This document shows positions 1 through 64,000 of a stretch of 64,000 nt of DNA, piece after piece. Under the pieces are notes generated by a model. It did not search any database. It had not been told where the DNA came from and saw nothing but the letters and a program-made list of their open reading frames with translations. The translations under genes and the position numbers were made by a program. This DNA is from Sphingopyxis sp. H050 (GTDB taxonomy: Bacteria; Pseudomonadota; Alphaproteobacteria; Sphingomonadales; Sphingomonadaceae). The stretch spans positions 124,001 through 188,000 of the forward strand of contig NZ_LNRZ01000003.1 of NCBI RefSeq assembly GCF_001468265.1. The letters run 5' to 3'. Every line of letters begins with the position of its first letter. Position 1 is the first letter of the stretch.

Positions 1-83
1 CGCTGATGGTTCATGCGGATTGCGATCGTCTGCGCCGCCTGCAAAAAGCCTTTGGCGCGGTCGGTGAATTTCTCGAGGTTCAT
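1..83 (-). CDS. clpB: ATP-dependent chaperone ClpB, N-terminal fragment
   Basis: Only the first 27 codons are in the window; the gene runs off the left edge. They read MNLEKFTDRAKGFLQAAQTI and on into IRMNHQR, which is the conserved start of the alphaproteobacterial ClpB N-terminal (Clp_N) domain. ClpB is a hexameric AAA+ disaggregase in the cytoplasm that works with DnaK to rescue aggregated proteins. The ATG (83 to 81) is preceded by a GAAAGG ribosome-binding site, and a heat-shock-type promoter lies just upstream (110-137). Identification rests on the N-terminal signature only, but that signature is very specific. Confidence 0.88.
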   Translation of the reverse strand, partial: MNLEKFTDRAKGFLQAAQTIAIRMNHQ

Positions 84-109
84 GGCGAAAGCCCCTTTCT
101 CGCTGTCAG

Positions 110-137
110 AGATAGTGTTGCCATTTGGCAACACAAG
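110..137 (-). promoter_or_regulatory. Putative sigma-32 (RpoH) promoter of clpB with internal palindrome
   Basis: Read on the minus strand there is CTTG (137-134), an 18-base spacer and CTATCT (115-110). This matches the alphaproteobacterial heat-shock promoter pattern (CTTG, 17-18 bases, CYTATNT). The start codon is 27 bases past the -10 box. The spacer is occupied by a perfect inverted repeat with 9-base arms, GTGTTGCCA and TGGCAACAC (115-134), which could be an operator. The promoter call is inference from position and motif. Confidence 0.55.
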
Positions 138-171
138 GGGCGGGCGGCGGTTGCGGGCGCCGCGGCGTCAG

Positions 172-330
172 AAAAGATTTCACGCGAAGACGCGAAGACG
201 CGAAGAGGACGCGCCAGCGGCGAAGCGGCATCTCTTGTACGCGGCGCAAAGGGCCGTAATCATCAAAGAAAAGAGCCTTGCGCCCGGCACTGCCCGTCTT
301 CGCGCCTTCGCGTCGTCGCGCGCAAAAATT
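172..330. repeat. Palindromic repeat, family A (GCGAAGAC type), copy 1
   Basis: The left arm (172-206) carries TTTCACGCGAAGACGCGAAG. The right arm (296-328) carries the reverse-complement type GTCTTCGCGCCTTCGCGTCG. The arms enclose about 90 bases with no gene. The same arm sequences recur at 35480-35548, 44866-44920 and 49055-49187, so this is a dispersed element. It fills most of the clpB to aminopeptidase gap (84-341). Confidence 0.75.
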
Positions 331-341
331 ACGGCTATCCT

Positions 342-1916
342 CTACTGCCCATCGCGCGCCAGCTGGTCGAGCAGACGCACGCCAAAACCGGTCATGCCCT
401 TGGGAACGAGCGGCGAGGCCTTGCTGGCGTCGTTGACACCGGCGATGTCGAGATGCGCCCAAGGCGTCGCTTCATCGACGAAATAGCCGATGACATGCGC
501 GCCGATGCTCGCGCCCGGCCCCTGGCTCGGCGCGATGTTGCGGATGTCGGCGATGTCCGACTTGATCTTTTCGGCATAATTTTTGTGGAGCGGCATCCGC
601 CACAATTCCTCGCCGCTGGCGGTGCCCGCGGCGAGCAGCGCGGCGGCGAGCTTTTCGTCGCGCGCGAAGAGGCCGGCATATTGGTCGTCGAGCGCGCCGA
701 CGATTGCGCCGGTCAGCGTCGCGATGTTGACGATCGCGCGCGGTTTGTACGCCTGCGCGACATATTCATTGGCATCGGCGAGGACGAGGCGGCCTTCGGC
801 GTCGCTGTTGAGCATCTCGATCGTCTTGCCTGACAGGGTGCGGGTGATGTCGCCGGGGCGCTGGGCATTGCCGTCGGGCATATTCTCGGCGAGCGCGGCG
901 ACGCCGACGACATGCACCGGCGCGCGCGACTTGGCGAGCGAGACGACCGCGCCCATGACCGAGGCGGCGCCCGACATGTCGCCCTTCATGTCCCACATCC
1001 CCGCGCCGGGCTTCAGCGAGATGCCGCCCGAATCGAAGGTGATGCCCTTGCCGACGAACGCGATCGGCGCGTCGGGGGCGCCGGCGCCGCGATAGCGCAC
1101 CAGCATCAGGCGCGAACCGCGCGGGCTGCCCTGACCGACCCCGACGATCGTCCCCATGCCGAGCTTGCGCATCGCCGCCTCGTCGAGCACCTCGATGCTC
1201 ACACCGGGCGTCCCGGCCAGCGCCTCGCGGACGCGGGCGACGAAGCTCTCGGGATAGATGACGTTCGCGGGCTCGTTGGCGAGGTCACGCGACAGGCGGA
1301 CGCCGTCGGCGAGCGGCTTCCAGCGGTTCTTGTACGCGGCCTCGGCGGCGACGGGGTTCGCGCCGACGAGGGTGACGGCGCCCGTCGGCGGGGCCTTCTT
1401 GTCGACGGTTTTGTAGCGGTCGAAGCGATATTGGCCGAGCGCGAAGCCATAGGCGACGTCGGCGGCGCCGGCATCGCCATAGGCGCCCGCGACGGTGACG
1501 GGGTGCGCTTCGCTCTTCAACTCCTGCGCGGCCTTGCCGCCCGCTTCGGCGAGCGCGAGCGGCGCGGGGGTCGTGCCCGCGCCGACGAGCAGGATGCGCG
1601 ACCAGGCGCCGATGCCGCGGAGCGACAGCGTGCTGCCCGCCTTGCCGTCGAAGCTGGCGGCGGCGACTGCGGCGGCGATCGCCCCCCGCTCGCTTGCGCC
1701 GAGCGCGATGCCGCCCAGCGGCGGCAGCGTCGCATCGGTCATCACGACCACCAGCGCACCGTTTGCGGGCGCGCTGGCGGCAAAGCCGATCGCGCGCTCG
1801 GCGCTGTTCGCGGCCGCGCTCGGGACGACGCCCGATCCGGTGACGGTCTGCGCGTGGGCGGCGGGCGCCAGTGTCAGCGACAGGCAGGCGGCGAGAAGCA
1901 AGCTCTTGGTACGCAT
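342..1916 (-). CDS. Leucyl aminopeptidase (peptidase family M17), exported
   Basis: This 524-residue protein removes N-terminal amino acids from peptides using two metal ions. The C-terminal catalytic domain has the family signature NSDAEGRLVLAD beginning at residue 370 and a metal-binding GKGITFDSGG segment upstream of it. The first 22 residues, MRTKSLLLAACLSLTLAPAAHA, form a clear signal peptide ending in AHA, so unlike cytoplasmic PepA this one should act in the periplasm. I chose the ATG at 1916 because the signal peptide begins there and GGGGAA lies just upstream; the reading frame stays open further upstream without coding character. It is divergent from the penicillin-acylase gene, with 160 bases between them. 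Confidence 0.9.
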   Translation of the reverse strand: MRTKSLLLAACLSLTLAPAAHAQTVTGSGVVPSAAANSAERAIGFAASAPANGALVVVMTDATLPPLGGIALGASERGAIAAAVAAASFDGKAGSTLSLRGIGAWSRILLVGAGTTPAPLALAEAGGKAAQELKSEAHPVTVAGAYGDAGAADVAYGFALGQYRFDRYKTVDKKAPPTGAVTLVGANPVAAEAAYKNRWKPLADGVRLSRDLANEPANVIYPESFVARVREALAGTPGVSIEVLDEAAMRKLGMGTIVGVGQGSPRGSRLMLVRYRGAGAPDAPIAFVGKGITFDSGGISLKPGAGMWDMKGDMSGAASVMGAVVSLAKSRAPVHVVGVAALAENMPDGNAQRPGDITRTLSGKTIEMLNSDAEGRLVLADANEYVAQAYKPRAIVNIATLTGAIVGALDDQYAGLFARDEKLAAALLAAGTASGEELWRMPLHKNYAEKIKSDIADIRNIAPSQGPGASIGAHVIGYFVDEATPWAHLDIAGVNDASKASPLVPKGMTGFGVRLLDQLARDGQ

Positions 1917-2076
1917 GATCGAAAATTCCCCGTTTTGCTCTGAATATTGCTTGCATAGCCCGAAGACGGCCGTCCGCAAATCCGGCTCGACGAACGACAG
2001 CCGCTTGCCATCGGACGACATGGCCGCCACACCAGCGCGCGAAGTTTCGATCGTGAATATTCGATAAGGACCAGAG

Positions 2077-4233
2077 ATGCTGCGACGGATTGGACTGGGG
2101 TTTCTGGTGCTGTTGCTACTGACCGCGGTGTCGCTCGCCGTCTGGGAGCCGCTGACCGCAAAGGCGCCCAAGGCGCCGCTGTACAAGCCGACCGACGTCC
2201 GGATCGCGCGCGACAAGTTCGGCGTGCCGCACATCTTCGGCAAGACCGATGCCGATGTCGCCTATGGTGTGGCGTACGCGCACGCCGAAGATGATTTTTC
2301 GACGCTGCAGGAGGTGCTGGCGATGACGCGCGGCCGCGCCGGGGCGATGCTCGGCGAGGATGGCGCGAAGGTCGATTATGCCGCCGAGCTGCTCGACGTG
2401 CGCAAGACCACGGCGCGCGACTGGCCGCGGCTGCCGAAGGACGTGCAGATCCTGTTCACCGCCTATGCGGCGGGGCTCAACCATTATGCCGACAAGCATC
2501 CGGACGAGGTGCGATTGTCGGGCCTGTTCCCGGTGACCGGCGAGGATGTCGTCGCGGGTTTCGTGCTGCGCTCGCCCTTCTTCTTCGGGCTCGATTCGGT
2601 GCTCGGCGGGCTGACCGAGGGCAAGCCGCTCGGCCGCGAGGGCGGGCCGTCGCTCGACGCCAAGGGCAAGCTGGTCCCGCGCGCGCTGACGCCTGTGGGC
2701 CGCGATCCCGAAGCCAATGGCTCGAACGGCATGGCGGTCGCCCCCGCGCGCTCGACCGACGGCGCGACGCGGCTCGTCTCCAACTCGCACCAGCCGTGGA
2801 CCGGCGGGGTCGCCTGGTACGAGCTGGTCGTGCATTCGGGCGAGGGCTGGGATTTCGCGGGCGCGAACTTCCCCGGCTCGCCTTACCCCTTCCTCGGCCA
2901 CAATAAATATCTCGGCTGGACCAACACGGTGAACCGGCCCGACCTGATCGACGTGTACAAGCTGGTGCTCGACGACAGCGGCGACAAATACCGCTTCGAC
3001 GGCAAATGGCTGCCGCTCGAGCAGAGGCGCATCTGGCTGCGGGTCAAATATGGGCCGTTCGTGCTTCCCGTGCCGCAGACCATCTATCGCTCGGTGCACG
3101 GACCGGTGATCAGGAACGACAAGGGCGCGTTCGCGATCCGGTATGCCGGGATGGACCAGTCGGCGATGGTCACCCAATATTACCGGCTGAACAAGGCGCA
3201 GAATTTCGCCGAGTGGCGCGCGGCGATGGCGGGGCAGGGCGTGCCCGCGACCAACTTCATCTATGCCGATGCGAGGGGCAATATCGGGCTTTTCTACAAC
3301 GCGATGTTCCCCGACCGGCCCGCCGGTTACAATTGGCGCGGCATCCTGCCGGGCGACACCTCGGCGGACCTGTGGACCAAGACGCTGCCCTTCGACCGCG
3401 TCCCGGCGCTGGTCAATCCGCGCTCGGGCTATGTGATGAACGCGAACAACACGCCGTGGGTCGCGGCGGGGCCGGGTGACGAGCTCGATGCCGCGGCTTT
3501 CTCGCCTTTGCTTGGGGTCGAGGACGATATGACCAACCGCGCGGTGCGGCTGATCGAGCTGTTCGAGGCGTCGGGGCAGATCGACGAAGCGCGGCTGAAG
3601 ACGATCAAGTACGACACCGCCTATGCAAAGACCGGCTATGCCAGGGCGTGGATGGACAAGCTTCTCGCGCTCGACACCAAGGGCGATCCGGCGCTCGCCG
3701 ACGCGCAGGCGCTGCTCCGCGCATGGGACTGGACTCTCGACGGCAAGGGCAAGGGCGACGCGCTGGCGCTGATGGTGCTGCGCCCCGCGAACGGCAGCCA
3801 TTATCAGCGCAAGGCCGAACCCGACGCGCGGCAGGTGCTGACCGATACGGTGAACCATCTGCAAGAGCATTTCGCCGGGCTCGACCCGAAGCTCGGCGAG
3901 GTGCTGCGCCTCCGCCACGGCGAGGGCGCGTCGCGGGTCGACCTGCCGCTCGACGGCGGCAACGACACGGTGCGCGCATCGACGCTGTGGGACGTCGAGC
4001 CCGACGGGCGGCTTAAGGTGCGCCATGGCGACAGCTTCATCATGTTCGTGACCTGGGACGCGGCGGGCAAGGTGCGGTCGGAATCGATCCAGCCGTTCGG
4101 CGCGGCGACGACGCGGCCGGGCAGTCCGCATTACAATGATCAGGCGAAGCTGTTCGTGGCGCACAAGCTGAAGCCCGTGCTGTTCGATCCGGCGGCGCTC
4201 CGGGCCAGCGGCGCGCGTTTCTATCGGCCTTGA
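2077..4233 (+). CDS. Penicillin acylase family protein (Ntn hydrolase)
   Basis: The protein has 718 residues, opens with a hydrophobic signal or anchor segment (residues 5-22), and belongs to the penicillin amidase/acyl-homoserine lactone acylase family. These are made as one chain and cut autocatalytically; the new N-terminal serine of the beta chain is the nucleophile. That serine is very probably Ser216 in the motif NGSNGMAV. Downstream segments such as NSHQPW and NANNTPW are also typical. Substrate cannot be told from sequence: beta-lactam side chains, acyl-homoserine lactones and other amides are all used in the family. AAGGA precedes the ATG by seven bases. Confidence 0.9.
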   Translation: MLRRIGLGFLVLLLLTAVSLAVWEPLTAKAPKAPLYKPTDVRIARDKFGVPHIFGKTDADVAYGVAYAHAEDDFSTLQEVLAMTRGRAGAMLGEDGAKVDYAAELLDVRKTTARDWPRLPKDVQILFTAYAAGLNHYADKHPDEVRLSGLFPVTGEDVVAGFVLRSPFFFGLDSVLGGLTEGKPLGREGGPSLDAKGKLVPRALTPVGRDPEANGSNGMAVAPARSTDGATRLVSNSHQPWTGGVAWYELVVHSGEGWDFAGANFPGSPYPFLGHNKYLGWTNTVNRPDLIDVYKLVLDDSGDKYRFDGKWLPLEQRRIWLRVKYGPFVLPVPQTIYRSVHGPVIRNDKGAFAIRYAGMDQSAMVTQYYRLNKAQNFAEWRAAMAGQGVPATNFIYADARGNIGLFYNAMFPDRPAGYNWRGILPGDTSADLWTKTLPFDRVPALVNPRSGYVMNANNTPWVAAGPGDELDAAAFSPLLGVEDDMTNRAVRLIELFEASGQIDEARLKTIKYDTAYAKTGYARAWMDKLLALDTKGDPALADAQALLRAWDWTLDGKGKGDALALMVLRPANGSHYQRKAEPDARQVLTDTVNHLQEHFAGLDPKLGEVLRLRHGEGASRVDLPLDGGNDTVRASTLWDVEPDGRLKVRHGDSFIMFVTWDAAGKVRSESIQPFGAATTRPGSPHYNDQAKLFVAHKLKPVLFDPAALRASGARFYRP

Positions 4234-4325
4234 AAGCCTGCGAAGCGCGCCCTAAACCGTTGATAGAGTGCCGCCCGGCACAGGTCGCGCGTGGGTCCAT
4301 GTGCCCGCTATCCAAGAGGAACTTC

Positions 4326-7205
4326 ATGCCCGCTTTCCGTCATCTCGCTCTCGCTCTCGCAGCGTCGACCTCGCTCGTCGCCGTCGGTCCCGCGCTCGCC
4401 AAGGCGAAGGAGGCGAAACCCGCCCCCGTCGCCGAGCTCGTGAAGGCGGTCGACATTCCGTACCAGAGCTTCACGCTCGACAACGGCCTGCGCGTCATTG
4501 TCCACGAAGATCGCAAGGCGCCCGTCGTCGCGGTGTCGGTCTGGTATCGTGTCGGGTCGAAGCACGAGCCCGCGGGCAAGACGGGCTTCGCGCACCTGTT
4601 CGAGCATCTGATGTTCAACGGCTCGGAAAACGCCCCGGGCGATTTCTTCGAGCCGCTGCAACAGGTCGGCGCGACCGACAGCAACGGCACGACCAGTTTC
4701 GACCGCACCAATTATTTCGAGACGGTGCCGACGGGGGCGCTCGACCGGGCGCTGTTCCTCGAAAGCGACCGCATGGGGCATCTGCTCGGCGCGGTGACGC
4801 AGGAGAAGCTCGATAACCAGCGCGGCGTCGTCCAGAACGAAAAGCGCCAGGGCGACAACAATCCCTATGGCCTGCTGCGCTACGAGATTTTCGAGAATCT
4901 CTTTCCCAAGGGGCATCCCTATCACCACAGCACCATCGGCTCGATGGCCGACCTCAATTCGGCGAGCCTCGCCGATGTGAAGAAGTGGTTCACCGACAAT
5001 TACGGCCCCAACAACGCCGTCCTCGTCCTCGCGGGCGACGTCGATCTCGCGACCGCGAAGGCCAAGGTGCAGACATGGTTCGGCGACATCCCGCGCGGAC
5101 CCGAGATCAAGGCGCCCCCCACGTCGGTGCCGACCTTGCCCGCGCCGCTGGCGAAAGAGGTCAAGGACCTGATCCCGACGACGCGCATCTATCGCATGTG
5201 GACGATTCCCGGCCTCAACGACGCCGAGGCGGTGCCGCTGCAGATGGCGGCGGCGGTGCTCGGCGGGCTGTCCTCGTCGCGCCTCGACAATGCGATGGTC
5301 CGCAAGGATCCGGTCGCGGTCAGCGTCGGCGCGGGTGCGCAGACGTTCGAGGATGCGGGGATCTTCATCGTCCAGGCCGATGTGAAGCCCGGCGTCGATC
5401 CCGCGGTCGTCGGCAAGAAGCTGGATGAGGAAATCGCAAAGTTCCTCGAAACCGGCCCGACCGCCGACGAGTTGCAGCGCGCGGCGGCGAGCTATCTCGC
5501 CGGCACGATCGGCGGTCTCGAATCGGTCGGCGGCTTCGGCGGCAAGGCGGTGACGCTGGCCGAGGGCGCGCTCTATTCGCAGGATCCCTCCTATTACAAG
5601 GTCGAGCTCGACCGGCTTGCCAAGGCGACCCCCGAACAGACGGCGGCCGCCGTGAAGAAGTGGATTTCGCGCCCTGCCTTCTCGCTCACCTACACCCCCG
5701 GCGAACGCACCGAAGGCGGCGAAAATCGCGGCGGCGCGGTGACCGAGGCCAAGATCGCCGACGCCGTCGCGCCCGACCGCTACTGGAACCCGGCGCTCGG
5801 CGACATCGGCCCGGACACGGGTGTCGGCACGTCGATCGCCGACCGCTCGCAGCTGCCCGCGGTCGCCGACCTGACCGCGCTCGACTTCCCGGCGATCGAG
5901 CGGGCGAAGCTCAAGAACGGGATCGAGGTCGTCTTCGCGCGCCGCACGACGGTGCCGACGGTCAATGTCGCGGTCAGCTTCGACGCCGGCTATGCCGCCG
6001 ATCCGCGGAGTGCGCTGGGCACCCAGTCGCTGATGCTGAGCCTGATGGACGAGGGCACGACGAGCCGCGATTCGATCGCTTTCGCCGAAGCGAAGGAGCG
6101 CCTCGGCGCGCAGATCGACGGATCGGCTACGGCGGACGAGACGGTGTTCAGCCTGTTCGCGCTGAAGCCCAATCTCAGCGCCTCGCTCGGCCTGCTCGCC
6201 GATTATATCCGCAATCCGGCGTTCGACGCGAGCGAGCTCGACCGCGTGCGCGCGCAGCAGCTCAACCGCCTGAAGGCCGAACTCAACAACCCCAACGCGA
6301 TCGCGAGCCGGGTGCTGATGCCGGTGCTGTACGGCGCCGACCATCCCTATGGCATTCCGCCCTCGGGGCTCGGCACGACGAGCGCGGTGACCGCGGCGAC
6401 GCGCGACCAGCTCGCGGCGTTCCACGCGGCGTGGATCCGTCCCGACAATGCGCGCATCTTCGTCGTCGGCGACACGACGTTGAAAGAGGTGACGAAGCAG
6501 CTCGACGCCGCTTTCGGCAACTGGAAGGCGCCGGCGGCGGCAAAGGGCGCCAAGCATTTCGAAACGCCGATCCCGGCGCCGACGCCGCGCATCCTGCTCT
6601 TCGACCGGCCGAAATCGCCGCAGTCGGTGATCCTTGCGGGCAAGGTGCTCGACGCGAAGGGCACCGAGGAGCTGGAGGTGCTGCGTTCGGCGAACGACAT
6701 CTTCGGCGGCAATTTCCTGTCGCGCTTCAACACCAATCTGCGCGAGACCAAGGGCTGGTCCTATGGCGTGCGCTCGCGCATCTCGGCCGACCGCGACCGG
6801 CTGACCTGGGTCGCCGTCGCGCCGGTGCAGGCCGATCGCACCGGCGATTCGATCAAGGAGCTGCAGGCCGACCTCAAGGCCTATCTCGGCGACAAGGGGA
6901 CGACGACGGAGGAGCTCGAGCGCACCGTCAACGGCAATGTCCGCGAGCTGCCCGGCAGCTTCGAAACCTCCGCCGACGTGCTCGGCGGCCTGCGCCAGAT
7001 CGTGAAGTTCGATCGGCCCGACGACTATTACGAAAAGCTGCCCGCGACCTATGAGGCGATGACGACGCAGGAGATCGACGCCGCCGCGCGCAAGGCGCTC
7101 AGCACCGGCGACCTCGTCTATGTCGTCGTCGGCGATGCGTCGGTCGTGAAACCGCAGCTTGACGGACTGGGCCTGCCGGTGGAAATAGCGAAACCCGCTA
7201 ATTAA
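4326..7205 (+). CDS. M16 family zinc metallopeptidase, two-domain, exported
   Basis: The 959-residue protein carries a signal peptide (ending near residue 25, GPALA) and two insulinase-type halves. The N-terminal half has the inverted zinc motif HLFEH (His90, Glu93, His94). The second half (from about residue 540) lacks it, as in other processing-peptidase-like proteins where the C-terminal half closes the chamber. The gene probably degrades peptides in the periplasm. An in-frame ATG exists at 4230, overlapping the upstream gene, but the signal peptide and the AAGAGGAAC ribosome-binding site support 4326. It lies 92 bases after the acylase gene and may be cotranscribed with it. Confidence 0.92.
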   Translation: MPAFRHLALALAASTSLVAVGPALAKAKEAKPAPVAELVKAVDIPYQSFTLDNGLRVIVHEDRKAPVVAVSVWYRVGSKHEPAGKTGFAHLFEHLMFNGSENAPGDFFEPLQQVGATDSNGTTSFDRTNYFETVPTGALDRALFLESDRMGHLLGAVTQEKLDNQRGVVQNEKRQGDNNPYGLLRYEIFENLFPKGHPYHHSTIGSMADLNSASLADVKKWFTDNYGPNNAVLVLAGDVDLATAKAKVQTWFGDIPRGPEIKAPPTSVPTLPAPLAKEVKDLIPTTRIYRMWTIPGLNDAEAVPLQMAAAVLGGLSSSRLDNAMVRKDPVAVSVGAGAQTFEDAGIFIVQADVKPGVDPAVVGKKLDEEIAKFLETGPTADELQRAAASYLAGTIGGLESVGGFGGKAVTLAEGALYSQDPSYYKVELDRLAKATPEQTAAAVKKWISRPAFSLTYTPGERTEGGENRGGAVTEAKIADAVAPDRYWNPALGDIGPDTGVGTSIADRSQLPAVADLTALDFPAIERAKLKNGIEVVFARRTTVPTVNVAVSFDAGYAADPRSALGTQSLMLSLMDEGTTSRDSIAFAEAKERLGAQIDGSATADETVFSLFALKPNLSASLGLLADYIRNPAFDASELDRVRAQQLNRLKAELNNPNAIASRVLMPVLYGADHPYGIPPSGLGTTSAVTAATRDQLAAFHAAWIRPDNARIFVVGDTTLKEVTKQLDAAFGNWKAPAAAKGAKHFETPIPAPTPRILLFDRPKSPQSVILAGKVLDAKGTEELEVLRSANDIFGGNFLSRFNTNLRETKGWSYGVRSRISADRDRLTWVAVAPVQADRTGDSIKELQADLKAYLGDKGTTTEELERTVNGNVRELPGSFETSADVLGGLRQIVKFDRPDDYYEKLPATYEAMTTQEIDAAARKALSTGDLVYVVVGDASVVKPQLDGLGLPVEIAKPAN

Positions 7206-7230
7206 CATCAGTTTCAGTAGGAGAGAGTCT

Positions 7231-7533
7231 ATGTCCGGTGTCGATGGCAGCTACGACTGCGTCACCAAATCGCCGATGGGCGACCAGAAGTCGGTTTTCA
7301 CCGTGCACAGCAACGGCGACAGCTTCACCGGCCAGAACGCCGGTGCGATGGGCTCGCTCGATGTCGAAAATGGCAAGGTCGACGGCAACAAGCTGACCTG
7401 GACCATGAACATGAAGGTGCCGATGCCGATGACGCTCGAAGCCGAAGCGACGATCGACGGCGACACGCTGACCGGCACGATCAAGGCCGGCGCCTTCGGC
7501 TCGATGGCGATGACCGGCACGCGCCAGGCCTGA
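7231..7533 (+). CDS. Small conserved beta-rich hypothetical protein
   Basis: This is a 100-residue protein with no signal peptide and no cysteine pair. It is rich in Gly, Thr, Met and alternating beta-strand patterns, including a repeated MKVPMPMTLEAE / GSMAMTG character. The pattern (short strands, GDTLTGTIKAG) resembles a small lipocalin-like or bacterial DUF-type beta barrel, but I do not recognise a named family. AGGAGAGAG precedes the ATG. It follows the M16 gene by 25 bases and is closed by a strong terminator at 7556, so it is probably the last gene of that transcript. Confidence 0.75.
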   Translation: MSGVDGSYDCVTKSPMGDQKSVFTVHSNGDSFTGQNAGAMGSLDVENGKVDGNKLTWTMNMKVPMPMTLEAEATIDGDTLTGTIKAGAFGSMAMTGTRQA

Positions 7534-7555
7534 TCGCCGGCACGACGAATGAGCG

Positions 7556-7587
7556 AAGGGCCGTCCTGCGGGGCGGCCCTTTTCTTT
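7556..7587 (+). terminator. Rho-independent terminator after the M16 operon
   Basis: AAGGGCCG-TCC, a short loop and GGGCGGCCCTT form a GC-rich hairpin followed directly by TTTTCTTT. It lies 22 bases after the stop of the 100-residue gene. Confidence 0.8.
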
Positions 7588-7648
7588 GGCGCATTCCATC
7601 CTGCGTAAGCCCAGGCGCGATGTCGGCTCAGGGGTGGGAACAAGACGA

Positions 7649-7786
7649 TCCTCCCCACTTGTGCGGAGGTGGCAGCGCGAAGCGCTGACGGAGGGGGGTG
7701 GCGTCCTCAAGCGGCGCTTCAGGCCGAGAGCCCCCTCCACCACCCGCTTCGCGGGCGGTCCCCCTCCCCGCAAGCGGGGAGGACCT
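7649..7786. repeat. Palindromic repeat with CCTCCCC ... GGGGAGG ends
   Basis: The element begins CCTCCCCACTTGTGCGGAGG and ends CCCTCCCCGCAAGCGGGGAGG. It contains GGCAGCGCGAAGCGCTGACG and ACCCGCTTCGCGGGCGGT hairpins. It is of a type common in alphaproteobacterial intergenic DNA. It occupies the 385-base gap between the 100-residue gene and the MFS gene; apart from it and the terminator I see nothing in that gap. Confidence 0.7.
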
Positions 7787-7918
7787 TTATGTCCCCTTCC
7801 GCCCGAGAACCGCCATTCGGGCCCTGGGTTCGCAACCGGGATAATCGCCCTTCCTTTGCGCTGCATAGCTTTGCGGGGGGTGGCCAAAGCCTGGTCGGGG
7901 GAGCATAGCGCCGCTGCA

Positions 7919-9175
7919 ATGCACAATTTACCCGCCTCCCGGCCTCCCGACACGACGCGCCGCCTGCCCGGCCCGCGCGAAATGGTCGCGATGATGGCCA
8001 TGCTGATGGCGCTCAACGCGCTCGCCATCGACGCCATGCTGCCGGCGCTGCCCGCGATCGGCAAGGGGCTGGGCGTGACGGTGGCGAACGACCGGCAATA
8101 TGTCATTTCGATCTATATCTTCGGCACCGCGCTCGGCGCGCTGGTCTATGGCCCGCTCGCCGACCGGTTCGGGCGCAAGGGCGTCTTCGTCCCCGCGCTG
8201 CTCGCCTATACGATCTTCGCGATCGGCTGCGGGCTCGCGACGAGCTTTCCGATGCTGCTCGCGCTGCGCTTCGGCCACGGCCTCGTCAGCGCCGCGCTCG
8301 GCGTGGTCGTCGTCGCGGTCATCCGCGACCTGTTTTCGGGCGACGCGATGGCGAAGCGGCTGTCCTTGATCTTCCTCGTCTTCATGATCGTTCCGATCAT
8401 CGCGCCGTCGATCGGCGCCGGGGTTGCGGCGCTTGCGGGGTGGCGCGCCATCTTCATCGTGCTCGCCGTAATGGCCGTGGTGATGCTGATCTGGCTCCGC
8501 CGCCTGCCCGAAACGCTCGATCCGGCCGATGTTCGCCGGCTCGACTGGCGGACGATGGTCGCGGGATGGAGCGCGGTGATGCGCCACCGCCGCGCCGCGG
8601 GCTACATGTTCGCCGCGGGCGTCATGCAGGCCGCGCTGTTCGGTTATCTCAACAGCAGCGAGCAGATCATCGCCGAGGTGTTCGGCGCACAGGCGCTGTT
8701 CCCGCTCGTCTTCGCCTGCGTCGCGGTGGGCATCGCGATCGCCAATTTCTCCAACGCTGCGATCGTCGAGCGCTTCGGCGCGCGGCGCGTGTCGCAGACC
8801 GCGGTCTTTGCCTTCATGGCGACCTCGATCGCCCAGATCGTCGCGGCCTTGAGCGGCGGCGAGACGCTGGCGATCTTCACCGGGCTGATGATGATCAATG
8901 TCGGCCTGATCGACTTCATCGGCAGCAATTTCGGGTCGATCGCGATGGAGGATTTCGGCCATATGGCCGGCATCGCCTCGTCCTATCAGAGCTTCGCCAA
9001 GACCCTGCTTGCGGCTTTGGTGGGGGCCTTCATCGGCCAGCAATATGACGGTTCGACGCTGCCGCTTGCCTATGCCTTTCTCGGCTGCGCGGCCACCGGG
9101 CTGGTGCTGGTGCTATGGGCCGAACGCGGCCGGCTGTTCACGCGGCCGGGTACGGCCCCCAAAAGCCCCTTCTGA
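7919..9175 (+). CDS. Bcr/CflA-type multidrug efflux MFS transporter
   Basis: The 418-residue protein has twelve predicted membrane segments and belongs to the DHA1 drug:H+ antiporters of the inner membrane. The first helix contains ALAIDAMLPALPAIG, which matches the Bcr/CflA helix-1 pattern (D-x-x-LPAxP). The loop between helices 2 and 3 has the MFS motif GPLADRFGRKG. The start is chosen at 7919 (MHNLPASRPP); MVAMMAM at 7982 is an alternative. Upstream in-frame sequence lies in the palindromic repeat and is not credible coding. Substrate is unknown. Confidence 0.88.
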   Translation: MHNLPASRPPDTTRRLPGPREMVAMMAMLMALNALAIDAMLPALPAIGKGLGVTVANDRQYVISIYIFGTALGALVYGPLADRFGRKGVFVPALLAYTIFAIGCGLATSFPMLLALRFGHGLVSAALGVVVVAVIRDLFSGDAMAKRLSLIFLVFMIVPIIAPSIGAGVAALAGWRAIFIVLAVMAVVMLIWLRRLPETLDPADVRRLDWRTMVAGWSAVMRHRRAAGYMFAAGVMQAALFGYLNSSEQIIAEVFGAQALFPLVFACVAVGIAIANFSNAAIVERFGARRVSQTAVFAFMATSIAQIVAALSGGETLAIFTGLMMINVGLIDFIGSNFGSIAMEDFGHMAGIASSYQSFAKTLLAALVGAFIGQQYDGSTLPLAYAFLGCAATGLVLVLWAERGRLFTRPGTAPKSPF

Positions 9176-9186
9176 AGCCCAAAAGA

Positions 9187-9222
9187 AAGGGGCCGCCGCA
9201 GCCTTTGCTGCGACGGCCCCCT
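9187..9222. terminator. Bidirectional terminator between the MFS and permease genes
   Basis: GGGGCCG-CCGCAG, a 6-base loop and CTGCG-A-CGGCCCC form a strong stem between two convergent genes. On the minus strand it is followed by CCTTTCTTTT, so it serves the permease gene best and probably both. Confidence 0.75.
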
Positions 9223-9240
9223 GCGTTTGTGCGGACCCGC

Positions 9241-10806
9241 TCAGTCGTGGATCGGTGCGTGGGGCTCGAGGTCGTCCTCATGCACCTCGACGATGCCGCG
9301 GCCGAGATGGCTGCGGCTGCGGCTGTAGAGATAATAGAAGACGAGGCCGATCGCGCCCCAGATCGGCAGCACCAGCATCGCGTCGAGCGGCAGGTTGAAG
9401 AACAGGAAGACCGTGCCGGCGATCGTCGCCGGACCGATCAGCCACAGTGCCGGCGTCTTGAACGCGCGCGGCGTGTCGGCGGCGGTCTTGCGCAGGATCA
9501 TCACCGCGATGGCGACCATCATGAAGGCATAGAGCGTGCCCGCATTGGCGATGTCGGCGAGCTTGCCGACCGGCAGGAAGGCCGCCGCGACCGCAACGGC
9601 GACGCCGGTGATCGCGGTGATCACGTGCGGGGTCTTCCACTTCGGATGCACCTTGCTCCACGATTCGGGGAGCAGGCCGTCGCGGCTCATCACGAAAGCG
9701 ACGCGGGTCTGGCCGAACAGCAGGATCAGGATCACCGACGGCAGCGCGACGAAGGCGGCGATGCCAAGCATGTTGCCGACGCCCGACCAGCCGATCTGGC
9801 GCAGCACATGGGCGAGCGCTTCGTTCGAACAGACGAGCGGCAGCTGGTCGGCGGCGAAGGTCGCGCACTGGCGCGCCAGCTCTTCCGAACCCGCCGGGAA
9901 GGGCACGCCGTTCGGGCCCATGATCGGTTGGCCGCCGATGGTCCCGATCGCGCCCGCGGCGACGAGGATGTAGAAGACGGTGCAGAAGAGCAGCGAGCCG
10001 ATCAGGCCGATCGGCACGTTGCGCTGCGGATTCTTGGTCTCTTCGGCGGCGGTCGAGACCGCGTCGAAGCCCACATAGGCGAAGAAGATCGTCGCCGCCG
10101 CGCCGACCGCGCCGATCCCCGATCCGAAGCCGCCGAACACGCCGGCGGGCAGGAAGGGGTTGAACTTGTCGGTCGAAAATTGGTCGCTGGGCAGCGTCAG
10201 CACGATGAAGGCGGTCAGCGCGGTCACCTTGATCGCAACGAGCACGGCGTTGACGCGCGCGCTTTCGGTGGTGCCGATCATCAGCAGCCAGGTGATCAGC
10301 AGCGCGATGAAGACGGCGGGCAGGTTGATGAAGCCGCCTTCGATGCCGCCCAGCGCCAGCGGCGCGCCGGCGAGATAGGACGGCAATTGGATCCCCAGAA
10401 ACTCGTTCAATATCGTTCCGGAGAAATAGCCGGACCACCCGACCGACACCGCGGAGGCCGCGACCGCATATTCGAGGACGAGCGCCCATCCGACGGTCCA
10501 GGCGAGCACCTCGCCCATCGTCGCATAGGTATAGGTATAGGCGGACCCGGCGACCGGGATCATCGCGGCGATCTCGGCATAGCAGAGCGCGGCGACGATG
10601 CAGATCAGCCCGGCGATCGCGAAGGCCAGCATCAGGCCGGGGCCGGCCTTTTGCGCGCCGGCCGAGGTCAGCACGAAGATGCCCGTGCCGATGACGCAGC
10701 CGATGCCGAAGAGCGTGAGCTGAAAGGCGCCGAGCGTTCGGTGAAGCGACTTTTTCTCGGCGGTGGCCAAGATGGCGTCGAGTGGTTTGACGCGACCAAA
10801 TATCAT
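9241..10806 (-). CDS. APC superfamily amino acid permease (cationic amino acid transporter type)
   Basis: The 521-residue inner-membrane protein has about twelve to fourteen helices. The first helix reads FGIGCVIGTGIFVLTSAGA, the substrate-binding GxGxxIGxGIF motif of APC transporters. Helix 3 carries GSAYTYTYATMGE, typical of the CAT subfamily (YfnA and GkApcT relatives). An extracytoplasmic loop around residues 310-350 has two cysteines and may form a disulfide. The ATG at 10806 follows GGGGAATTTTGG; thirteen further in-frame codons upstream lack a ribosome-binding site. It probably imports amino acids; which ones cannot be told. Confidence 0.88.
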   Translation of the reverse strand: MIFGRVKPLDAILATAEKKSLHRTLGAFQLTLFGIGCVIGTGIFVLTSAGAQKAGPGLMLAFAIAGLICIVAALCYAEIAAMIPVAGSAYTYTYATMGEVLAWTVGWALVLEYAVAASAVSVGWSGYFSGTILNEFLGIQLPSYLAGAPLALGGIEGGFINLPAVFIALLITWLLMIGTTESARVNAVLVAIKVTALTAFIVLTLPSDQFSTDKFNPFLPAGVFGGFGSGIGAVGAAATIFFAYVGFDAVSTAAEETKNPQRNVPIGLIGSLLFCTVFYILVAAGAIGTIGGQPIMGPNGVPFPAGSEELARQCATFAADQLPLVCSNEALAHVLRQIGWSGVGNMLGIAAFVALPSVILILLFGQTRVAFVMSRDGLLPESWSKVHPKWKTPHVITAITGVAVAVAAAFLPVGKLADIANAGTLYAFMMVAIAVMILRKTAADTPRAFKTPALWLIGPATIAGTVFLFFNLPLDAMLVLPIWGAIGLVFYYLYSRSRSHLGRGIVEVHEDDLEPHAPIHD

Positions 10807-10907
10807 CCAAAATTCCCCTTTGGGGCCCGGTGCGGGCCTTCTCATGGCGGGACAGACTAAACGCTCCGCGCGTCAGCGCAACTTAATTTCGCGAGGCTTC
10901 CCGCGGC

Positions 10908-13067
10908 TTACCGCACGGTGAAGCGGACGCGGTCGATCATCTTGCCGCCGGGATCGACGAGGGTCAGCATATGGATGCCGGGGCGCGGCAATATCTGTTG
11001 CCCGGCACCGGCATCGCCGAGCGGCGTCTTGTCGAGGATCAGCCGGTATCCGGGGACGTCGCCGCTGACGATCACGGCGAGGCGCTGGCGGCCCAACGGG
11101 ATGTCGGGATCGAGCGCATAGACGCTGCCGCTGACCGGGCTGGTGATGCGCGGGCGGCGCGCGGCCTGCGGTGCGGCGGCCATCTCGCTCTGCGCGGTGC
11201 CGGCCAGGAAATATTCGCGGCGCGGCGGCTCGCGGGTGCCCGGCAGGCGGATCTGGCGCGCTTCGACGCCCGCCGGCATCGCGGGGGCCTTGCCGGGGCT
11301 GCCCGCGTGGAGCGCCATCATCACGTCGCGCCAGACGGGAGCGGCGCCCGAGGTGCCGGAGACGGCGCGCATCGAATCGCCCTCGAGATTGCCGACCCAG
11401 ACCGCGACCGTGTAGCGGTCGGTGAAGCCGACGCACCAATTGTCGCGCATGCCTTTGGACGTGCCGGTCTTCGCCGCGGCCCAGAAGGGGAGGCGCAGCG
11501 CGCTGTCGGCGCCGAAGGCGTCGGCGCGGGCCGAGGCGTCGGCAAGGATGTCGCCGACGATGAAGGCGGCGGGGGCGCTGACGATCCGCCGCGGTTCGGC
11601 GCTTTCCTCGCCGGGCCGGAAATGGACCGGCGACCAGAGGCCCTGATTGGCCAAGGTCCGAAATGCGTTCGCCTGCTCGACGAGGCTGACCTCGGCTGAA
11701 CCGAGCGCAAGGCTGAAGCCGTAATATTCGCCGTCCTCGACGAGGCTGTGGTAGCCGAGCGCCCAGAGGCGGTCGCGGAATTCCTGGACGTCGTCGATGA
11801 CGAGCGCCCGGACCGCGGGGACGTTGAGCGAACTGGCGAGCGCGTGGCGGACGCTGACCGGCCCCTGAAAACTGTGGTCGTAATTCTTCGGCACATAGAG
11901 CCCCGAGGCGGTGTCGAGCTGGACCGGGCTGTCGTCGAGGATCGACGCGGCGGTGAGCCAGCCATGCTCGATCACCTGCGCATAGAGATGCGGCTTCAGC
12001 GTCGAGCCCGCCTGCCGCGGCGCATTGGCGCCGTCGACCGCCGCCGCGGTCGATTTGAGGCCGACGCCGCCGACATAGGCGAGGACGTCGCCGGTCGCAT
12101 TGTCGAGCACGACGACCGCGCCGTCGCGCACGCGGTCGGAGCCGAGGCCCGCGAGCTGGCGGCGCAGCGCGACGATCGCCGCGGTCTGGACGGTGCGGTC
12201 GATGGTGGTGGCGACGCGCTTGCCCGGCTTGTCGAGCAGGCGCGCCGCGAGGTGCGGGGCCAGCCCGGGATCGAAGCGCGTCGCGCGCTCGCCCGAGACG
12301 AGCGTCGCGGCCGCGGCTTCGATCGCGCCGCAGTCGGCGGCCTTGGCGACCCGGCAGGCGCGTTTGCCGAGGGCTTCGGCGCTGGCGGCGGGATTGGGGA
12401 GCAGGCCCGCGAAGAGCGCCGCGTCGGCGCGGTTCATCGCGGCCGGGGTCTTGCCGAACAGGCTTTGCGCGCCCGCGCCGATCCCCTGCGCCTCGCCGCG
12501 CAGCGGCAGGAGGTTGAAATAGGCCTCGAGCATCTGCTCGTGCGTCCAGTCGCCTGCGAGCGCTTGCGCCGCGCGCATCTGGCGCAGCTTGGCGAGCCAG
12601 CCGCGCTGGCCGGGCTGCGCGAGTTCGGGGGCGAGGAAGGCGGCGAGCTGCATCGGCAGCGTCGAAGCGCCGCGCGACTTGCCGCCGGTCCAGCGCGCCT
12701 TGGCCGCGCTCGCCATCGCCAGCCAGTCGACCCCGCCATGCGACCAGAAGCGGTGATCCTCGGCCGCGACGACGGTGTCGCGCACCGCGGGGTTGATGTC
12801 CTTCAGCGGCACCCAGGGGAGGCGGCGGCGCTCGAAATCGACGCGCTCGCTGTCGAGAAGCCGGCCGTCGCGGTCGTAGAGCCAGGCTTCGCTGGGCTGC
12901 CAGCCGGCGCGCACGGCTTCGTAATCAGGCATCGCCGGCGGCCGGGTGAGCAGGTGCGCGGCGGTGGTGAGGATGAGCGCGGCGAGGGCGAGCCAGCCGA
13001 GGGCGTCCAGCCAGCGGCGTTTGTGCGAAAGTCCGCTGCCTTCAACCGTCTCCAATAAAGTCGTCAT
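10908..13067 (-). CDS. pbpC: Penicillin-binding protein 1C (bifunctional glycosyltransferase/transpeptidase)
   Basis: The 719-residue protein is anchored by a membrane helix at residues 24-42 and builds peptidoglycan in the periplasm. The GT51 glycosyltransferase domain has EDHRFWSHGGVD with the catalytic glutamate and GASTLPMQLA. The transpeptidase domain has GSTLKP (active serine of SxxK), SLN and KTGTS. A C-terminal BiPBP_C domain of about 90 residues is specific to PBP1C. The gene follows the alpha-2-macroglobulin gene by 125 bases on the same strand, the classic pairing. The start codon lies at the edge of a palindromic repeat, and no ribosome-binding site is visible. Confidence 0.93.
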   Translation of the reverse strand: MTTLLETVEGSGLSHKRRWLDALGWLALAALILTTAAHLLTRPPAMPDYEAVRAGWQPSEAWLYDRDGRLLDSERVDFERRRLPWVPLKDINPAVRDTVVAAEDHRFWSHGGVDWLAMASAAKARWTGGKSRGASTLPMQLAAFLAPELAQPGQRGWLAKLRQMRAAQALAGDWTHEQMLEAYFNLLPLRGEAQGIGAGAQSLFGKTPAAMNRADAALFAGLLPNPAASAEALGKRACRVAKAADCGAIEAAAATLVSGERATRFDPGLAPHLAARLLDKPGKRVATTIDRTVQTAAIVALRRQLAGLGSDRVRDGAVVVLDNATGDVLAYVGGVGLKSTAAAVDGANAPRQAGSTLKPHLYAQVIEHGWLTAASILDDSPVQLDTASGLYVPKNYDHSFQGPVSVRHALASSLNVPAVRALVIDDVQEFRDRLWALGYHSLVEDGEYYGFSLALGSAEVSLVEQANAFRTLANQGLWSPVHFRPGEESAEPRRIVSAPAAFIVGDILADASARADAFGADSALRLPFWAAAKTGTSKGMRDNWCVGFTDRYTVAVWVGNLEGDSMRAVSGTSGAAPVWRDVMMALHAGSPGKAPAMPAGVEARQIRLPGTREPPRREYFLAGTAQSEMAAAPQAARRPRITSPVSGSVYALDPDIPLGRQRLAVIVSGDVPGYRLILDKTPLGDAGAGQQILPRPGIHMLTLVDPGGKMIDRVRFTVR

Positions 13068-13164
13068 GCTGAACTTGTTTCAGCATCCATGGCCCGGCCG
13101 TGCCTGCGACGCGGCGCAGGCGGCGAGGGCAGGCCATGGACCCTGAAACAAGTTCAGGGTGACG
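13062..13164. repeat. Palindromic repeat, family B (GTCATGCTGAACTTG), copy 1
   Basis: The left arm is GTCATGCTGAACTTGTTTCA and continues into GCATCCATGG. The right arm is CCATGGACCCTGAAACAAGT and continues into TCAGGGTGACG. The arms are near-complementary, so the transcript could fold into one long hairpin. A second copy with the same arms but a different centre lies at 40522-40624. The element fills the gap between the alpha-2-macroglobulin and pbpC genes, and its end contains the CAT that is the pbpC start codon. Confidence 0.85.
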
Positions 13165-13192
13165 AGGATAAGGTGGCGACGGTCGTTTTCCA

Positions 13193-16100
13193 TCACTCCG
13201 CCGACGCCGCCACCGTCACCGGCGCGTTCGGCCACTGGCCGCGGATCGCGGGAGAGTACATCGCCTCGACGCGCGTCGGGGGGAGCGAGAAGCGGCCCGA
13301 GCCGTTGAGGCGGACGACATATTCGACCGCGTGCGTTCCCGCGGGCATCCAGCCATAATAGCCGCGCCAGCTGTCCTTGGCGCGCTCGACATAGGACGGC
13401 TGCCAGTTCGACCCGCCCGCCTGTTCGCCCAGCATTTCCGACTGGCCGCCCAAATTGCCGACGATCGTCGCGCCCGGCGGGACCGGGTCGTTGATCACGA
13501 CCCAGGTCCGGCCCGCGGCGGCGATGACCTCGATCCGCACCTTGATCACGTCGCCCCTCGTCAGGCGGCTCGGGTCCGCCGCCTTGACGACGCTGACCGA
13601 GCGCTTGATGCGATAGCCGGCGTTGAGCGGTTCCTTGAGGGGGACCGCAGCCTTGACGCTGACCGTCGCCCAGGGCGCGCCGGTGCCCTGATGCTGAAGG
13701 CTCATCGTCGCGGCGTTCAGCGCGACGCGCAGCGGCGACGGCGTTTCAGCGGGCAGCGGCCAGCTTTGCGACGCGCTATTGCCCGCGAGGCTGATGCTGG
13801 TCACGCCGGTGATTGCGCTCGCCGGATAGAGCCCGGCGAAACGGCGGACGGTGACCGCGCCCCACGCATTGGCGGGGGTGGTGTCCCAATGGCCCTTGCG
13901 CTGGCGCTGCGCCACGCCGACCATCAGCTTGCCGGCATCATCCTCCCAGCCCTTGCGGCCGAGCACGGCTTCGAGCGCCTTGATCGCCATCTCGTCGCCG
14001 CTCGTCATCATCCACCACGGCGCGTTGCCGTCATCGACGAGGTCGAGGCGCGTGCCTTCATAGACGAGGCGCTTGCGCAGCTCGGCCTCGGCCGCGACGC
14101 GGAGCGCCGCCGCATTGCGGACCCCCGGGGTGCGCTCGATCGCGACGAGCCAGTCGGCGAGCGTGCCGGTCGCCATGTCAACCGGCCTGGTATCGATCGC
14201 CGCGACGAGCGCGGGGGTCGAGGCATTGTTGCGCGCGAGCGCCGCGAGCGCGGCGATGCGGATCGGGCGAAGATCGTACGGGCCATAGCCCTTGCGCGTC
14301 AGCCGCCCTTCGACGACCGCCTGCAGCGCCTTGACCATCTTCGCCTTCGAGGCGTCGGGGATCGCGAAGCCGTTCGCCGCGGTCACCGCCATCACATAGG
14401 CGGTGAGCTCGATCGAGCCGTCCATCCGTTCGTTCGGCCAGTAACGCAGCAGCCCGTCCTTATCGAGATAGGTCGGCATGGCGTCCGCGAGCGCCTGCCA
14501 GCGGCCGACATCGCCGAGCGCGATCGCGCGCGAGGTCGACTGTTCGAAGCAGTTGTACGGATAGATCGCCATATAGTCGCGCACGCCCGACAGCGGCGGC
14601 GCGAGCGTGCCCGCGAGCGCGACGTCGACAAAGCCGCCGGGCAGCGCCCCCGCAGGGATCGCGATCGGCAGCGTCATGTTCGGGCCGACGCGGAACAGGC
14701 TGGCGGCCCAGGTCTCGACCGGGATCGCCGGCTCGACGAGCTGATCGAAGACAAGGCGGTCGCGCGCCTTGCCGTCCTTCGCCACCGCATCGACGGTCCA
14801 TTGGATCGGCCCGGGCTGTTCGGGCGCGGTCACCTGCCAGCTGACCGGCACCGCGCCGCCCGCCGGGATCGTCACGGTCAGCGGCTGCGCGGTCAGGGTC
14901 GCGGGCGACAGCGTCGGGGTCGCGGTGACGGTCATCGGCTTGTCGGTGCCATTGCGGAGCGTGAAGCGCGCATCGAAGACGTCGCCGGTGCGCACGAGCT
15001 CGGGCAAGCCCGCGAAGACGCCGAGATCCTGCACGGTGCGCACGCTCGTTTCGCCCGTACCGAAATATTGCGAGCCGTCGGTCGCGATCGCGACGAGGCG
15101 GAAGCCCGACAGATTGTCGGAGAGCGGGACATCGACCGTCGCACGGCCCTTGCCGTCGAGCGGGACATGGCCCTGCCACAGCAGCACGGGGCGGAAATCC
15201 TCGCGCGTCAGTCCGCTGAGGTCGCCGCCGCCACCGCCGCCGGGTTCGAGCGCCTTGCGGCCGTAATGGCGCTTGCCGACGACCTGCATCTGCGCGGTCG
15301 AGGTGAGGACGTCGAGCGTGCGCTCGCCCATCATCGCGTCGACCAGCTTCCAGCTTTCGTTCGGCGCGAGCTGGAGCAACGCCTCGTCGACCGCGACGAA
15401 GGCGACATCTGCCCCGCTGGCCGGCTTGCCCGAGGGATTCTTGACCTCGATCGCGACCTTCGCCGTCTCGCGGATCGCATATTTCGCCTTGTCGGCCTTC
15501 ACCTTGACGCCGAGCTGATGGCCTTCCCAGCCGACCTTGATCTTGGCGATGCCGAGGCGGTAGCTCGGCTTGGCCAGGTCGACGAGCGCCGTCGGCGGCG
15601 CGCCTTCGCTGGTCTCGATCTTGAAGCCGACCGCGCGCTTCATCTTGCGGAACCAGCTTTCGTTGCCGGTGACGCGCCCGCGCACCGCCATGACCGAGAC
15701 ATAGACGTCGGGGGCGTAGGTGGCGGGCAGCTTGACCTGCACGACGGGGTTGGTGCCCTTCAAGGGCACGACGAAGCTCGACAGCACGCCCTCGCGCTCG
15801 ACGGTGACGAGCGCGGTCGCCTCGCGGAAGGGCATGCGGACCTGAAAGCGCGCGGTGTCGCCCGCGGCATAGCGCGGCTTTTCGGCAATCACGTCCATGC
15901 GGTCGCCATTGTCGCCGCCGAACCACCAGTCGTCGTCGCCCGCGAGCCACACCGAGCGGACGGCGCGCGCTTCGTTGCCGTCGGCGTCGACGGTGGTCGC
16001 GACGACGGTGACTTCGCCCGAGACGCCGGGCGCCATCGCGCAGCGCGCGCGGCCGAGCTTGTCGGTCGTCGCGCTGCACGTGGCGTCGAGCCGCGTCGTG

Positions 16101-19030
16101 CGCATCTGGTTGTCATAGGCGTAGAAGCCGCCGATCAGGCGCCGCCGCGCGGTGATGATCTCGCGGTTGTAGAGCGCCACCTGGACGCGCTGGCCGGCGA
16201 TCGGGCGGCCGTCGAGATCGAGCGCGACGAAGCTCAGCCGCAGGTCGTTGTCGCGCATCAGCCAACCGTCGGTCTTCACCCCCAAACGCACGGCAGACGG
16301 GAAGAGCATGATCCGGCGGCTCGAGGTCAGCGTCTCGCCATTGGCGTCCTCATAATCCATCTCGACCGCCATCTGGGTCGGCTCGGTGATCGGCTGGTCG
16401 ACGGCGATGCTGGTCGTCGCGCTGCCGTTCGCGTCGAGCCTGAGCGGGACCGAGCGCGCGAGCGGCAGATCGGCCTCGGGCTCCTCGCCGCTGTCGTCGA
16501 GCTGGATCACCCCCTCTTTCACGGGCTGGCCGTCGAAATCCCAGTCCTGATAATCCTCGGGTGCGTTCCAGCTGGCGCGGAAATTGGTCCGGATCTCGAC
16601 CGGCAGGTTCGGCGCGGGGCCGCCCGAGAGATAGCCGACGAACAGCGACAGCGGCACCGCGGTCGGGCGCACGGGCGGCGCCTTCGGCCCGGTCACCGTC
16701 GCCTTCATCGTCGGCAGCCGATATTCGTCGACCTTGACCGACTGGTTCGACCAGATCGTCTTGTCCTCGCCGTCCTTATCCTTGGTGACGAACACCAGCT
16801 CGTAATCGCCCATCGGCGCGGTCTTCGGGACGTTCCACGTCGTTTCGCCGCTGCCGGTCGCGGCGATCGCGAAGGGCATTTCGAACTCGGTGTCCGAGCC
16901 GCGGTGGACGAGGCGGAGCTTGCCCGCGAGCGGCTTCGGCGTCGCAAAGCCGGTGCCGACCTGACGGCGGAGGATATGCTTCATGTGCACCGTCTCGCCC
17001 GCCTTGACGAGCGCGCGGTCGAAGAGCGTGTGAAGGATGTCCTCGCGTTCCGACCAGCCATAGGGCAGGTCGAAGTCATATGGGCGGATGCCGTTGCCCC
17101 AGTCGGTCAGCGTGAAGCTGAAATCGTCGCCGCTGCGCGCGCTGACCATCAGCGCATGGCCCTCGCTGCTTGCGGGATCGGGCTCGTCCTCGCAGCTCGC
17201 ATAGGTTTCGGGCTGCGGAAGCGTCGATGCGAAGGCGAGGCGGCCGGCCTTGTCGGCGGTGCCGCGCGCGAGCAGGCGGCCGGTGCAGCTGTCGGTGACG
17301 CGGATTTCGGCGCCCGCGACGGGCAGGCCGGTGTCGAGCGCGGTCACCCACGCGAGCGAGGATTCGCGGCCCCATTTGAAATGCACCGCCATGTTGGTGA
17401 CGAGCGCGGCGGTCGCGACATAACGCGTCGCCTTGCGGCCGAGCAGCACCGCGCCCAGCTCGGGGCTGGCGATCTCGACGACGTGGAATCCCTTTTCGGC
17501 CAAGGGAATGCCGACGACCTCGAACTCCTTGCCGCCGGCGGCGGGCGACAGCTGCATGGCGCGGCGCTCGCCGCCCGCGGGCGCGTCCTCGAACACCGAT
17601 TTGGTGCCGGTGTAGTTGACCGTGACCTCTTCGCCCTTGGCGTTCTTTTCCTCGCGATAATCGGTGTTGTCGGCGTCGGCGACGCGCTTCAGCCAGCGCG
17701 CGATCGCCGCATCGTCGTCGCCGACCTTCAGCGTCGTCGCGGGCATCTTGAGGTTCTTGCTGACCATCGACGCCTCGACCCCGCGCACGGTGACGGGCAG
17801 GACGCCGCCCTCGGACGCTTCGAGAATGCCGAATTCGGCGGCGAATTTGACCAGCGGCGGGGCGCGGTCGATGTGGAATTTCAGCGGGAAGTTGGACTGG
17901 TTCTGCAGGCTGCGGCCGCTCTGGTCGGCGATATCGGCGGGCAGGACGAGCGTCGCGTCGACATTCTGCGACAACCGGCCCGAAAAGTGGACGCGCTCCA
18001 GATATTTGTCGTTTCTGTCGTCGTCGTCGACCTTCGCGGCGTAGCTCTTGCCGTCGGCGGTCTTGAGCGTCGCGGCGAGCGCGGTTTCGCGCGCGACGGG
18101 CGCCGCGAAGACGAGATTGATGTCTTTCAGCGGGTTGCAGCCCGCCTGCGGATTGACGCGGCTGCACGACATTTTGGCGGTGAACGCCGGGCGCACGTCA
18201 TAGTCGAAGCGCTGGTCGCGGCCCGCGGTGCGGCTCGGCACCCCGGCCTGCGAAATGCGCGCGTCCCAGACAAGCGCCATCTCGCGCCCCGGCGGCAAGG
18301 GCCGGCGGCATTTGACCGGGACGACGCGTTCGAGCAGCGCGGAGCGGTCCGATCCGGCGGTGGGGAGGCGCAGCGGCAGGCCGGCATCATAGGCGAAGGA
18401 CTGCACCGCATATTGGTCGCCGAGGCCGTCGAGGATCTCGCCCGCGGTCTCGCGCTTCAGCACGTCGACGGGGATTTTCTCGCCGATGCCGTCGACCGCG
18501 CAATAGGCGAAGCGGCCGACCGAGGCGCGGTCGGCGGCGACGTTGGTCGCGACAAGGAAGATCTGGTCCTCCTCGACGCCTTCATAGGTGTTGCCCGCCA
18601 GGACGGCGCGCACCGACGGGCCGCCGGTGTCGATCTCGAACCGGTCGTTGCCGACGACATTGACCCCGCGCGCCGTGGTGAGCCCCGAATTGAGCTGGAC
18701 GTGGCAGCTGACGCCGCCGGGGAGCGACTTTTCGAATTCGAGCACCCAGGTGCGCGTGTCGACCCAGCGGCCGGTCGCGGGGGTCTTGCAGTCGTGCGTC
18801 GCGGGCGCCTTGGCGCGGGGATCGCCGAGCGGCACCATGTCTTCGGAAAAGCGCAAGGTGAAGCGGCTGATCGTGCCGTCGCCGGTGCCCGACGAGCCCG
18901 GCGTCGCGAGCGTCACCTGCGGCACGGTGTCGCCGCCCGCGGCGGCGAGCGCGAGCCCGAGGGGGATGAAGAGGGCCAGCTTGACCCTGCCGGCGAGACC
19001 TTTCGCCAGCGCGTGCCATCCCATCGCCAT
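13193..19030 (-). CDS. Bacterial alpha-2-macroglobulin (YfhM-like) with thioester motif
   Basis: This 1945-residue exported protein has the MG1/MG2 repeat region, a bait region and the alpha-2-macroglobulin domains. The thioester sequence is CFEQ, with Cys1494 and Gln1497, preceded by PYN. In the family a protease that cleaves the bait triggers the thioester, which traps it covalently; in bacteria this is thought to protect the periplasm. The N-terminus (residues 17-31) is hydrophobic, but I see no lipobox cysteine, unlike E. coli YfhM, so it may be soluble or anchored by an uncleaved helix. GGGGAGA precedes the ATG. It is transcribed ahead of pbpC. Confidence 0.93.
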   Translation of the reverse strand: MAMGWHALAKGLAGRVKLALFIPLGLALAAAGGDTVPQVTLATPGSSGTGDGTISRFTLRFSEDMVPLGDPRAKAPATHDCKTPATGRWVDTRTWVLEFEKSLPGGVSCHVQLNSGLTTARGVNVVGNDRFEIDTGGPSVRAVLAGNTYEGVEEDQIFLVATNVAADRASVGRFAYCAVDGIGEKIPVDVLKRETAGEILDGLGDQYAVQSFAYDAGLPLRLPTAGSDRSALLERVVPVKCRRPLPPGREMALVWDARISQAGVPSRTAGRDQRFDYDVRPAFTAKMSCSRVNPQAGCNPLKDINLVFAAPVARETALAATLKTADGKSYAAKVDDDDRNDKYLERVHFSGRLSQNVDATLVLPADIADQSGRSLQNQSNFPLKFHIDRAPPLVKFAAEFGILEASEGGVLPVTVRGVEASMVSKNLKMPATTLKVGDDDAAIARWLKRVADADNTDYREEKNAKGEEVTVNYTGTKSVFEDAPAGGERRAMQLSPAAGGKEFEVVGIPLAEKGFHVVEIASPELGAVLLGRKATRYVATAALVTNMAVHFKWGRESSLAWVTALDTGLPVAGAEIRVTDSCTGRLLARGTADKAGRLAFASTLPQPETYASCEDEPDPASSEGHALMVSARSGDDFSFTLTDWGNGIRPYDFDLPYGWSEREDILHTLFDRALVKAGETVHMKHILRRQVGTGFATPKPLAGKLRLVHRGSDTEFEMPFAIAATGSGETTWNVPKTAPMGDYELVFVTKDKDGEDKTIWSNQSVKVDEYRLPTMKATVTGPKAPPVRPTAVPLSLFVGYLSGGPAPNLPVEIRTNFRASWNAPEDYQDWDFDGQPVKEGVIQLDDSGEEPEADLPLARSVPLRLDANGSATTSIAVDQPITEPTQMAVEMDYEDANGETLTSSRRIMLFPSAVRLGVKTDGWLMRDNDLRLSFVALDLDGRPIAGQRVQVALYNREIITARRRLIGGFYAYDNQMRTTRLDATCSATTDKLGRARCAMAPGVSGEVTVVATTVDADGNEARAVRSVWLAGDDDWWFGGDNGDRMDVIAEKPRYAAGDTARFQVRMPFREATALVTVEREGVLSSFVVPLKGTNPVVQVKLPATYAPDVYVSVMAVRGRVTGNESWFRKMKRAVGFKIETSEGAPPTALVDLAKPSYRLGIAKIKVGWEGHQLGVKVKADKAKYAIRETAKVAIEVKNPSGKPASGADVAFVAVDEALLQLAPNESWKLVDAMMGERTLDVLTSTAQMQVVGKRHYGRKALEPGGGGGGDLSGLTREDFRPVLLWQGHVPLDGKGRATVDVPLSDNLSGFRLVAIATDGSQYFGTGETSVRTVQDLGVFAGLPELVRTGDVFDARFTLRNGTDKPMTVTATPTLSPATLTAQPLTVTIPAGGAVPVSWQVTAPEQPGPIQWTVDAVAKDGKARDRLVFDQLVEPAIPVETWAASLFRVGPNMTLPIAIPAGALPGGFVDVALAGTLAPPLSGVRDYMAIYPYNCFEQSTSRAIALGDVGRWQALADAMPTYLDKDGLLRYWPNERMDGSIELTAYVMAVTAANGFAIPDASKAKMVKALQAVVEGRLTRKGYGPYDLRPIRIAALAALARNNASTPALVAAIDTRPVDMATGTLADWLVAIERTPGVRNAAALRVAAEAELRKRLVYEGTRLDLVDDGNAPWWMMTSGDEMAIKALEAVLGRKGWEDDAGKLMVGVAQRQRKGHWDTTPANAWGAVTVRRFAGLYPASAITGVTSISLAGNSASQSWPLPAETPSPLRVALNAATMSLQHQGTGAPWATVSVKAAVPLKEPLNAGYRIKRSVSVVKAADPSRLTRGDVIKVRIEVIAAAGRTWVVINDPVPPGATIVGNLGGQSEMLGEQAGGSNWQPSYVERAKDSWRGYYGWMPAGTHAVEYVVRLNGSGRFSLPPTRVEAMYSPAIRGQWPNAPVTVAASAE

Positions 19031-19201
19031 CGCTTCGTCTCCCCGGTCCGCCTGGAAATCTATCCTGCTGGAAACGGGGGCATGAGTCCACCCGTCGCCG
19101 CGTATCGCGCACGGTTAATCGCACGGCGTGAAGTCGCTGTGACGGCGGTCATAGGCCGTTCGGAAATTGGCAAATTCGGGATCGGGAGTTTCCCAATATT
19201 C

Positions 19202-19237
19202 GTCATCCCGGATCAAGTCCGGGAGGACGAGGATGGG
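19202..19237. repeat. Short palindromic repeat (CGGATCAAGTCCGGGA)
   Basis: TCGTCATCCCGGATCAAGTC and its continuation CGGGAGGACGA form an imperfect hairpin with CATCCCGG and CCGGGAGG arms. Similar CCGGATCAAGT text occurs at 50280-50373. It lies in the 218-base gap between the HIT gene and the alpha-2-macroglobulin gene. The remainder of that gap must hold the promoter of the latter, which I could not pinpoint. Confidence 0.55.
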
Positions 19238-19248
19238 TTTATGCCCGC

Positions 19249-19626
19249 CTATCTGGCGAGCATCGGCCCTAGCTTTTGCCCCGCGAAGATGTGGACGTGG
19301 AGGTGCGGGACCTCCTGATGGCTGTCGACGCCGACGTTGGCGAGCAGGCGGTAGCCGGGCGCGACGAGCCCCTGATCGCGCGCGACCGTGCCGACCGCGC
19401 GGACGAAGCCGGCGATTTCTTCGTCGCTGCCGCGCGCCGAGAAATCGTCCCAGCTGACATAGGGGCCTTTCGGGATCACCAGGATGTGCAGCGGCGCCTG
19501 CGGGTTGATGTCGTGGAAGGCGAGGGCGAATTCGTCCTCGTAGACGGTCTTCGACGGCAGTTCGCCGCGCAGGATGCGCGCGAAGATATTGCTGTCGTCA
19601 TAGGGCAGCGTTGCGTCGATCGGCAT
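19249..19626 (-). CDS. HIT family purine nucleotide hydrolase (HinT-like)
   Basis: The 125-residue cytoplasmic protein has the histidine-triad motif HLHVHIF (His108, His110, His112) near its C-terminus and the N-terminal DDSNIFARILRGE segment of the HINT branch. Members hydrolyse nucleotide phosphoramidates and aminoacyl-adenylates; the physiological substrate is not settled. It lies 57 bases downstream of hisE on the same strand and may share its transcript, an arrangement seen in other alphaproteobacteria. Confidence 0.92.
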   Translation of the reverse strand: MPIDATLPYDDSNIFARILRGELPSKTVYEDEFALAFHDINPQAPLHILVIPKGPYVSWDDFSARGSDEEIAGFVRAVGTVARDQGLVAPGYRLLANVGVDSHQEVPHLHVHIFAGQKLGPMLAR

Positions 19627-19683
19627 GGGAGGGCTCCTATTCTATCCGGACATGGAGGGCGATCGCGACGGTTGATCGCCCGC

Positions 19684-20013
19684 TCACTGGCGCGCGGCCT
19701 TTTCGGCGTGGCCCGAGGTGCCGTGGCGGCGGTCGAGTTCGGCGGCGATGTCGCTCCACGACAGGCCGCGGTCGGCGATCAGGATCGAGAGGTGGAAGAC
19801 GAGGTCGGCGACCTCGCCGGTCAGCGCGGCGTCGCTTTCGGTCAGCGCGGCGATGACGGTTTCGGTCGCTTCCTCGCCGACCTTTTGCGCGATCTTGCCG
19901 CGGCCTTTCGCGGCGAGGCTCGCGACATAGGAGGTGTCGGCGTCGCCCGCGGCGAGCCGGTCCTTCACCACCGCTTCGAGCTGCGTCAATGCTTCGCCGA
20001 TTGTCCCGCTCAT
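19684..20013 (-). CDS. hisE: Phosphoribosyl-ATP pyrophosphatase
   Basis: The 109-residue all-alpha MazG-like protein hydrolyses phosphoribosyl-ATP to phosphoribosyl-AMP, the second step of histidine synthesis. Typical segments are [14 protein letters not shown] (metal-binding glutamates), [16 protein letters not shown] and the C-terminal [11 protein letters not shown]. An AAGGA sequence precedes the ATG. The usual upstream partner hisF is not adjacent here; a palindromic repeat and the divergent ung gene follow instead, so this gene begins its own transcript or was separated from the his cluster. Confidence 0.93.
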
Positions 20014-20031
20014 TGCGCTGTCCTTTTTGGA

Positions 20032-20118
20032 CCGTTCGCCCTGAGCTTGTCGAAGGGCCGTTCTTTACTTTCGAGCGTCGAAGAAAGGACGGTGCTTCGA
20101 CAAGCTCAGCACGAACGG
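20032..20118. repeat. Palindromic repeat, family C (TTCGACAAGCTCAG), copy 1
   Basis: The left arm CCGTTCGCCCTGAGCTTGTC continues into GAAGG. The right arm is TGCTTCGACAAGCTCAGCAC, then GAACGG. A second copy in the opposite internal order lies at 44079-44167. It lies between the divergent hisE and ung genes. Confidence 0.85.
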
Positions 20119-20186
20119 AAAGAGGAATCCGCCTAGCCTTCCACAAGGCGCTGGACAAGGCAGGATGGCTCCGGTCAAAGGCGCGC

Positions 20187-20891
20187 ATGGCCGAGGTCAA
20201 GCTCCATCCCGACTGGCTCGCCCGCATCGGCGGCGAGTTCGAGCAGCCTTATATGGCGGCGCTCAAGGCGTTTCTTGCCGACGAGCGGGCAAAGGGAAAG
20301 GCGATCTATCCGCGGCCGCGCGACTGGTTCGCCGCGCTCGACGCGACGCCGCCGCAGGATGTCCGCGTCGTCATATTGGGGCAGGATCCCTATCACGGGC
20401 CGGGGCAGGCGCACGGGCTCTGCTTTTCGGTCCAGCCCGGCGTCCGCACCCCGCCGAGCCTCGTCAATATCTACAAGGAAATGAAGGCGGACCTCGGCAT
20501 TCCGCCGGCGCCGCACGGCTATTTGAAGCACTGGGCCGAACAGGGCGTGCTCCTCCTCAACAATTGCCTGACGGTCGAGGCGGGGATGGCGGCGTCGCAT
20601 CAGGGCAAGGGGTGGGAAAAATTCACCGACGCCGCGGTCGCCGCGGTCGCCGCCGACCCGGCGCCGAAAGTCTTCATCCTGTGGGGCAGCCATGCGCAGA
20701 AGAAGGCGGCGAATGTGCCGGGACTCGGCGCGGGCAGCCCGCACCTCATCCTGCGCGCGCCGCACCCGTCGCCGCTGTCGGCGCACAACGGCTTCTTCGG
20801 CTCGAAGCCCTTCAGCCAGGCGAATGCCTTTCTGGACGCGCACGGGCGCGGCGCGATCGACTGGCGGCTGCCGGATGACCCCGAAACATGA
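20187..20891 (+). CDS. ung: Uracil-DNA glycosylase, family 1
   Basis: The 234-residue enzyme removes uracil from DNA and starts base excision repair. The catalytic motif [13 protein letters not shown] has the water-activating Asp67, and the second active-site motif [11 protein letters not shown] is near residue 192. The start at 20187 (MAEVKLHP) is supported by family alignment; the frame extends upstream into the palindromic repeat without coding character. The stop codon overlaps the next gene's ATG in an ATGA. Confidence 0.95.
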
Positions 20892-21646
20892 GCCTCCTGT
20901 CCGACCCGGTGACGCTGGCGATCCTGATCGTGGCGGTGATCCTGCTCGGCATGGCGAAGGGCGGGCTCGCCGGAGTCGGCGCGCTCGCGACGCCGCTCGC
21001 CGCGCTCGTCCTGCCGCCCGCGACCGCCGCTGCGCTGTTGTTGCCGATCCTGATCGTGCAGGACGTGATCAGCGTCTGGGCGTTCCGCAAGACGTGGGAC
21101 GGCTGGATCATCGGCTGGATGCTGCCGGGCGCCGCGGTCGGCATCTTTGCGGGCTGGTTCTATGCCGAGCGCGTGAACGAGGCGCAGCTGATGGCGGCCT
21201 TGGGCGCGATCACGCTCGCCTTCGGCCTCTACCGGCTGTGGGTCGAACGCGGCGGACGTGTCGTCGCCGCCTCGACCTCGCCGGGCTGGGTGGGTACGAT
21301 CTTCGGCGGGTTCATGGGACTGACCAGCCAGATCGCGCACGCCGGCGGGCCGCCGTTCCAGATGTGGGTGACGCCGCGCAAGCTGCCGCACCTGACCTTC
21401 ATCGGGACGAGCGCGATCCTGTTCGCGGTCGTCAACTGGCTGAAGGTGCCCGCCTATCTCGCGCTCGGCGCCTTTCCGCACGAGGTGATCGTCGCGGCGC
21501 TGCTGCTGATGCCGCTCGCGATCGTCTCGACCTTGCTCACCGTGCGCTGGCTGCGGCGCATCGACGGGGCGCGTTTCTATGCTATCATCTATCTGCTGAT
21601 GGTCGCGCTCGGCGCGAAGCTGCTGTGGGACGGGCTTTCGGGCTAG
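20888..21646 (+). CDS. TauE/SafE family sulfite/anion exporter
   Basis: The 252-residue inner-membrane protein has about eight helices and the two-repeat architecture of the family. Segments such as [16 protein letters not shown] (first repeat) and [20 protein letters not shown] (second repeat) are characteristic. Members move sulfite, sulfoacetate or other organosulfur anions; the substrate here is unknown. It overlaps ung by four bases (ATGA), so translation is probably coupled. Confidence 0.87.
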
Positions 21647-21658
21647 GGAAGGCGGACG

Positions 21659-21940
21659 ATGGTTCAGGCGGTCTGGAACGGTAAAGTGATTGCGGACAGC
21701 GACGATACGATCGTCGTCGAGGGCAATCATTATTTCCCGCGCGCGGCGGTCGATGCGGCGCTGCTGTCCGACAGCGCGACGACCAGCCTTTGCCCGTGGA
21801 AGGGCGTGGCGCATTATCATCACGTCACCGTCGACGGGCGGGTGAACGAGGACGCGGCCTGGTACTATCCCGATCCCAAGGAAGCCGCGGCGGCGATCGC
21901 GGACCGCATCGCCTTCTGGAAGGGCGTCACGGTCGGCTGA
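21659..21940 (+). CDS. DUF427 domain protein
   Basis: This 93-residue protein is a complete DUF427 domain, recognised by VWNGKVIADSDDTIVVEGNHYFP, the TSLCPWKGVAHYHHV core and WYYPDPKEAA. The conserved Cys-Pro-Trp-Lys-Gly segment probably lines an active or ligand site, but no function is established for the family. AAGGCGG precedes the ATG, 13 bases after the TauE-type gene, so it likely belongs to the ung operon. Confidence 0.88.
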   Translation: MVQAVWNGKVIADSDDTIVVEGNHYFPRAAVDAALLSDSATTSLCPWKGVAHYHHVTVDGRVNEDAAWYYPDPKEAAAAIADRIAFWKGVTVG

Positions 21941-21952
21941 CCCGTTCGCCTT

Positions 21953-22416
21953 ATGGCCATCGCCCCGCAAATCCTCGTCGATGCCGACGCATGTCCGGTG
22001 AAGGACGAAATCTACAAGGTCGCGTGGCGGCACGACGTCGTGGTGAGGTCGTCAGCAACAGCCGGCTGCGCGTACCCGAGCATCCGCTGATCGAGCGCAT
22101 CGTCGTCTCCGACGGCTTCGACGCCGCCGACGACTGGATCGCCGAGGCGGCGGATGCGAAGAGCATCGTCGTGACCGCCGATATCTTGCTCGCCGATCGC
22201 GCGCTGAAGGCGGGCGCGACGGTGCTCGCGCCGACGGGCAAGCCCTTCACGACGGCATCGATCGGCCCCGCGATCGCGACGCGCGCGATCATGGCCGACC
22301 TGCGCGCCGGCATGGGCGATGGCATGGGCGGGCCGCCGCCCTTTTCGAAGGCCGATCGCTCGCAATTCCTGCAGGCGCTCGACGCCGCGTTGGTGCGGTT
22401 GAAGCGCGCGGGGTGA
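21953..22416 (+). pseudogene. YaiI/YqxD family (DUF188) gene, frameshifted
   Basis: The ATG at 21953 opens a correct DUF188 start (MAIAPQILVDADACPVKDEI, with the metal-binding DADACP motif) that runs to about codon 30 and then into a stop at 22088-22090. The rest of the family continues in another frame from about 22042: EVVSNSRLRVPEHP, then DGFDAADDWI, TADILLADRALKAGA and PTGKPFT, to the stop at 22416. A single-base loss near 22040 (GTGGTGAGGTC region) would account for it. It lies 12 bases after DUF427. Either a real recent mutation or a base-calling error; the rest of the gene is undamaged. Confidence 0.8.
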
Positions 22417-22425
22417 TGCGGTCGA

Positions 22426-22647
22426 TCAGTTTCCCGCGGCGCGGTGGCGGAAGAAGGCGAGCACCAGCACGACCGAGATCACCCCGACCATCATCCCCGC
22501 GGTGGTCGTGATCATGTTGATCGATTCGGCAGGATTGTTGGAATTCCACGCCCCGCTCTTCGTGCGGTCGATCATCCACCACGCCCCCGCGACGACGATC
22601 GCGTCGAGCAGCACGAGCCCGAGCAAGGCACGCATCGATTTCTTCAT
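22426..22647 (-). CDS. Small two-helix membrane protein, hypothetical
   Basis: This 73-residue protein starts MKKSMRALLG and has a hydrophobic segment at residues 6-22 and a second near 48-66, with NPAESINMITTTAGMMVG between. It ends in a short basic tail. AAGGGGGAG lies seven bases before the ATG at 22647, which I prefer over an upstream ATG at 22698 that lacks a good site. No family recognised. It converges on the broken YaiI gene with a nine-base gap. Confidence 0.6.
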   Translation of the reverse strand: MKKSMRALLGLVLLDAIVVAGAWWMIDRTKSGAWNSNNPAESINMITTTAGMMVGVISVVLVLAFFRHRAAGN

Positions 22648-22745
22648 GTTGGTCTCCCCCTTTTCGACTTGTGCCGATCCTATCAGATTGGCGGACATGG
22701 TCCATTCCGTTTGACGGGACGGTGCTTGCCGCGCATCCTGGCGCC

Positions 22746-23087
22746 ATGCCGCGCCTCTACACGACCTTTGCCGACTTCTGGCCCTTTTACCTTCGCGAAC
22801 ACAGCAAGGCGTCGACGCGCGCGCTGCATTATGTCGGGACCAGCCTTGTCGTGCTGATCGCGGGCGCGGCGGTGCTGACCGGGCGGTGGGGGTGGCTGAT
22901 CGCGCTGCCCGTCGCGGGCTATGCCTTTGCCTGGGTCGCGCATTTCGGGGTCGAGAAGAACCGGCCGGCGACCTTTACCTATCCGCTGTGGAGCCTTGCG
23001 GCGGACTTCCGGATGTGGGCGCTGTGGCTCACCGGGCGGTTGGGCCCCGAACTCGATCGCGCCGGGGTCGAACGCGCTTCGCGATAA
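22746..23087 (+). CDS. DUF962/Mpo1-like membrane protein
   Basis: The 113-residue protein matches the DUF962 family: FWPFYLREHSKASTRALHYVGT near the N-terminus, two membrane helices and AWVAHFGVEKNRPATFTYPLWSL. Yeast Mpo1 of this family is an iron-dependent dioxygenase of 2-hydroxy fatty acids; the conserved histidines (REH, LHY, AHF) are present here, so a similar role is possible but not shown. Confidence 0.85.
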   Translation: MPRLYTTFADFWPFYLREHSKASTRALHYVGTSLVVLIAGAAVLTGRWGWLIALPVAGYAFAWVAHFGVEKNRPATFTYPLWSLAADFRMWALWLTGRLGPELDRAGVERASR

Positions 23088-23171
23088 GAAATCGATCAGA
23101 GTGAGCGAAAGGCTGCGCTGGCGATTGCTGCGAATCGTTCTTAACTAATGGTCTCGTACCGGAGACCCACG

Positions 23172-23375
23172 ATGCCGACCGACCTCGCCAAGACGCTCAC
23201 CTATCTTTCGCTCCACCTGACCATCGGGTTCAGCGTCGCCTATGTGATGACCGGATCGGTCGCGCTCGCCGGCGGGATCGCGATCGTCGAACCCTGTATC
23301 AATGCCGTCGCTTTCTTTTTCCATGAAAAGGCGTGGAAGCGAGCCGGGACGCGGCGTAAGCTGCTCGCGGCCTGA
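23172..23375 (+). CDS. DUF2061 small membrane protein
   Basis: The 67-residue protein has the DUF2061 pattern: KTLTYLSLHLTIGFSVAYVMTGSVALAGGIAIVEP followed by NAVAFFFHEKAW. It has two predicted helices. GGAGA lies seven bases before the ATG at 23172; an upstream in-frame ATG at 23148 is less likely. Function unknown. Confidence 0.8.
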   Translation: MPTDLAKTLTYLSLHLTIGFSVAYVMTGSVALAGGIAIVEPCINAVAFFFHEKAWKRAGTRRKLLAA

Positions 23376-23419
23376 GCGCCTTTCCCGAGTCCCGCCGCCG
23401 CAACCGAAGGAGACCCCGC

Positions 23420-23848
23420 ATGACCGTCAACCGCGCATCCGCCCGCTACGAAGGCTTCGGCAAGGAGGGCAAGGGATCGATCACGACCAAATCGGGGGTG
23501 CTGAACGCCCAGCCCTATGGTTTCGGCACGCGCTTCGAGGGGCAGCCGGGGACGAACCCGGAGGAATTGATTGCCGCGGCGCACGCCGCCTGTTTCACCA
23601 TGGCGCTCTCGTTCGGGCTCGCGCGCGCGGGCTATTCGGGCGACACGCTCGAGACCAGCGCCGAGGTGACGCTCGATCAGGTCGACGGCGGCTTTGAAAT
23701 CTCCAAATCGGCGCTGACGCTGACCGGCAAGGTGCCGGGGATTTCGGCCGAGGAATTCGCCGCGATCGCAAAGGAGGCCGAGCTGAACTGCCCGGTGTCG
23801 AAGCTCCTCGATTGCGAGATCACGCTCGAACACAGCCTCGAAGCTTAG
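23420..23848 (+). CDS. OsmC family peroxiredoxin
   Basis: This 142-residue cytoplasmic enzyme reduces organic hydroperoxides through two conserved cysteines, Cys58 (AAHAACFTMA) and Cys124 (ELNCPVSKLL). The length and the GTNPEELIAAAHAACF segment place it in the OsmC branch rather than Ohr. GAAGGAGA precedes the ATG. Its stop overlaps the stop of the convergent 2H-phosphoesterase gene by four bases. Confidence 0.92.
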   Translation: MTVNRASARYEGFGKEGKGSITTKSGVLNAQPYGFGTRFEGQPGTNPEELIAAAHAACFTMALSFGLARAGYSGDTLETSAEVTLDQVDGGFEISKSALTLTGKVPGISAEEFAAIAKEAELNCPVSKLLDCEITLEHSLEA

Positions 23849-24432
23849 GCGGCATAGCGCAGCGCCGGTGGCAGTTCGTCTTCCATGAAGGCGAACATGC
23901 CCTGCGCGGGCGCATCGAGCGTCCAGCTTTGCAGCACCCGGTGGCGGCCGTGGCCGACATGGCTTTCGATCAGCGCCAGTTCGCGCGGAATCCAGGTCCA
24001 CGCGACCGGCACCGGATCGAACGACTGCCGGCCATAGCCCAGCGTGATGTGTGGCCGCAGGCCCGACTCGCGATACCAGGGCTCTATTCCGTGCGGCGCG
24101 AGGCGCGCGACGATCGCCTCATAAAGGTCGCGAACGCCGGCGACGCTTCCCGAGGTCACCAGTTCGGCGCCCAGTCCCTTGCCGACGATCCGGCCGAAGG
24201 GAATGGAGGCCGCTGCCGGCAGGCCCGCGGCAAAGGCCTCGGCCACGCGCTGGCGCAGGAAGGGGTGCGGCGCCTGCGTTTCGGCGATCGTGCAGAGCGT
24301 GAGATGATAATTTTGCGGCTTCAGCCCCGCGAACAGGTCGCCCGATACGGGCGGCAACTGGCGGGCAAGCCACCCCGCGCGATCGGCGGCGACCTGAAAG
24401 CCCAGGAAATAGCGGAACATGGGGGTCATCAT
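23845..24432 (-). CDS. 2H phosphoesterase, 2'-5' RNA ligase (LigT/ThpR-like) family
   Basis: The 195-residue protein has the two HxTx motifs that define the 2H superfamily: HLTL (His43) and HITL (His128). Relatives open 2',3'-cyclic phosphates or join 2'-5' RNA ends. GGAGGAAGG abuts the first ATG, so the second ATG (24429) may be the real start. A second member of the family at 30123-30632 is broken, so this is the only intact copy in the window. Confidence 0.87.
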   Translation of the reverse strand: MMTPMFRYFLGFQVAADRAGWLARQLPPVSGDLFAGLKPQNYHLTLCTIAETQAPHPFLRQRVAEAFAAGLPAAASIPFGRIVGKGLGAELVTSGSVAGVRDLYEAIVARLAPHGIEPWYRESGLRPHITLGYGRQSFDPVPVAWTWIPRELALIESHVGHGRHRVLQSWTLDAPAQGMFAFMEDELPPALRYAA

Positions 24433-24523
24433 CCTTCCTCCGAATCGGACTATGTTCCTATTATGTTCTCATTCGGAGCGAGAGTCGAATCGCGCGACGC
24501 GATCGGCTCACACGCCGCGCCTG

Positions 24524-25132
24524 TCAGGGCACGCGGGCGAAGAACATCAGATAGGCAAGGCGGCCATCGGCGGGACCGGTGCCGAAACCCGCGGCGCTGT
24601 TGTGGAACATCCACGGGCTGAACAGGATCAGCCGGTTGAAGCGCATCGGCGCCGTGAAGCTTTTCTCCCACGCCGCGGGCTTCATCGTGTCGCGGTTCAC
24701 GACATCCTCGACCAGATGGTTGATGTCGGTATAGGCCGCGCTGCCGATCTCCGCCATCGTCGGCGGCACCCGGTCGAGCCCGGTGCGGCGGTGGCGATAG
24801 AAGTCGGTGCCGCCGCGGCAATGCTCGGGCGGGGTCAGATAGAGGATCCCCGAATAGGAGGCGGGATCGATATGGACGCCGCTCTTGCCGCGGTCGCCCC
24901 TCAGCGTCAGCCGGCAATGGCCGTGAAGCGTCCCTGGCGCGCCGGTCAGCTTCATCCCCGTCAGGCGCGAGACATAATCGTCGAGCCCCGCGATCGGCAG
25001 CGCGCGCGTACTTGTGGTGCCGGGATAATTGGCCTCCTCGGGCTTCGCGTCATAGCCGAGCGCGAGCGCCTGCCGCCTGAGCTCCAGCGGATTGGCGACG
25101 AAATCGTCGATCATGATGAAGCTCGGCGTCAT
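24524..25132 (-). CDS. DUF6445 family protein, 2-oxoglutarate/Fe(II) oxygenase-like
   Basis: The protein of about 202 residues begins MTPSFIMIDDFVANPLELR. It has the features of a jelly-roll oxygenase: HIDPASYSGILYLTPPEHCRGGTDFYRH with the HxD metal pair, and a C-terminal RLILFSPWMFHNSAAGFG with the distal histidine. Such sphingomonad proteins often sit near tryptophan halogenase and TonB genes, but not here. Substrate unknown. The start is uncertain because no clear ribosome-binding site precedes 25132. Confidence 0.72.
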   Translation of the reverse strand: MTPSFIMIDDFVANPLELRRQALALGYDAKPEEANYPGTTSTRALPIAGLDDYVSRLTGMKLTGAPGTLHGHCRLTLRGDRGKSGVHIDPASYSGILYLTPPEHCRGGTDFYRHRRTGLDRVPPTMAEIGSAAYTDINHLVEDVVNRDTMKPAAWEKSFTAPMRFNRLILFSPWMFHNSAAGFGTGPADGRLAYLMFFARVP

Positions 25133-25266
25133 GTTGCGCGGGTGGCTAACAGGAAGCACGAGTAAGCACCAGCGGGCTGGATGCGCTGGGCGGGGCATGC
25201 CATGCTGCCGGGCGGCAATCCGTAAATTCCGAAAAGCGATGGCGATGCGCCATGACAGGAGAGAGC

Positions 25267-25677
25267 ATGGACGACGAAGATGCTTCGGCGCTGATCGATG
25301 CGAAGATCGCGTCGCTGACCGACTGGCGCGGCGCGGCGCTGGCGCGGCTGCGCGCGCTCATCCGTGAGGCCGATCCCGATATCGAGGAAGCGGTGAAGTG
25401 GCGCAAGCCGACGAACCCCGCAGGCGTGCCGACGTGGGAGCGGGCGGGCGTGTTGTGTACCGGCGAGACATACAGGGACAAGGTCAAGCTGACCTTCGCC
25501 AAGGGTGCGGCGATCGACGATCCGAACAAACTGTTCAACGCCAGCCTCGACGGCAATGTCCGCCGCGCGATCGACCTTGCCGAGGGCGACGACATCGACG
25601 CGGCGGCGTTCACGGCGCTGGTCCGCGGCGCGGTCGCGGCCAATCTCGCCAGACCGGCGCGCGCGAAGAGGGCATGA
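25267..25677 (+). CDS. DUF1801 domain protein (YdhG-like)
   Basis: The 136-residue cytoplasmic protein has the DUF1801 core: DIEEAVKWRKPTNPAG, an aromatic/Cys strand and KLTFAKGAAIDDPNKLFNAS. The fold resembles iron-chaperone or frataxin-like proteins; function is not established. I prefer the ATG at 25267, which follows AGGAGAGAGC, over the one at 25252. It overlaps the next small gene by four bases (ATGA). Confidence 0.85.
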   Translation: MDDEDASALIDAKIASLTDWRGAALARLRALIREADPDIEEAVKWRKPTNPAGVPTWERAGVLCTGETYRDKVKLTFAKGAAIDDPNKLFNASLDGNVRRAIDLAEGDDIDAAAFTALVRGAVAANLARPARAKRA

Positions 25678-25898
25678 ACCGCGATCCCACCGGCCTGGCG
25701 GCGGCGTTGCTCGATGCGGTCGAGGCCGAGAACAAGGCGCGCGAGGATTGGCAGCCGGCGATCCCGCGCCAGAATGCGGCGGCGATCCTCGACGCGCTGC
25801 TGTGGCTCTATGGCGCGCGCGCCGGGTCGGCGGCGAGCATCTATGCGGCCGATGCGCTGGACAAGGCGGTCGCCGGAATATGGCCGCGCCGCACTTGA
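25674..25898 (+). CDS. Small helical hypothetical protein
   Basis: This 74-residue acidic to neutral protein is predicted to be all alpha-helical (LAAALLDAVEAENKAREDW, AAILDALLWLYGARAG). It overlaps the DUF1801 stop codon in an ATGA, which argues that it is translated and cotranscribed. It has no membrane segment, no cysteines and no family I recognise. Confidence 0.6.
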   Translation: MNRDPTGLAAALLDAVEAENKAREDWQPAIPRQNAAAILDALLWLYGARAGSAASIYAADALDKAVAGIWPRRT

Positions 25899-25946
25899 CT
25901 CGCCGCGCCTCGGCGCCGCTAATGCGGCAAAGACAAGGAGAGGCCC

Positions 25947-26804
25947 ATGAATATCGCCGCGGCGCAGCGCAGCTTCGAACGGCTCGCGGTCACGCCGCTG
26001 ACGCCCGCGATCGGGGCCGAGATTTCGGGCGTCGATCTGGCGCAGGAACAGGAAGAGGCGGTCATCGCCGAAATCCGCGCCGCGCTGCTCGCGCACAAGG
26101 TGATCTTCTTCCGCGACCAGCATATCACGCCCGCCCAGCATATCGCCTTCGCCCGCCGCTTCGGGACGCTAGAAATCCACCCCGCGACGCCGAAGGATCA
26201 GCCCGATCCTGAGGTGCTGCACATCGCGCACGGCCCGGAATCGAAGGGCAAGGAAAATGCCTGGCATTCGGACGTCACTTGGCGCGCCGAGCCGTCGCTC
26301 GGGTCGATCCTGCGCGCGGTCGAGGTGCCCGCGGTCGGCGGCGACACGCTGTTCGCCGACATGGGCGCGGCGTTTCGCGGGCTCTCGCCGGCGATGCAGG
26401 AGTGGTGCCGCGCCCTGACCGCCGTGCACGACATCGCGCGCGTTTTTGCAGGAAGGCTCGGCAAGCCCGTCGAGGAGCTGCACAAGCAATATCCGCCGCA
26501 GACGCACCCCGTCGTGCGCACGCATCCCGAGACCGGCGAGCAGGCGCTCTACGTCAACACCGCCTTCACCAGCCATATCGAGGGGCTGTCGAAAGCCGAG
26601 AGCGACTGGCTGCTCGCGCATCTCTATGCGCAGGCGGCGATCCCCGAATATCAGTGCCGCTTCCACTGGGCGCCGGGCTCGATCGCCTTTTGGGACAATC
26701 GCGCCGGCCAGCATTATGCCGCGTCGGACTATTTCCCCGCGGTGCGGCGGATGGAGCGGGTGACCATCGCGGGCGACCGGCCCTTCTATCGCGACGAGCG
26801 CTGA
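25947..26804 (+). CDS. TauD/TfdA family 2-oxoglutarate-dependent dioxygenase
   Basis: The 285-residue enzyme belongs to the taurine/alpha-ketoglutarate dioxygenases. The iron ligands are His107 and Asp109 (AWHSDVTW) and the distal histidine in GQHYA near residue 256. The 2-oxoglutarate-binding arginine lies in the final RRMERVTIAG. NTAFTSHIEGLS matches the taurine/alkylsulfate branch. It may release sulfite from an organosulfur compound; the TauE/SafE exporter is 4.3 kb away and not obviously linked. AAGGAGAGGCC precedes the ATG. Confidence 0.88.
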   Translation: MNIAAAQRSFERLAVTPLTPAIGAEISGVDLAQEQEEAVIAEIRAALLAHKVIFFRDQHITPAQHIAFARRFGTLEIHPATPKDQPDPEVLHIAHGPESKGKENAWHSDVTWRAEPSLGSILRAVEVPAVGGDTLFADMGAAFRGLSPAMQEWCRALTAVHDIARVFAGRLGKPVEELHKQYPPQTHPVVRTHPETGEQALYVNTAFTSHIEGLSKAESDWLLAHLYAQAAIPEYQCRFHWAPGSIAFWDNRAGQHYAASDYFPAVRRMERVTIAGDRPFYRDER

Positions 26805-26926
26805 GTCATGACGCGCGGAGCATTCGCCCGTAGTGCCTCAGGACCGATTGGGACGGCAGCTGGAATCAGCGTATCGGGGTGACGCTCGGCTGGAAACGGC
26901 GGCGTGCCGATTGACGGCGAGAGCGC

Positions 26927-26957
26927 TTGATCTCAACCGCGGTTGAGCTTTCATACG
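26927..26957 (+). promoter_or_regulatory. MerR-type (SoxR-like) promoter/operator before the N-acetyltransferase gene
   Basis: TTGATC (26927-26932) and CATACG (26952-26957) are separated by 19 bases. A perfect 16-base palindrome CTCAACCGCGGTTGAG (26932-26947) starts at the end of the -35 box and fills most of the spacer. This lay-out, an over-long spacer holding a CTCAA...TTGAG dyad, is the hallmark of promoters activated by MerR/SoxR-family regulators. No MerR-type gene is in the window, so the regulator would act in trans. Assignment is inference from the motif. Confidence 0.6.
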
Positions 26958-26990
26958 ATGCGGCAGATGATTCGCGAGGAGCCTTTGCCG

Positions 26991-27872
26991 ATGTTGCACG
27001 CCAGCCAGCCGCCCTGTCCCGACGACGATGCGTTCGATGCCGAGCCTGGCCGCGACGCGTTCGTGGCGCGCTATTTGCGCCGGATCGGGCTGGCCGTGGC
27101 TCCGCCACCGACGCGCGAAGGCCTCGCCACCCTTCAGGCGGCGCATATCGCCGCGATCCCGTTCGAGGCGCTCGACGCGCTGACCGGGGTGGGCGTCGAT
27201 CTCGACCCCGATGCGATCGCGGCGAAGCTGATCGACCGGCGGCGCGGGGGCTATTGCTTCGAGCAGAACGCGCTGTTCCTTAGCGTGCTGCGGCAGATCG
27301 GTTTCCAGGCCGAGGGGCTGATCGGGCGGGTGCGCTGGATGCTGCCCGACGATGCCCCGCCGACGCCGCGCACGCATATGACGGTGCGCGTGTGGATCGC
27401 CGGCCGGCCGTGGCTCGCCGACGTCGGCTTCGGGTCGGCGGTGCCGCCGCAGCCGCTGGCGCTCGACCGCCCCGGCGCGGCGCAGCCGACGCGGCATGAG
27501 ACCTATCGCGTGTCGGCGCATGGCGGCGGCTACCGCGTCGAGGCCGAGATCGCGGGCGAATGGCGGGTGCTCTACGATATGGAAGACGCCCCCGCGCCGG
27601 CGATCGATTATGCCGTCGGCAACTGGTACACCTCGCGGCATCCGGATTCGCATTTCACCCGCCAGCTGAGCGTGGCGCGCTCCAGCGCCGAGGCGCGCCA
27701 CGGCCTCCGCGACAACCGGCTGACAATCCGCCGCACCGACGGCCGCATCGAGCAGCGCTACCTCAGCGCCGACGGGATCGAGGCCGCGCTGCGCGACATC
27801 TTCCTGCTGACGCCCGAACCCGGCTGGCGCCGCGCCATCGAGCGCGCAGCCGCGGCGGAGATTGCGGGCTAG
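26991..27872 (+). CDS. Arylamine N-acetyltransferase
   Basis: The 293-residue enzyme transfers acetyl (or propionyl) groups from CoA to arylamines and hydrazines. The catalytic triad is visible: Cys89 in RRGGYCFEQN, His129 in PRTHMTV and Asp144 in ADVGFGS. The ATG at 26991 is preceded by GAGGAG and lies about 30 bases after the MerR-type -10 box; the longer frame starting at 26943 would begin inside that promoter, so it is rejected. Its stop overlaps the convergent ThuA gene. Confidence 0.92.
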   Translation: MLHASQPPCPDDDAFDAEPGRDAFVARYLRRIGLAVAPPPTREGLATLQAAHIAAIPFEALDALTGVGVDLDPDAIAAKLIDRRRGGYCFEQNALFLSVLRQIGFQAEGLIGRVRWMLPDDAPPTPRTHMTVRVWIAGRPWLADVGFGSAVPPQPLALDRPGAAQPTRHETYRVSAHGGGYRVEAEIAGEWRVLYDMEDAPAPAIDYAVGNWYTSRHPDSHFTRQLSVARSSAEARHGLRDNRLTIRRTDGRIEQRYLSADGIEAALRDIFLLTPEPGWRRAIERAAAAEIAG

Positions 27873-28678
27873 TCGCAGCCCTCTCCCGCTTGGCGCGCGG
27901 CCCAGCCGATCGCGCCGTCGACCATCTTGAGGTGCGCCGGATCGCTCCACGCCTCGGCCCGGTGGCCGAGCGCCGAATAGAAGATGCGCGCGCGGCCCTC
28001 GCAGCGCCACCAGATGAGGGCATGGCCCGCGCCCATGCGATACTTCGGTTCGAGCCGCAGCGTCGTTTCGTCGAGGCTGGCCAGGATGTGCGTATCGGCG
28101 GCGGGCGGGGCGTCCCAGCTGTAATATTCGTCGGTCCAGCGCCAGCGAGCGGGGAGGTGCGCGGTTGCGGGATGGCTGCGGTCGGTGACGGTCAGGTCGG
28201 CAGCCTGGAACTGGTCGCCGCCGCCCGGATGGCCGATGAACTTGCCGTTGCCGCGCATCCGCGCGAACCAGGCCGGATGGCTGTCGTCGCCCGCGCTGTG
28301 CAGACCGACGAAGCCGCCGCCCTTCGCGATCCACGCCTGGAAGGCGGCGCGCTGCTCCGGCGTGTAGAGGTCGCCGCTGGCGTTGGCGAAGACGATCACG
28401 TCGAATTTGGCGAGGCTGGCAGGGTTGAGGACCGCGGCATTTTCGGTCGCGTAGCTGCTCCAGCCGCGCGCAGCGGCGAGCGCCTCGATCGCGGGCACCG
28501 CCTGCTCGATGCTGTCGTGGCGATAGCCGTTGGTCTTGCTGACAATCAGCACCGCGGGGCGCGGCATGTCGGGAATCTCGGGCGCGACGCTGTCGAAGGT
28601 CGGCGCGGGCCAGTGCGGGTCGGCGGCGGGCGCGGCCTGCGCAGCGAACAGCAACACGGCGGCAAGGTCTGCGATCAT
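27869..28678 (-). CDS. ThuA domain protein, exported
   Basis: The 269-residue protein has a signal peptide (residues 1-19) and a ThuA/class-I glutamine-amidotransferase-like fold: VLIVSKTNGYRHDSI, DVIVFANASGDLYTPEQ, GGGFVGLHSAGD and an H-rich WRCEGRARIFYSALGH near the end. The family is linked to trehalose or other sugar breakdown, but the true reaction is unknown. It stands alone here, overlapping the N-acetyltransferase stop by four bases. Confidence 0.88.
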   Translation of the reverse strand: MIADLAAVLLFAAQAAPAADPHWPAPTFDSVAPEIPDMPRPAVLIVSKTNGYRHDSIEQAVPAIEALAAARGWSSYATENAAVLNPASLAKFDVIVFANASGDLYTPEQRAAFQAWIAKGGGFVGLHSAGDDSHPAWFARMRGNGKFIGHPGGGDQFQAADLTVTDRSHPATAHLPARWRWTDEYYSWDAPPAADTHILASLDETTLRLEPKYRMGAGHALIWWRCEGRARIFYSALGHRAEAWSDPAHLKMVDGAIGWAARQAGEGCD

Positions 28679-28713
28679 GGCTCCCCCTTCAATTATGTCT
28701 ATACATTAGTGAA

Positions 28714-29133
28714 TCAATCAAGGATCTCAGCGCCTTCGTCCCTCAGGCGGTCGAGATTGGCCTTCATCGCGGCCAGCACTTCGGGCGCGTGCGGCGTCCA
28801 GCGTTCGACTTCGCCGACGATGCGCAAGGGCGAGCGGCTGCGGTAGCTGCGCGTCGGGTTGCCGGGAAATTTCTTGTCGGTGAGGTTCGGGTCGTCGAAC
28901 CAGTTGCCCGTCGGCTCGACGATATAGATGCGCTCGCGCCCGTCGCCCACCGCGAGCTCGCACCCCCATATGGCGGACTCGAGCGCGGCGGAGAAATAGA
29001 TCCACGAGAGCGGCTTTTCGGTGCCATAGTTGCTCGTCCAGCCCGCCGCGAGCAGGTCGCCCGGCGTCAGGTCGGCGCGGGTGCCGTGATAGAAGGTCGC
29101 GCCCCGGTCGGGGCCGGTCGGGGTATCGCTCAT
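28714..29133 (-). CDS. arr: Rifampin ADP-ribosyltransferase (Arr family)
   Basis: The 139-residue enzyme is full length for Arr, which ADP-ribosylates rifamycins and so blocks their action. Diagnostic segments are FYHGTRADLTPGDLL, AAGWTSNYG, IYFSAALESAIWGCELA, RIYIVEPTG, DPNLTDKKFPGNPT and SYRSRSPLRIVGEV. The gene is chromosomal, with no integron or transposon nearby and with base composition like its neighbours, so it looks resident rather than newly acquired. It lies 17 bases downstream of a small zinc-finger gene on the same strand. Confidence 0.93.
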   Translation of the reverse strand: MSDTPTGPDRGATFYHGTRADLTPGDLLAAGWTSNYGTEKPLSWIYFSAALESAIWGCELAVGDGRERIYIVEPTGNWFDDPNLTDKKFPGNPTRSYRSRSPLRIVGEVERWTPHAPEVLAAMKANLDRLRDEGAEILD

Positions 29134-29150
29134 GCCGGGCTCGCCATCGC

Positions 29151-29459
29151 CTATTCGCGGTCGTCGGACGGGTCGAGCCGCACCGTCCACATCGGATGCC
29201 CCGCCTCGCTGCGCGCGATGTCGTGGCTGGGGACCATGTCGTCGCCGGTCTTGATCCACCCGCGCCCGTCGCATTTGGGGCAGGCGTGGCGGATCGAGCG
29301 ATGGCTGACGAGGTCGATCTGGACGTTCCACTGGCCATAGCCGCCGCATTCGGGGCAGGGCTTGTCGAGGTCGCCGCTGCGGTGGCGGCGCGAAATGCCG
29401 TCGAGCGCGTGCGGGTCGCCGGGGCCGGTGCAATGGACGATGTTCGACGGGTGCGACAT
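29151..29459 (-). CDS. Small protein with DnaJ-like CxxCxGxG zinc motif
   Basis: The 102-residue protein has two paired-cysteine motifs, CPECGGYG (residue 35 on) and CPKCDGRG (residue 60 on). Together they resemble one zinc site of the DnaJ cysteine-rich domain without a J domain. The rest (HRSGDLDK, DMVPSHDIARSEAG) matches nothing I know. It precedes arr by 17 bases, so the two may be cotranscribed. The ribosome-binding site is weak (TAGG). Confidence 0.7.
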   Translation of the reverse strand: MSHPSNIVHCTGPGDPHALDGISRRHRSGDLDKPCPECGGYGQWNVQIDLVSHRSIRHACPKCDGRGWIKTGDDMVPSHDIARSEAGHPMWTVRLDPSDDRE

Positions 29460-29548
29460 GGGGGCAGCCTATCATGCGTGGTCAAGGCAGGGAAAGGGGC
29501 CGCCGACCGCTCAGGGTGGCGATCCCCCGATCCTGCGGCGCTCCGGCG

Positions 29549-30016
29549 TCAGCGGCAGCGCACGTCGGTGTCGTTGCCGCTGCGTTCGATCGCGCGCCCC
29601 GCGACCGCGCCGCCGATCGCGCCAAGGACGGTGCCCAGCGTCTCCGACCCGCCGGGCGCGATGACGTTGCCCGCGATGCCGCCGGCGATGCCGCCGACGA
29701 TCAGCCCGGTCGACCCGTCGTTGCGGCGGCAATAATATTTATTGTCGCGGCCGCGATAGACGCGGTCGTTCGACGACAGACGGCGCTCGCGATAGCGGCG
29801 GTCGCTGCGGTAATATTGATCGGCGTAATAGCCGCCATAGCGCGGGTCGGGGCGGTCATAATCGTAACTGCCATAGCGGGTGTAGTAATCGCGGTCGTAA
29901 TAGCCATAGCCGCCGTCGTCATAGGCGCTGGCGCCGCCACCGACACCGGCATAGGTCCCCGCGCAGCCGGCGAGCGCGGTCGCCGCGGCAAGGGGCAGGA
30001 TCATCAGCTTGTTCAT
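29549..30016 (-). CDS. Glycine-zipper outer-membrane lipoprotein (17 kDa antigen-like)
   Basis: The 155-residue protein starts MNKLMILPLAAATALAGCAG, a signal peptide with the lipobox LAGC. A tyrosine- and aspartate-rich stretch (YYDRDYYTRYGSYDYDRPD) follows, then a glycine-zipper 2TM segment: GLIVGGIAGGIAGNVIA and GTVLGAIGGAVAGRAIE. It ends DVRCR. Glycine-zipper lipoproteins insert near the outer membrane and affect envelope stability. I prefer the ATG at 30016 because GGAG is eight bases upstream; ATG 30022 is too close to it. Confidence 0.82.
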   Translation of the reverse strand: MNKLMILPLAAATALAGCAGTYAGVGGGASAYDDGGYGYYDRDYYTRYGSYDYDRPDPRYGGYYADQYYRSDRRYRERRLSSNDRVYRGRDNKYYCRRNDGSTGLIVGGIAGGIAGNVIAPGGSETLGTVLGAIGGAVAGRAIERSGNDTDVRCR

Positions 30017-30122
30017 CGACATCACTCCATGGGTCGCGTGCCGGCCAAGCGGGCGTGGGCATGCTCTGTTGTCGCCCCTCGCATGGAGTAAAGTCTTGAG
30101 CGGGATGGGAGTTCCGTCGCGG

Positions 30123-30632
30123 TCAGGCGTCGCCGCACAGCCGCCAGCGGCCATGGTCGACATGGGTGGTCTTGCCGACGATGCTTTCCATCAGGATATC
30201 TCGTCGACCGTCCAGCCGATCGGCGGCATCTTTTGGGCATTCAGCCGGTCGCCGCGATAGTTGATCGTGATGTGCGGTTCGGGGGTGGTGCCGTCCATGA
30301 TCGGCGCCTTTTCGCGCAGCAGATGGTTGACCAGCGCCTTCTGAAACGCCCGCGCCTCGGCCAGGGCCCCACGCGTCCGCAGCGTCACCGTCTTGCGGTT
30401 CTCGATCCGGTCGAAGCGGAGGGAGAAGGGGGCCGCGGCGAAGCCGTCCAGCGCGGCGATGATCGCGGGCAGCCACTCGGGCGGTGCATAGTGCAGGTCA
30501 TAGAGCGAGATGAGCGTGACATGGAGCAGGTCGGGGCCGCGCCCGGGATCGCCCACGCGGCTACGCGGCGATCGCCGCCTGCACCTCCGGCGGCGGCTTG
30601 GCCATGACGTAGAGGGGATTCCGGGCGCGCAT
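30123..30632 (-). pseudogene. Second 2H phosphoesterase (LigT-like) gene, two frameshifts
   Basis: The start at 30632 reads MRARNPLYVMAKPPPEVQAA and meets a stop after 22 codons. The family continues in a second frame with LLHVTLISLYDLHY (first HxTx motif, HVTL), then EPHITINYRG (second, HITI), to GWTVDEIS and a stop at about 30191. The C-terminal tail, ILMESIVGKTTHVDHGRW, is in a third position down to 30123. Two single-base changes, near 30565 and 30200, explain this. It lies directly next to the AT-rich island, so it may have decayed after that insertion, although sequencing error cannot be excluded. Confidence 0.75.
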
Positions 30633-30728
30633 GGGTGGGAGTGTAGCATGGTGTGGGGAGCGACCGGAGGATTTTAGGGGTGTCGGATACAGGTAAAGGT
30701 ATAGGGAAAAAAATTTTTAGTTCAAATA

Positions 30729-31316
30729 TTATATACCTACCGTCTTATTCCAGTCTGAAATATACATATAAATTCTCTGAAATTCGTTAGGAAGTAGCAT
30801 TCTATTATGAGCAACAAAGTTTCTTGCCTTTTCTAGCTCTACCATGCGTTGATTAAGCCAGCTTTGGCTGGGGATAATATCTTTGAAACAGTCCCAATTT
30901 GCGATCATAATCTGTGACAGGTCGCCGAAATCGACATATTCTAAATTGTCATCTTTAGCGCCTTCAAGCCAACTGTCTTCAAGTGCCGTTTTGCGGCGAG
31001 ATTCAGCCTTGTCTCGTATCTTTTTTGGAATGGCATCACCTTCCCACCAGTTGCCTGCCATAGCCTCATCAAATGTGTCTCTAACAAGGCGACGAATTTC
31101 ATTCTCAAAAGCATGAAGGACGGCGTATAATCTCGCCATTTCTAAGGCATCATTCCGGCGCTTTATACCAAATTGCGAAAGGGCCTCGAGTAGGAGTGAC
31201 TCTTCTGATTCCGCATGGTCCAGTCCGATCTTGATTCCGGCCTTGCGAAACTGTTCGGCTTCGGAGTCAAACAGCATTCCTCGGAATATGAAGTCTCTAA
31301 GGGCCGAGCTAGTCAA
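30729..31316 (-). CDS. Swt1-type HEPN domain protein, putative ribonuclease
   Basis: The 195-residue protein matches the HEPN domain linked to yeast Swt1: AFENEIRRLVRDTF, LEYVDFGDLSQIMIANWDCF and a C-terminal KARNFVAHNR. The motif RNFVAH (Arg165, Asn166, His170) is the intact Rx4H RNase signature of HEPN toxins. Translation starts at TTG (31316), which overlaps the DUF5343 stop by eight bases and is preceded by AAAGGAG at seven bases. The first ATG would be codon 14. The tight overlap implies coupled synthesis with DUF5343. A toxin or effector nuclease role is inferred, not shown. Confidence 0.8.
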   Translation of the reverse strand: MTSSALRDFIFRGMLFDSEAEQFRKAGIKIGLDHAESEESLLLEALSQFGIKRRNDALEMARLYAVLHAFENEIRRLVRDTFDEAMAGNWWEGDAIPKKIRDKAESRRKTALEDSWLEGAKDDNLEYVDFGDLSQIMIANWDCFKDIIPSQSWLNQRMVELEKARNFVAHNRMLLPNEFQRIYMYISDWNKTVGI

Positions 31317-31917
31317 CTAAGTGCTCCTTTAGAGACTTAAATATCGCGTTGTAGACCTCGATATCTTTCGTCGCGGGCAAGTGGATAGCGATATCGTACT
31401 TCAATCCGATTACCCGCCCATTTGAACTTTCGGCTTCCTTGGTATTTGTCGGAAGCGGGATATCGTTTGAAGCTTGTTGCTGAGGCGATGTTGACGTCGC
31501 ATTCAAATCTGAAAGTTCGGTGAGTGCCAAGAAGGTATTGGCGCACCTCTCTGCCTGAAGATCGGAGAGATTGAAGGTGCTTTTGAATTTGCCCGATATT
31601 TTCTCTCGATCAGATTTTGTTGGATTTTTGGTTATCGTGAAAAGATCTGAGTAAGCTTCCTTGACGGCTTCTCCTAGAACCGTTCTCGATCTAGAAGAGT
31701 CTAGGTAGCTCTTGTATCTTTCGGTAGGAGATCCGTCGGCAGTTAAAAATCCCAAGTCCTTGAGAAGTGGGATAAGTACTCTGTAGTTTGAGCTCCCAAA
31801 TCCTATATCAACCAAGTACTGTTGGGTAAATTTATCAGGAGCTGTACCCTCTCTCAGAGTGTTAAAAAACTTAGGAAGCTGCTGATGTACCTGCGTCGGT
31901 CGATTAATAAGTGCCAT
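31309..31917 (-). CDS. DUF5343 domain protein, predicted DNA- or partner-binding
   Basis: The 202-residue protein has the DUF5343 core at residues 8-115: LPKFFNTLREG, KFTQQYLVDIGFGSSNYRVL, LLKDLGFLTADGSPTERYKSY and LGEAVKEAYSDLF. It reads like two winged-helix units. A linker rich in Ser, Thr and Gln follows (about 125-155), then a C-terminal KYDIAIHLPATKDIEVYNAIFKSL strand-helix segment of a kind seen in effector or signal domains. The ATG at 31917 follows AAGGGG; an in-frame TTG at 31923 is less likely. DUF5343 commonly neighbours HEPN genes, as here. Function unknown. Confidence 0.78.
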   Translation of the reverse strand: MALINRPTQVHQQLPKFFNTLREGTAPDKFTQQYLVDIGFGSSNYRVLIPLLKDLGFLTADGSPTERYKSYLDSSRSRTVLGEAVKEAYSDLFTITKNPTKSDREKISGKFKSTFNLSDLQAERCANTFLALTELSDLNATSTSPQQQASNDIPLPTNTKEAESSNGRVIGLKYDIAIHLPATKDIEVYNAIFKSLKEHLVD

Positions 31918-32099
31918 AATCAAATCCCCTTTGAGAAGATAAGCAGACTATGGTTTTCCGAGTCAAGAGGCGGAAGGGAAACGGGAAACGGGAAACCACG
32001 GGCATGACCGGCGGCCTGTAGGGCAAGCACATCGTTCGTACCAGTGACGGTGTGCGGTCGAGGCGTTTGCTTGGCCAGCTTGAACTCTAACCTCAGCCT
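31918..32099. other. Intergenic gap within the island
   Basis: These 182 bases separate DUF3800 from DUF5343. They contain a short tandem repeat, GGGAAACGGGAAACGGGAAA (31976-32000), and a GC-richer patch. No gene is visible. The promoter of the DUF5343-HEPN pair should lie here. Confidence 0.5.
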
Positions 32100-33317
32100 T
32101 TATTCATCCACTTGCTCCACAAGTGGAACTGCGGCTTCTCGTCGAAGCTGGGAGCGGACTTGGCGCTCGAAAGGCATAAGCCCATCGCGCTCATATGCGG
32201 CGATGTTCTCAATCCGAATCGCCTCATATCGCTGCTGCAGCTCTCTCGCCGCTGCCAACTGTTCTTCCGTGATCTCAGATTCCAGCATTGGCATGAACTG
32301 CTCTTCCATTGCTCTGTTTACGCCATCGAATGAGAAATCGTTCTGCATTCCGCGTTTCATAACAAGGTGTAGGAGTTTTGAGCAGTTGTACGGAATATCT
32401 TTTCCTAAAAGGAATTGTTTAAATATCCAAAGAATGCAGTCACAAACTTGAATGCCCGGGCTATCGTCCGATGCTGATACTTCGAAGTCGGAGTTATGAA
32501 CTTTTCGGAGAACGCGCGTCTCGCCAGGCAGCTCAATTGGGTCCGGCAGCGCGTTAGCGACCATTCTATGCCATTCCGCGAGTGTACCCTCAAATTGCGA
32601 TTGCCTGTCATGGCGAATGAGGCGAACTTCTCGGCCCCACTTTTTTGAGAGAGTTTCAAGGCCGTCGAGTAGATTGGCAAATGCGACCATATTGGGCATG
32701 TGGCCGTTTTTTGCCTGACGGCCGGCTTGATAGAAATCCAACCCTTCGGGGTGGGCCTTAGACCACTCCAACGCGTTCGTGATTATCTCGCGAGATCGCG
32801 CATCTGGCAGCAGATCGACCCGATCAATAATTGCCTGACATATCTCTGGGATTATCGCTCTGGCTCGCGCCTCCGATTTTTCCATGAGCATCGACCAAAA
32901 TAGTCTGGCGATATTCTCATCGAGAATATGAGCGACTTTGAATGCCAATATTAATCTCAACGGGCGAACATTATAGGTTTGCCACGGAACAGCGGGATTC
33001 TCTCCGCTATCGAAGAATGTATCGAAGATTTTCGTTGCTAGAAGATATCGTTTTTCTACCCGCGAAATAAAGAACCTAGCATCGGCCCGTTTTAGGAGTT
33101 TTGTAAGGTCGCCAGCGACTTCTTCAAGGCGACCAAAGCCGAGTTCGGACGCGTGGAGCGCCCGAACGCCTAGCTTAGAGCAAATTCGAGCAAATTCTTT
33201 CCTGTGGACTAGGTCGAAATCTGCCTTCGTGATCAGCGCAGCGGTAAGAAATAGGGGTTGGGCATCATCAAAAAGATTGGCGCCAGTATTGCCGGTCTCA
33301 TCGACGAATGCGTACAT
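32100..33317 (-). CDS. DUF3800 domain protein
   Basis: The 405-residue protein opens MYAFVDETGNTGANLFDDAQ, the acidic DE motif that marks DUF3800, and has FLTAALI, a middle LIRHDRQSQFE and a late SDDSPGIQVCDCILWIFKQF, which corresponds to the family's conserved S-x-x-x-IQxAD-x-x-x segment (here IQVCD). The arrangement of acidic residues suggests a nuclease fold of the RNase H type, but that is prediction. DUF3800 genes are frequent in phage and defence islands. A long charged C-terminal tail (residues 330-405) carries a coiled-coil-like stretch. GAGG precedes the ATG. It is the first gene of the island on this strand. Confidence 0.8.
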   Translation of the reverse strand: MYAFVDETGNTGANLFDDAQPLFLTAALITKADFDLVHRKEFARICSKLGVRALHASELGFGRLEEVAGDLTKLLKRADARFFISRVEKRYLLATKIFDTFFDSGENPAVPWQTYNVRPLRLILAFKVAHILDENIARLFWSMLMEKSEARARAIIPEICQAIIDRVDLLPDARSREIITNALEWSKAHPEGLDFYQAGRQAKNGHMPNMVAFANLLDGLETLSKKWGREVRLIRHDRQSQFEGTLAEWHRMVANALPDPIELPGETRVLRKVHNSDFEVSASDDSPGIQVCDCILWIFKQFLLGKDIPYNCSKLLHLVMKRGMQNDFSFDGVNRAMEEQFMPMLESEITEEQLAAARELQQRYEAIRIENIAAYERDGLMPFERQVRSQLRREAAVPLVEQVDE

Positions 33318-33329
33318 CTCAGCGTAACC

Positions 33330-35378
<2,049 letters not shown>

Positions 35379-35440
35379 GGTTATAGGGGGAGCAAGGGCC
35401 GGTGGCTATCCCAATCTCGCGTCATTCCGCCCCTCTTCTC

Positions 35441-35582
35441 GTCATCCCGGCGAAGGCGGGGGTCCGGCTTTCTCCTCTCCTTCGCTTTGCGCCTTTGCGC
35501 CTTTGCGTGAGGCGGAAAAATCTCACGCAAAGGCGCAAAGGCGCGAAGAAGGAAACGGGATTCCCGCCTTCGCGGGAATGAC
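35441..35582. repeat. Nested palindromic repeats: family A inside family D
   Basis: The outer arms are GTCATCCCGGCGAAGGCGGG (35441 on) and TTCCCGCCTTCGCGGGAATG (35560 on). The inner arms are CTTCGCTTTGCGCCTTTGCG (35480 on) and the matching CTCACGCAAAGGCGCAAAGG (35522 on), separated by only ten bases. The inner element is a family-A relative with TTTGC in place of TCTTC. One element appears to have inserted inside the other. With the riboswitch it fills the 376 bases between thiC and the mannosyltransferase gene. Confidence 0.8.
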
Positions 35583-35598
35583 GAAGGAAAGGAGGCGG

Positions 35599-37086
35599 AT
35601 GACAGCGCGAATCCGGCCCGCTACGACCCCATGCATGGGGGACGATCCGGCAAATGGGGTGACACGGCGCGACTGGCTGGTCGTGCTGGGGCTGGCGCTG
35701 GCGCTGCGGCTGGCGTCGGCGGGGTTCGAGACCGTGCTGCACCCCGACGAGGTGTATCAATATCTCGAGGGCGCGTTCCGCACGACGCACGGCTATTCGG
35801 TGATGACCTGGGAATATCGCGACGGGATGCGCGCCGATCTCTATCCGTGGCTGCTGTCGTGGCCGATGCGGCTCGGGGAGTGGATCGCGCCCGACAGCCG
35901 CCTGCCGATCCTGTTGCCGCGGATTGCGATGGCGGTGCTGTCGCTCGGCATCGTCGGTGCGGCGGGGTGGCTGGGGGCGCGGGTGTCGCGTGCGCATTTC
36001 TGGACCGCGGGGCTGGTCGCGGCCGTCTGGACCGACCTCGTCGGCTTCGCGCCGCATCCGTTGACCGAGCAGATGGCGGCGCTGCTGGCGGTGCCGGCGA
36101 TCGCCCTGCTGGCGAAGCGCGACTGGAGCGCGCGGGTGCTGGCGGGCATCGGCTTCGCGCTGGGGCTCGCCTTCCTGTTCCGCCCGCACCTCGCGCCCGC
36201 GATCGGGCTGGCGGCGCTGTGCTATCTGTGGACGGTGCGCTTCGCGGGGCTGGCGCCGCTGCTCGGCGGCAGTGTGCTGGCGCTGGCGGTCGGCGCGGGC
36301 AGCGACTGGCTCGGCGGCGACTATCCCTTTGAATGGATGGTGAATAATTTCACCCGCAACATCGTCGACAACGTCTCCGCCCGCTACGGCGTCTCCGGCC
36401 CCCTGGCGTATGTGGGCGAAGTTTGGCAAGTTTGGTCCATCTGGACCCTCCCGATCCTCGCGCTCGCGGCATGGGGCGCGCGGCGCTACCCGTTGCTGCT
36501 CATCTTCGCGGCGGCGAATATCGTCGTCCACAGCGCGATCGGCCACAAGGAATATCGCTTCCTGATCCCGTCGCTAACCGCGCTGATCCTGCTTGCAGGC
36601 GTGGCGACCGCGGACTTTGCCGACTGGTGGGCGAAGCGGCGCGGGCTCAGCGCCGACGGGCGGCTGCGGCTGCTGGTCGTCGTCTGGCTGCTCGCTGCGG
36701 CGACGGTGGTGCCGGTGTACAAGGCGCGCGACACCTTCATCGTGACGGACTTCACCGCAAAGGCGATCGACGAGGCGCGCGGGCGCCCGGACCTTTGCGG
36801 CTTCGCGCTGGTCGGGCGCGAGTTCGACGGGACCTATGGTTATGCGCGGCTGCGGCGCGACGTGCCGATCTTCATCCGCGGTCGGGGCGATCCGGCGATC
36901 GACCCCGCACTCTATAATCATGCGGTGGTCTGGAACGGGTTCGAGACCGAGCTGTCGCCGGCGTTCGACAGGAAGGCGTGCACCGGCGGCGAGCAGAAGC
37001 AGTGCGTTTATGTGCGCAAGGGCGGCTGCAGCGGCGCGCCGTCGCCGTCGGAGATCAACCGCTATCTGCGCGAGCATGATATGTAG
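35599..37086 (+). CDS. GT22 mannosyltransferase, Alg9/PIG-B-like
   Basis: The 495-residue membrane protein has about ten helices and the hallmarks of glycosyltransferase family 22, known mainly from eukaryotic GPI and N-glycan synthesis. It has the luminal/periplasmic HPDEVYQYLEGAF motif (His48-Asp50-Glu51) and the later HKEYRFLIPSL. It probably transfers mannose from a polyprenyl-phosphate donor to an envelope glycan. AAAGGAGG precedes the ATG at 35599; MGDDPANG at 35637 is an alternative. The reading frame extends upstream into the palindromic repeat without coding character. A C-terminal soluble part has four cysteines. Confidence 0.83.
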   Translation: MTARIRPATTPCMGDDPANGVTRRDWLVVLGLALALRLASAGFETVLHPDEVYQYLEGAFRTTHGYSVMTWEYRDGMRADLYPWLLSWPMRLGEWIAPDSRLPILLPRIAMAVLSLGIVGAAGWLGARVSRAHFWTAGLVAAVWTDLVGFAPHPLTEQMAALLAVPAIALLAKRDWSARVLAGIGFALGLAFLFRPHLAPAIGLAALCYLWTVRFAGLAPLLGGSVLALAVGAGSDWLGGDYPFEWMVNNFTRNIVDNVSARYGVSGPLAYVGEVWQVWSIWTLPILALAAWGARRYPLLLIFAAANIVVHSAIGHKEYRFLIPSLTALILLAGVATADFADWWAKRRGLSADGRLRLLVVVWLLAAATVVPVYKARDTFIVTDFTAKAIDEARGRPDLCGFALVGREFDGTYGYARLRRDVPIFIRGRGDPAIDPALYNHAVVWNGFETELSPAFDRKACTGGEQKQCVYVRKGGCSGAPSPSEINRYLREHDM

Positions 37087-37265
37087 TTTGATGTTCCTCC
37101 CCATGCCTTCGGCACGGGAAGGATTGTTGCCTATCGTCGTCGGTATGGCATAGTCGCCGCCGCAAGACCCACGCGTTACCCGGGCGGCGGCAGCGCTATA
37201 TAGCGATTGCAGCGCCGACTTTCCGCACAGGCCGGTCCGGATCATATCCTAGTCCGAGGAGGGGG

Positions 37266-37715
37266 ATGCAAATGACGTTTCTGGCGACCCGGCTGGCCCT
37301 GCTGCTGCTCGCGACTGGCGAACCGAAAGTTGCGGTCGAGGATCTCGGCTGGATGGCGGGAAGCTGGATAACCGAGAGCGAAGGGCGCTGGACCGAGGAG
37401 GAGTGGACGACCCCGCGCGGTGGGGTGATGCTGGGACATAGCCGGTCGGGGCGCGGCGAGACTCTGCGCGCGTTCGAGTTCCTGCAACTGCAGGCCGGGA
37501 CGGATGGCGTGCTCGCCTATATCGCGCGGCCGCAGGGCGGGGCGCCGGTGGCGTTCGGGCTGGTGCAGCAGGACGCCGCCAGCGCGACCTTCGAAAACGC
37601 GGCGCATGATTATCCGCAGCGTATCCGATACGAGCGGATAGGTGCCGTCATGAAGGCGACGATCTCGAGGATCGACGGGTCGGGCGCGCGGAGCTGGGTA
37701 TATCGGCGGCGCTAG
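37266..37715 (+). CDS. DUF6265 family protein, exported
   Basis: The protein of about 149 residues has a short hydrophobic N-terminus (TFLATRLALLLLATG). It has the DUF6265 pattern: DLGWMAGSWITESEGRWTEEEWTTPRGGVMLGHSR, FEFLQL, FENAAHDYPQRIRYER and a final GSGARSWVYRRR. The fold is probably a lipocalin-like barrel; no function is known. GAGGAGGGGG precedes two candidate ATGs (37266 and 37272). It ends tail to tail with the DMT permease gene, overlapping by four bases. Confidence 0.82.
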   Translation: MQMTFLATRLALLLLATGEPKVAVEDLGWMAGSWITESEGRWTEEEWTTPRGGVMLGHSRSGRGETLRAFEFLQLQAGTDGVLAYIARPQGGAPVAFGLVQQDAASATFENAAHDYPQRIRYERIGAVMKATISRIDGSGARSWVYRRR

Positions 37716-38170
37716 GCGGTTCGCCGCGCCAGATAGACACCCGCTATCATCAAGGCGATGCCTGCAACGCGTTTCACGTCGATCGCCGAGCGCATCGCGC
37801 CGAACAGGCCGAAATGGTCGATCGTCGCGGCGCTGATCAACTGACCGACCAGCACGAAGAAGATCGCGTTGCCGACGCCGAACTTGGGGGCGATAAAGGT
37901 CACCGCGATCACATAGAAAGCGACGAATAGCCCACCGAAATAGAATTGGAACGGGATGTCCGAGGTGAAGCGGACCTGCCCGACCGAGCCTGTGAGCAAG
38001 GCGCCGGTCGTCGCGATGAAGAAGGCAAGGCCAAAGAGGATCATCGACGCCGCCATCGGGCTGCCGAGCCGGGCGCCGAGACCGCCGTTGAGCGCGGCGA
38101 GGATCGGGATGCCGATGCCGGTCAACAACATGATCAGGGCAAAGGCGGGGGCGTTGCCGGATGCGGTCAT
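37712..38170 (-). CDS. DMT superfamily permease (DUF606/YdcZ type)
   Basis: The 152-residue inner-membrane protein has five helices and matches the DUF606 small-permease family: LTGIGIPILAALNGGLGARLGSPMAASMILF at the start and GQLISAATIDHFGLFG near the end. These are half-size drug/metabolite-type transporters that probably work as dimers. Its ATG overlaps the tautomerase stop (ATGA). It is the last gene of a four-gene operon divergent from a LysR regulator. Confidence 0.85.
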   Translation of the reverse strand: MTASGNAPAFALIMLLTGIGIPILAALNGGLGARLGSPMAASMILFGLAFFIATTGALLTGSVGQVRFTSDIPFQFYFGGLFVAFYVIAVTFIAPKFGVGNAIFFVLVGQLISAATIDHFGLFGAMRSAIDVKRVAGIALMIAGVYLARRTA

Positions 38171-38388
38171 GATTTCGATTCCCTCAAGGCCTGCGCTGCA
38201 CGATAGGCGAGGACGGGCATTCCGCCGATTCCCCAATTATCGGTTTCGACCTCGTCGATCACGACGACTGTCGTCGCGGGATTCTTGCCGAGGACATTCT
38301 TGAGGAGATTCGTGACGCCTGCGATCAGCTCAGCCTTCTGTTCGGGGGTGACGCCTTCGCGTGTGATCTGAATATTCACATAGGGCAT
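38167..38388 (-). CDS. 4-oxalocrotonate tautomerase family protein
   Basis: The 73-residue protein starts MPYVNIQITREGVTPEQKAELI. Removing Met leaves Pro1, the catalytic base of the tautomerase superfamily. The DEVETDNWGIGG segment matches the DmpI/YwhB branch. GAGG is eight bases before the ATG. It lies between the VOC and permease genes in the same operon. The true substrate cannot be deduced; 2-hydroxymuconate-like enols are usual. Confidence 0.9.
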   Translation of the reverse strand: MPYVNIQITREGVTPEQKAELIAGVTNLLKNVLGKNPATTVVVIDEVETDNWGIGGMPVLAYRAAQALRESKS

Positions 38389-38398
38389 GGCATGGACC

Positions 38399-38821
38399 TC
38401 AGGCGAAGGGGGTAGCGAATTCGATGCGAATACCACCGGGCATCGCGCAAATGAAATGATGCGTTGCCGCGCCTTCGCGGATCGGTTCGGGGTCGAACTC
38501 GATGCGAACGCCGGGATGGTTCTGGACTCGCGAAAAGACGGTGCGCAGCGCATCATGATCGGCGACGCGGAGGGCGAGATGGTGGAGGCCGATGTTGGCG
38601 CGGCGGTCGAACGGTGTCGCGCTTGCCGGCTCGGCCACCTGCCAGAGCGTCAGCAGCGTTGCGCCGTCGGTCACGAAGATCGCAGGATAGTCGGGGCGCT
38701 CGGCGGCGACGGTAAAGCCCAGCGCCTCGACGAAGAAGTCGCGCGCCTCGGCGACGTCGCGCACGGCGAGGCCGATATGATGGGCGCCCTGGGTCATGGC
38801 TTGGCTGATGGCTTGGGTCAT
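38399..38821 (-). CDS. VOC (glyoxalase/bleomycin resistance) family protein
   Basis: The 140-residue protein has the paired beta-alpha-beta-beta-beta modules of the VOC fold: HHIGLAVRDVAEARDFFVEALGF and HHLALRVADHDALRTVFSRV, with metal-ligand histidines at each module start and IRIEFATPF at the end. Members include glyoxalase I and ring-cleaving dioxygenases. It overlaps the upstream flavin-barrel gene by four bases (ATGA). A second ATG at 38796 is also possible. Confidence 0.87.
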   Translation of the reverse strand: MTQAISQAMTQGAHHIGLAVRDVAEARDFFVEALGFTVAAERPDYPAIFVTDGATLLTLWQVAEPASATPFDRRANIGLHHLALRVADHDALRTVFSRVQNHPGVRIEFDPEPIREGAATHHFICAMPGGIRIEFATPFA

Positions 38822-39444
38822 TTTGCGTCCTTCTCTGCGCGAAGCGCGGCGATTTCGGCGCGAAGCTGGTTGAGTTCGTCCGCCATCGGGCGGATCGCGG
38901 CGGAAATCTCGGCTTCGGTGAAGCGCGGGGTGATGTGCTGCGAGCAATTCCATTCCCAGCCGATCACATCGATGAAAAAGGCGCGCTCGGGGGTCGCGCG
39001 ATAACCCTCGGGCATCAGCGCGGTCACCGCGGCGGGATCGTCGGCAAGCTCGACGCTCACCGCGTGGCCGACGATCTTCAGCCGCTCCTTGTTCGGATAA
39101 TCCATCAGGAACAGCGAAACGCGGTCGTTGCCCTTGAGGTTCGCGGTGCTGATATATTGTTTGTTGCCGCGATAGTCGGCGAAGCCGATGCGATTGCCCG
39201 CGATATGACGGAGGAAACCCGCGGGACCGCCGCGGTGCTGCATATAGGGCCAACCCTCGGGATTGACGCTCGCCATATAGAAGCTGTCGCGCTCTTCGAT
39301 GAAGGCGATTTCGCGGGGCGTCAGCGCGTCGGGGGTGCCGTCGGCGCCAGCGTCCATCTTGGCATAAGAGGCGCGCGAGCCATGGCGTTCCTGCTCGATT
39401 TTAACCGCATCGTCGAACAATATGTGCCGGTAATTCTGAGCCAT
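38818..39444 (-). CDS. Pyridoxamine 5'-phosphate oxidase family flavoprotein
   Basis: The 208-residue protein has a split-barrel flavin-binding domain: FYMASVNPEGWPYMQHRGGPAGFL, GNRIGFADYRGNKQYISTANLKGNDRVSLFLMDYP and KIVGHAVSVE. A C-terminal helix of about 35 residues (NQLRAEIAALRAEKDAK) probably mediates coiled-coil contacts. It likely reduces a small electrophile or quinone using FMN. GAAAGG precedes the ATG at 39444. As first gene of a four-gene operon it faces the LysR regulator across a 136-base gap. Confidence 0.87.
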   Translation of the reverse strand: MAQNYRHILFDDAVKIEQERHGSRASYAKMDAGADGTPDALTPREIAFIEERDSFYMASVNPEGWPYMQHRGGPAGFLRHIAGNRIGFADYRGNKQYISTANLKGNDRVSLFLMDYPNKERLKIVGHAVSVELADDPAAVTALMPEGYRATPERAFFIDVIGWEWNCSQHITPRFTEAEISAAIRPMADELNQLRAEIAALRAEKDAK

Positions 39445-39559
39445 CGGACCGCCTTTCGAAAGGACGCGAACGAAGGCGGGGGAGGGGCGGGCCTCCGTTC
39501 GCATCCATGATTTAGGTCATTGCGCGAATGATGATAATCGGGAGTGATTGCACAAGTTA

Positions 39560-39576
39560 ATTCCGGTAAATGGAAT
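39560..39576 (+). promoter_or_regulatory. Possible LysR-type operator (ATTCC-N7-GGAAT)
   Basis: ATTCC and GGAAT arms separated by seven bases form a T-N11-A dyad, the LysR-type core, just five bases before the LysR start codon. It could mediate autoregulation of lysR and control of the divergent flavin-barrel operon. Weak evidence from one motif. Confidence 0.35.
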
Positions 39577-39580
39577 AATC

Positions 39581-40471
39581 ATGGATCGGTTGCTCACGCT
39601 CGAAATGTTCATTGCCGTCGCCAGCGAGGGCGGTTTCGCCGCCGCCGCGCGCAAGCTTGGCAGCTCGCCGCCCGCGGTGACGCGCGGGATCGCGGCGCTG
39701 GAGGCGCGGCTGGGGACGAGCCTGTTCCACCGCTCGACGCGCGCGGTCGCGCTGACCGATGCGGGGGCGGCGTTTCTGGAACAGGCGCGGCGCATATTGG
39801 CCGAGCTGGCGGGCGCCGAGCGCGAACTGCGGGGCGCCGCGGCCGAACCGCGCGGGCAGTTGCATTTGACCGCGCCGGTGATGTTCGGGCGCCTGCATGT
39901 GCTGCCCGTCGTCGGCGATTTGATGGCGCAGCACCGCGAGCTGGCGGCGCGGATGATGCTGATCGACCGCAATGTCCGCATCGTCGAGGAGGGGATCGAC
40001 GTCGCGGTACGCATCGGGCCGCTGGCGGACTCGGGGTTGAAGGCGGTGCGGATCGGCTGGGTGCGGCAGATGCTCGTTGCGAGCCCCGCCTATCTGGCGC
40101 GGCGCGGGGCGCCCGCAAGCGTGGCCGATCTGGCGGGGCACGATCTGGTCGCGGCGATGGGGCCGCGTGCGGCTGGCGAGTGGCAGTTCGCGTCGGGGCG
40201 CTGGCGGGTGGAGCCGCGGCCGCGACTGGTGCTCAACACGGTCGACGGGATATTGGCGGCGGCCGAGGCGGGGCTGGGGATCGCCAATCTGCTGAGCTAT
40301 CAGGTCATCGAGGCGGTCGATGCGGGGCGGCTGATTTCGCTGCTGACGGAGGAGCAGCCGCCCGCGCTGCCGGTGCATCTGCTGTTCGAACCGTCGCGCG
40401 CGGCATTGCCCGCGGTGCGGCTGTTTGTCGAGGCGATGAAGGCGCGGATGCGGATGGCGGGGCTGGTTTGA
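39581..40471 (+). CDS. LysR family transcriptional regulator
   Basis: The 296-residue regulator has an N-terminal winged helix (MDRLLTLEMFIAVASEGGFAAAARKLGSSPPAVTRGIAALEARLGTSLFHR) and a periplasmic-binding-like effector domain (about residues 88-290). The ARAD-type region RGQLHLTAPVMFGR is typical of the DmlR/PerR group. It is divergent from the operon at 37712-39444 and is its likely regulator. The ATG at 39581 matches the family; a TTG-based longer frame from 39548 is rejected. Confidence 0.92.
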   Translation: MDRLLTLEMFIAVASEGGFAAAARKLGSSPPAVTRGIAALEARLGTSLFHRSTRAVALTDAGAAFLEQARRILAELAGAERELRGAAAEPRGQLHLTAPVMFGRLHVLPVVGDLMAQHRELAARMMLIDRNVRIVEEGIDVAVRIGPLADSGLKAVRIGWVRQMLVASPAYLARRGAPASVADLAGHDLVAAMGPRAAGEWQFASGRWRVEPRPRLVLNTVDGILAAAEAGLGIANLLSYQVIEAVDAGRLISLLTEEQPPALPVHLLFEPSRAALPAVRLFVEAMKARMRMAGLV

Positions 40472-40521
40472 GGGTTGGTGGGATGTCGGCTTTGGGGTGG
40501 GAAGCGGACGTCCAAAATGCC

Positions 40522-40624
40522 GTCATGCTGAACTTGTTTCAGCATCCATGGGCTGCGCTCTATTCGGCCGCTGCGTTGAACGAGGCGACGGGCCATGGAC
40601 CCTGAAACAAGTTCAGGGTGACGA
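40522..40624. repeat. Palindromic repeat, family B, copy 2
   Basis: The arms GTCATGCTGAACTTGTTTCA and CCTGAAACAAGTTCAGGGTG are the same as at 13062-13164. The centre (CTGCGCTCTATTCGGCC...) differs. It lies between the convergent LysR and MipA genes, where it may help terminate both. Confidence 0.85.
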
Positions 40625-40656
40625 TGGAAGAGATGTCGCCTTTCGGTCGCTACCCG

Positions 40657-41676
40657 TCAGAACTGATACGCCAGACCGCCGCCGAAGAGCCACTGGTCGC
40701 GGCTGCCCGCGATGGCCACAATCGGCGAATCGCCGTAGCGACCGGTCAGGCGGCCATATTGAGCGCCGCCGATCAGCACGAAGCCTTTGCGCAGATCGCC
40801 CGACAGGCCATAGGCGCCCGCGACGCCAATGGTATATTTGCCGAGCGTCGGTTTGCGTCCCGCGCCGGTATAGACCGGCAGGCCGCTCGCCGCGCTGCCG
40901 ATCGGATCGACGTCGAAATAATAGCGGCCGAAGCCCTTGCCATAGATGTTGGTCGAGGCGGAGACGCCTATATAGGCGCGCTTTGACAGCGGAGTGCCAT
41001 AGTCGATCGTCGGCGAGACGACCCAACTGCCGTGGCGGCCCGAGACGTCCTTGAGGCCGACGATACGAACGCCGACCTGATCGTAGCCGCTGGTAACGAC
41101 ACCAGTGTGGGTAATGCCCGCCGAAATGCCGAGCTCGACCGCGAGCTTCTTGTCGCCGAGCGCCTCGACCTGCGCGTCCTTGATGCGGCCGGTGCGGTCG
41201 CTGCGCAGGTTGATGATCGGCCCGAATTTGATGTCGGTCTTTTGCCCGCGTTTCTGGCGGATCAGGTCGACCTGGAAATTGGTGCCGCGGGTCGAAAAGG
41301 CGAAGCCCTTAAACCGTCCCCGGAAATAGAAGGCCGGGAGGACGTTGCGCTCGTCCGAGCCGTTGTAGCTCGGCACGGTGATCACGCCGCCGGCTAGCGC
41401 GAAATAGTCGCGCGCATATTTGCGGTCGTCGTCGAACTCTTGGCCCTGCGCGGGGAGCAGGATATTCTCGTCGATCTCGCCGCTATCCTGAAGATAGCGC
41501 ACCGGCTGCTCGTCACCCGACGTCAGGCCGGTGTCGAGCTGGGCGGGCAGGTTATAGGGGAGCGCTGCGTCCTGCGCCGACGCCGGCACCGCCAATCCCG
41601 CGGCCGCAACGGCGGTTACGATGGGAAATCTTTGAATCGGTCGGAGAAGGCGGGAGAATTTCATCAACTCGAGCAT
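40657..41676 (-). CDS. MipA/OmpV family outer-membrane protein
   Basis: The 339-residue protein has a signal peptide (ending AVPASA near residue 33) and a beta-barrel pattern of alternating strands ending in the aromatic C-terminal FGGGLAYQF. Segments such as YFALAGGVITVPSYNGSDERNVLPAFYFRGRFKGFAF and the C-terminal YGRLTGRYGDSPIVA are typical of MipA, a scaffold linking peptidoglycan enzymes, and OmpV. The ATG at 41676 has AGGA six bases upstream; other nearby ATGs (41682, 41664) are possible. Confidence 0.88.
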   Translation of the reverse strand: MLELMKFSRLLRPIQRFPIVTAVAAAGLAVPASAQDAALPYNLPAQLDTGLTSGDEQPVRYLQDSGEIDENILLPAQGQEFDDDRKYARDYFALAGGVITVPSYNGSDERNVLPAFYFRGRFKGFAFSTRGTNFQVDLIRQKRGQKTDIKFGPIINLRSDRTGRIKDAQVEALGDKKLAVELGISAGITHTGVVTSGYDQVGVRIVGLKDVSGRHGSWVVSPTIDYGTPLSKRAYIGVSASTNIYGKGFGRYYFDVDPIGSAASGLPVYTGAGRKPTLGKYTIGVAGAYGLSGDLRKGFVLIGGAQYGRLTGRYGDSPIVAIAGSRDQWLFGGGLAYQF

Positions 41677-41867
41677 CGGCATTCCTATGGTCTTGCCCCC
41701 CGTAACCGGGGTGTTAGGTGATTGTCTCCGCAATGCAAAGGCTTCGTCTTGCGGGCGGCGGCTTTTCCTGTGATCGTGACATTCATGCACCAGCATCGCC
41801 CGATTTCCTTTCTAAATCCCCGCACGCGCTTTGGTTCCGTTGGAGCGAGCAACGCGGCGTCCGCCGC

Positions 41868-42098
41868 ATGACCCGCGCCGGACGCTTCATCGGCTATGGC
41901 TTGATGGCCGCCGCGGCATCGCTTGCGGTCGCGATGCGGCAAGGGCTGATCCAGGCGATCGGCCCCTTTCCGGTCGCCGCGGTCGCGCTGCTCGTCGGCA
42001 TGATCGGCGTGATGCTGGTGTTCACCGACCTGATGGTGCGGGGGCTTTATGCGCAGGTCGACGCTGCCAAGGCCCGCGACCGGGACGACGGACCCTAG
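41868..42098 (+). CDS. Small two-helix membrane protein, hypothetical
   Basis: The 76-residue protein has two predicted helices (FIGYGLMAAAASLAVAM and FPVAAVALLVGMIGVMLVFTDLMV) and a basic/acidic tail (AKARDRDDG). The start MTRAGRF is not preceded by a strong ribosome-binding site, and the frame extends upstream. It sits 45 bases before dxs. No family recognised. Confidence 0.5.
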   Translation: MTRAGRFIGYGLMAAAASLAVAMRQGLIQAIGPFPVAAVALLVGMIGVMLVFTDLMVRGLYAQVDAAKARDRDDGP

Positions 42099-42143
42099 GC
42101 CTTTTCGTTCGACAGTATCGGCGGTTACCATTATGACGGTGCG

Positions 42144-44072
42144 ATGACCGACCGTCCGCATACGCCGCTGCTCGACACGGTGGATGTCCCCGCCGACCTC
42201 CGCAAGCTGAAGCCCGAAGACCTCCGCCAGTTCGCCGACGAGCTGCGCACCGAAATGATTTCGGCGGTCGGGACGACGGGCGGGCACTTGGGATCGGGGC
42301 TGGGGGTTGTCGAGCTGACCGTGGCGCTGCACTATGTGTTCGAGACTCCGCGCGACAAGATCGTGTGGGACGTCGGGCACCAATGCTATCCGCACAAGAT
42401 CATCACCGGGCGCCGCGACCGGATTCGAACGCTGCGCACCGGCGGCGGATTGTCGGGCTTCACCAAGCGCAGCGAGAGCGAGTACGACCCGTTCGGCGCC
42501 GCGCATTCGTCGACCTCGATCAGCGCCGCATTGGGCTTTGCGATCGCGAACAAGCTGAAGGACGAGCCGGGCCGCGCGATCGCGGTGATCGGCGACGGGT
42601 CGATGTCGGCGGGCATGGCCTATGAGGCGATGAACAATGCGCAGCAGGCGGGCAACCGGCTGATCGTCATCCTCAACGACAACGACATGTCGATCGCGCC
42701 GCCGGTGGGCGGACTCTCCGCCTATCTGGCGAAACTGGTGTCGTCGCGGCCGTTCCTCGAGCTGCGCGAGATCGCGCGACGTTTTGCGCGCAAATTGCCC
42801 GAGCCGCTGCACAAGGCGGCGAAAAAGACCGACGAATATGCGCGCGGCATGGCGATGGGCGGGACGCTGTTCGAGGAGCTCGGCTTTTATTATGTCGGGC
42901 CGATCGACGGCCATAATCTCGACCATTTGATCCCGATCCTCGAAAATGTCCGCGACAGCGACCATGGCCCGGTGCTGATCCATGCGGTGACCAAGAAAGG
43001 CAAGGGCTACGCCCCCGCCGAGGCCGCGGCCGACAAATATCATGGCGTCCAGAAATTCGACGTGATCACCGGCGAGCAGGCGAAGGCGCCGCCGGGACCG
43101 CCGCAGTATCAGAATGTGTTCGGTGAGACGCTGGCGAAGCTTGCCGACAGCGATCCGCGCATCGTCGCGATCACCGCGGCGATGCCGTCGGGGACCGGGG
43201 TCGACAAATTCGCGAAGGCGCATCCCGAGCGGACGTTCGACGTCGGCATCGCCGAGCAGCATGCGGTGACGTTCGCCGCGGGGCTCGCGGCGCAGGGGAT
43301 GCGGCCGTTCGCGGCGATCTATTCGACCTTCCTCCAGCGCGCTTACGATCAGGTCGTGCACGATGTCGCGATCCAGAATCTGCCGGTGCGCTTCGCGATC
43401 GACCGCGCGGGGCTGGTCGGCGCCGACGGATCGACGCATGCGGGCTCGTTCGACGTCACTTATCTCGCGACGCTGCCCAACATGGTGGTGATGGCGGCGG
43501 CCGACGAGGCCGAACTGGTCCACATGACCTATACCGCCGCCGAATATGACGCCGGCCCGATCGCCTTCCGCTATCCGCGCGGCAACGGCACCGGGGTGGC
43601 TTTGCCTGAAGTCCCGCAGAAGCTGGAGATCGGCAAGGGCCGGGTGGTGCGGAGCGGCAAGGCCGTCGCGATATTCTCGCTCGGTACGCGCCTCGCCGAG
43701 GCGCTGAAAGCGGCCGACACGCTCGAAGCACGCGGGCTGTCGACGAGCGTGATCGACCTGCGCTTCGCCAAGCCGCTCGACGAGGAACTGATCCGCAAGA
43801 CGCTCGCGGCCCATGAGGTTTGCGTGACGATCGAGGAGAATAGCGTCGGCGGATTGGGCGCGCATGTGCTGACGCTCGCGAGCGACGAGGGGCTGATCGA
43901 CGCGGGGCTGAAGCTGCGCACCATGCGGCTTCCCGATATATTCCAGGATCAGGACAAGCCCGAACTGCAATATGATCAGGCAGGCCTCAACGCGCCGCAG
44001 ATCGTCGATACGGTGCTCAAGGCGCTGCGCCACAACAGCGCGGGCGTCGAGGAAGCGGGCGCCAGAGCTTAA
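42144..44072 (+). CDS. dxs: 1-deoxy-D-xylulose-5-phosphate synthase
   Basis: The 642-residue enzyme condenses pyruvate and glyceraldehyde 3-phosphate, the first step of the MEP isoprenoid pathway. The thiamine-diphosphate motif [16 protein letters not shown] is near residue 150. The glutamate of the dimer activation loop lies in [18 protein letters not shown], and the transketolase pyrimidine and C-terminal domains are complete ([15 protein letters not shown]). In a carotenoid-making sphingomonad it also feeds pigment synthesis. Usual length and no oddities. Confidence 0.97.
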
Positions 44073-44078
44073 CCCACT

Positions 44079-44167
44079 CCGTTCGTGCTGAGCTTGTCGA
44101 AGCAGCGTACTTCTTTCTTTAACGTCGGCAAGTAAGAACGGCCCTTCGACAAGCTCAGGGCGAACGG
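44079..44167. repeat. Palindromic repeat, family C, copy 2
   Basis: The arms CCGTTCGTGCTGAGCTTGTC and GGCCCTTCGACAAGCTCAGG correspond to those at 20032-20118. It lies immediately after dxs. Confidence 0.85.
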
Positions 44168-44189
44168 CAGTTTAGGAGCGTCGGGCCGC

Positions 44190-44858
44190 ATGAACTTCTT
44201 CAACCTCCTGCAATCGCTCGACGAGCTTTTGTACGAGGTGATGTCGTGGCTGGTTTTCTATCCGATCACCTTGTGGCGAACGCTGGTGCGGCCGCTGAAG
44301 ATGATGGATTATTCGGACGTCGAGCAGGGCGACGCCGCCGACCAGCAATATGCCGACACGCTCAGCCCGCCGCTGTTCCTGCTGCTGTCGCTGATCCTCG
44401 TCCATGGCGCCGAGATCGCGCTGGTCGGCAATGATGCGGTGATCACGAGCAAGGTCGGACTGGCCGCGTTCGTCAGCAACAATACCGATCTGATCATCCT
44501 GCGCATCGTCAGCTTCAGCCTGTTTCCGGTGATGCTGGCGACGCGGATGGTCCGGGCGCAGAAGCTGCAGGTCAATCGCGACACGCTGCGCGGGCCGTTC
44601 TACAGCCAATGCTATGTCGCCGCAGTGCTGGCGATGCTGCTGGGCGGCGCGGTGATCCTGATCAAGCTGGGGCACGACTGGTCGGCGCTGGCGGGCCTCG
44701 CGCTGACGCTGTTCGGGCTCTTGTGGTTCGGCTTTTTGCAGACCGCCTGGTTCAACCAGCATCTGAAATGCGGCCGCCTCCGCGCTTTCGGCCATGCGTC
44801 GCGCGCGATGGTCGAAAGCCTGGCGGCGATGCTCATTCTGTCGAGCCTGTTTCGCTAG
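44190..44858 (+). CDS. Multi-pass membrane protein, hypothetical
   Basis: The 222-residue protein has about five helices. It begins MNFFNLLQSLDELLYEVMSWLVFYPITLWRTLVRP and contains an acidic loop DYSDVEQGDAADQQYADTLSPP before the next helix, then LFPVMLATRMVRAQKLQVNRDTLRGPFYSQCYVAA. This resembles Yip1- or permease-like proteins seen in alphaproteobacteria, but I cannot assign a family. It is alone between two palindromic repeats. Confidence 0.75.
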   Translation: MNFFNLLQSLDELLYEVMSWLVFYPITLWRTLVRPLKMMDYSDVEQGDAADQQYADTLSPPLFLLLSLILVHGAEIALVGNDAVITSKVGLAAFVSNNTDLIILRIVSFSLFPVMLATRMVRAQKLQVNRDTLRGPFYSQCYVAAVLAMLLGGAVILIKLGHDWSALAGLALTLFGLLWFGFLQTAWFNQHLKCGRLRAFGHASRAMVESLAAMLILSSLFR

Positions 44859-44865
44859 GCTTTCG

Positions 44866-44920
44866 TCTTCGCGCGTTCGCGCGAAACCAGAAAATTTCAC
44901 GCCAAGGCGCGAGGAGCGCG
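44866..44920. repeat. Palindromic repeat, family A, short copy
   Basis: CTTCGCGCGTTCGCGCGAAA and TTTCACGCCAAGGCGCGAGG face each other across about ten bases, a shortened form of the family-A element. Confidence 0.6.
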
Positions 44921-44963
44921 CGACCCTTCAGCACCGTCGCGCGCGATCGCGGCGCCGGGCAAT

Positions 44964-44988
44964 GAAAAAGGGCGGCCGAGGCCGCCCG
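44964..44988 (-). terminator. Rho-independent terminator of the ileS-lspA operon
   Basis: On the minus strand GGGCGGCC-TC-GGCCGCCC is followed by TTTTTCATT. It lies 21 bases after the DUF3035 stop codon. Confidence 0.85.
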
Positions 44989-45009
44989 ATTCCTCAGATA
45001 GGTTAGGCC

Positions 45010-45429
45010 TTACGCGCCCGGGATCGCGGCGCTGGCGTCGCGGCCGTCGCCTTCGGGGGCGAAGATGATGTCGCGGGTGACGAGGCCCTTGTCGACGACC
45101 TGCGTGTCGGGGCTGCCGACATTGCTGCGGATGCCGGGGTCGCCGCGCTGGCCGTCGGCGCTGCCGATGATGGCATTTTCGGTCGCACTGCGCGGGGCGG
45201 GGCCACCGAAGAGCGCGCGGAGCGTCTGCTCGGCGGTCGATTCGCCGCCGGGGCGCGCGGCGCCGGGGGCCGGCGGGGTCAGCGCGAAATCGGGCGGCAC
45301 GACGAGCGGCGCCTGACGCGACACCGCGAATTCGTCAGGCCGGTCGCGGCTGAACAGATTGTTCGACCCGCAGGCCGAAAGCGTCGTCGCAAGCACCGAG
45401 GCGGCGAGAATGGCGGTGGTCCGGTTCAC
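45010..45429 (-). CDS. DUF3035 outer-membrane lipoprotein (BamF-type)
   Basis: The 139-residue protein begins at GTG (45429) with VNRTTAILAASVLATTLSAC, a signal peptide with lipobox LSAC. DRPDEFAVSRQAPLVVPPDFAL is the signature of DUF3035, and a Gly/Pro linker with ATENAIIG follows. In Caulobacter a member (BamF) joins the outer-membrane assembly complex; a like role is probable but not shown. GGGAG lies eleven bases before the GTG. It is the last gene of the ileS-lspA transcript, 28 bases after lspA. Confidence 0.88.
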   Translation of the reverse strand: MNRTTAILAASVLATTLSACGSNNLFSRDRPDEFAVSRQAPLVVPPDFALTPPAPGAARPGGESTAEQTLRALFGGPAPRSATENAIIGSADGQRGDPGIRSNVGSPDTQVVDKGLVTRDIIFAPEGDGRDASAAIPGA

Positions 45430-45457
45430 TTTACAAATTACTCCCAATTCGCCCCGT

Positions 45458-45982
45458 TTATTCGGCGGAAGGCTTGGCGTCCGCGCTCTCGCCCTTTTCG
45501 CCCAAGAGCAGCGCCCGCGCAACCAGCAAAAGCACGCCGATCGTGATGCACGCATCGGCGACGTTGAAGATGAGGAAGGGGCGGAAATCGCCAAAATGCA
45601 GATCGGCGAAGTCGACGACATAGCCGAAGCGCACGCGGTCGACGATATTGCCGAGCGCGCCGCCAAAGATCAGCGCGAGCGCGATCACGTCGCCCTTCGC
45701 CTTTTCGCGGGTCATCCAGACCGCGACCGCGATCGCGACCAGCGCGGTGACCGCGACGAGCGTCCAGCGCGTCGTGTCGTTGCATTGCGAGAACATCGAC
45801 AGCGAAATGCCGCAATTTTCGGCCCAGGTCAGGTTGAAGAACGGCAGCAGCTCGACGGAGCCCTGCGGCTTGGTTTCGAGCGAGATCGGCACGACGACGA
45901 TCCATTTGCTGATCTGGTCGAGCAGGAAGGCGGCGGCCGCGACGATCAGGCCGAAGCGCAGATGGGGAGATTTTTGGCTCAT
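45458..45982 (-). CDS. lspA: Lipoprotein signal peptidase II
   Basis: The 174-residue inner-membrane aspartyl protease cleaves prolipoproteins. Four helices are visible. The catalytic aspartates lie in the conserved GNIVDRVRFGYVVDFADLHF and FNVADACITIG segments, and DQISKW ends the first helix. The start MSQKSPHL at 45982 overlaps the ileS stop (ATGA), so the two are coupled. The lipoprotein just downstream is a likely substrate. Confidence 0.96.
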   Translation of the reverse strand: MSQKSPHLRFGLIVAAAAFLLDQISKWIVVVPISLETKPQGSVELLPFFNLTWAENCGISLSMFSQCNDTTRWTLVAVTALVAIAVAVWMTREKAKGDVIALALIFGGALGNIVDRVRFGYVVDFADLHFGDFRPFLIFNVADACITIGVLLLVARALLLGEKGESADAKPSAE

Positions 45983-48900
45983 CCCGCGCTCAATACCGTC
46001 TCGCAGCGATTGCACAAGGCGCCGTCCTCCGCCACCTCGGGAAGGTGGCGCCAGCAGCGGCCGCATTTGTGGTTTTCGGTGCGCTTCACATCCCAGTCGC
46101 CCTGATGGACGGTCGACGTGATGAAGATTTCCTCGAAATCGACATCATCGGCTTCGTTCGGCAGCCACACCTCGGCTTCGAGGCTGGAGCGGATGATCTT
46201 GTCGCGGCGCAGCGGTTCGATGCGTTCGGTGACGAGCGCGCGGGTTTCGCGAATCCGTGCCCATTTCTCAATCAGCTGTGTGTTCCCGCGCAGGCGGGAA
46301 CCCGTCTCCGGATGGTGCGAAACGGAACCGGCAGGAGATGGGCCCCCGCCTTCGCGGGGGAACAGCAAATAATCGAAGTCCGGCCACTCCAGCAGATGCA
46401 CGCTGCCAGCGTCGGAATACCGCGTACCCCAAACCTCTTCGCTGGTGAACACCAGCACCGGCGCGGCGTAGCGGACAAGCGCGTGGAACAGCACATCGAG
46501 CACGCTGCGGTATGCGCGGCGGGTGTCGGTGCCGAGCGGCGCGGCGGGGCCGAGGTCGCAGTAGAGGACGTCCTTGCGGATGTCGAAATAGAAGGCCGAG
46601 AGGTCTTCGTTGCAGAAATCCGACAGCAGGCGGGTGTAGCCGTTGAAGTCGAAGTCATCGACCGCGCGATGCATCTTCGCGTCGAGGTCGGCGAGCAGCG
46701 AGAGCATATAGCGTTCGAGCTCGGGCATCGCCGCAACGTCGATGATGCGTTCCTCCTCGCTGAACCCGTCGAGCGCGCCGAGCAGGTAGCGGAAGGTGTT
46801 GCGCAGCTTGCGATACTGGTCGGCGACGCCTTTGAGGATTTCGTCGCCGATGCGGTGGTCCTCCGTGAAGTCGACGCTGAGCGCCCACAGGCGGATGATA
46901 TCGGCGCCGTGGGTTTCCATCACCTTGACCGGATCGGTCGTGTTGCCGAGCGACTTCGATTGCTTGAAGCCCTTGCTGTCCATCGTGAAGCCGTGCGTCA
47001 GCACCGCCTTGTACGGGGCCTGCCCGCGGGTGCCGCATGACTCCAGCAGTGACGACTGGAACCAGCCGCGGTGCTGGTCGCTGCCTTCGAGGTACAGGTC
47101 GGCGCTGTGCGTGCCGCCGTCGTGGCGGACAAGCGCGGGCCATTTGCCGCTTTCGAGGACGAAGGCGTGGGTGCAGCCCGAATCGAACCAGACGTCGAGA
47201 ATGTCGGTGATGCGCTCGTAATCGGCGGCGTCATAGGCGTCGCCGAGATAGTCCTGCGCGCGCGCATCGCTCCACGCATCGACACCGCCCTCGCGCACCG
47301 CGGTGACGATCCGGTCGTTGACGACCGGGTCGTTGAGGTACTGGCCGGTCTTGCGGTCGACGAAGAGCGTGATCGGCACGCCCCACGCGCGTTGACGGCT
47401 CAGCACCCAGTCGGGGCGATCCTTGACCATCGACCCGATGCGGTTGCGGCCCTTGGGCGGCACGAAGCGCGTGCGCTCGATCGCGTGCATCGCGGCCTGG
47501 CGTAGCGTCGGCGCGTCGCAGAGATCCTCCTCATGCGGGTTGATCGCGCCGCCCTCATTCTCCCAGCGCTTTTCGCGCGGGGCCTTCGGCTCGATGTGCG
47601 TCATGACCTTGTCCATCGGCACGAACCATTGCGGCGTGCAGCGATAGATGACCTTCGCCTTCGAGCGCCAGCTGTGCGGATAGCTGTGCTGATAGTCAGC
47701 CGAGGCCGCGAGCAGCCCGCCGGCGTCGCGCAGGTCGGTGCAGATCGGGCCGTCGGGGGCGTTGAACTTGGGGTTGATCACGCTACCCTGGCCGCCGAGC
47801 CAGCCCCAGTCCGCGCGATATTTGCCATCGCCCTCGACCGCGAACACGGGATCGAGCCCGTTCGCCTTGCACAGGTCGAAGTCGTCCTCGCCGTGATCGG
47901 GCGACATATGGACGAGCCCGGTGCCGCTGTCGGTCGTGACGAAATCGCCGGCGAGCAAGGGACGCGGACGCGCGAAGAAGCCGCCGAGCTTGTGCATCGG
48001 GTGGCGGGCGATGGTGCCGGCGAGGTCGGAGCCTTTGAAGGTCTTGAAGTCGAAGCCAGCCGGATAGCCTTTGTCGCCAAACTTTGCCTTAAGATCGGCC
48101 GTGAGACGGCTCATGAAGGCACCGACGAGCGGTCGGGCAACGAGTACACGCATCTCTCGAACATTCTCGCCCCCGGCGAGGTTCAGCTTGAAGAGGTCGT
48201 ATTCGACCTCTGGCCCATAAGCCAAAGCCTGATTGACCGGGATCGTCCACGGCGTCGTCGTCCAGATCACGGCATAAGCGCCGACCAGCTCCGCGATCGG
48301 GCTCTCGACGATCTCGAACGCGACGTCGATCTGGGTCGAGACGATATCCTCATATTCGATCTCGGCCTCGGCGAGCGCGGTCTTTTCGACCGGCGACCAC
48401 ATCACCGGCTTGGCGCCGCGATAGAGCATGTCGTTGGCGGCGAATTTGAGCAGCTCGCGCACGATGGTGGCCTCGGCCTCATAATCCATCGTGAGGTAGG
48501 GATGGTCCCAGTCGCCGCCGATGCCGAGGCGCTTCAGCTGCTCGCGCTGGGTATCGACCCAATGCTGCGCATAGGCGCGGCATTCGGCGCGGAATTCCTC
48601 GACCGGAACCTCGTCCTTGTTGAGCTTTTTCTTGCGATATTGCTCCTCGACCTTCCACTCGATCGGCAGGCCGTGGCAGTCCCAGCCGGGGACGTAGGGC
48701 GAATCCTTGCCCTTCAGCGTCTGGGTGCGGACGACCATGTCCTTGAGGATATGGTTGAGCGCATGGCCGATGTGCATGTCGCCATTGGCGTAGGGCGGGC
48801 CGTCGTGGAGGATGAACTGGTCGCGGCCCTTGCGGCTTTCGCGAATCTGCGCCTCCAGATTGCCCTCGATCCACTTCGCCAGAATCAACGGCTCCTTCTG

Positions 48901-48993
48901 CGGCAGGCCGGCCTTCATCGGGAAGTCGGTCTTGGGCAGGAAGACGGTGTCGCGATAGTCGCGCTGTTCTGCGGGTGCGGGCGTGTCGGTCAT
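45979..48993 (-). CDS. ileS: Isoleucyl-tRNA synthetase with in-frame palindromic insertion
   Basis: The 1004-residue class I synthetase charges tRNA-Ile. It has the HIGH motif in PPYANGDMHIGHALNH, the editing domain, and a KMSKS loop that reads KQSKS (GFKQSKSLGN). The C-terminal zinc site has CGRCW and CNRC. Residues about 877-904 are encoded by a palindromic repeat element (46281-46364) inserted between EWPDFDYLL and IEKWARIRETR; 84 bases, a multiple of three, so the frame is kept. This probably accounts for the slightly greater length. It overlaps lspA by four bases. Confidence 0.97.
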   Translation of the reverse strand: MTDTPAPAEQRDYRDTVFLPKTDFPMKAGLPQKEPLILAKWIEGNLEAQIRESRKGRDQFILHDGPPYANGDMHIGHALNHILKDMVVRTQTLKGKDSPYVPGWDCHGLPIEWKVEEQYRKKKLNKDEVPVEEFRAECRAYAQHWVDTQREQLKRLGIGGDWDHPYLTMDYEAEATIVRELLKFAANDMLYRGAKPVMWSPVEKTALAEAEIEYEDIVSTQIDVAFEIVESPIAELVGAYAVIWTTTPWTIPVNQALAYGPEVEYDLFKLNLAGGENVREMRVLVARPLVGAFMSRLTADLKAKFGDKGYPAGFDFKTFKGSDLAGTIARHPMHKLGGFFARPRPLLAGDFVTTDSGTGLVHMSPDHGEDDFDLCKANGLDPVFAVEGDGKYRADWGWLGGQGSVINPKFNAPDGPICTDLRDAGGLLAASADYQHSYPHSWRSKAKVIYRCTPQWFVPMDKVMTHIEPKAPREKRWENEGGAINPHEEDLCDAPTLRQAAMHAIERTRFVPPKGRNRIGSMVKDRPDWVLSRQRAWGVPITLFVDRKTGQYLNDPVVNDRIVTAVREGGVDAWSDARAQDYLGDAYDAADYERITDILDVWFDSGCTHAFVLESGKWPALVRHDGGTHSADLYLEGSDQHRGWFQSSLLESCGTRGQAPYKAVLTHGFTMDSKGFKQSKSLGNTTDPVKVMETHGADIIRLWALSVDFTEDHRIGDEILKGVADQYRKLRNTFRYLLGALDGFSEEERIIDVAAMPELERYMLSLLADLDAKMHRAVDDFDFNGYTRLLSDFCNEDLSAFYFDIRKDVLYCDLGPAAPLGTDTRRAYRSVLDVLFHALVRYAAPVLVFTSEEVWGTRYSDAGSVHLLEWPDFDYLLFPREGGGPSPAGSVSHHPETGSRLRGNTQLIEKWARIRETRALVTERIEPLRRDKIIRSSLEAEVWLPNEADDVDFEEIFITSTVHQGDWDVKRTENHKCGRCWRHLPEVAEDGALCNRCETVLSAG
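46281..46364. repeat. Palindromic repeat (family D) inside ileS
   Basis: The left arm is TGTTCCCGCGCAGGCGGGAA, then CCCGTCTCC. The right arm is GGAGATGGGCCCCCGCCTTC and continues GCGGGGGAACA. The two arms pair imperfectly. The same CCCGCxxxGGCGGG type occurs between genes at 35441-35582 and 57011-57086. Length 84 bases, exactly 28 codons. Confidence 0.85.
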
Positions 48994-49054
48994 GGTGCGC
49001 GGCGCTTAGCGCAGATTCGCGTGGGCGCAAAGCATATGGGTAGTGGAAGAAAAG

Positions 49055-49187
49055 GTTTCACGCGAAGACGCGAAGACGCGAAGAAGGAGCACCGAGCCGA
49101 CAGGCCCCTTTCCCCCCCCCAATGGCGAGGGATGGTGCGGGGCCGGAAGGGAAGGCCGCTTCGCGCCTTCGCGTCTTCGCGTGAAGT
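49055..49187. repeat. Palindromic repeat, family A, copy with GCGAAGAC arms
   Basis: The left arm GTTTCACGCGAAGACGCGAA (49055 on) faces the right arm CTTCGCGCCTTCGCGTCTTC (49158 on), which continues GCGTGAAG. The loop includes a run of nine C. It fills most of the 219-base gap between the GDPD and ileS genes. Confidence 0.85.
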
Positions 49188-49212
49188 AAAAAATTCGGTT
49201 CTCCGCTCGCGT

Positions 49213-50268
49213 CTATTTCTGCCGCGGTCGCAGCGCGGGGCCGACCGCGCGGATGTCCTCGACCCAGATATAGCCGTTGAAGCTCGCAGGAACCTTCGCG
49301 AGTTGCTGCGGGGTGGTGAGGCCTTCGTTGGACTTGCCGCTTTCATAGGGACCAAAGACGATGATGCGCGCGCCGACGCTGTCCATGCGCTGGATCAGCC
49401 GGTCGGGCCAGCCCCAGAAGGCCCATTGATAGTTGACTGGGATCGCGATCACGCCGTTCCGGCAGCTTTCCGGTATGATGCCGGTCCAGCCATATTTGAC
49501 ATAATCCTTGGTGCAGGCCTTGGCTTCGGTCTTGAGGTCGAACGACCAATTGTTCGGCAGCAGCTGCCGCATCCGCTTCACCGGACGCGCGCCGCCGTAG
49601 AAGGCGTCGCCGATCTTCGCACTGTCGCGGCCCGAGGCCTTGAGGATCGCGAAAAGCTGGTCGGCCTCTTGCGGGTTGCGCGACTTGAAGTTGAAGAGGA
49701 TCGGATGGACGGGGAGCGCCGCGAGACCTTCTTCGACGGTCGGCATCTTGCCGACGCCCTTGCCGCGCAGCGGGAAGGTCTTGCCGCCATCGGCGGTATA
49801 GCCATAGCCGATGTCGAGCGCCTTCAGTTCCGCCAGCGTCAGGTCGCGCGTCTCGCCACGGCCGTTCGTCCGGCAGTCGACGGTCCAGTCGTGGAACAGG
49901 ACCATGCGGCCGTCCTTCGTCGGCGCGACGTCAACCTCGACCATGTTCGCGCCGAGCCCCACCGCCCAGCGCATCGATTCGGCCGTATTTTCGAAAACCT
50001 CATGCGTCGGGGGGTAGACATAGCGCGCGGTGCAGGTGTCGCGGCCGATCGCGGCGCGCTTGTCATAGAGGTGATAGACGCCGCGGTGCGCGATCAGCTT
50101 CGGCTTGCCCGCCGGGTCGGGCGCAAGCCAGCTCGCGTTCGAGAGGGTGAGCCATGCGACGAGGGCGGTGAAGACCCAGAGGAAGATTTTCGTGCCGCGG
50201 CGCATCGGCTTTTTCTTCGGGCCGGTGAGCGCGTCGGCCCAGTCGTCGGTATCGCTGGTGTCAGCCAT
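49213..50268 (-). CDS. Glycerophosphodiester phosphodiesterase family protein, membrane-anchored
   Basis: The protein of about 351 residues has a cytoplasmic N-terminus, a helix near residues 26-44 (IFLWVFTALVAWLTLSNAS) and a GDPD TIM barrel outside. The catalytic features are IAHRGVYH (general base histidine) and EVDVAPTKDGRMVLFHDWTVD with the metal-binding acid pair and second histidine. It hydrolyses glycerophosphodiesters to glycerol 3-phosphate, or related diesters. GGGGGA precedes tandem ATGs at 50271 and 50268. Confidence 0.88.
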   Translation of the reverse strand: MADTSDTDDWADALTGPKKKPMRRGTKIFLWVFTALVAWLTLSNASWLAPDPAGKPKLIAHRGVYHLYDKRAAIGRDTCTARYVYPPTHEVFENTAESMRWAVGLGANMVEVDVAPTKDGRMVLFHDWTVDCRTNGRGETRDLTLAELKALDIGYGYTADGGKTFPLRGKGVGKMPTVEEGLAALPVHPILFNFKSRNPQEADQLFAILKASGRDSAKIGDAFYGGARPVKRMRQLLPNNWSFDLKTEAKACTKDYVKYGWTGIIPESCRNGVIAIPVNYQWAFWGWPDRLIQRMDSVGARIIVFGPYESGKSNEGLTTPQQLAKVPASFNGYIWVEDIRAVGPALRPRQK

Positions 50269-50279
50269 CATTCCCCCTT

Positions 50280-50373
50280 CGTCATGCCAGACTTGATCCG
50301 GCATCCATTCCCGCCTCGCTGCGTGGACCCCGGATCAAGTCGCACGAGTCACGTGCCTCGTACGAGGGTGACG
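50280..50373. repeat. Palindromic repeat, family E (CCGGATCAAGT)
   Basis: GTCATGCCAGACTTGATCCG and GCATCCATTC on the left face GGACCCCGGATCAAGTC on the right, followed by GTACGAGGGTGACG. It lies between the ribF and GDPD genes and overlaps neither. Confidence 0.7.
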
Positions 50374-50378
50374 ATAAA

Positions 50379-51308
50379 TTAGATGTCAGCCAATCGCGTG
50401 CGCGCGGCGTCGCAATCCACCGCGATTTGAACCATCAATGCATCCATATCGTCGAACTTCGCCTCGGGCCGGATGAAGGCGTGGAAGGCGACGTCGATTT
50501 CCTGGCCATAAAGGTCGCCCGAAAAATCGAAGAAATGCGGTTCGAGCAACTCCTTCGGCGGGTCGAAGCTGGGCCGGATGCCGAGGTTCGCGGCGCCCTT
50601 CAGCACGCGGCCGTCGGGAAGCTTTCCGGTGACGGCATAGATGCCGTAGCGCGGGCGCAGATAATTGCCCATGTCGACATTCGCAGTCGGAAAGCCGAGC
50701 AGGCGGCCCTTCTTGTCGCCATGCTGGACGATCCCGCGCACCGTGAAGGGGCGCGTGAGCAGGCGCGTCGCGGTGGCGCAGTCGCCCGCCTGCAGCGCCT
50801 TGCGGATGCGGCTCGACGAAATGGCGTCCTCGGCATCGTCGACCGGGGCGACCATTTCGGTGAAGAAGCCGAGGCGGCGGGCGTGGTCGGCGAGCGTCAC
50901 GACATTGCCGCCGCGCCCCTTGCCAAAGGTGAAATCGGCGCCGGTGACGACCCCCGCGGCGCCATAGCGGTCGAGCAGCAGGGCGGCGATGAAATCTTCC
51001 GCCGTGGTCGCGGCGAGCGCCGCGTCGAAGGGCAGGACGAGCATCGCGTCGGCGCCCGCCGCCGCGAACAATTCCTGCCTTTGGTCGAGCGTGGTCAGGC
51101 GGAAGGGCGCGACGTCGGGCTTGAACAGCCGCACCGGATGCGGGTCGAAGGTCGCGACGATCGCCGGGCGGCCCTCGTCGCGCGCATGGCGGACGGCGCG
51201 GCCGACGACCGCCTGGTGGCCGGCGTGGAAGCCGTCGAAATTGCCGAGCGCGATGACTCCGCCGCGCAGATCGCCCTCGATGCGCTGGTGGCCGTCCAGG
51301 CGGATCAT
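50379..51308 (-). CDS. ribF: Bifunctional riboflavin kinase/FAD synthetase
   Basis: The 309-residue enzyme makes FMN and then FAD. The N-terminal nucleotidyltransferase domain has NFDGFHAGHQAVV (HxGH-type). The C-terminal kinase domain has GIVQHGDKKGRLLGFPTANV, LKGAANLGIRPSF and EPHFFDFSGDLYGQEIDV. Its ATG overlaps the stop of the M19 dipeptidase gene (ATGA). Confidence 0.96.
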   Translation of the reverse strand: MIRLDGHQRIEGDLRGGVIALGNFDGFHAGHQAVVGRAVRHARDEGRPAIVATFDPHPVRLFKPDVAPFRLTTLDQRQELFAAAGADAMLVLPFDAALAATTAEDFIAALLLDRYGAAGVVTGADFTFGKGRGGNVVTLADHARRLGFFTEMVAPVDDAEDAISSSRIRKALQAGDCATATRLLTRPFTVRGIVQHGDKKGRLLGFPTANVDMGNYLRPRYGIYAVTGKLPDGRVLKGAANLGIRPSFDPPKELLEPHFFDFSGDLYGQEIDVAFHAFIRPEAKFDDMDALMVQIAVDCDAARTRLADI

Positions 51309-52504
51309 AAGGCCTCGGCGAGCGGGAGCGGCGTCCGGGGCAGCGGGACGATGCCCGCCTTCAGCACGCGGATCGCATTGCCGCCCATCGCGGCGCGAAT
51401 CTCGTCGTCGGTGAAGCCCGCATCGATCAGCGCCTGCGTCACTTGCACCAGCTTCGACGTGTCGAAGCGTACCGTGGTGCCGCCGTCATAATCGCTGCCG
51501 AGCGCGACATAGTCGATGCCGACGAGGTCCCGGACATGCTTCATCGCCTTGGCGATGCTCGCTGGGGATGTGTCGCAGATCGCAGCGTCCCAATAACCGA
51601 TGCCGATGAGTCCGCCGGTCGCGGCGACGCCCCGGATCTGCTCGTCGTCGAGGTTGCGGTTGACCTTGCACGTCGCCTGCACCCCGCCGTGGCTCGATAC
51701 GACCGGACGGCGCGCGATTTTGAGGATGTCGGCGACGCAGGCGCGGCTGCAATGCGCGATGTCGACGATCATGCCGAGCTCTTCCATCCGCGGCACCACC
51801 TCGCGGCCCAGCCATGTCAGGCCATATTTCCGGGTTCCGTGCATCGAACCCGCGACATCATTGTCGAAAAAATGCGCGAGCCCCGCCATCCGGAATCCCG
51901 CTTCGTGGAGCCTGTTCAGATTGCGAATATCGCCTTCGAGATCCTGCAACCCCTCGATGCTGAGCAGCGCGCCGGTCTTGAGCTGATTGCCGCGGCGCGC
52001 GGCGAGCAGAACGTCGATGTCGGCAGGGTCGGTGATGTCGATCAGCTTGCCGTCGGCTTTCGCGACCGCACGGTGAAGCTTTTCCGCGTGCCAGAGCGAA
52101 CGTTCGAGCAGCGACGTCCACGTCCGCGGCGGCTGGAGCTGAGCGACGGTCAGCAGCGTGATATTGTCGGTGTCGCCGCTGTTTGCGTCGTAATTCTGCC
52201 CCTTTGGCGTCTTGGTGACGCTGGAGAAAATCTGCAGCGCGACATTGCCCTCTTCGAGCCGCGGCAGGTCGACGTGGCCGCGCTCGGCGCGATCGAGCAT
52301 GTCGCGCTGCCAGAGCAAAGTGTCGCTGTGCAGATCGACGATCGTCAGCGTCTTGTGCAGCGCCTTTGCGCGCTCCGACACCGCGGCCAGCGGCTTGCCG
52401 TCGATCTTGTTGAGGCTGCGTTCGGTCATCCCCGGCGCGAGCGCGAAGAAAGCGGCTGCCACGACGAGCAGCAGGATCGCGAGACCGAGAAGCCAGCGTT
52501 TCAT
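51305..52504 (-). CDS. Membrane dipeptidase (peptidase family M19)
   Basis: The 399-residue protein has an N-terminal signal anchor (WLLGLAILLLVVAAAFFALAPG) and the M19 renal-dipeptidase fold: VDLHSDTLLWQRD (first metal pair), LSIEGLQDLE, VDIAHCSRACVADI and RRPVVSSHGGVQATC, YVALGSDYDGGTT. It cleaves dipeptides, including some with D-residues, in the periplasm. It is joined by ATGA overlaps to folA upstream and ribF downstream. Confidence 0.92.
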   Translation of the reverse strand: MKRWLLGLAILLLVVAAAFFALAPGMTERSLNKIDGKPLAAVSERAKALHKTLTIVDLHSDTLLWQRDMLDRAERGHVDLPRLEEGNVALQIFSSVTKTPKGQNYDANSGDTDNITLLTVAQLQPPRTWTSLLERSLWHAEKLHRAVAKADGKLIDITDPADIDVLLAARRGNQLKTGALLSIEGLQDLEGDIRNLNRLHEAGFRMAGLAHFFDNDVAGSMHGTRKYGLTWLGREVVPRMEELGMIVDIAHCSRACVADILKIARRPVVSSHGGVQATCKVNRNLDDEQIRGVAATGGLIGIGYWDAAICDTSPASIAKAMKHVRDLVGIDYVALGSDYDGGTTVRFDTSKLVQVTQALIDAGFTDDEIRAAMGGNAIRVLKAGIVPLPRTPLPLAEAL

Positions 52505-52995
52505 CCGCGTTTCCGCGCAAGCGTGACGAAGGCGAAGGCGGGCTTGCCGTCGGCGGCCGGGTGATCTTCGCGCGCGATCTCCCGCCACTCCTTCTGATCG
52601 GGTGCAGGGATCGAGGCATCGCCCTCGGGAGCGAGCGCGACTTCGGTCAATTCGATCCGGTCGGCGAGCGGCAGGAAAAGATCGTAGATTTCGGCGCCGC
52701 CGATCACCATCACATGCGGCGCATTGGCGAGCTTCAGCGCGTCCTCGACCGTCGCCACGGGCTCGGCGCCCTCGTCCTGCCAGTCGGGATCGCGAGTAAG
52801 GACGATGTGGCGGCGGCCTTCGAGAATGGCGGGCAGGCTGTCGAAGGTCTTGCGGCCCATGATCATCGGGCGGCCCATGGTGAGCTGTTTGAAGCGGCGG
52901 AGGTCGGCCGGAAGATGCCAGGGCATCTTGCCGCCGGCGCCGATGACGCCGTTGGCGGCGCGCGCCAGTATGAGCGTGATCTCGGGGCGGTTCAT
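52501..52995 (-). CDS. folA: Dihydrofolate reductase
   Basis: The 164-residue enzyme regenerates tetrahydrofolate with NADPH. Family segments are ILARAANGVIGAGGKMPWHLPADLRRFKQLT (substrate-binding), MGRKTFDSLP, VMVIGGAEIYDLFLPLADRIELTEV. The catalytic acid is the Asp in HLPADL. Full length. Its start overlaps the purK stop and its stop overlaps the dipeptidase ATG, so these genes form one operon. Confidence 0.95.
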   Translation of the reverse strand: MNRPEITLILARAANGVIGAGGKMPWHLPADLRRFKQLTMGRPMIMGRKTFDSLPAILEGRRHIVLTRDPDWQDEGAEPVATVEDALKLANAPHVMVIGGAEIYDLFLPLADRIELTEVALAPEGDASIPAPDQKEWREIAREDHPAADGKPAFAFVTLARKRG

Positions 52996-54077
52996 GCGGG
53001 AGAGGCTCCGGGCGCTGCACCCGCCCATGTGGCGTGGCCGAGTTTGCGGCCATCGCGGACTTCGGCCTTGCCATAATGATGGACGTGGCAATTGTCGTCG
53101 GCGAGCAGCGCCGGGATCAGGCCGATGTCGGCGCCGATCAGGTTGCGCATCACCACCGGCACCGCCCGCGTCGCGGTGCCGCCGAGCGGCAGGCCGGCGA
53201 TCGCGCGGATATGGTTTTCGAACTGGCTGGTGACAGCGCCCTCGATCGTCCAATGGCCGCTGTTATGCACCCGCGGCGCCATCTCGTTGAAGACAGGACC
53301 GCCGTCGGTGGCGAAGAACTCGCCGGTGAGGACGCCGACATAGTCGAGCGCATCGGCAATCTCGGCCATCATCGCGCGCGCTTCGTCCTGCTGCGTCGCG
53401 ACGATCGGCGGCGGCGGCAGGCTGGCGGCCGCGAGGATGCCGCCCTCGTGCACGTTGACCGTCGAATCCCAGTAGCGGATTTCGCCGTCGATGCCGCGGA
53501 CGAGGATCACCGAAAACTCGTGCTCGAAGGCGACGAAACCCTCGAGAATCGCGGCGTGGCGGCCGATCGCCTGCCAGGCGCCCTCGGCGTCTTCGGCGGC
53601 GGCCAGGCGTGCCTGTCCCTTGCCGTCATAGCCCATGCGCACGGTCTTGAGGATGGCGGGCGCGCCGATTTGGGCGAGCGCGACGTCGAGCGCGGCGCGA
53701 TCCGGCACCGCGGCGAAGGGCGCGGTGCGTCCGCCGAGGCCGGCGACGAAATTCTTCTCGGTCAGCCGGTCCTGCGCGATTTCGAGCGCCGCCGCGCCGG
53801 GCTGGACCGCGACATGGCCCGAGAGAAAGCGGACGGTGTCGACAGGGACATTCTCGAACTCGAAGGTGACGACGTCGCATACCGCGGCGAAAGCGGCGAG
53901 CCGCGGTTCGTCGTCCCACGCCGCCCGGCTGTGGTGCGCGGCGACTTCGGCGGCGACGCTTTCGGCGTCGGGCGCGTAAATATGGACCTTGTAGCCGTGC
54001 TGCGCCGCGGCGAGGCCCAGCATCCGGCCGAGCTGGCCGCCGCCCAAGATGCCGATCGTCGAGCCCGGTGACAGCAA
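52992..54077 (-). CDS. purK: 5-(carboxyamino)imidazole ribonucleotide synthase PurK
   Basis: The 361-residue ATP-grasp enzyme carboxylates aminoimidazole ribonucleotide in purine synthesis. Landmarks are TIGILGGGQLGRMLGLAA, the ATP-binding ILKTVRMGYDGKGQARL, and FNEMAPRVHNSGHWTIEG. No ATG fits the start. TTG at 54077 does, with GAAGG nine bases upstream inside the purE end; six bases after the purE stop. It acts directly before PurE in the pathway. Confidence 0.95.
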   Translation of the reverse strand: MLSPGSTIGILGGGQLGRMLGLAAAQHGYKVHIYAPDAESVAAEVAAHHSRAAWDDEPRLAAFAAVCDVVTFEFENVPVDTVRFLSGHVAVQPGAAALEIAQDRLTEKNFVAGLGGRTAPFAAVPDRAALDVALAQIGAPAILKTVRMGYDGKGQARLAAAEDAEGAWQAIGRHAAILEGFVAFEHEFSVILVRGIDGEIRYWDSTVNVHEGGILAAASLPPPPIVATQQDEARAMMAEIADALDYVGVLTGEFFATDGGPVFNEMAPRVHNSGHWTIEGAVTSQFENHIRAIAGLPLGGTATRAVPVVMRNLIGADIGLIPALLADDNCHVHHYGKAEVRDGRKLGHATWAGAAPGASPA

Positions 54078-54082
54078 AATGG

Positions 54083-54574
54083 TCAGCCTTCGCGAACGGG
54101 CGTCGGCGCCACGCTGTCGGTCTGCGTCGTGCGCCAGGCGTCGAGTTTTTGCGCCAGATCGGCGTCACTATTGGCGAGCATTGCGGCCGCGAACAGCCCC
54201 GCGTTGGTCGCGCCCGCCTTGCCGATCGCAAAGGTCGCCACCGGAATGCCGCCGGGCATCTGGACGATGGAATACAGGCTGTCGACGCCGCTCAGGGCCG
54301 CCGACTGGACGGGCACCCCGAGCACTGGCACGCGCGTCATCGAGGCGACCATGCCGGGCAGGTGCGCGGCGCCGCCAGCGCCCGCGATGATCGCCTGCAG
54401 CCCGCGGCCGGCGGCGCCCTTGGCATAGTCGACGAGGCGGTCGGGGGTGCGGTGCGCCGAGACGATGTGAACCTCATGCGCAATACCGAATTCTTCGAGA
54501 ATCTGGACCGCATGCGCCATGGTCGGCCAGTCCGACTGGCTGCCCATGATGACTCCGACGAGCGGCGCGCTCAT
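54083..54574 (-). CDS. purE: N5-carboxyaminoimidazole ribonucleotide mutase PurE
   Basis: The 163-residue class I PurE shifts the carboxyl group made by PurK. The diagnostic [39 protein letters not shown] and [32 protein letters not shown] segments are complete. AGGAGGG precedes the ATG. It is first in the purE-purK-folA-dipeptidase-ribF operon and divergent from the GGDEF gene, with 188 bases between them. Confidence 0.97.
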
Positions 54575-54762
54575 TCCATACCCTCCTGCCCCGGCGATGA
54601 ATCACCGCCCCCCGTCCCCTAGCGACTGTCCCGCGCCTGGGCAACTTTGCGCAAATCTTCCCGCGCGTTTACCTCTTGGTATCAAAGGCTGTCTAACGTT
54701 CTGGCTGTATATCGTGCCGGCGGCCGTCGGCGGACCATTTGGGTATGCACCGGGGATTTGGA

Positions 54763-55407
54763 ATGGATAGCGTAGGGGGGGCAAGGATCGCAGTCGACCA
54801 GCTCGGCTTCGCTTCCGTTGACTCCATTGATGACCAGCTGCGCGAACTGCGCCGGGAACGCGACGCGTTGCGCCGTGAAAACCGCATTTTGAAGATCGCG
54901 GTCGCCGAGCTCGAACGCGTGTCCGAGCGCGATACGCTGACGCCGCTGTTCAACCGCCGCTATTTCCTGACCGCGATCCACCAGCGCCTCGCGCGGTTCG
55001 AGCGGCACAATGAATGCGCCGCGGTGGTGTTCGTCGACGTCAACCAGCTGAAATATATCAACGACAGCTTCGGTCATGCCGCGGGCGACTTCGCGCTGAT
55101 GGAGATCGCCAAGCGCCTCGACGAATCGATCCGCGCGACCGATGTCGCCGCGCGCATCGGCGGCGACGAATTCGGGCTGATCCTCGACCAGTCCACCGAA
55201 GAGGGCGCGCGTGTCCAGGTCAACCGCCTTGGCCATGTGCTGAGCGCCGCGCCTGCGGTCTACGACGGGCAGGAAATCATGCTGTCGGCCTGTTTCGGGA
55301 TCGCCATGTTGCAGATCGGGATGACCGAATCCGACGTGCTCGCCGCCGCCGATCGCGACATGTATCGCAGCAAGCAGACGCAGCCCGGCTTCCCTGGCCA
55401 GCGATAA
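54763..55407 (+). CDS. Stand-alone GGDEF diguanylate cyclase
   Basis: The 214-residue protein has a coiled coil at residues 21-55 (DDQLRELRRERDALRRENR) and a GGDEF domain with intact RIGGDEFGLIL (133-137) and VFVDVNQLKYINDSFGH. It would make cyclic di-GMP. There is no receiver, PAS or membrane segment, so the coil alone must control dimerisation; no I-site RxxD is evident five residues before GGDEF (DVAAR). GGGGA precedes the ATG at 54763; an earlier ATG at 54745 is possible. Confidence 0.9.
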   Translation: MDSVGGARIAVDQLGFASVDSIDDQLRELRRERDALRRENRILKIAVAELERVSERDTLTPLFNRRYFLTAIHQRLARFERHNECAAVVFVDVNQLKYINDSFGHAAGDFALMEIAKRLDESIRATDVAARIGGDEFGLILDQSTEEGARVQVNRLGHVLSAAPAVYDGQEIMLSACFGIAMLQIGMTESDVLAAADRDMYRSKQTQPGFPGQR

Positions 55408-55459
55408 CCACGCATTAACCATTGAAGCGCATCCTCGCCGCAGGGGCAGGGGGTGCAAC

Positions 55460-55789
55460 ATGGGTATCCAAGCGGACCATTTCATCGATATTCAGGACCG
55501 GATTTCCGGACAGATCGGCGCGCTTGCCGAGGCTTTGCCGCATTGCGCGGCCGGGCAGCTGGTGCAAGGGGTCGACGACATCCGCTGCCTCGCGCGCGAC
55601 AACGGCTTCGCCGCGGTCGAGATGCTGGCCAGCCGGCTCGAATCGGCGGTCGCTGCGGGCGGCTATCGTGCCGCGGTGCTGACTTATCTCGACGCGATGA
55701 GCGATGCGGTGTTCGCGCCGCGCGGGCCGCTGTCCGCGGCCGCGCAGGAAGCGTGGCTGGCATCGGTCGCCATGCGCCTGGGCCACTGA
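55460..55789 (+). CDS. Small helical hypothetical protein
   Basis: The 109-residue protein is predicted to be all alpha-helical, with DHFIDIQDRISGQIGALAEAL and VQGVDDIRCLARDNGFAAVEMLASRLESAVA, and a patterned hydrophobic face like a four-helix bundle. It follows the GGDEF gene by 52 bases on the same strand, so a signalling role is possible. It lacks the HxxKG motif of HPt domains. No family recognised. AGGGGG precedes the ATG. Confidence 0.62.
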   Translation: MGIQADHFIDIQDRISGQIGALAEALPHCAAGQLVQGVDDIRCLARDNGFAAVEMLASRLESAVAAGGYRAAVLTYLDAMSDAVFAPRGPLSAAAQEAWLASVAMRLGH

Positions 55790-55833
55790 TGCGGCATTGA
55801 CGCCAACCGGCCGACGTCGCACGACTTCCTCCC

Positions 55834-56397
55834 ATGGACGCCATCATGCTCGCGCTCGTCGCGGTCGCACTTGCCAATGCCGACGGCCGCACAGGGATTT
55901 TTCTGTCCGACTTGCTGACCCTGCGGCGTGACCGGCGGCTCGTCGTCGCGATCGCTTTCGGCGCCTTCCTGATCAATGCCGCGGTTGCCGCAATCGCCGG
56001 CGCGATCGCCAACCGGATGATCGGCCAGGGCGTCGTCGCGTTGCTCGTCGCCTTTGCGATGCTGTCGGCGGCGGCCGCCTTGCTGTGGCGCGGGCGGCTG
56101 GGGCCATCGCCGGAAAGCCTTGCCGCGACGCCGCCGCCTGCGCTGGCGGTGCGGGTGCTGGCCAGCCAGCTTGGCGACCGCAGCCATTTCCTGATCGGCG
56201 CGCTCGCCGCGACGAGCGGCGCCGGAACATGGGCGGCGTCGGGTGGGATGATCGGCTGGGTGCTGGCGATGCTGCCCTTCCTCGCCTTCGGCTCGACGCT
56301 CGCCGAGCAGCACGGGGCAAGAATACTGCGCTGGGGAAGCGCGGCAATCCTGATCCTGTGGGGTATCAAGACCGCGATGGGGGCTTTCGGATTGTAA
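55834..56397 (+). CDS. UPF0016/GDT1-like membrane protein, divergent
   Basis: The 187-residue protein has six predicted helices in two repeats, as in the UPF0016 (GDT1/TMEM165, MneA) cation exporters. The second repeat has SQLGDRSHFLIGALAA, close to the family's ExGDKS/T motif. The first has NADGRTGIFLSDLL, in which the motif is degraded (ANADGRT for ExGDKT). Manganese or calcium export is possible, but loss of the first acidic residue casts doubt. Confidence 0.65.
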   Translation: MDAIMLALVAVALANADGRTGIFLSDLLTLRRDRRLVVAIAFGAFLINAAVAAIAGAIANRMIGQGVVALLVAFAMLSAAAALLWRGRLGPSPESLAATPPPALAVRVLASQLGDRSHFLIGALAATSGAGTWAASGGMIGWVLAMLPFLAFGSTLAEQHGARILRWGSAAILILWGIKTAMGAFGL

Positions 56398-56462
56398 ATC
56401 CGACCGATGCCTTCCTCGATCATCGCTTTTGTCGATGAGATCGATCAAATGCTTTCATGGGA

Positions 56463-56483
56463 ATAGGGCGTACGGCTCCCTAT
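56463..56483 (+). promoter_or_regulatory. Inverted repeat before dps (ATAGGG-N9-CCCTAT)
   Basis: Six-base perfect arms separated by nine bases end 30 bases before the dps start. It could be an operator for an oxidative-stress or iron regulator. It does not match the OxyR spacing (ATAG-N7-CTAT), so the regulator is unknown. Confidence 0.35.
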
Positions 56484-56513
56484 ATCGATGGCGGCAACAG
56501 AAAGGATCGACCC

Positions 56514-56972
56514 ATGTCCAACAGCAACAATCAGCCCGCGGTCGCCGACGCGCTCAATGCGCTGCTCGCCGACAGCTTTGCGCTGTATCTCAAGACCAAG
56601 AATTACCATTGGCACGTGCAGGGGCCGCGCTTTCGTGAGTTGCACCTGCTGTTCGACGAGCAGGCGACGCAGATATTGGCCACGACCGACCTGATTGCCG
56701 AGCGCGTGCGCAAAAATGGTGCGCCGACGCTGCGCTCGATCGGCGACGTGTCGCGCCGGCAGTCGATTCGCGACGACGATGCCGCTGTGGTCGAAGCCGA
56801 CGGCATGGTGCGCACGCTCGCGGCGGACAACCGGACGCTGCTCGCACAGCTGAAAGAGGTGAAGGCCGCGGCCGAAAGCGACGGCGACATCGCGACGAGC
56901 GGGCTGGTCGACGCCTGGGCCGACGAAACCGAGCAGCGGATATGGTTTCTGGAGGCGACGCTGGGATATTGA
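56514..56972 (+). CDS. dps: Dps family DNA-binding ferritin
   Basis: The 152-residue protein forms a dodecameric iron-storing shell that protects DNA from peroxide. The ferroxidase residues are visible in NYHWHVQGPRFRELHLLFDEQ (His32, His44, Asp48), with the later DLIAERVRKNGAP. It has a short N-terminal tail without lysines (MSNSNNQ), so DNA binding by the tail is unlikely. AAAGGA precedes the ATG at 56514; the upstream in-frame ATG at 56457 is disregarded. Confidence 0.95.
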   Translation: MSNSNNQPAVADALNALLADSFALYLKTKNYHWHVQGPRFRELHLLFDEQATQILATTDLIAERVRKNGAPTLRSIGDVSRRQSIRDDDAAVVEADGMVRTLAADNRTLLAQLKEVKAAAESDGDIATSGLVDAWADETEQRIWFLEATLGY

Positions 56973-57010
56973 TGGCGGCATGGGTTAGGGAGCGGACATT
57001 CCACTGAACC

Positions 57011-57086
57011 GTCTCCCGGCGAGGGCGGGGTCGCTGGAGATGTCAGGTAAGGCCGATGGCGACCCCCGCTTTTGCGGGGCGACGAT
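57011..57086. repeat. Palindromic repeat, family D (GCGGGGTCGC type)
   Basis: GTCTCCCGGCGAGGGCGGGG on the left faces GACCCCCGCTTTTGCGGGGC on the right. It begins 39 bases after dps. With the next element and the cold-shock terminator it fills the 323-base gap (56973-57295); no gene is seen there. Confidence 0.7.
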
Positions 57087-57113
57087 GATGTCCGGCCGTT
57101 TTCAGAGCTATCT

Positions 57114-57191
57114 CCGTTCGTGTCGAGCGAAGTCGAGACATCCCGAAGGCATGCACGACGGAGGGGCATCTCGACTTCGCTCGACACGAAA
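57114..57191. repeat. Palindromic repeat, family F (TTCGTGTCGAGCGAAGTCGA)
   Basis: The arms TTCGTGTCGAGCGAAGTCGA and TCGACTTCGCTCGACACGAA are perfect 20-base complements of one another, enclosing about 38 bases. It is the most symmetrical repeat in the window. Confidence 0.85.
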
Positions 57192-57246
57192 GGGTTAGGA
57201 AGGCCTGAGGGTCCGCTTCCCGTCCTTAACCGCCATCCGCACGAAC

Positions 57247-57272
57247 AAAAAGGGCGCCTTGCGGCACCCTTT
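57247..57272 (-). terminator. Rho-independent terminator of the cold-shock gene
   Basis: On the minus strand AAAGGGTGCC-GCAA-GGCGCCCTTT is followed by TTGTTCG. It lies 24 bases after the stop codon. Confidence 0.82.
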
Positions 57273-57295
57273 CCGTTTCAGCGATCAGGTTTCGC

Positions 57296-58078
57296 TCAGT
57301 CCTGCGACGGCTGCAGGTTGACCGCCGCGAACTTGCCGCGGTCGTCGACCTCGATGTCGAAGGCGACGCGGTCGCCCTCTTCGAGGCCCGCCATACCGGC
57401 GCGCTGCACCGCGCTGATGTGGACGAAGGCGTCGGCCTGTCCGTCGTCGCGCGCGATGAAACCGAAGCCCTTCGTCGTGTTGAAGAATTTCACCGTGCCC
57501 GAGGTGCGTTCGCCGGTCAGCTGGCGACGGCCACGCGCGCCGCCGGGCGCCGGACGGTCGCCGCGGTCGTCGCGGCGCGGAGCGAATTCCTCGATCGGGA
57601 GCGGCTCACCCTCGATCTTGAGGTCGATTGCCGACACCTTGCCGTTACGCTCGACCAGCGTGAAGCCGAGCGGCTGGCCGGAAGCGAGGCCCTGAAGGCC
57701 CGCCTGCTCGACCGCGCTGATGTGCACGAACACGTCTTCGCCGCCATCGTCGCGCGCGACGAAGCCGAAGCCCTTTGACGGGTTGAAGAATTTGACGGTG
57801 CCATTGCCTTCGCCGACGACCTGCGCGGGCATGCCGCCGCCGCGTCCGCCGCCGAAACCGCCACCACCACCGCCGAAGCCGCCGCGATCGCCGCCACCGA
57901 AGCCGCCACCGCCGCCACGATCACCGCCGCCGAAACCACCGCGGTCGCCGAAGCCGCCGCGGTTGCCGCCGCCATAGCTGTCGCCACCGTAGGGAGCCGG
58001 TTCGAAGCTGTCGAAATTGCCGAAATCGTCGCGCTTGCCGCGCCCCCGCTGGCCGCGGCGATCCTTGTTGAAACTCAT
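57296..58078 (-). CDS. Double cold-shock-domain protein with RGG-rich N-terminus
   Basis: The 260-residue protein has a glycine-rich N-terminal third (residues 20-85) with repeated GGFGGGDRGG and RGG-like units, then two cold-shock domains. The first (about 90-157) has GNGTVKFFNPSKGFGFVARDDGGEDVFVHISAV. The second (about 193-257) has SGTVKFFNTTKGFGFIARDDGQADAFVHISAV. Both keep the RNP1 KGFGF and RNP2 VFVHIS motifs for RNA or single-strand DNA binding. No ribosome-binding site is visible at the ATG (58078). A leader of up to 260 bases separates it from RNase D, as expected for a cold-regulated messenger. Confidence 0.9.
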   Translation of the reverse strand: MSFNKDRRGQRGRGKRDDFGNFDSFEPAPYGGDSYGGGNRGGFGDRGGFGGGDRGGGGGFGGGDRGGFGGGGGGFGGGRGGGMPAQVVGEGNGTVKFFNPSKGFGFVARDDGGEDVFVHISAVEQAGLQGLASGQPLGFTLVERNGKVSAIDLKIEGEPLPIEEFAPRRDDRGDRPAPGGARGRRQLTGERTSGTVKFFNTTKGFGFIARDDGQADAFVHISAVQRAGMAGLEEGDRVAFDIEVDDRGKFAAVNLQPSQD

Positions 58079-58340
58079 AGTCTAATAGTCGCTTTCGGTT
58101 CGTCCACACCCCATTGACGCGGTTCCTTGCGCCGGACGGGGACGCAGCTCACCATGGGCATAGACTCACCCCATGCCGCTAACGGCGCAAGATATAGCCT
58201 AATTATCCACAGCCTGCGAACAGAAAATTCAAAACGGCGGTGCAGAATTTTACACGCTTCGCCTCGATCGGCGCCTTGTTGCGCCCCGCGCGTGAATCCA
58301 GTCATTGAGCGGCAAGGCGGCTTGGCCTAAGGCGGCTCAT

Positions 58341-58958
58341 ATGACCGTATATTTTCACGAAGACGATCTGCCCGAGGGCGCGCTGGGACCCGGTGCGGTC
58401 GCGGTGGACACCGAGACGATGGGTTTGAACCCGCTGCGCGACCGGCTGTGCCTGGTCCAGATCAGCGATGGGTCGGGCAACGAGCATCTGGTGCGCTTCA
58501 AACCCGGCAGCAGCTATGATGCCCCGGTGCTGAAGGCGATCCTTGCCGACCGCAACCGGCTGAAACTCTTTCATTTTGCACGATTTGACATCGCCGCGTT
58601 GCAGCAGGCGCTGGGCGTTGTCACCGCTCCCGTCTATTGCACCAAGATCGCCTCGAAGCTGGTTCGCACCTACACCGACCGCCATGGCCTCAAGGAATTG
58701 GTGCGCGAGCTGCTGGGCCAGGATATTTCGAAGCAGCAGCAGTCGAGCGACTGGGGCGCGGCCGAGCTTTCCGACGCCCAGCGCGATTATGCGGCTAGCG
58801 ACGTACGGTTCCTGCATGCGATGAAAGAGGTGCTGGATGCCCGCCTTGCGCGCGAGGGGCGCGCCGACCTTGCGCAGGCCTGTTTCGATTTCCTGCCGAC
58901 GCGTGCCGCGCTCGACCTCGCCGGATGGCCCGAGGTCGACATCTTCGCGCACAGCTGA
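58341..58958 (+). CDS. Ribonuclease D, single-domain 3'-5' exonuclease
   Basis: The 205-residue protein is a DEDDy exonuclease: AVDTETMGL (Asp23, Glu25), FHFARFDIAAL and YAASDVRFL (the Tyr and last Asp). It lacks the HRDC domain of full-size RNase D, as is usual for the alphaproteobacterial short form. It trims the 3' ends of structured RNA. It lies 24 bases before lptC and may be cotranscribed with lptC and lptA. Confidence 0.93.
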   Translation: MTVYFHEDDLPEGALGPGAVAVDTETMGLNPLRDRLCLVQISDGSGNEHLVRFKPGSSYDAPVLKAILADRNRLKLFHFARFDIAALQQALGVVTAPVYCTKIASKLVRTYTDRHGLKELVRELLGQDISKQQQSSDWGAAELSDAQRDYAASDVRFLHAMKEVLDARLAREGRADLAQACFDFLPTRAALDLAGWPEVDIFAHS

Positions 58959-58982
58959 CCGAGAGTGATTCGCAGATAGATT

Positions 58983-59624
58983 ATGTCCGAACGCGCCGAT
59001 CATGATCGCACCATGCGCCGGATGTGGGCGGCCAGCGGGTCGAACCACGACCGGGTCGTGCGCCTGTTGCGTTTCGGACTGCCGCTGGTGATCGGCGTTG
59101 TCGCGGCGGTGCTGATCTTCTCGCCCTTCACCCAGCGCAGCGAAATCAGCTTCCTGCTCGCCAAGGACAAGGTCGATATGGCGAGCGAGCGGATGAAGGT
59201 GACGCGCGCCGAATATCGTGGACAGGATTCGAAAGGCCAGCCGTTCGCACTGCTCGCGGGCAGCGCGGTGCAGAAGAGTTCGGCCGAACCGATCGTGCGG
59301 ATGAGCGAGCTGTCGGGGGCGATCCGGCTGGACGACGGCCCAGCGACGATCGCCGCGCCCGAGGGCGCGTATAATATGGACACCGAAAAAGTGTCGGTGC
59401 CGGGCACGGTGCGGGTGCGGAGCGCGAGCGGATACCGGCTCGATGCGAGCAATGTCGCGATCGACCTCAAGAGCCGCAGCCTCGTCGGGACCGGTGGGGT
59501 CAGCGGCGCATTGAATATCGGACAATTCTCGGCCAATCGGCTGTCGGCCGACCTCGACCAGCGCATCGTCCGCCTGGAAGGCAATGCGCGGCTCAGGATC
59601 AATCAGGGAGCGCTGAACAAATGA
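58983..59624 (+). CDS. lptC: LPS export protein LptC
   Basis: The 213-residue protein has a cytoplasmic N-terminus, one helix (LLRFGLPLVIGVVAAVLIF, residues 28-47) and a periplasmic beta-jelly-roll. LLAKDKVDMASERMKVTRAEYRGQDSKGQPF is typical of the alphaproteobacterial type. LptC passes LPS from the LptBFG pump to LptA. It overlaps lptA by four bases (ATGA). Confidence 0.9.
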   Translation: MSERADHDRTMRRMWAASGSNHDRVVRLLRFGLPLVIGVVAAVLIFSPFTQRSEISFLLAKDKVDMASERMKVTRAEYRGQDSKGQPFALLAGSAVQKSSAEPIVRMSELSGAIRLDDGPATIAAPEGAYNMDTEKVSVPGTVRVRSASGYRLDASNVAIDLKSRSLVGTGGVSGALNIGQFSANRLSADLDQRIVRLEGNARLRINQGALNK

Positions 59625-60196
59625 AGGGGCTTTGGACCATGAAGAGCATGGCGCTCGCGGGTGCGAGTTTCGCGTTCACCAGCCTCGCGATCCTGTCGGC
59701 GGGCGGCGGCGCGCCTGCGCAGGCGCAGGCGCTCGCCAACCACAACAGCAATGCGCCGGTCGATTTCAACGCGGGCAGCATCGAGGTGCAGGACCGGTCT
59801 GATCGCGTCGTGCTGTCGGGCGGGGTCAAGGTGACGCAGGCGGGAATGACCGTCACGTCGCAGCGGATGACCGTCGCCTACACGCGCGCCGGGGGCACCG
59901 ACGTCAACCGGCTCGACGCCACGGGCGGCGTCGTGGTGACCAAGGGCAATGAGACCGCGAAGGGCAATGTCGCGATCTATGACCTCGACAAGCGGCTGAT
60001 CACGATGGTCGGCAACGTCCAGCTGACGCAGGGCGCGAACCGACTCAACGGCGGCCGGCTGGTGATCGACCTCAACAGCGGCAAGGCGACGGTCGACGGC
60101 CGCGGCGCGGCGCGCGGTCCCGACGGCAACCCCGTCAGCGGCCAGAGCGGCGGGCGCGTCACGGGCACTTTCACGGTTCCGGAAAGAAAGCAGTAA
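59621..60196 (+). CDS. lptA: LPS transport periplasmic protein LptA
   Basis: The 191-residue protein has a signal peptide (ending AQAQA near residue 38) and an OstA/LptA beta-taco fold: DFNAGSIEVQDRSDRVVLSGGVKVTQAGMTV, LDATGGVVVTKGNETAKGNVAIYDLDKRLITMVGNVQLTQGANRLNGGRL. The C-terminal 35 residues are Gly-rich and probably disordered. It links LptC to the outer-membrane LptD. The partner gene lptB, usually next in line, is not here; a palindromic gap and an Atm1-type gene follow. Confidence 0.92.
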   Translation: MKGLWTMKSMALAGASFAFTSLAILSAGGGAPAQAQALANHNSNAPVDFNAGSIEVQDRSDRVVLSGGVKVTQAGMTVTSQRMTVAYTRAGGTDVNRLDATGGVVVTKGNETAKGNVAIYDLDKRLITMVGNVQLTQGANRLNGGRLVIDLNSGKATVDGRGAARGPDGNPVSGQSGGRVTGTFTVPERKQ

Positions 60197-60300
60197 CCTT
60201 AAACTTTAAGGATTGCGAAAGCGCCGCGGGGCGATTTTGTCCGCGGGGACCAGACCCATTGCGGTGCCGGGGGGCGGCCGCGCAAGGCAAGGCGTCCCCG

Positions 60301-60453
60301 ATGCGATATTCCCCTTTGCTTCCGACCCGCCGCCCGATCTTCGGCCGCCGCATCGCGAGCGCCGACCAAGTCGCGCCGGTCGCTCCGACGCGCGAGGAAC
60401 GGCGGCTGCTTGACCGCATCATCAGCCATATGGGGCAGCGAACACCGCGTTGA
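60301..60453 (+). CDS. Possible short basic protein, hypothetical
   Basis: A 50-codon frame reads MRYSPLLPTRRPIFGRRIAS, then ADQVAPVAPTREERRLLDRI and ends MGQRTPR. It is basic and partly helical. There is no clear ribosome-binding site, and it lies in the 299-base gap between lptA and the Atm1-type gene, where I see nothing else. Could be chance. Confidence 0.3.
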   Translation: MRYSPLLPTRRPIFGRRIASADQVAPVAPTREERRLLDRIISHMGQRTPR

Positions 60454-60495
60454 TGCTCTTGGCGTAAGCGCCGCGGCATCCTACATGGGGCGCTC

Positions 60496-62310
60496 ATGCC
60501 GCCCCAGACCCCTTCCGCGACAGCGCCCCGTGAAGAACCGCCCGTCCTCAAGACGCTGCGGCGCTTTCTGCCGTATCTTTGGCCCGAAGAGCAGACCGAG
60601 GCGAAAGTCCGCATCGTCCTCGCCGCGCTCATCGTGCTCGCGTCGAAGGGCGTACAGCTGTCGATGGGCTTTCTCTATGGCGCCGCGATCAACAAGATGG
60701 TGCCGGGGATGGAGGAGGGGGTCGCGCTCGCGATCGGGCTGGTGCTCGCCTATGCCGGCGCGCGCTTTGCCGGGGTGTTGTTCGACAATTTGCGCAACGT
60801 GGTGTTCGAACGCGTCGGGCAGGATGCGACGCGCGAACTGGCGATCGCGACCTTCACGCATCTCCATGCGCTGAGCCTGCGCTTCCACCTTGCGCGGCGG
60901 ACGGGCGAGGTCACCAAGGTGATCGAGCGCGGCACAAAGAGCATCGACACGATGCTCTATTTCCTGCTGTTCAATATCGCGCCGACGGTGATCGAGCTGG
61001 TCGCGGTGCTGATCATCTTCTGGACCAAGTTCAGCTTCGGGCTGGCGGGCGGCACGGCGCTGATGGTCGTCGTCTACATCGTCTTCACGCGCAAGGTGAC
61101 CGACTGGCGCAACGCGCTGCGCACCCGGATGAACGACCTCGACACGCTGACCGTAGGGCGCAGCGTCGACAGCCTGCTCAATTACGAGACGGTCAAATAT
61201 TTCGGCGCCGAAGGCCGCGAGGCGGCGCGGTATCGCGACGTTGCCGATCAATATGCGCGCGCCGCGGTGAAGAGCGAGAACAGCCTCGCCTGGCTCAACA
61301 TCGGGCAGAGCCTGATCACCAACGCCGCGATGGCGGCGGCGATGGCCTACACCGTGTGGGGCTGGTCGATCGGCGAATATAAGGTGGGCGACGTGGTGCT
61401 GGTGAACACCTTGCTCGCACAGCTTTTCCGGCCGCTCGACATGCTCGGCATGGTGTACCGGATGATCCGCCAGGGCCTGATCGACATGGAGGCGATGTTC
61501 CGCCTGATCGACACCCCGCCCGAAATCCGCGACGCCGAAGATGCGCCCGCGCTGGTTGTGACCGGCGGCGCGGTGGCGTTCGAGAATGTCGTTTTCGGTT
61601 ACGAAGACGACCGGACGATCCTGCAGGGTGTCAGCTTCGCGGTCGATGCGGGTGAGACGCTGGCGATCGTCGGGCCGTCGGGCGCGGGCAAGTCGACGAT
61701 CGCGCGCCTGCTCTTCCGCTTCTACGACCCGCAGGCCGGGCGCGTGACGATCGACGGGCAGGACATCAAGGCGGTCACGCAGGCGAGCCTCCGCGCCCAA
61801 ATCGGCATCGTCCCGCAGGATACGGTGCTGTTCAACGACAGCATCGGCTACAACATCGCCTATGGCCGCGAAGGCGCGAGCGCCGAGGAAATCGCGGCGG
61901 CGGCCGAGGGTGCGGCGATCGACGGCTTCATCCGCATCCTGCCGCAGGGTTACGACACCGAGGTCGGCGAGCGCGGGCTGAAACTGTCGGGCGGCGAGAA
62001 GCAACGCGTCGCGATCGCCCGCACCTTGCTCAAAAACCCGCCGATCCTGATTCTCGACGAAGCCACGAGCGCGCTTGACAGCCGTACCGAGGCGGCGATT
62101 CAGGACACGCTGGAACGCATCGCCGAGCGCCGTACGACCTTGGTGATCGCGCACCGCCTGTCGACGGTGGTCAACGCCGACCGGATCATCGTGCTCGAAA
62201 GGGGCCGCGTCGCCGAAACGGGCACGCACGACCAGCTGCTTGGCATGCGCGGGCTGTATGCCGACATGTGGGCGCGGCAGCAGGCGGAGAAGGAAGAAGG
62301 CACGGTTTAG
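60496..62310 (+). CDS. Atm1-type ABC exporter (fused membrane and ATPase domains)
   Basis: The 604-residue half-transporter has six helices (about residues 40-310) and a nucleotide-binding domain with Walker A GPSGAGKST (393-401), signature LSGGEKQRVAIART and Walker B ILILDEAT. NYETVKYFGAEGREAARYRD and the signature place it with Atm1/ABCB7, whose bacterial members export glutathione conjugates of heavy metals and related thiols. It works as a homodimer in the inner membrane. The start MPPQTPSA is 300 bases after lptA. Confidence 0.92.
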   Translation: MPPQTPSATAPREEPPVLKTLRRFLPYLWPEEQTEAKVRIVLAALIVLASKGVQLSMGFLYGAAINKMVPGMEEGVALAIGLVLAYAGARFAGVLFDNLRNVVFERVGQDATRELAIATFTHLHALSLRFHLARRTGEVTKVIERGTKSIDTMLYFLLFNIAPTVIELVAVLIIFWTKFSFGLAGGTALMVVVYIVFTRKVTDWRNALRTRMNDLDTLTVGRSVDSLLNYETVKYFGAEGREAARYRDVADQYARAAVKSENSLAWLNIGQSLITNAAMAAAMAYTVWGWSIGEYKVGDVVLVNTLLAQLFRPLDMLGMVYRMIRQGLIDMEAMFRLIDTPPEIRDAEDAPALVVTGGAVAFENVVFGYEDDRTILQGVSFAVDAGETLAIVGPSGAGKSTIARLLFRFYDPQAGRVTIDGQDIKAVTQASLRAQIGIVPQDTVLFNDSIGYNIAYGREGASAEEIAAAAEGAAIDGFIRILPQGYDTEVGERGLKLSGGEKQRVAIARTLLKNPPILILDEATSALDSRTEAAIQDTLERIAERRTTLVIAHRLSTVVNADRIIVLERGRVAETGTHDQLLGMRGLYADMWARQQAEKEEGTV

Positions 62311-62392
62311 GGCGCGCAGGACAGTGCCGATACGGCATCTTTTCTTGCCGCTTGCCTTGACCCCCGACGCCCCCACCCCCTACGCAGGAAGC

Positions 62393-64000
62393 ATGCCACA
62401 CGACACGACCCTTATCGGCACGGTCGTGGCCGGCCTCGGGGTTGCTTTCCTGATGGGCGCGCTCGCGCACCGGCTGCGGATTTCACCGATCGCGGGCTAT
62501 TTGCTCGCGGGCATTATCGTTGGGCCGTTTACGCCGGGATTCGTTGCCGACACCGGGCTGGCGATGCAACTCGCGGAGATTGGCGTCATCCTGCTGATGT
62601 TTGGCGTCGGACTGCATTTCTCGCTCAAGGACCTGCTCTCGGTGCGCAAGATTGCGGTGCCGGGGGCGATCCTGCAGATCGTGGTCGCGACCGCGCTCGG
62701 CATGACGCTCGGCCTGTGGCTCGGCTGGTCGATCGAGGGCAGCGCGGTGTTCGGCCTGGCGCTGTCGGTCGCCTCGACCGTCGTGCTGCTGCGCGCGCTG
62801 CAGGCGCGCGACATGGTCGAGACCGAAAAGGGCCGGATCGCGGTCGGCTGGCTGATCGTCGAGGATCTGGTGATGGTCCTCGCGCTGGTGCTGCTCCCCG
62901 CGATGTTCGGATCGCGCGGCGATGAGGGGGGCTCCGCCGGACTGCTCCAGTCGGCGGGGATCGTGCTGGTCAAGGTCGTCGGCTTCGTCGCCTTCATGTT
63001 CGTGATCGCGCGGCGGGTGCTGCCATGGGTGCTCCACTGGGTCGCGCATTCGGGATCGCGCGAGCTGTTCCGCCTCGCGGTGCTGGCGATCGCGCTGGGC
63101 GTCGCGTTCGGCGCGGCGGTGATTTTCGATGTGAGTTTCGCGCTGGGCGCATTTTTCGCGGGTATGATTTTGGGCGAGACGCAGCTTTCGCGGCGCGCCG
63201 CCGAGGAGACGCTGCCATTGCGCGACGCGTTCGCGGTGTTGTTCTTTGTTTCGGTCGGCATGCTGTTCAATCCCGACGTGCTGATCGAGCAGCCGGGGCC
63301 GGTGATCGCGACGGTCGCGATCATCGTCGTCGGCAAGTCGGTCGCCGCTTTTGCGCTCGTCCGCGCCTTTGGCCATAATTCGGGAACCGCGCTGACGGTG
63401 TCGGTCAGCCTCGCGCAGATCGGCGAATTTTCGTTCATCCTCGCGGGGCTGGGCGTGGGGCTGAAGGTTCTGCCCGAAACGGGGCGCGATTTGATCCTCG
63501 CGGGGTCGCTGCTGTCGATCCTGTGCAATCCGATCCTGTTTACGCTGGTGATGAAGCATGTCCGCAAGACGCAGGTCGAGGATGCGCCGGCGGCGGAAGA
63601 GGACCTGCCCGCGCCGTGCAACGCCGGGGTCGTGCTGATCGGCTATGGCCGCGTCGGCAGCCATATCGGCGGGCTGATCTGCGGGCGCGGCGAGGGGCTG
63701 ACGGTCATCGAGGATCAGAAGGATATGGCAGCGGCGGCGCGCGCGGCCGGCGCGACCGTGATAATTGGCGATGCGACGAAGGAAAGCGTCCTGCGGCAGG
63801 CCGGGCTCGACACCGCATCGACGCTGTTGATCGCGATCCCCGAGGGGGTCGAGGCGGGCGCGATCGTGCGCCGCGCACGCGCGATCAACCCGAAGCTGGT
63901 GATCGTCGCCCGCGCGCATTCGGACGAGGAGGTCGCCGACCTGGTGCGGCGCGGCGCCGACCATGTCGTGATGGCCGAGCGCGTGACCGCCGCGCGGATG
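62393..64000 (+). CDS. Kef/YbaL-type cation:proton antiporter, 3' end outside window
   Basis: At least 536 codons are present without a stop; the gene runs off the right edge. The N-terminal 380 residues form a CPA2 membrane domain (GYLLAGIIVGPFTPGF, LLMFGVGLHFS, ASTVVLLRALQ, IVEDLVMVLALVLLPAMFG). A TrkA-N nucleotide-binding domain follows, with VLIGYGRVGSHIGGLI (Gly417-Gly422) and VIIGDATKE. The YbaL branch is the best match, probably moving K+ or Na+ against H+ under control of a bound nucleotide. CAGGAAGC precedes the ATG. Confidence 0.92.
   Translation, partial: MPHDTTLIGTVVAGLGVAFLMGALAHRLRISPIAGYLLAGIIVGPFTPGFVADTGLAMQLAEIGVILLMFGVGLHFSLKDLLSVRKIAVPGAILQIVVATALGMTLGLWLGWSIEGSAVFGLALSVASTVVLLRALQARDMVETEKGRIAVGWLIVEDLVMVLALVLLPAMFGSRGDEGGSAGLLQSAGIVLVKVVGFVAFMFVIARRVLPWVLHWVAHSGSRELFRLAVLAIALGVAFGAAVIFDVSFALGAFFAGMILGETQLSRRAAEETLPLRDAFAVLFFVSVGMLFNPDVLIEQPGPVIATVAIIVVGKSVAAFALVRAFGHNSGTALTVSVSLAQIGEFSFILAGLGVGLKVLPETGRDLILAGSLLSILCNPILFTLVMKHVRKTQVEDAPAAEEDLPAPCNAGVVLIGYGRVGSHIGGLICGRGEGLTVIEDQKDMAAAARAAGATVIIGDATKESVLRQAGLDTASTLLIAIPEGVEAGAIVRRARAINPKLVIVARAHSDEEVADLVRRGADHVVMAERVTAARM

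Follow-up and report, generated by a model that had tools for sequence, protein, structure and literature searches.

A predicted SoxR-dependent promoter upstream of an arylamine N-acetyltransferase gene in Sphingopyxis, and its recurrence in other Pseudomonadota

The window, a stretch of 64,000 nucleotides from Sphingopyxis sp. H050, contains an arylamine N-acetyltransferase (NAT) gene (26991-27872, plus strand) preceded by a 16-bp palindrome. This palindrome is very probably a SoxR box placed within an overlong (19-bp) sigma-70-type promoter, from which SoxR would drive a single-gene NAT transcript. That a SoxR-type promoter precedes the NAT gene is well supported by comparison between genomes, and the function proposed for it below is deduced from sequence. 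The promoter type is already known; NAT as a recurrent target of SoxR appears to be new.

The -35 element, TTGATC, is found at 26927-26932 and the -10 element, CATACG, at 26952-26957, both on the plus strand, which leaves a spacer of 19 bp (26933-26951). The putative operator CTCAACCGCGGTTGAG (26932-26947, no strand) is a perfect palindrome, and its first C doubles as the final position of the -35 hexamer; read directly from the window, the stretch covering both hexamers and the palindrome is CGCTTGATCTCAACCGCGGTTGAGCTTTCATACGATG. The site thus has the arrangement that defines a SoxR-dependent promoter, a CTCAA-N6-TTGAG box between the -35 and -10 elements and a 19-bp spacer. The earlier note had described the two hexamers, the palindrome and the spacer in this position and had read them as a MerR/SoxR-type operator; all are present, and the sequence supports this reading and narrows it to SoxR. 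CATACG is a weak -10 element, and most orthologues have CATAAG in its place. A transcript start near 26964 would fit ATG 26991, the most likely start of the NAT gene, which has a likely ribosome-binding site, GAGGAG (26976-26981, plus strand), 9 nt before it.

The NAT gene encodes 293 amino acids plus a stop, and the protein contains the PF00797 domain (218 bits) with the Cys-His-Asp triad expected of a family member. The best solved relative is 1gx3, and the alignment with this structure places what we take to be the catalytic triad at Cys89, His129, and Asp144. A TauD-family gene (25947-26804, plus strand) lies upstream on the same strand, while a ThuA-family gene (27869-28678, minus strand) lies downstream and is convergent with NAT, which is therefore probably transcribed alone. 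Also near the site is a gene for a DUF6445 protein (PF20043; 24524-25198, minus strand).

One protein in the genome scores above the SoxR cut-off (TIGR01950, 175.7 bits against a cut-off of 116.9). All four of its cluster cysteines, at positions 116, 119, 121, and 127, have aligned counterparts in E. coli SoxR (2zhg), and by the cut-off and the cysteines together it belongs to the SoxR family. Its gene is found on contig C8, while the window is on contig C3, in agreement with the unlinked regulator that the earlier note had postulated. The divergent promoter of soxR contains CGCTTGATCTaAACCtcacTTGAGCTTTCATA, repeating the NAT promoter. The sequence between soxR and the divergent VOC-fold gene, CGCTTGATCTAAACCTCACTTGAGCTTTCATA, equals CGCTTGATCTCAACCGCGGTTGAGCTTTCATA of the NAT promoter except for one arm base and the centre, and the orientation of the box suits driving of the VOC gene. 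The soxR gene thus has a matching box in its own region, as expected if the promoters depend on SoxR. In 28 of the 30 loci examined, soxR diverges from a VOC-fold (glyoxalase-like) gene (e.g., L010:1808-2200), and the two loci that lack it are second soxR copies.

The palindrome taken alone is weak evidence and not decisive, because a loose search for it (up to three mismatches), which gives a single match within the window, has a shuffle expectation of 0.47. The arms alone are unspecific as well, since CTCAAN6TTGAG with one mismatch matches 18 places in the genome against 16 for the control. TCAACCGCGGTTGA with two mismatches is found at 13 places against six for the control; apart from the NAT site, the inspected places are without promoter flanks, and a composite pattern was therefore used instead. 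This pattern combines the -35 element, the half-sites and CTT.CAT, and allows up to three mismatches. The earlier note had suggested scanning the genome for the site and for a MerR/SoxR gene. The composite has exactly two matches there, one before NAT and one before soxR, and there is the single SoxR protein. The 80 genomes of the genus sample contain 147 matches, far above chance, as the reversed pattern gives none.

NAT orthologues, defined as matches above 100 bits (paralogues being those up to 100 bits), are present in 63 of the 80 genus genomes. The earlier note had named a palindrome missing upstream of orthologues as evidence against the operator; the box was found in all 63 genomes, on the coding strand and 20-100 nt upstream of the start of the matched protein. 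Orthologue rows without a box in G034 and G049 are inner pieces of split genes, the 5' piece of which has the box. None of the nine NAT paralogues in the genus genomes has a box upstream. At soxR genes the box is found in 75 of 76 cases, the soxR of G023 having none under the strict pattern, and in 16 of the 17 genomes without a NAT orthologue there is no box beyond that of soxR itself. Pumps, transporters and monooxygenase-domain genes are the usual gene classes under SoxR. The nine boxes located elsewhere (L311-L319) precede membrane-fusion pump subunits (four), MFS transporters (three), an EamA transporter (one) and an antibiotic-biosynthesis-monooxygenase-domain protein (one), and the pattern therefore acts as a SoxR-box detector. 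Comparison of 30 orthologue sites shows hardly any change in TTGA (kept in all 30), the two arms and CATA but a variable centre, as expected for a protein operator and not for an RNA hairpin. The operator described in the earlier note is thereby upheld, but the perfection of the palindrome is not a conserved feature; only five of the 30 sites are perfect, and it is the outer arms and flanks that are kept.

These results bear on three other readings of the site. That the palindrome is a chance sequence might be suggested by the shuffles, 35 of 100 of which contain at least one match to the palindrome alone at up to three mismatches; with the box before every orthologue in 63 genomes and the reversed pattern absent from all 80, this reading is refuted by conservation and its probability is practically nil. 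The palindrome could also be the hairpin of an intrinsic terminator belonging to the TauD-family gene, as the inverted repeat is followed by CTTT and lies about 130 nt past the stop of that gene. The pairing is not kept, however, the 6/11 pair being found in eight and the 8/9 pair in 10 of the 30 orthologue sites, and perfect palindromes are as rare as stated above, whereas TTGA, both arms and CATA persist. Moreover, the gene divergent from soxR is preceded by the same box, and tblastn finds TauD in only 12 of the 30 orthologue loci, so that it is not a constant neighbour. A terminator is thus extremely improbable. Binding of a different regulator of the MerR family is favoured by the 11 MerR_1 domain matches in the genome and by the geometry that operators of this family have in common. 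Against it, the composite is found only at NAT and soxR in this genome, and 138 of the 147 genus boxes precede one of these two genes, making such a regulator highly unlikely. A SoxR box thus remains the preferred reading of the site.

The box is also found outside the genus. Nineteen of the 80 closest NAT loci in named genomes are of the Sphingopyxis type, and all have the box with at most one arm mismatch; these loci overlap the genus genomes, with several assemblies shared, and are not independent of them. Among the other 61 loci the box is present in 13 and absent from 48. The 13 are from a Halomonas MAG (L060), Sphingomonas deserti (L061), Billgrantia (L062), Sinimarinibacterium (L064), a Rhodospirillaceae MAG (L071), Euryhalocaulis (L075) and seven Thalassospira or Rhodospirillales loci. 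The Thalassospira NAT L076 has no box within 350 nt, and near matches without a TTGA-type -35 element (e.g., L086, L088, and L090) were excluded from the box counts.

A broader sample of 397 Pseudomonadota genomes gave NAT matches in 82. Eighty of the 89 NAT rows were examined (79 plus the window), the nine excluded being the second and third rows of G016, the second pieces of G200 and G356, and the weak rows of G312, G277, G335, G364, and G240. A box with up to two mismatches lies within 650 nt of 16 of the 79 genes, while the reversed-pattern control gives none. For two further genes the box is 1.3-1.6 kb away, where an apparent operon begins, which brings the number of box-bearing NAT genes, among them that of L238, to 18 of 79, or 19 of 80 with the window, across nine families. 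Upstream matches with at most one mismatch point toward NAT in 16 cases and away from it in none, and 30 downstream flanks of 1.5 kb, searched on both strands, contain one match at up to two mismatches. About three quarters of the NAT genes examined are without a box, some of them in genomes that have soxR. All 19 genomes with a boxed NAT encode SoxR, against 33 of 58 others, a comparison that covers the 82 NAT genomes minus the last five named above. This gives p 0.00015 on the assumption of independent genomes, which does not hold; shared ancestry may be the cause. In a tree, from which L067 was excluded for its short translation, the box-bearing NATs are clustered (five changes against 25.7 in shuffles). 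Its deep branches are weak, and no number of origins is therefore claimed.

When it comes to gene order, six loci have a box common to soxR and a NAT gene or operon. The soxR gene is directly opposite NAT, with the box between them, in L064, L075, and L242, and opposite an operon with NAT as its last gene in L061, L071, and L254. An FMN reductase gene (PF03358) lies behind the box and ahead of NAT in L061, L062, L254, and L283. In L254, soxR is followed by the box, VOC, FMN reductase and NAT, in this sequence, and judging by this gene order the locus joins two putative targets, VOC and NAT, that are separate in Sphingopyxis.

The following mechanism may be proposed. SoxR, encoded on another contig, would occupy the box at the NAT promoter. 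Oxidation of its [2Fe-2S] cluster by a redox-active compound would lead to untwisting of the promoter and allow RNA polymerase to transcribe NAT, activation across a 19-bp spacer by oxidised SoxR being assumed by analogy with the SoxR family. The enzyme would then N-acetylate a redox-cycling aromatic amine, for instance of the aminophenol or amino-quinone type, and as the acetylated amine would cycle less, the SoxR signal would be switched off. The identities given here for the SoxR signal and the NAT substrate are guesses. SoxR may instead respond to a self-made redox metabolite or to the state of the respiratory quinones, with an endogenous amine as the NAT substrate. The SoxR proteins of Pseudomonas and Streptomyces respond to self-made phenazines or actinorhodin (PMC8859910; PMC4146615), and in P. 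chlororaphis a NAT of the phenazine route converts 2-aminophenol to 2-acetamidophenol (PMC7236291). An endogenous signal is thus a serious possibility, although we consider it rather unlikely.

Returning to a redox-active compound as the signal, the enzyme families and their neighbours suggest that a compound might first be reduced to an amine or hydroquinone, and that acetylation would then take the amine out of redox cycling. Tentatively, and with a little less than even confidence, we propose that a SoxR module of this "reduce and cap" kind is widespread in Pseudomonadota. In such a module the FMN reductase, often together with the VOC protein, would make amines from quinone-imine, nitro or azo compounds, and NAT would acetylate them so that they are no longer re-oxidised. 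If this is true, the physiological role of many proteobacterial NATs would be protection from arylamine antibiotics that redox-cycle and from aminophenols of plant or pollutant origin.

The promoter resembles that of mfsA in Stenotrophomonas maltophilia, where SoxR has been shown to bind a box that also lies between the -35 and -10 elements with a 19-bp spacer, and that has 14 of 16 core bases in common with the window palindrome (PMC4411124). Also shared with S. maltophilia are a small direct SoxR regulon and a soxR gene divergent from one target, but the target there is an efflux pump adjoining soxR, whereas the acetyltransferase studied here is far from soxR (PMC4411124). Few direct targets are likewise typical of non-enteric SoxR regulons such as that of Streptomyces coelicolor, which consists of six genes (PMC4146615). 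Non-enteric targets include transporters and small-molecule-modifying enzymes, among them a flavoprotein reductase and oxidoreductases; unlike in the present case, the word acetyltransferase has no occurrence in the available text of that source (PMC4146615). The NAT of P. chlororaphis belongs to the same family, PF00797, and acts on the kind of substrate proposed here, but the accessible part of its description makes no link to SoxR (PMC7236291). The available text of a 2024 NAT survey contains neither "MerR" nor "oxidative stress" (PMC11213898). In the literature searched, no title or abstract links SoxR to an arylamine NAT, and the one paper that mentions both concerns E. coli morphology and resistance. 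An older genome-wide soxbox survey, which has small-molecule-modifying enzymes among its predicted targets (cited in PMC4146615), may already list one.

A SoxR-controlled NAT would add an acetyltransferase to the small-molecule-modifying enzymes under non-enteric SoxR, and would link NAT with the FMN reductases of the same operons. To our knowledge, bacterial NATs have been studied as xenobiotic-metabolising enzymes, and the switch that induces them is seldom known. The recurrent box narrows the candidate NAT substrates to a short list and offers a specific and cheap test. The recurrence across families and the link to FMN reductase are the parts of specialist interest.

Some of the SoxR-linked NATs differ in domain composition. 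In the metagenome assembly L071 (2122-3816), a single frame of 565 amino acids behind the box comprises an FMN reductase (6-143) and a NAT domain (318-552), a fusion that is possibly a sequencing slip. The NATs of L061 (2668-3780), L075 (2569-3810) and L242 (915-1300) are extended at the N-terminus by about 100-150 amino acids. The extension gave no Pfam match in the two that were scanned, L061 and L075; by eye, it looks like a receiver domain.
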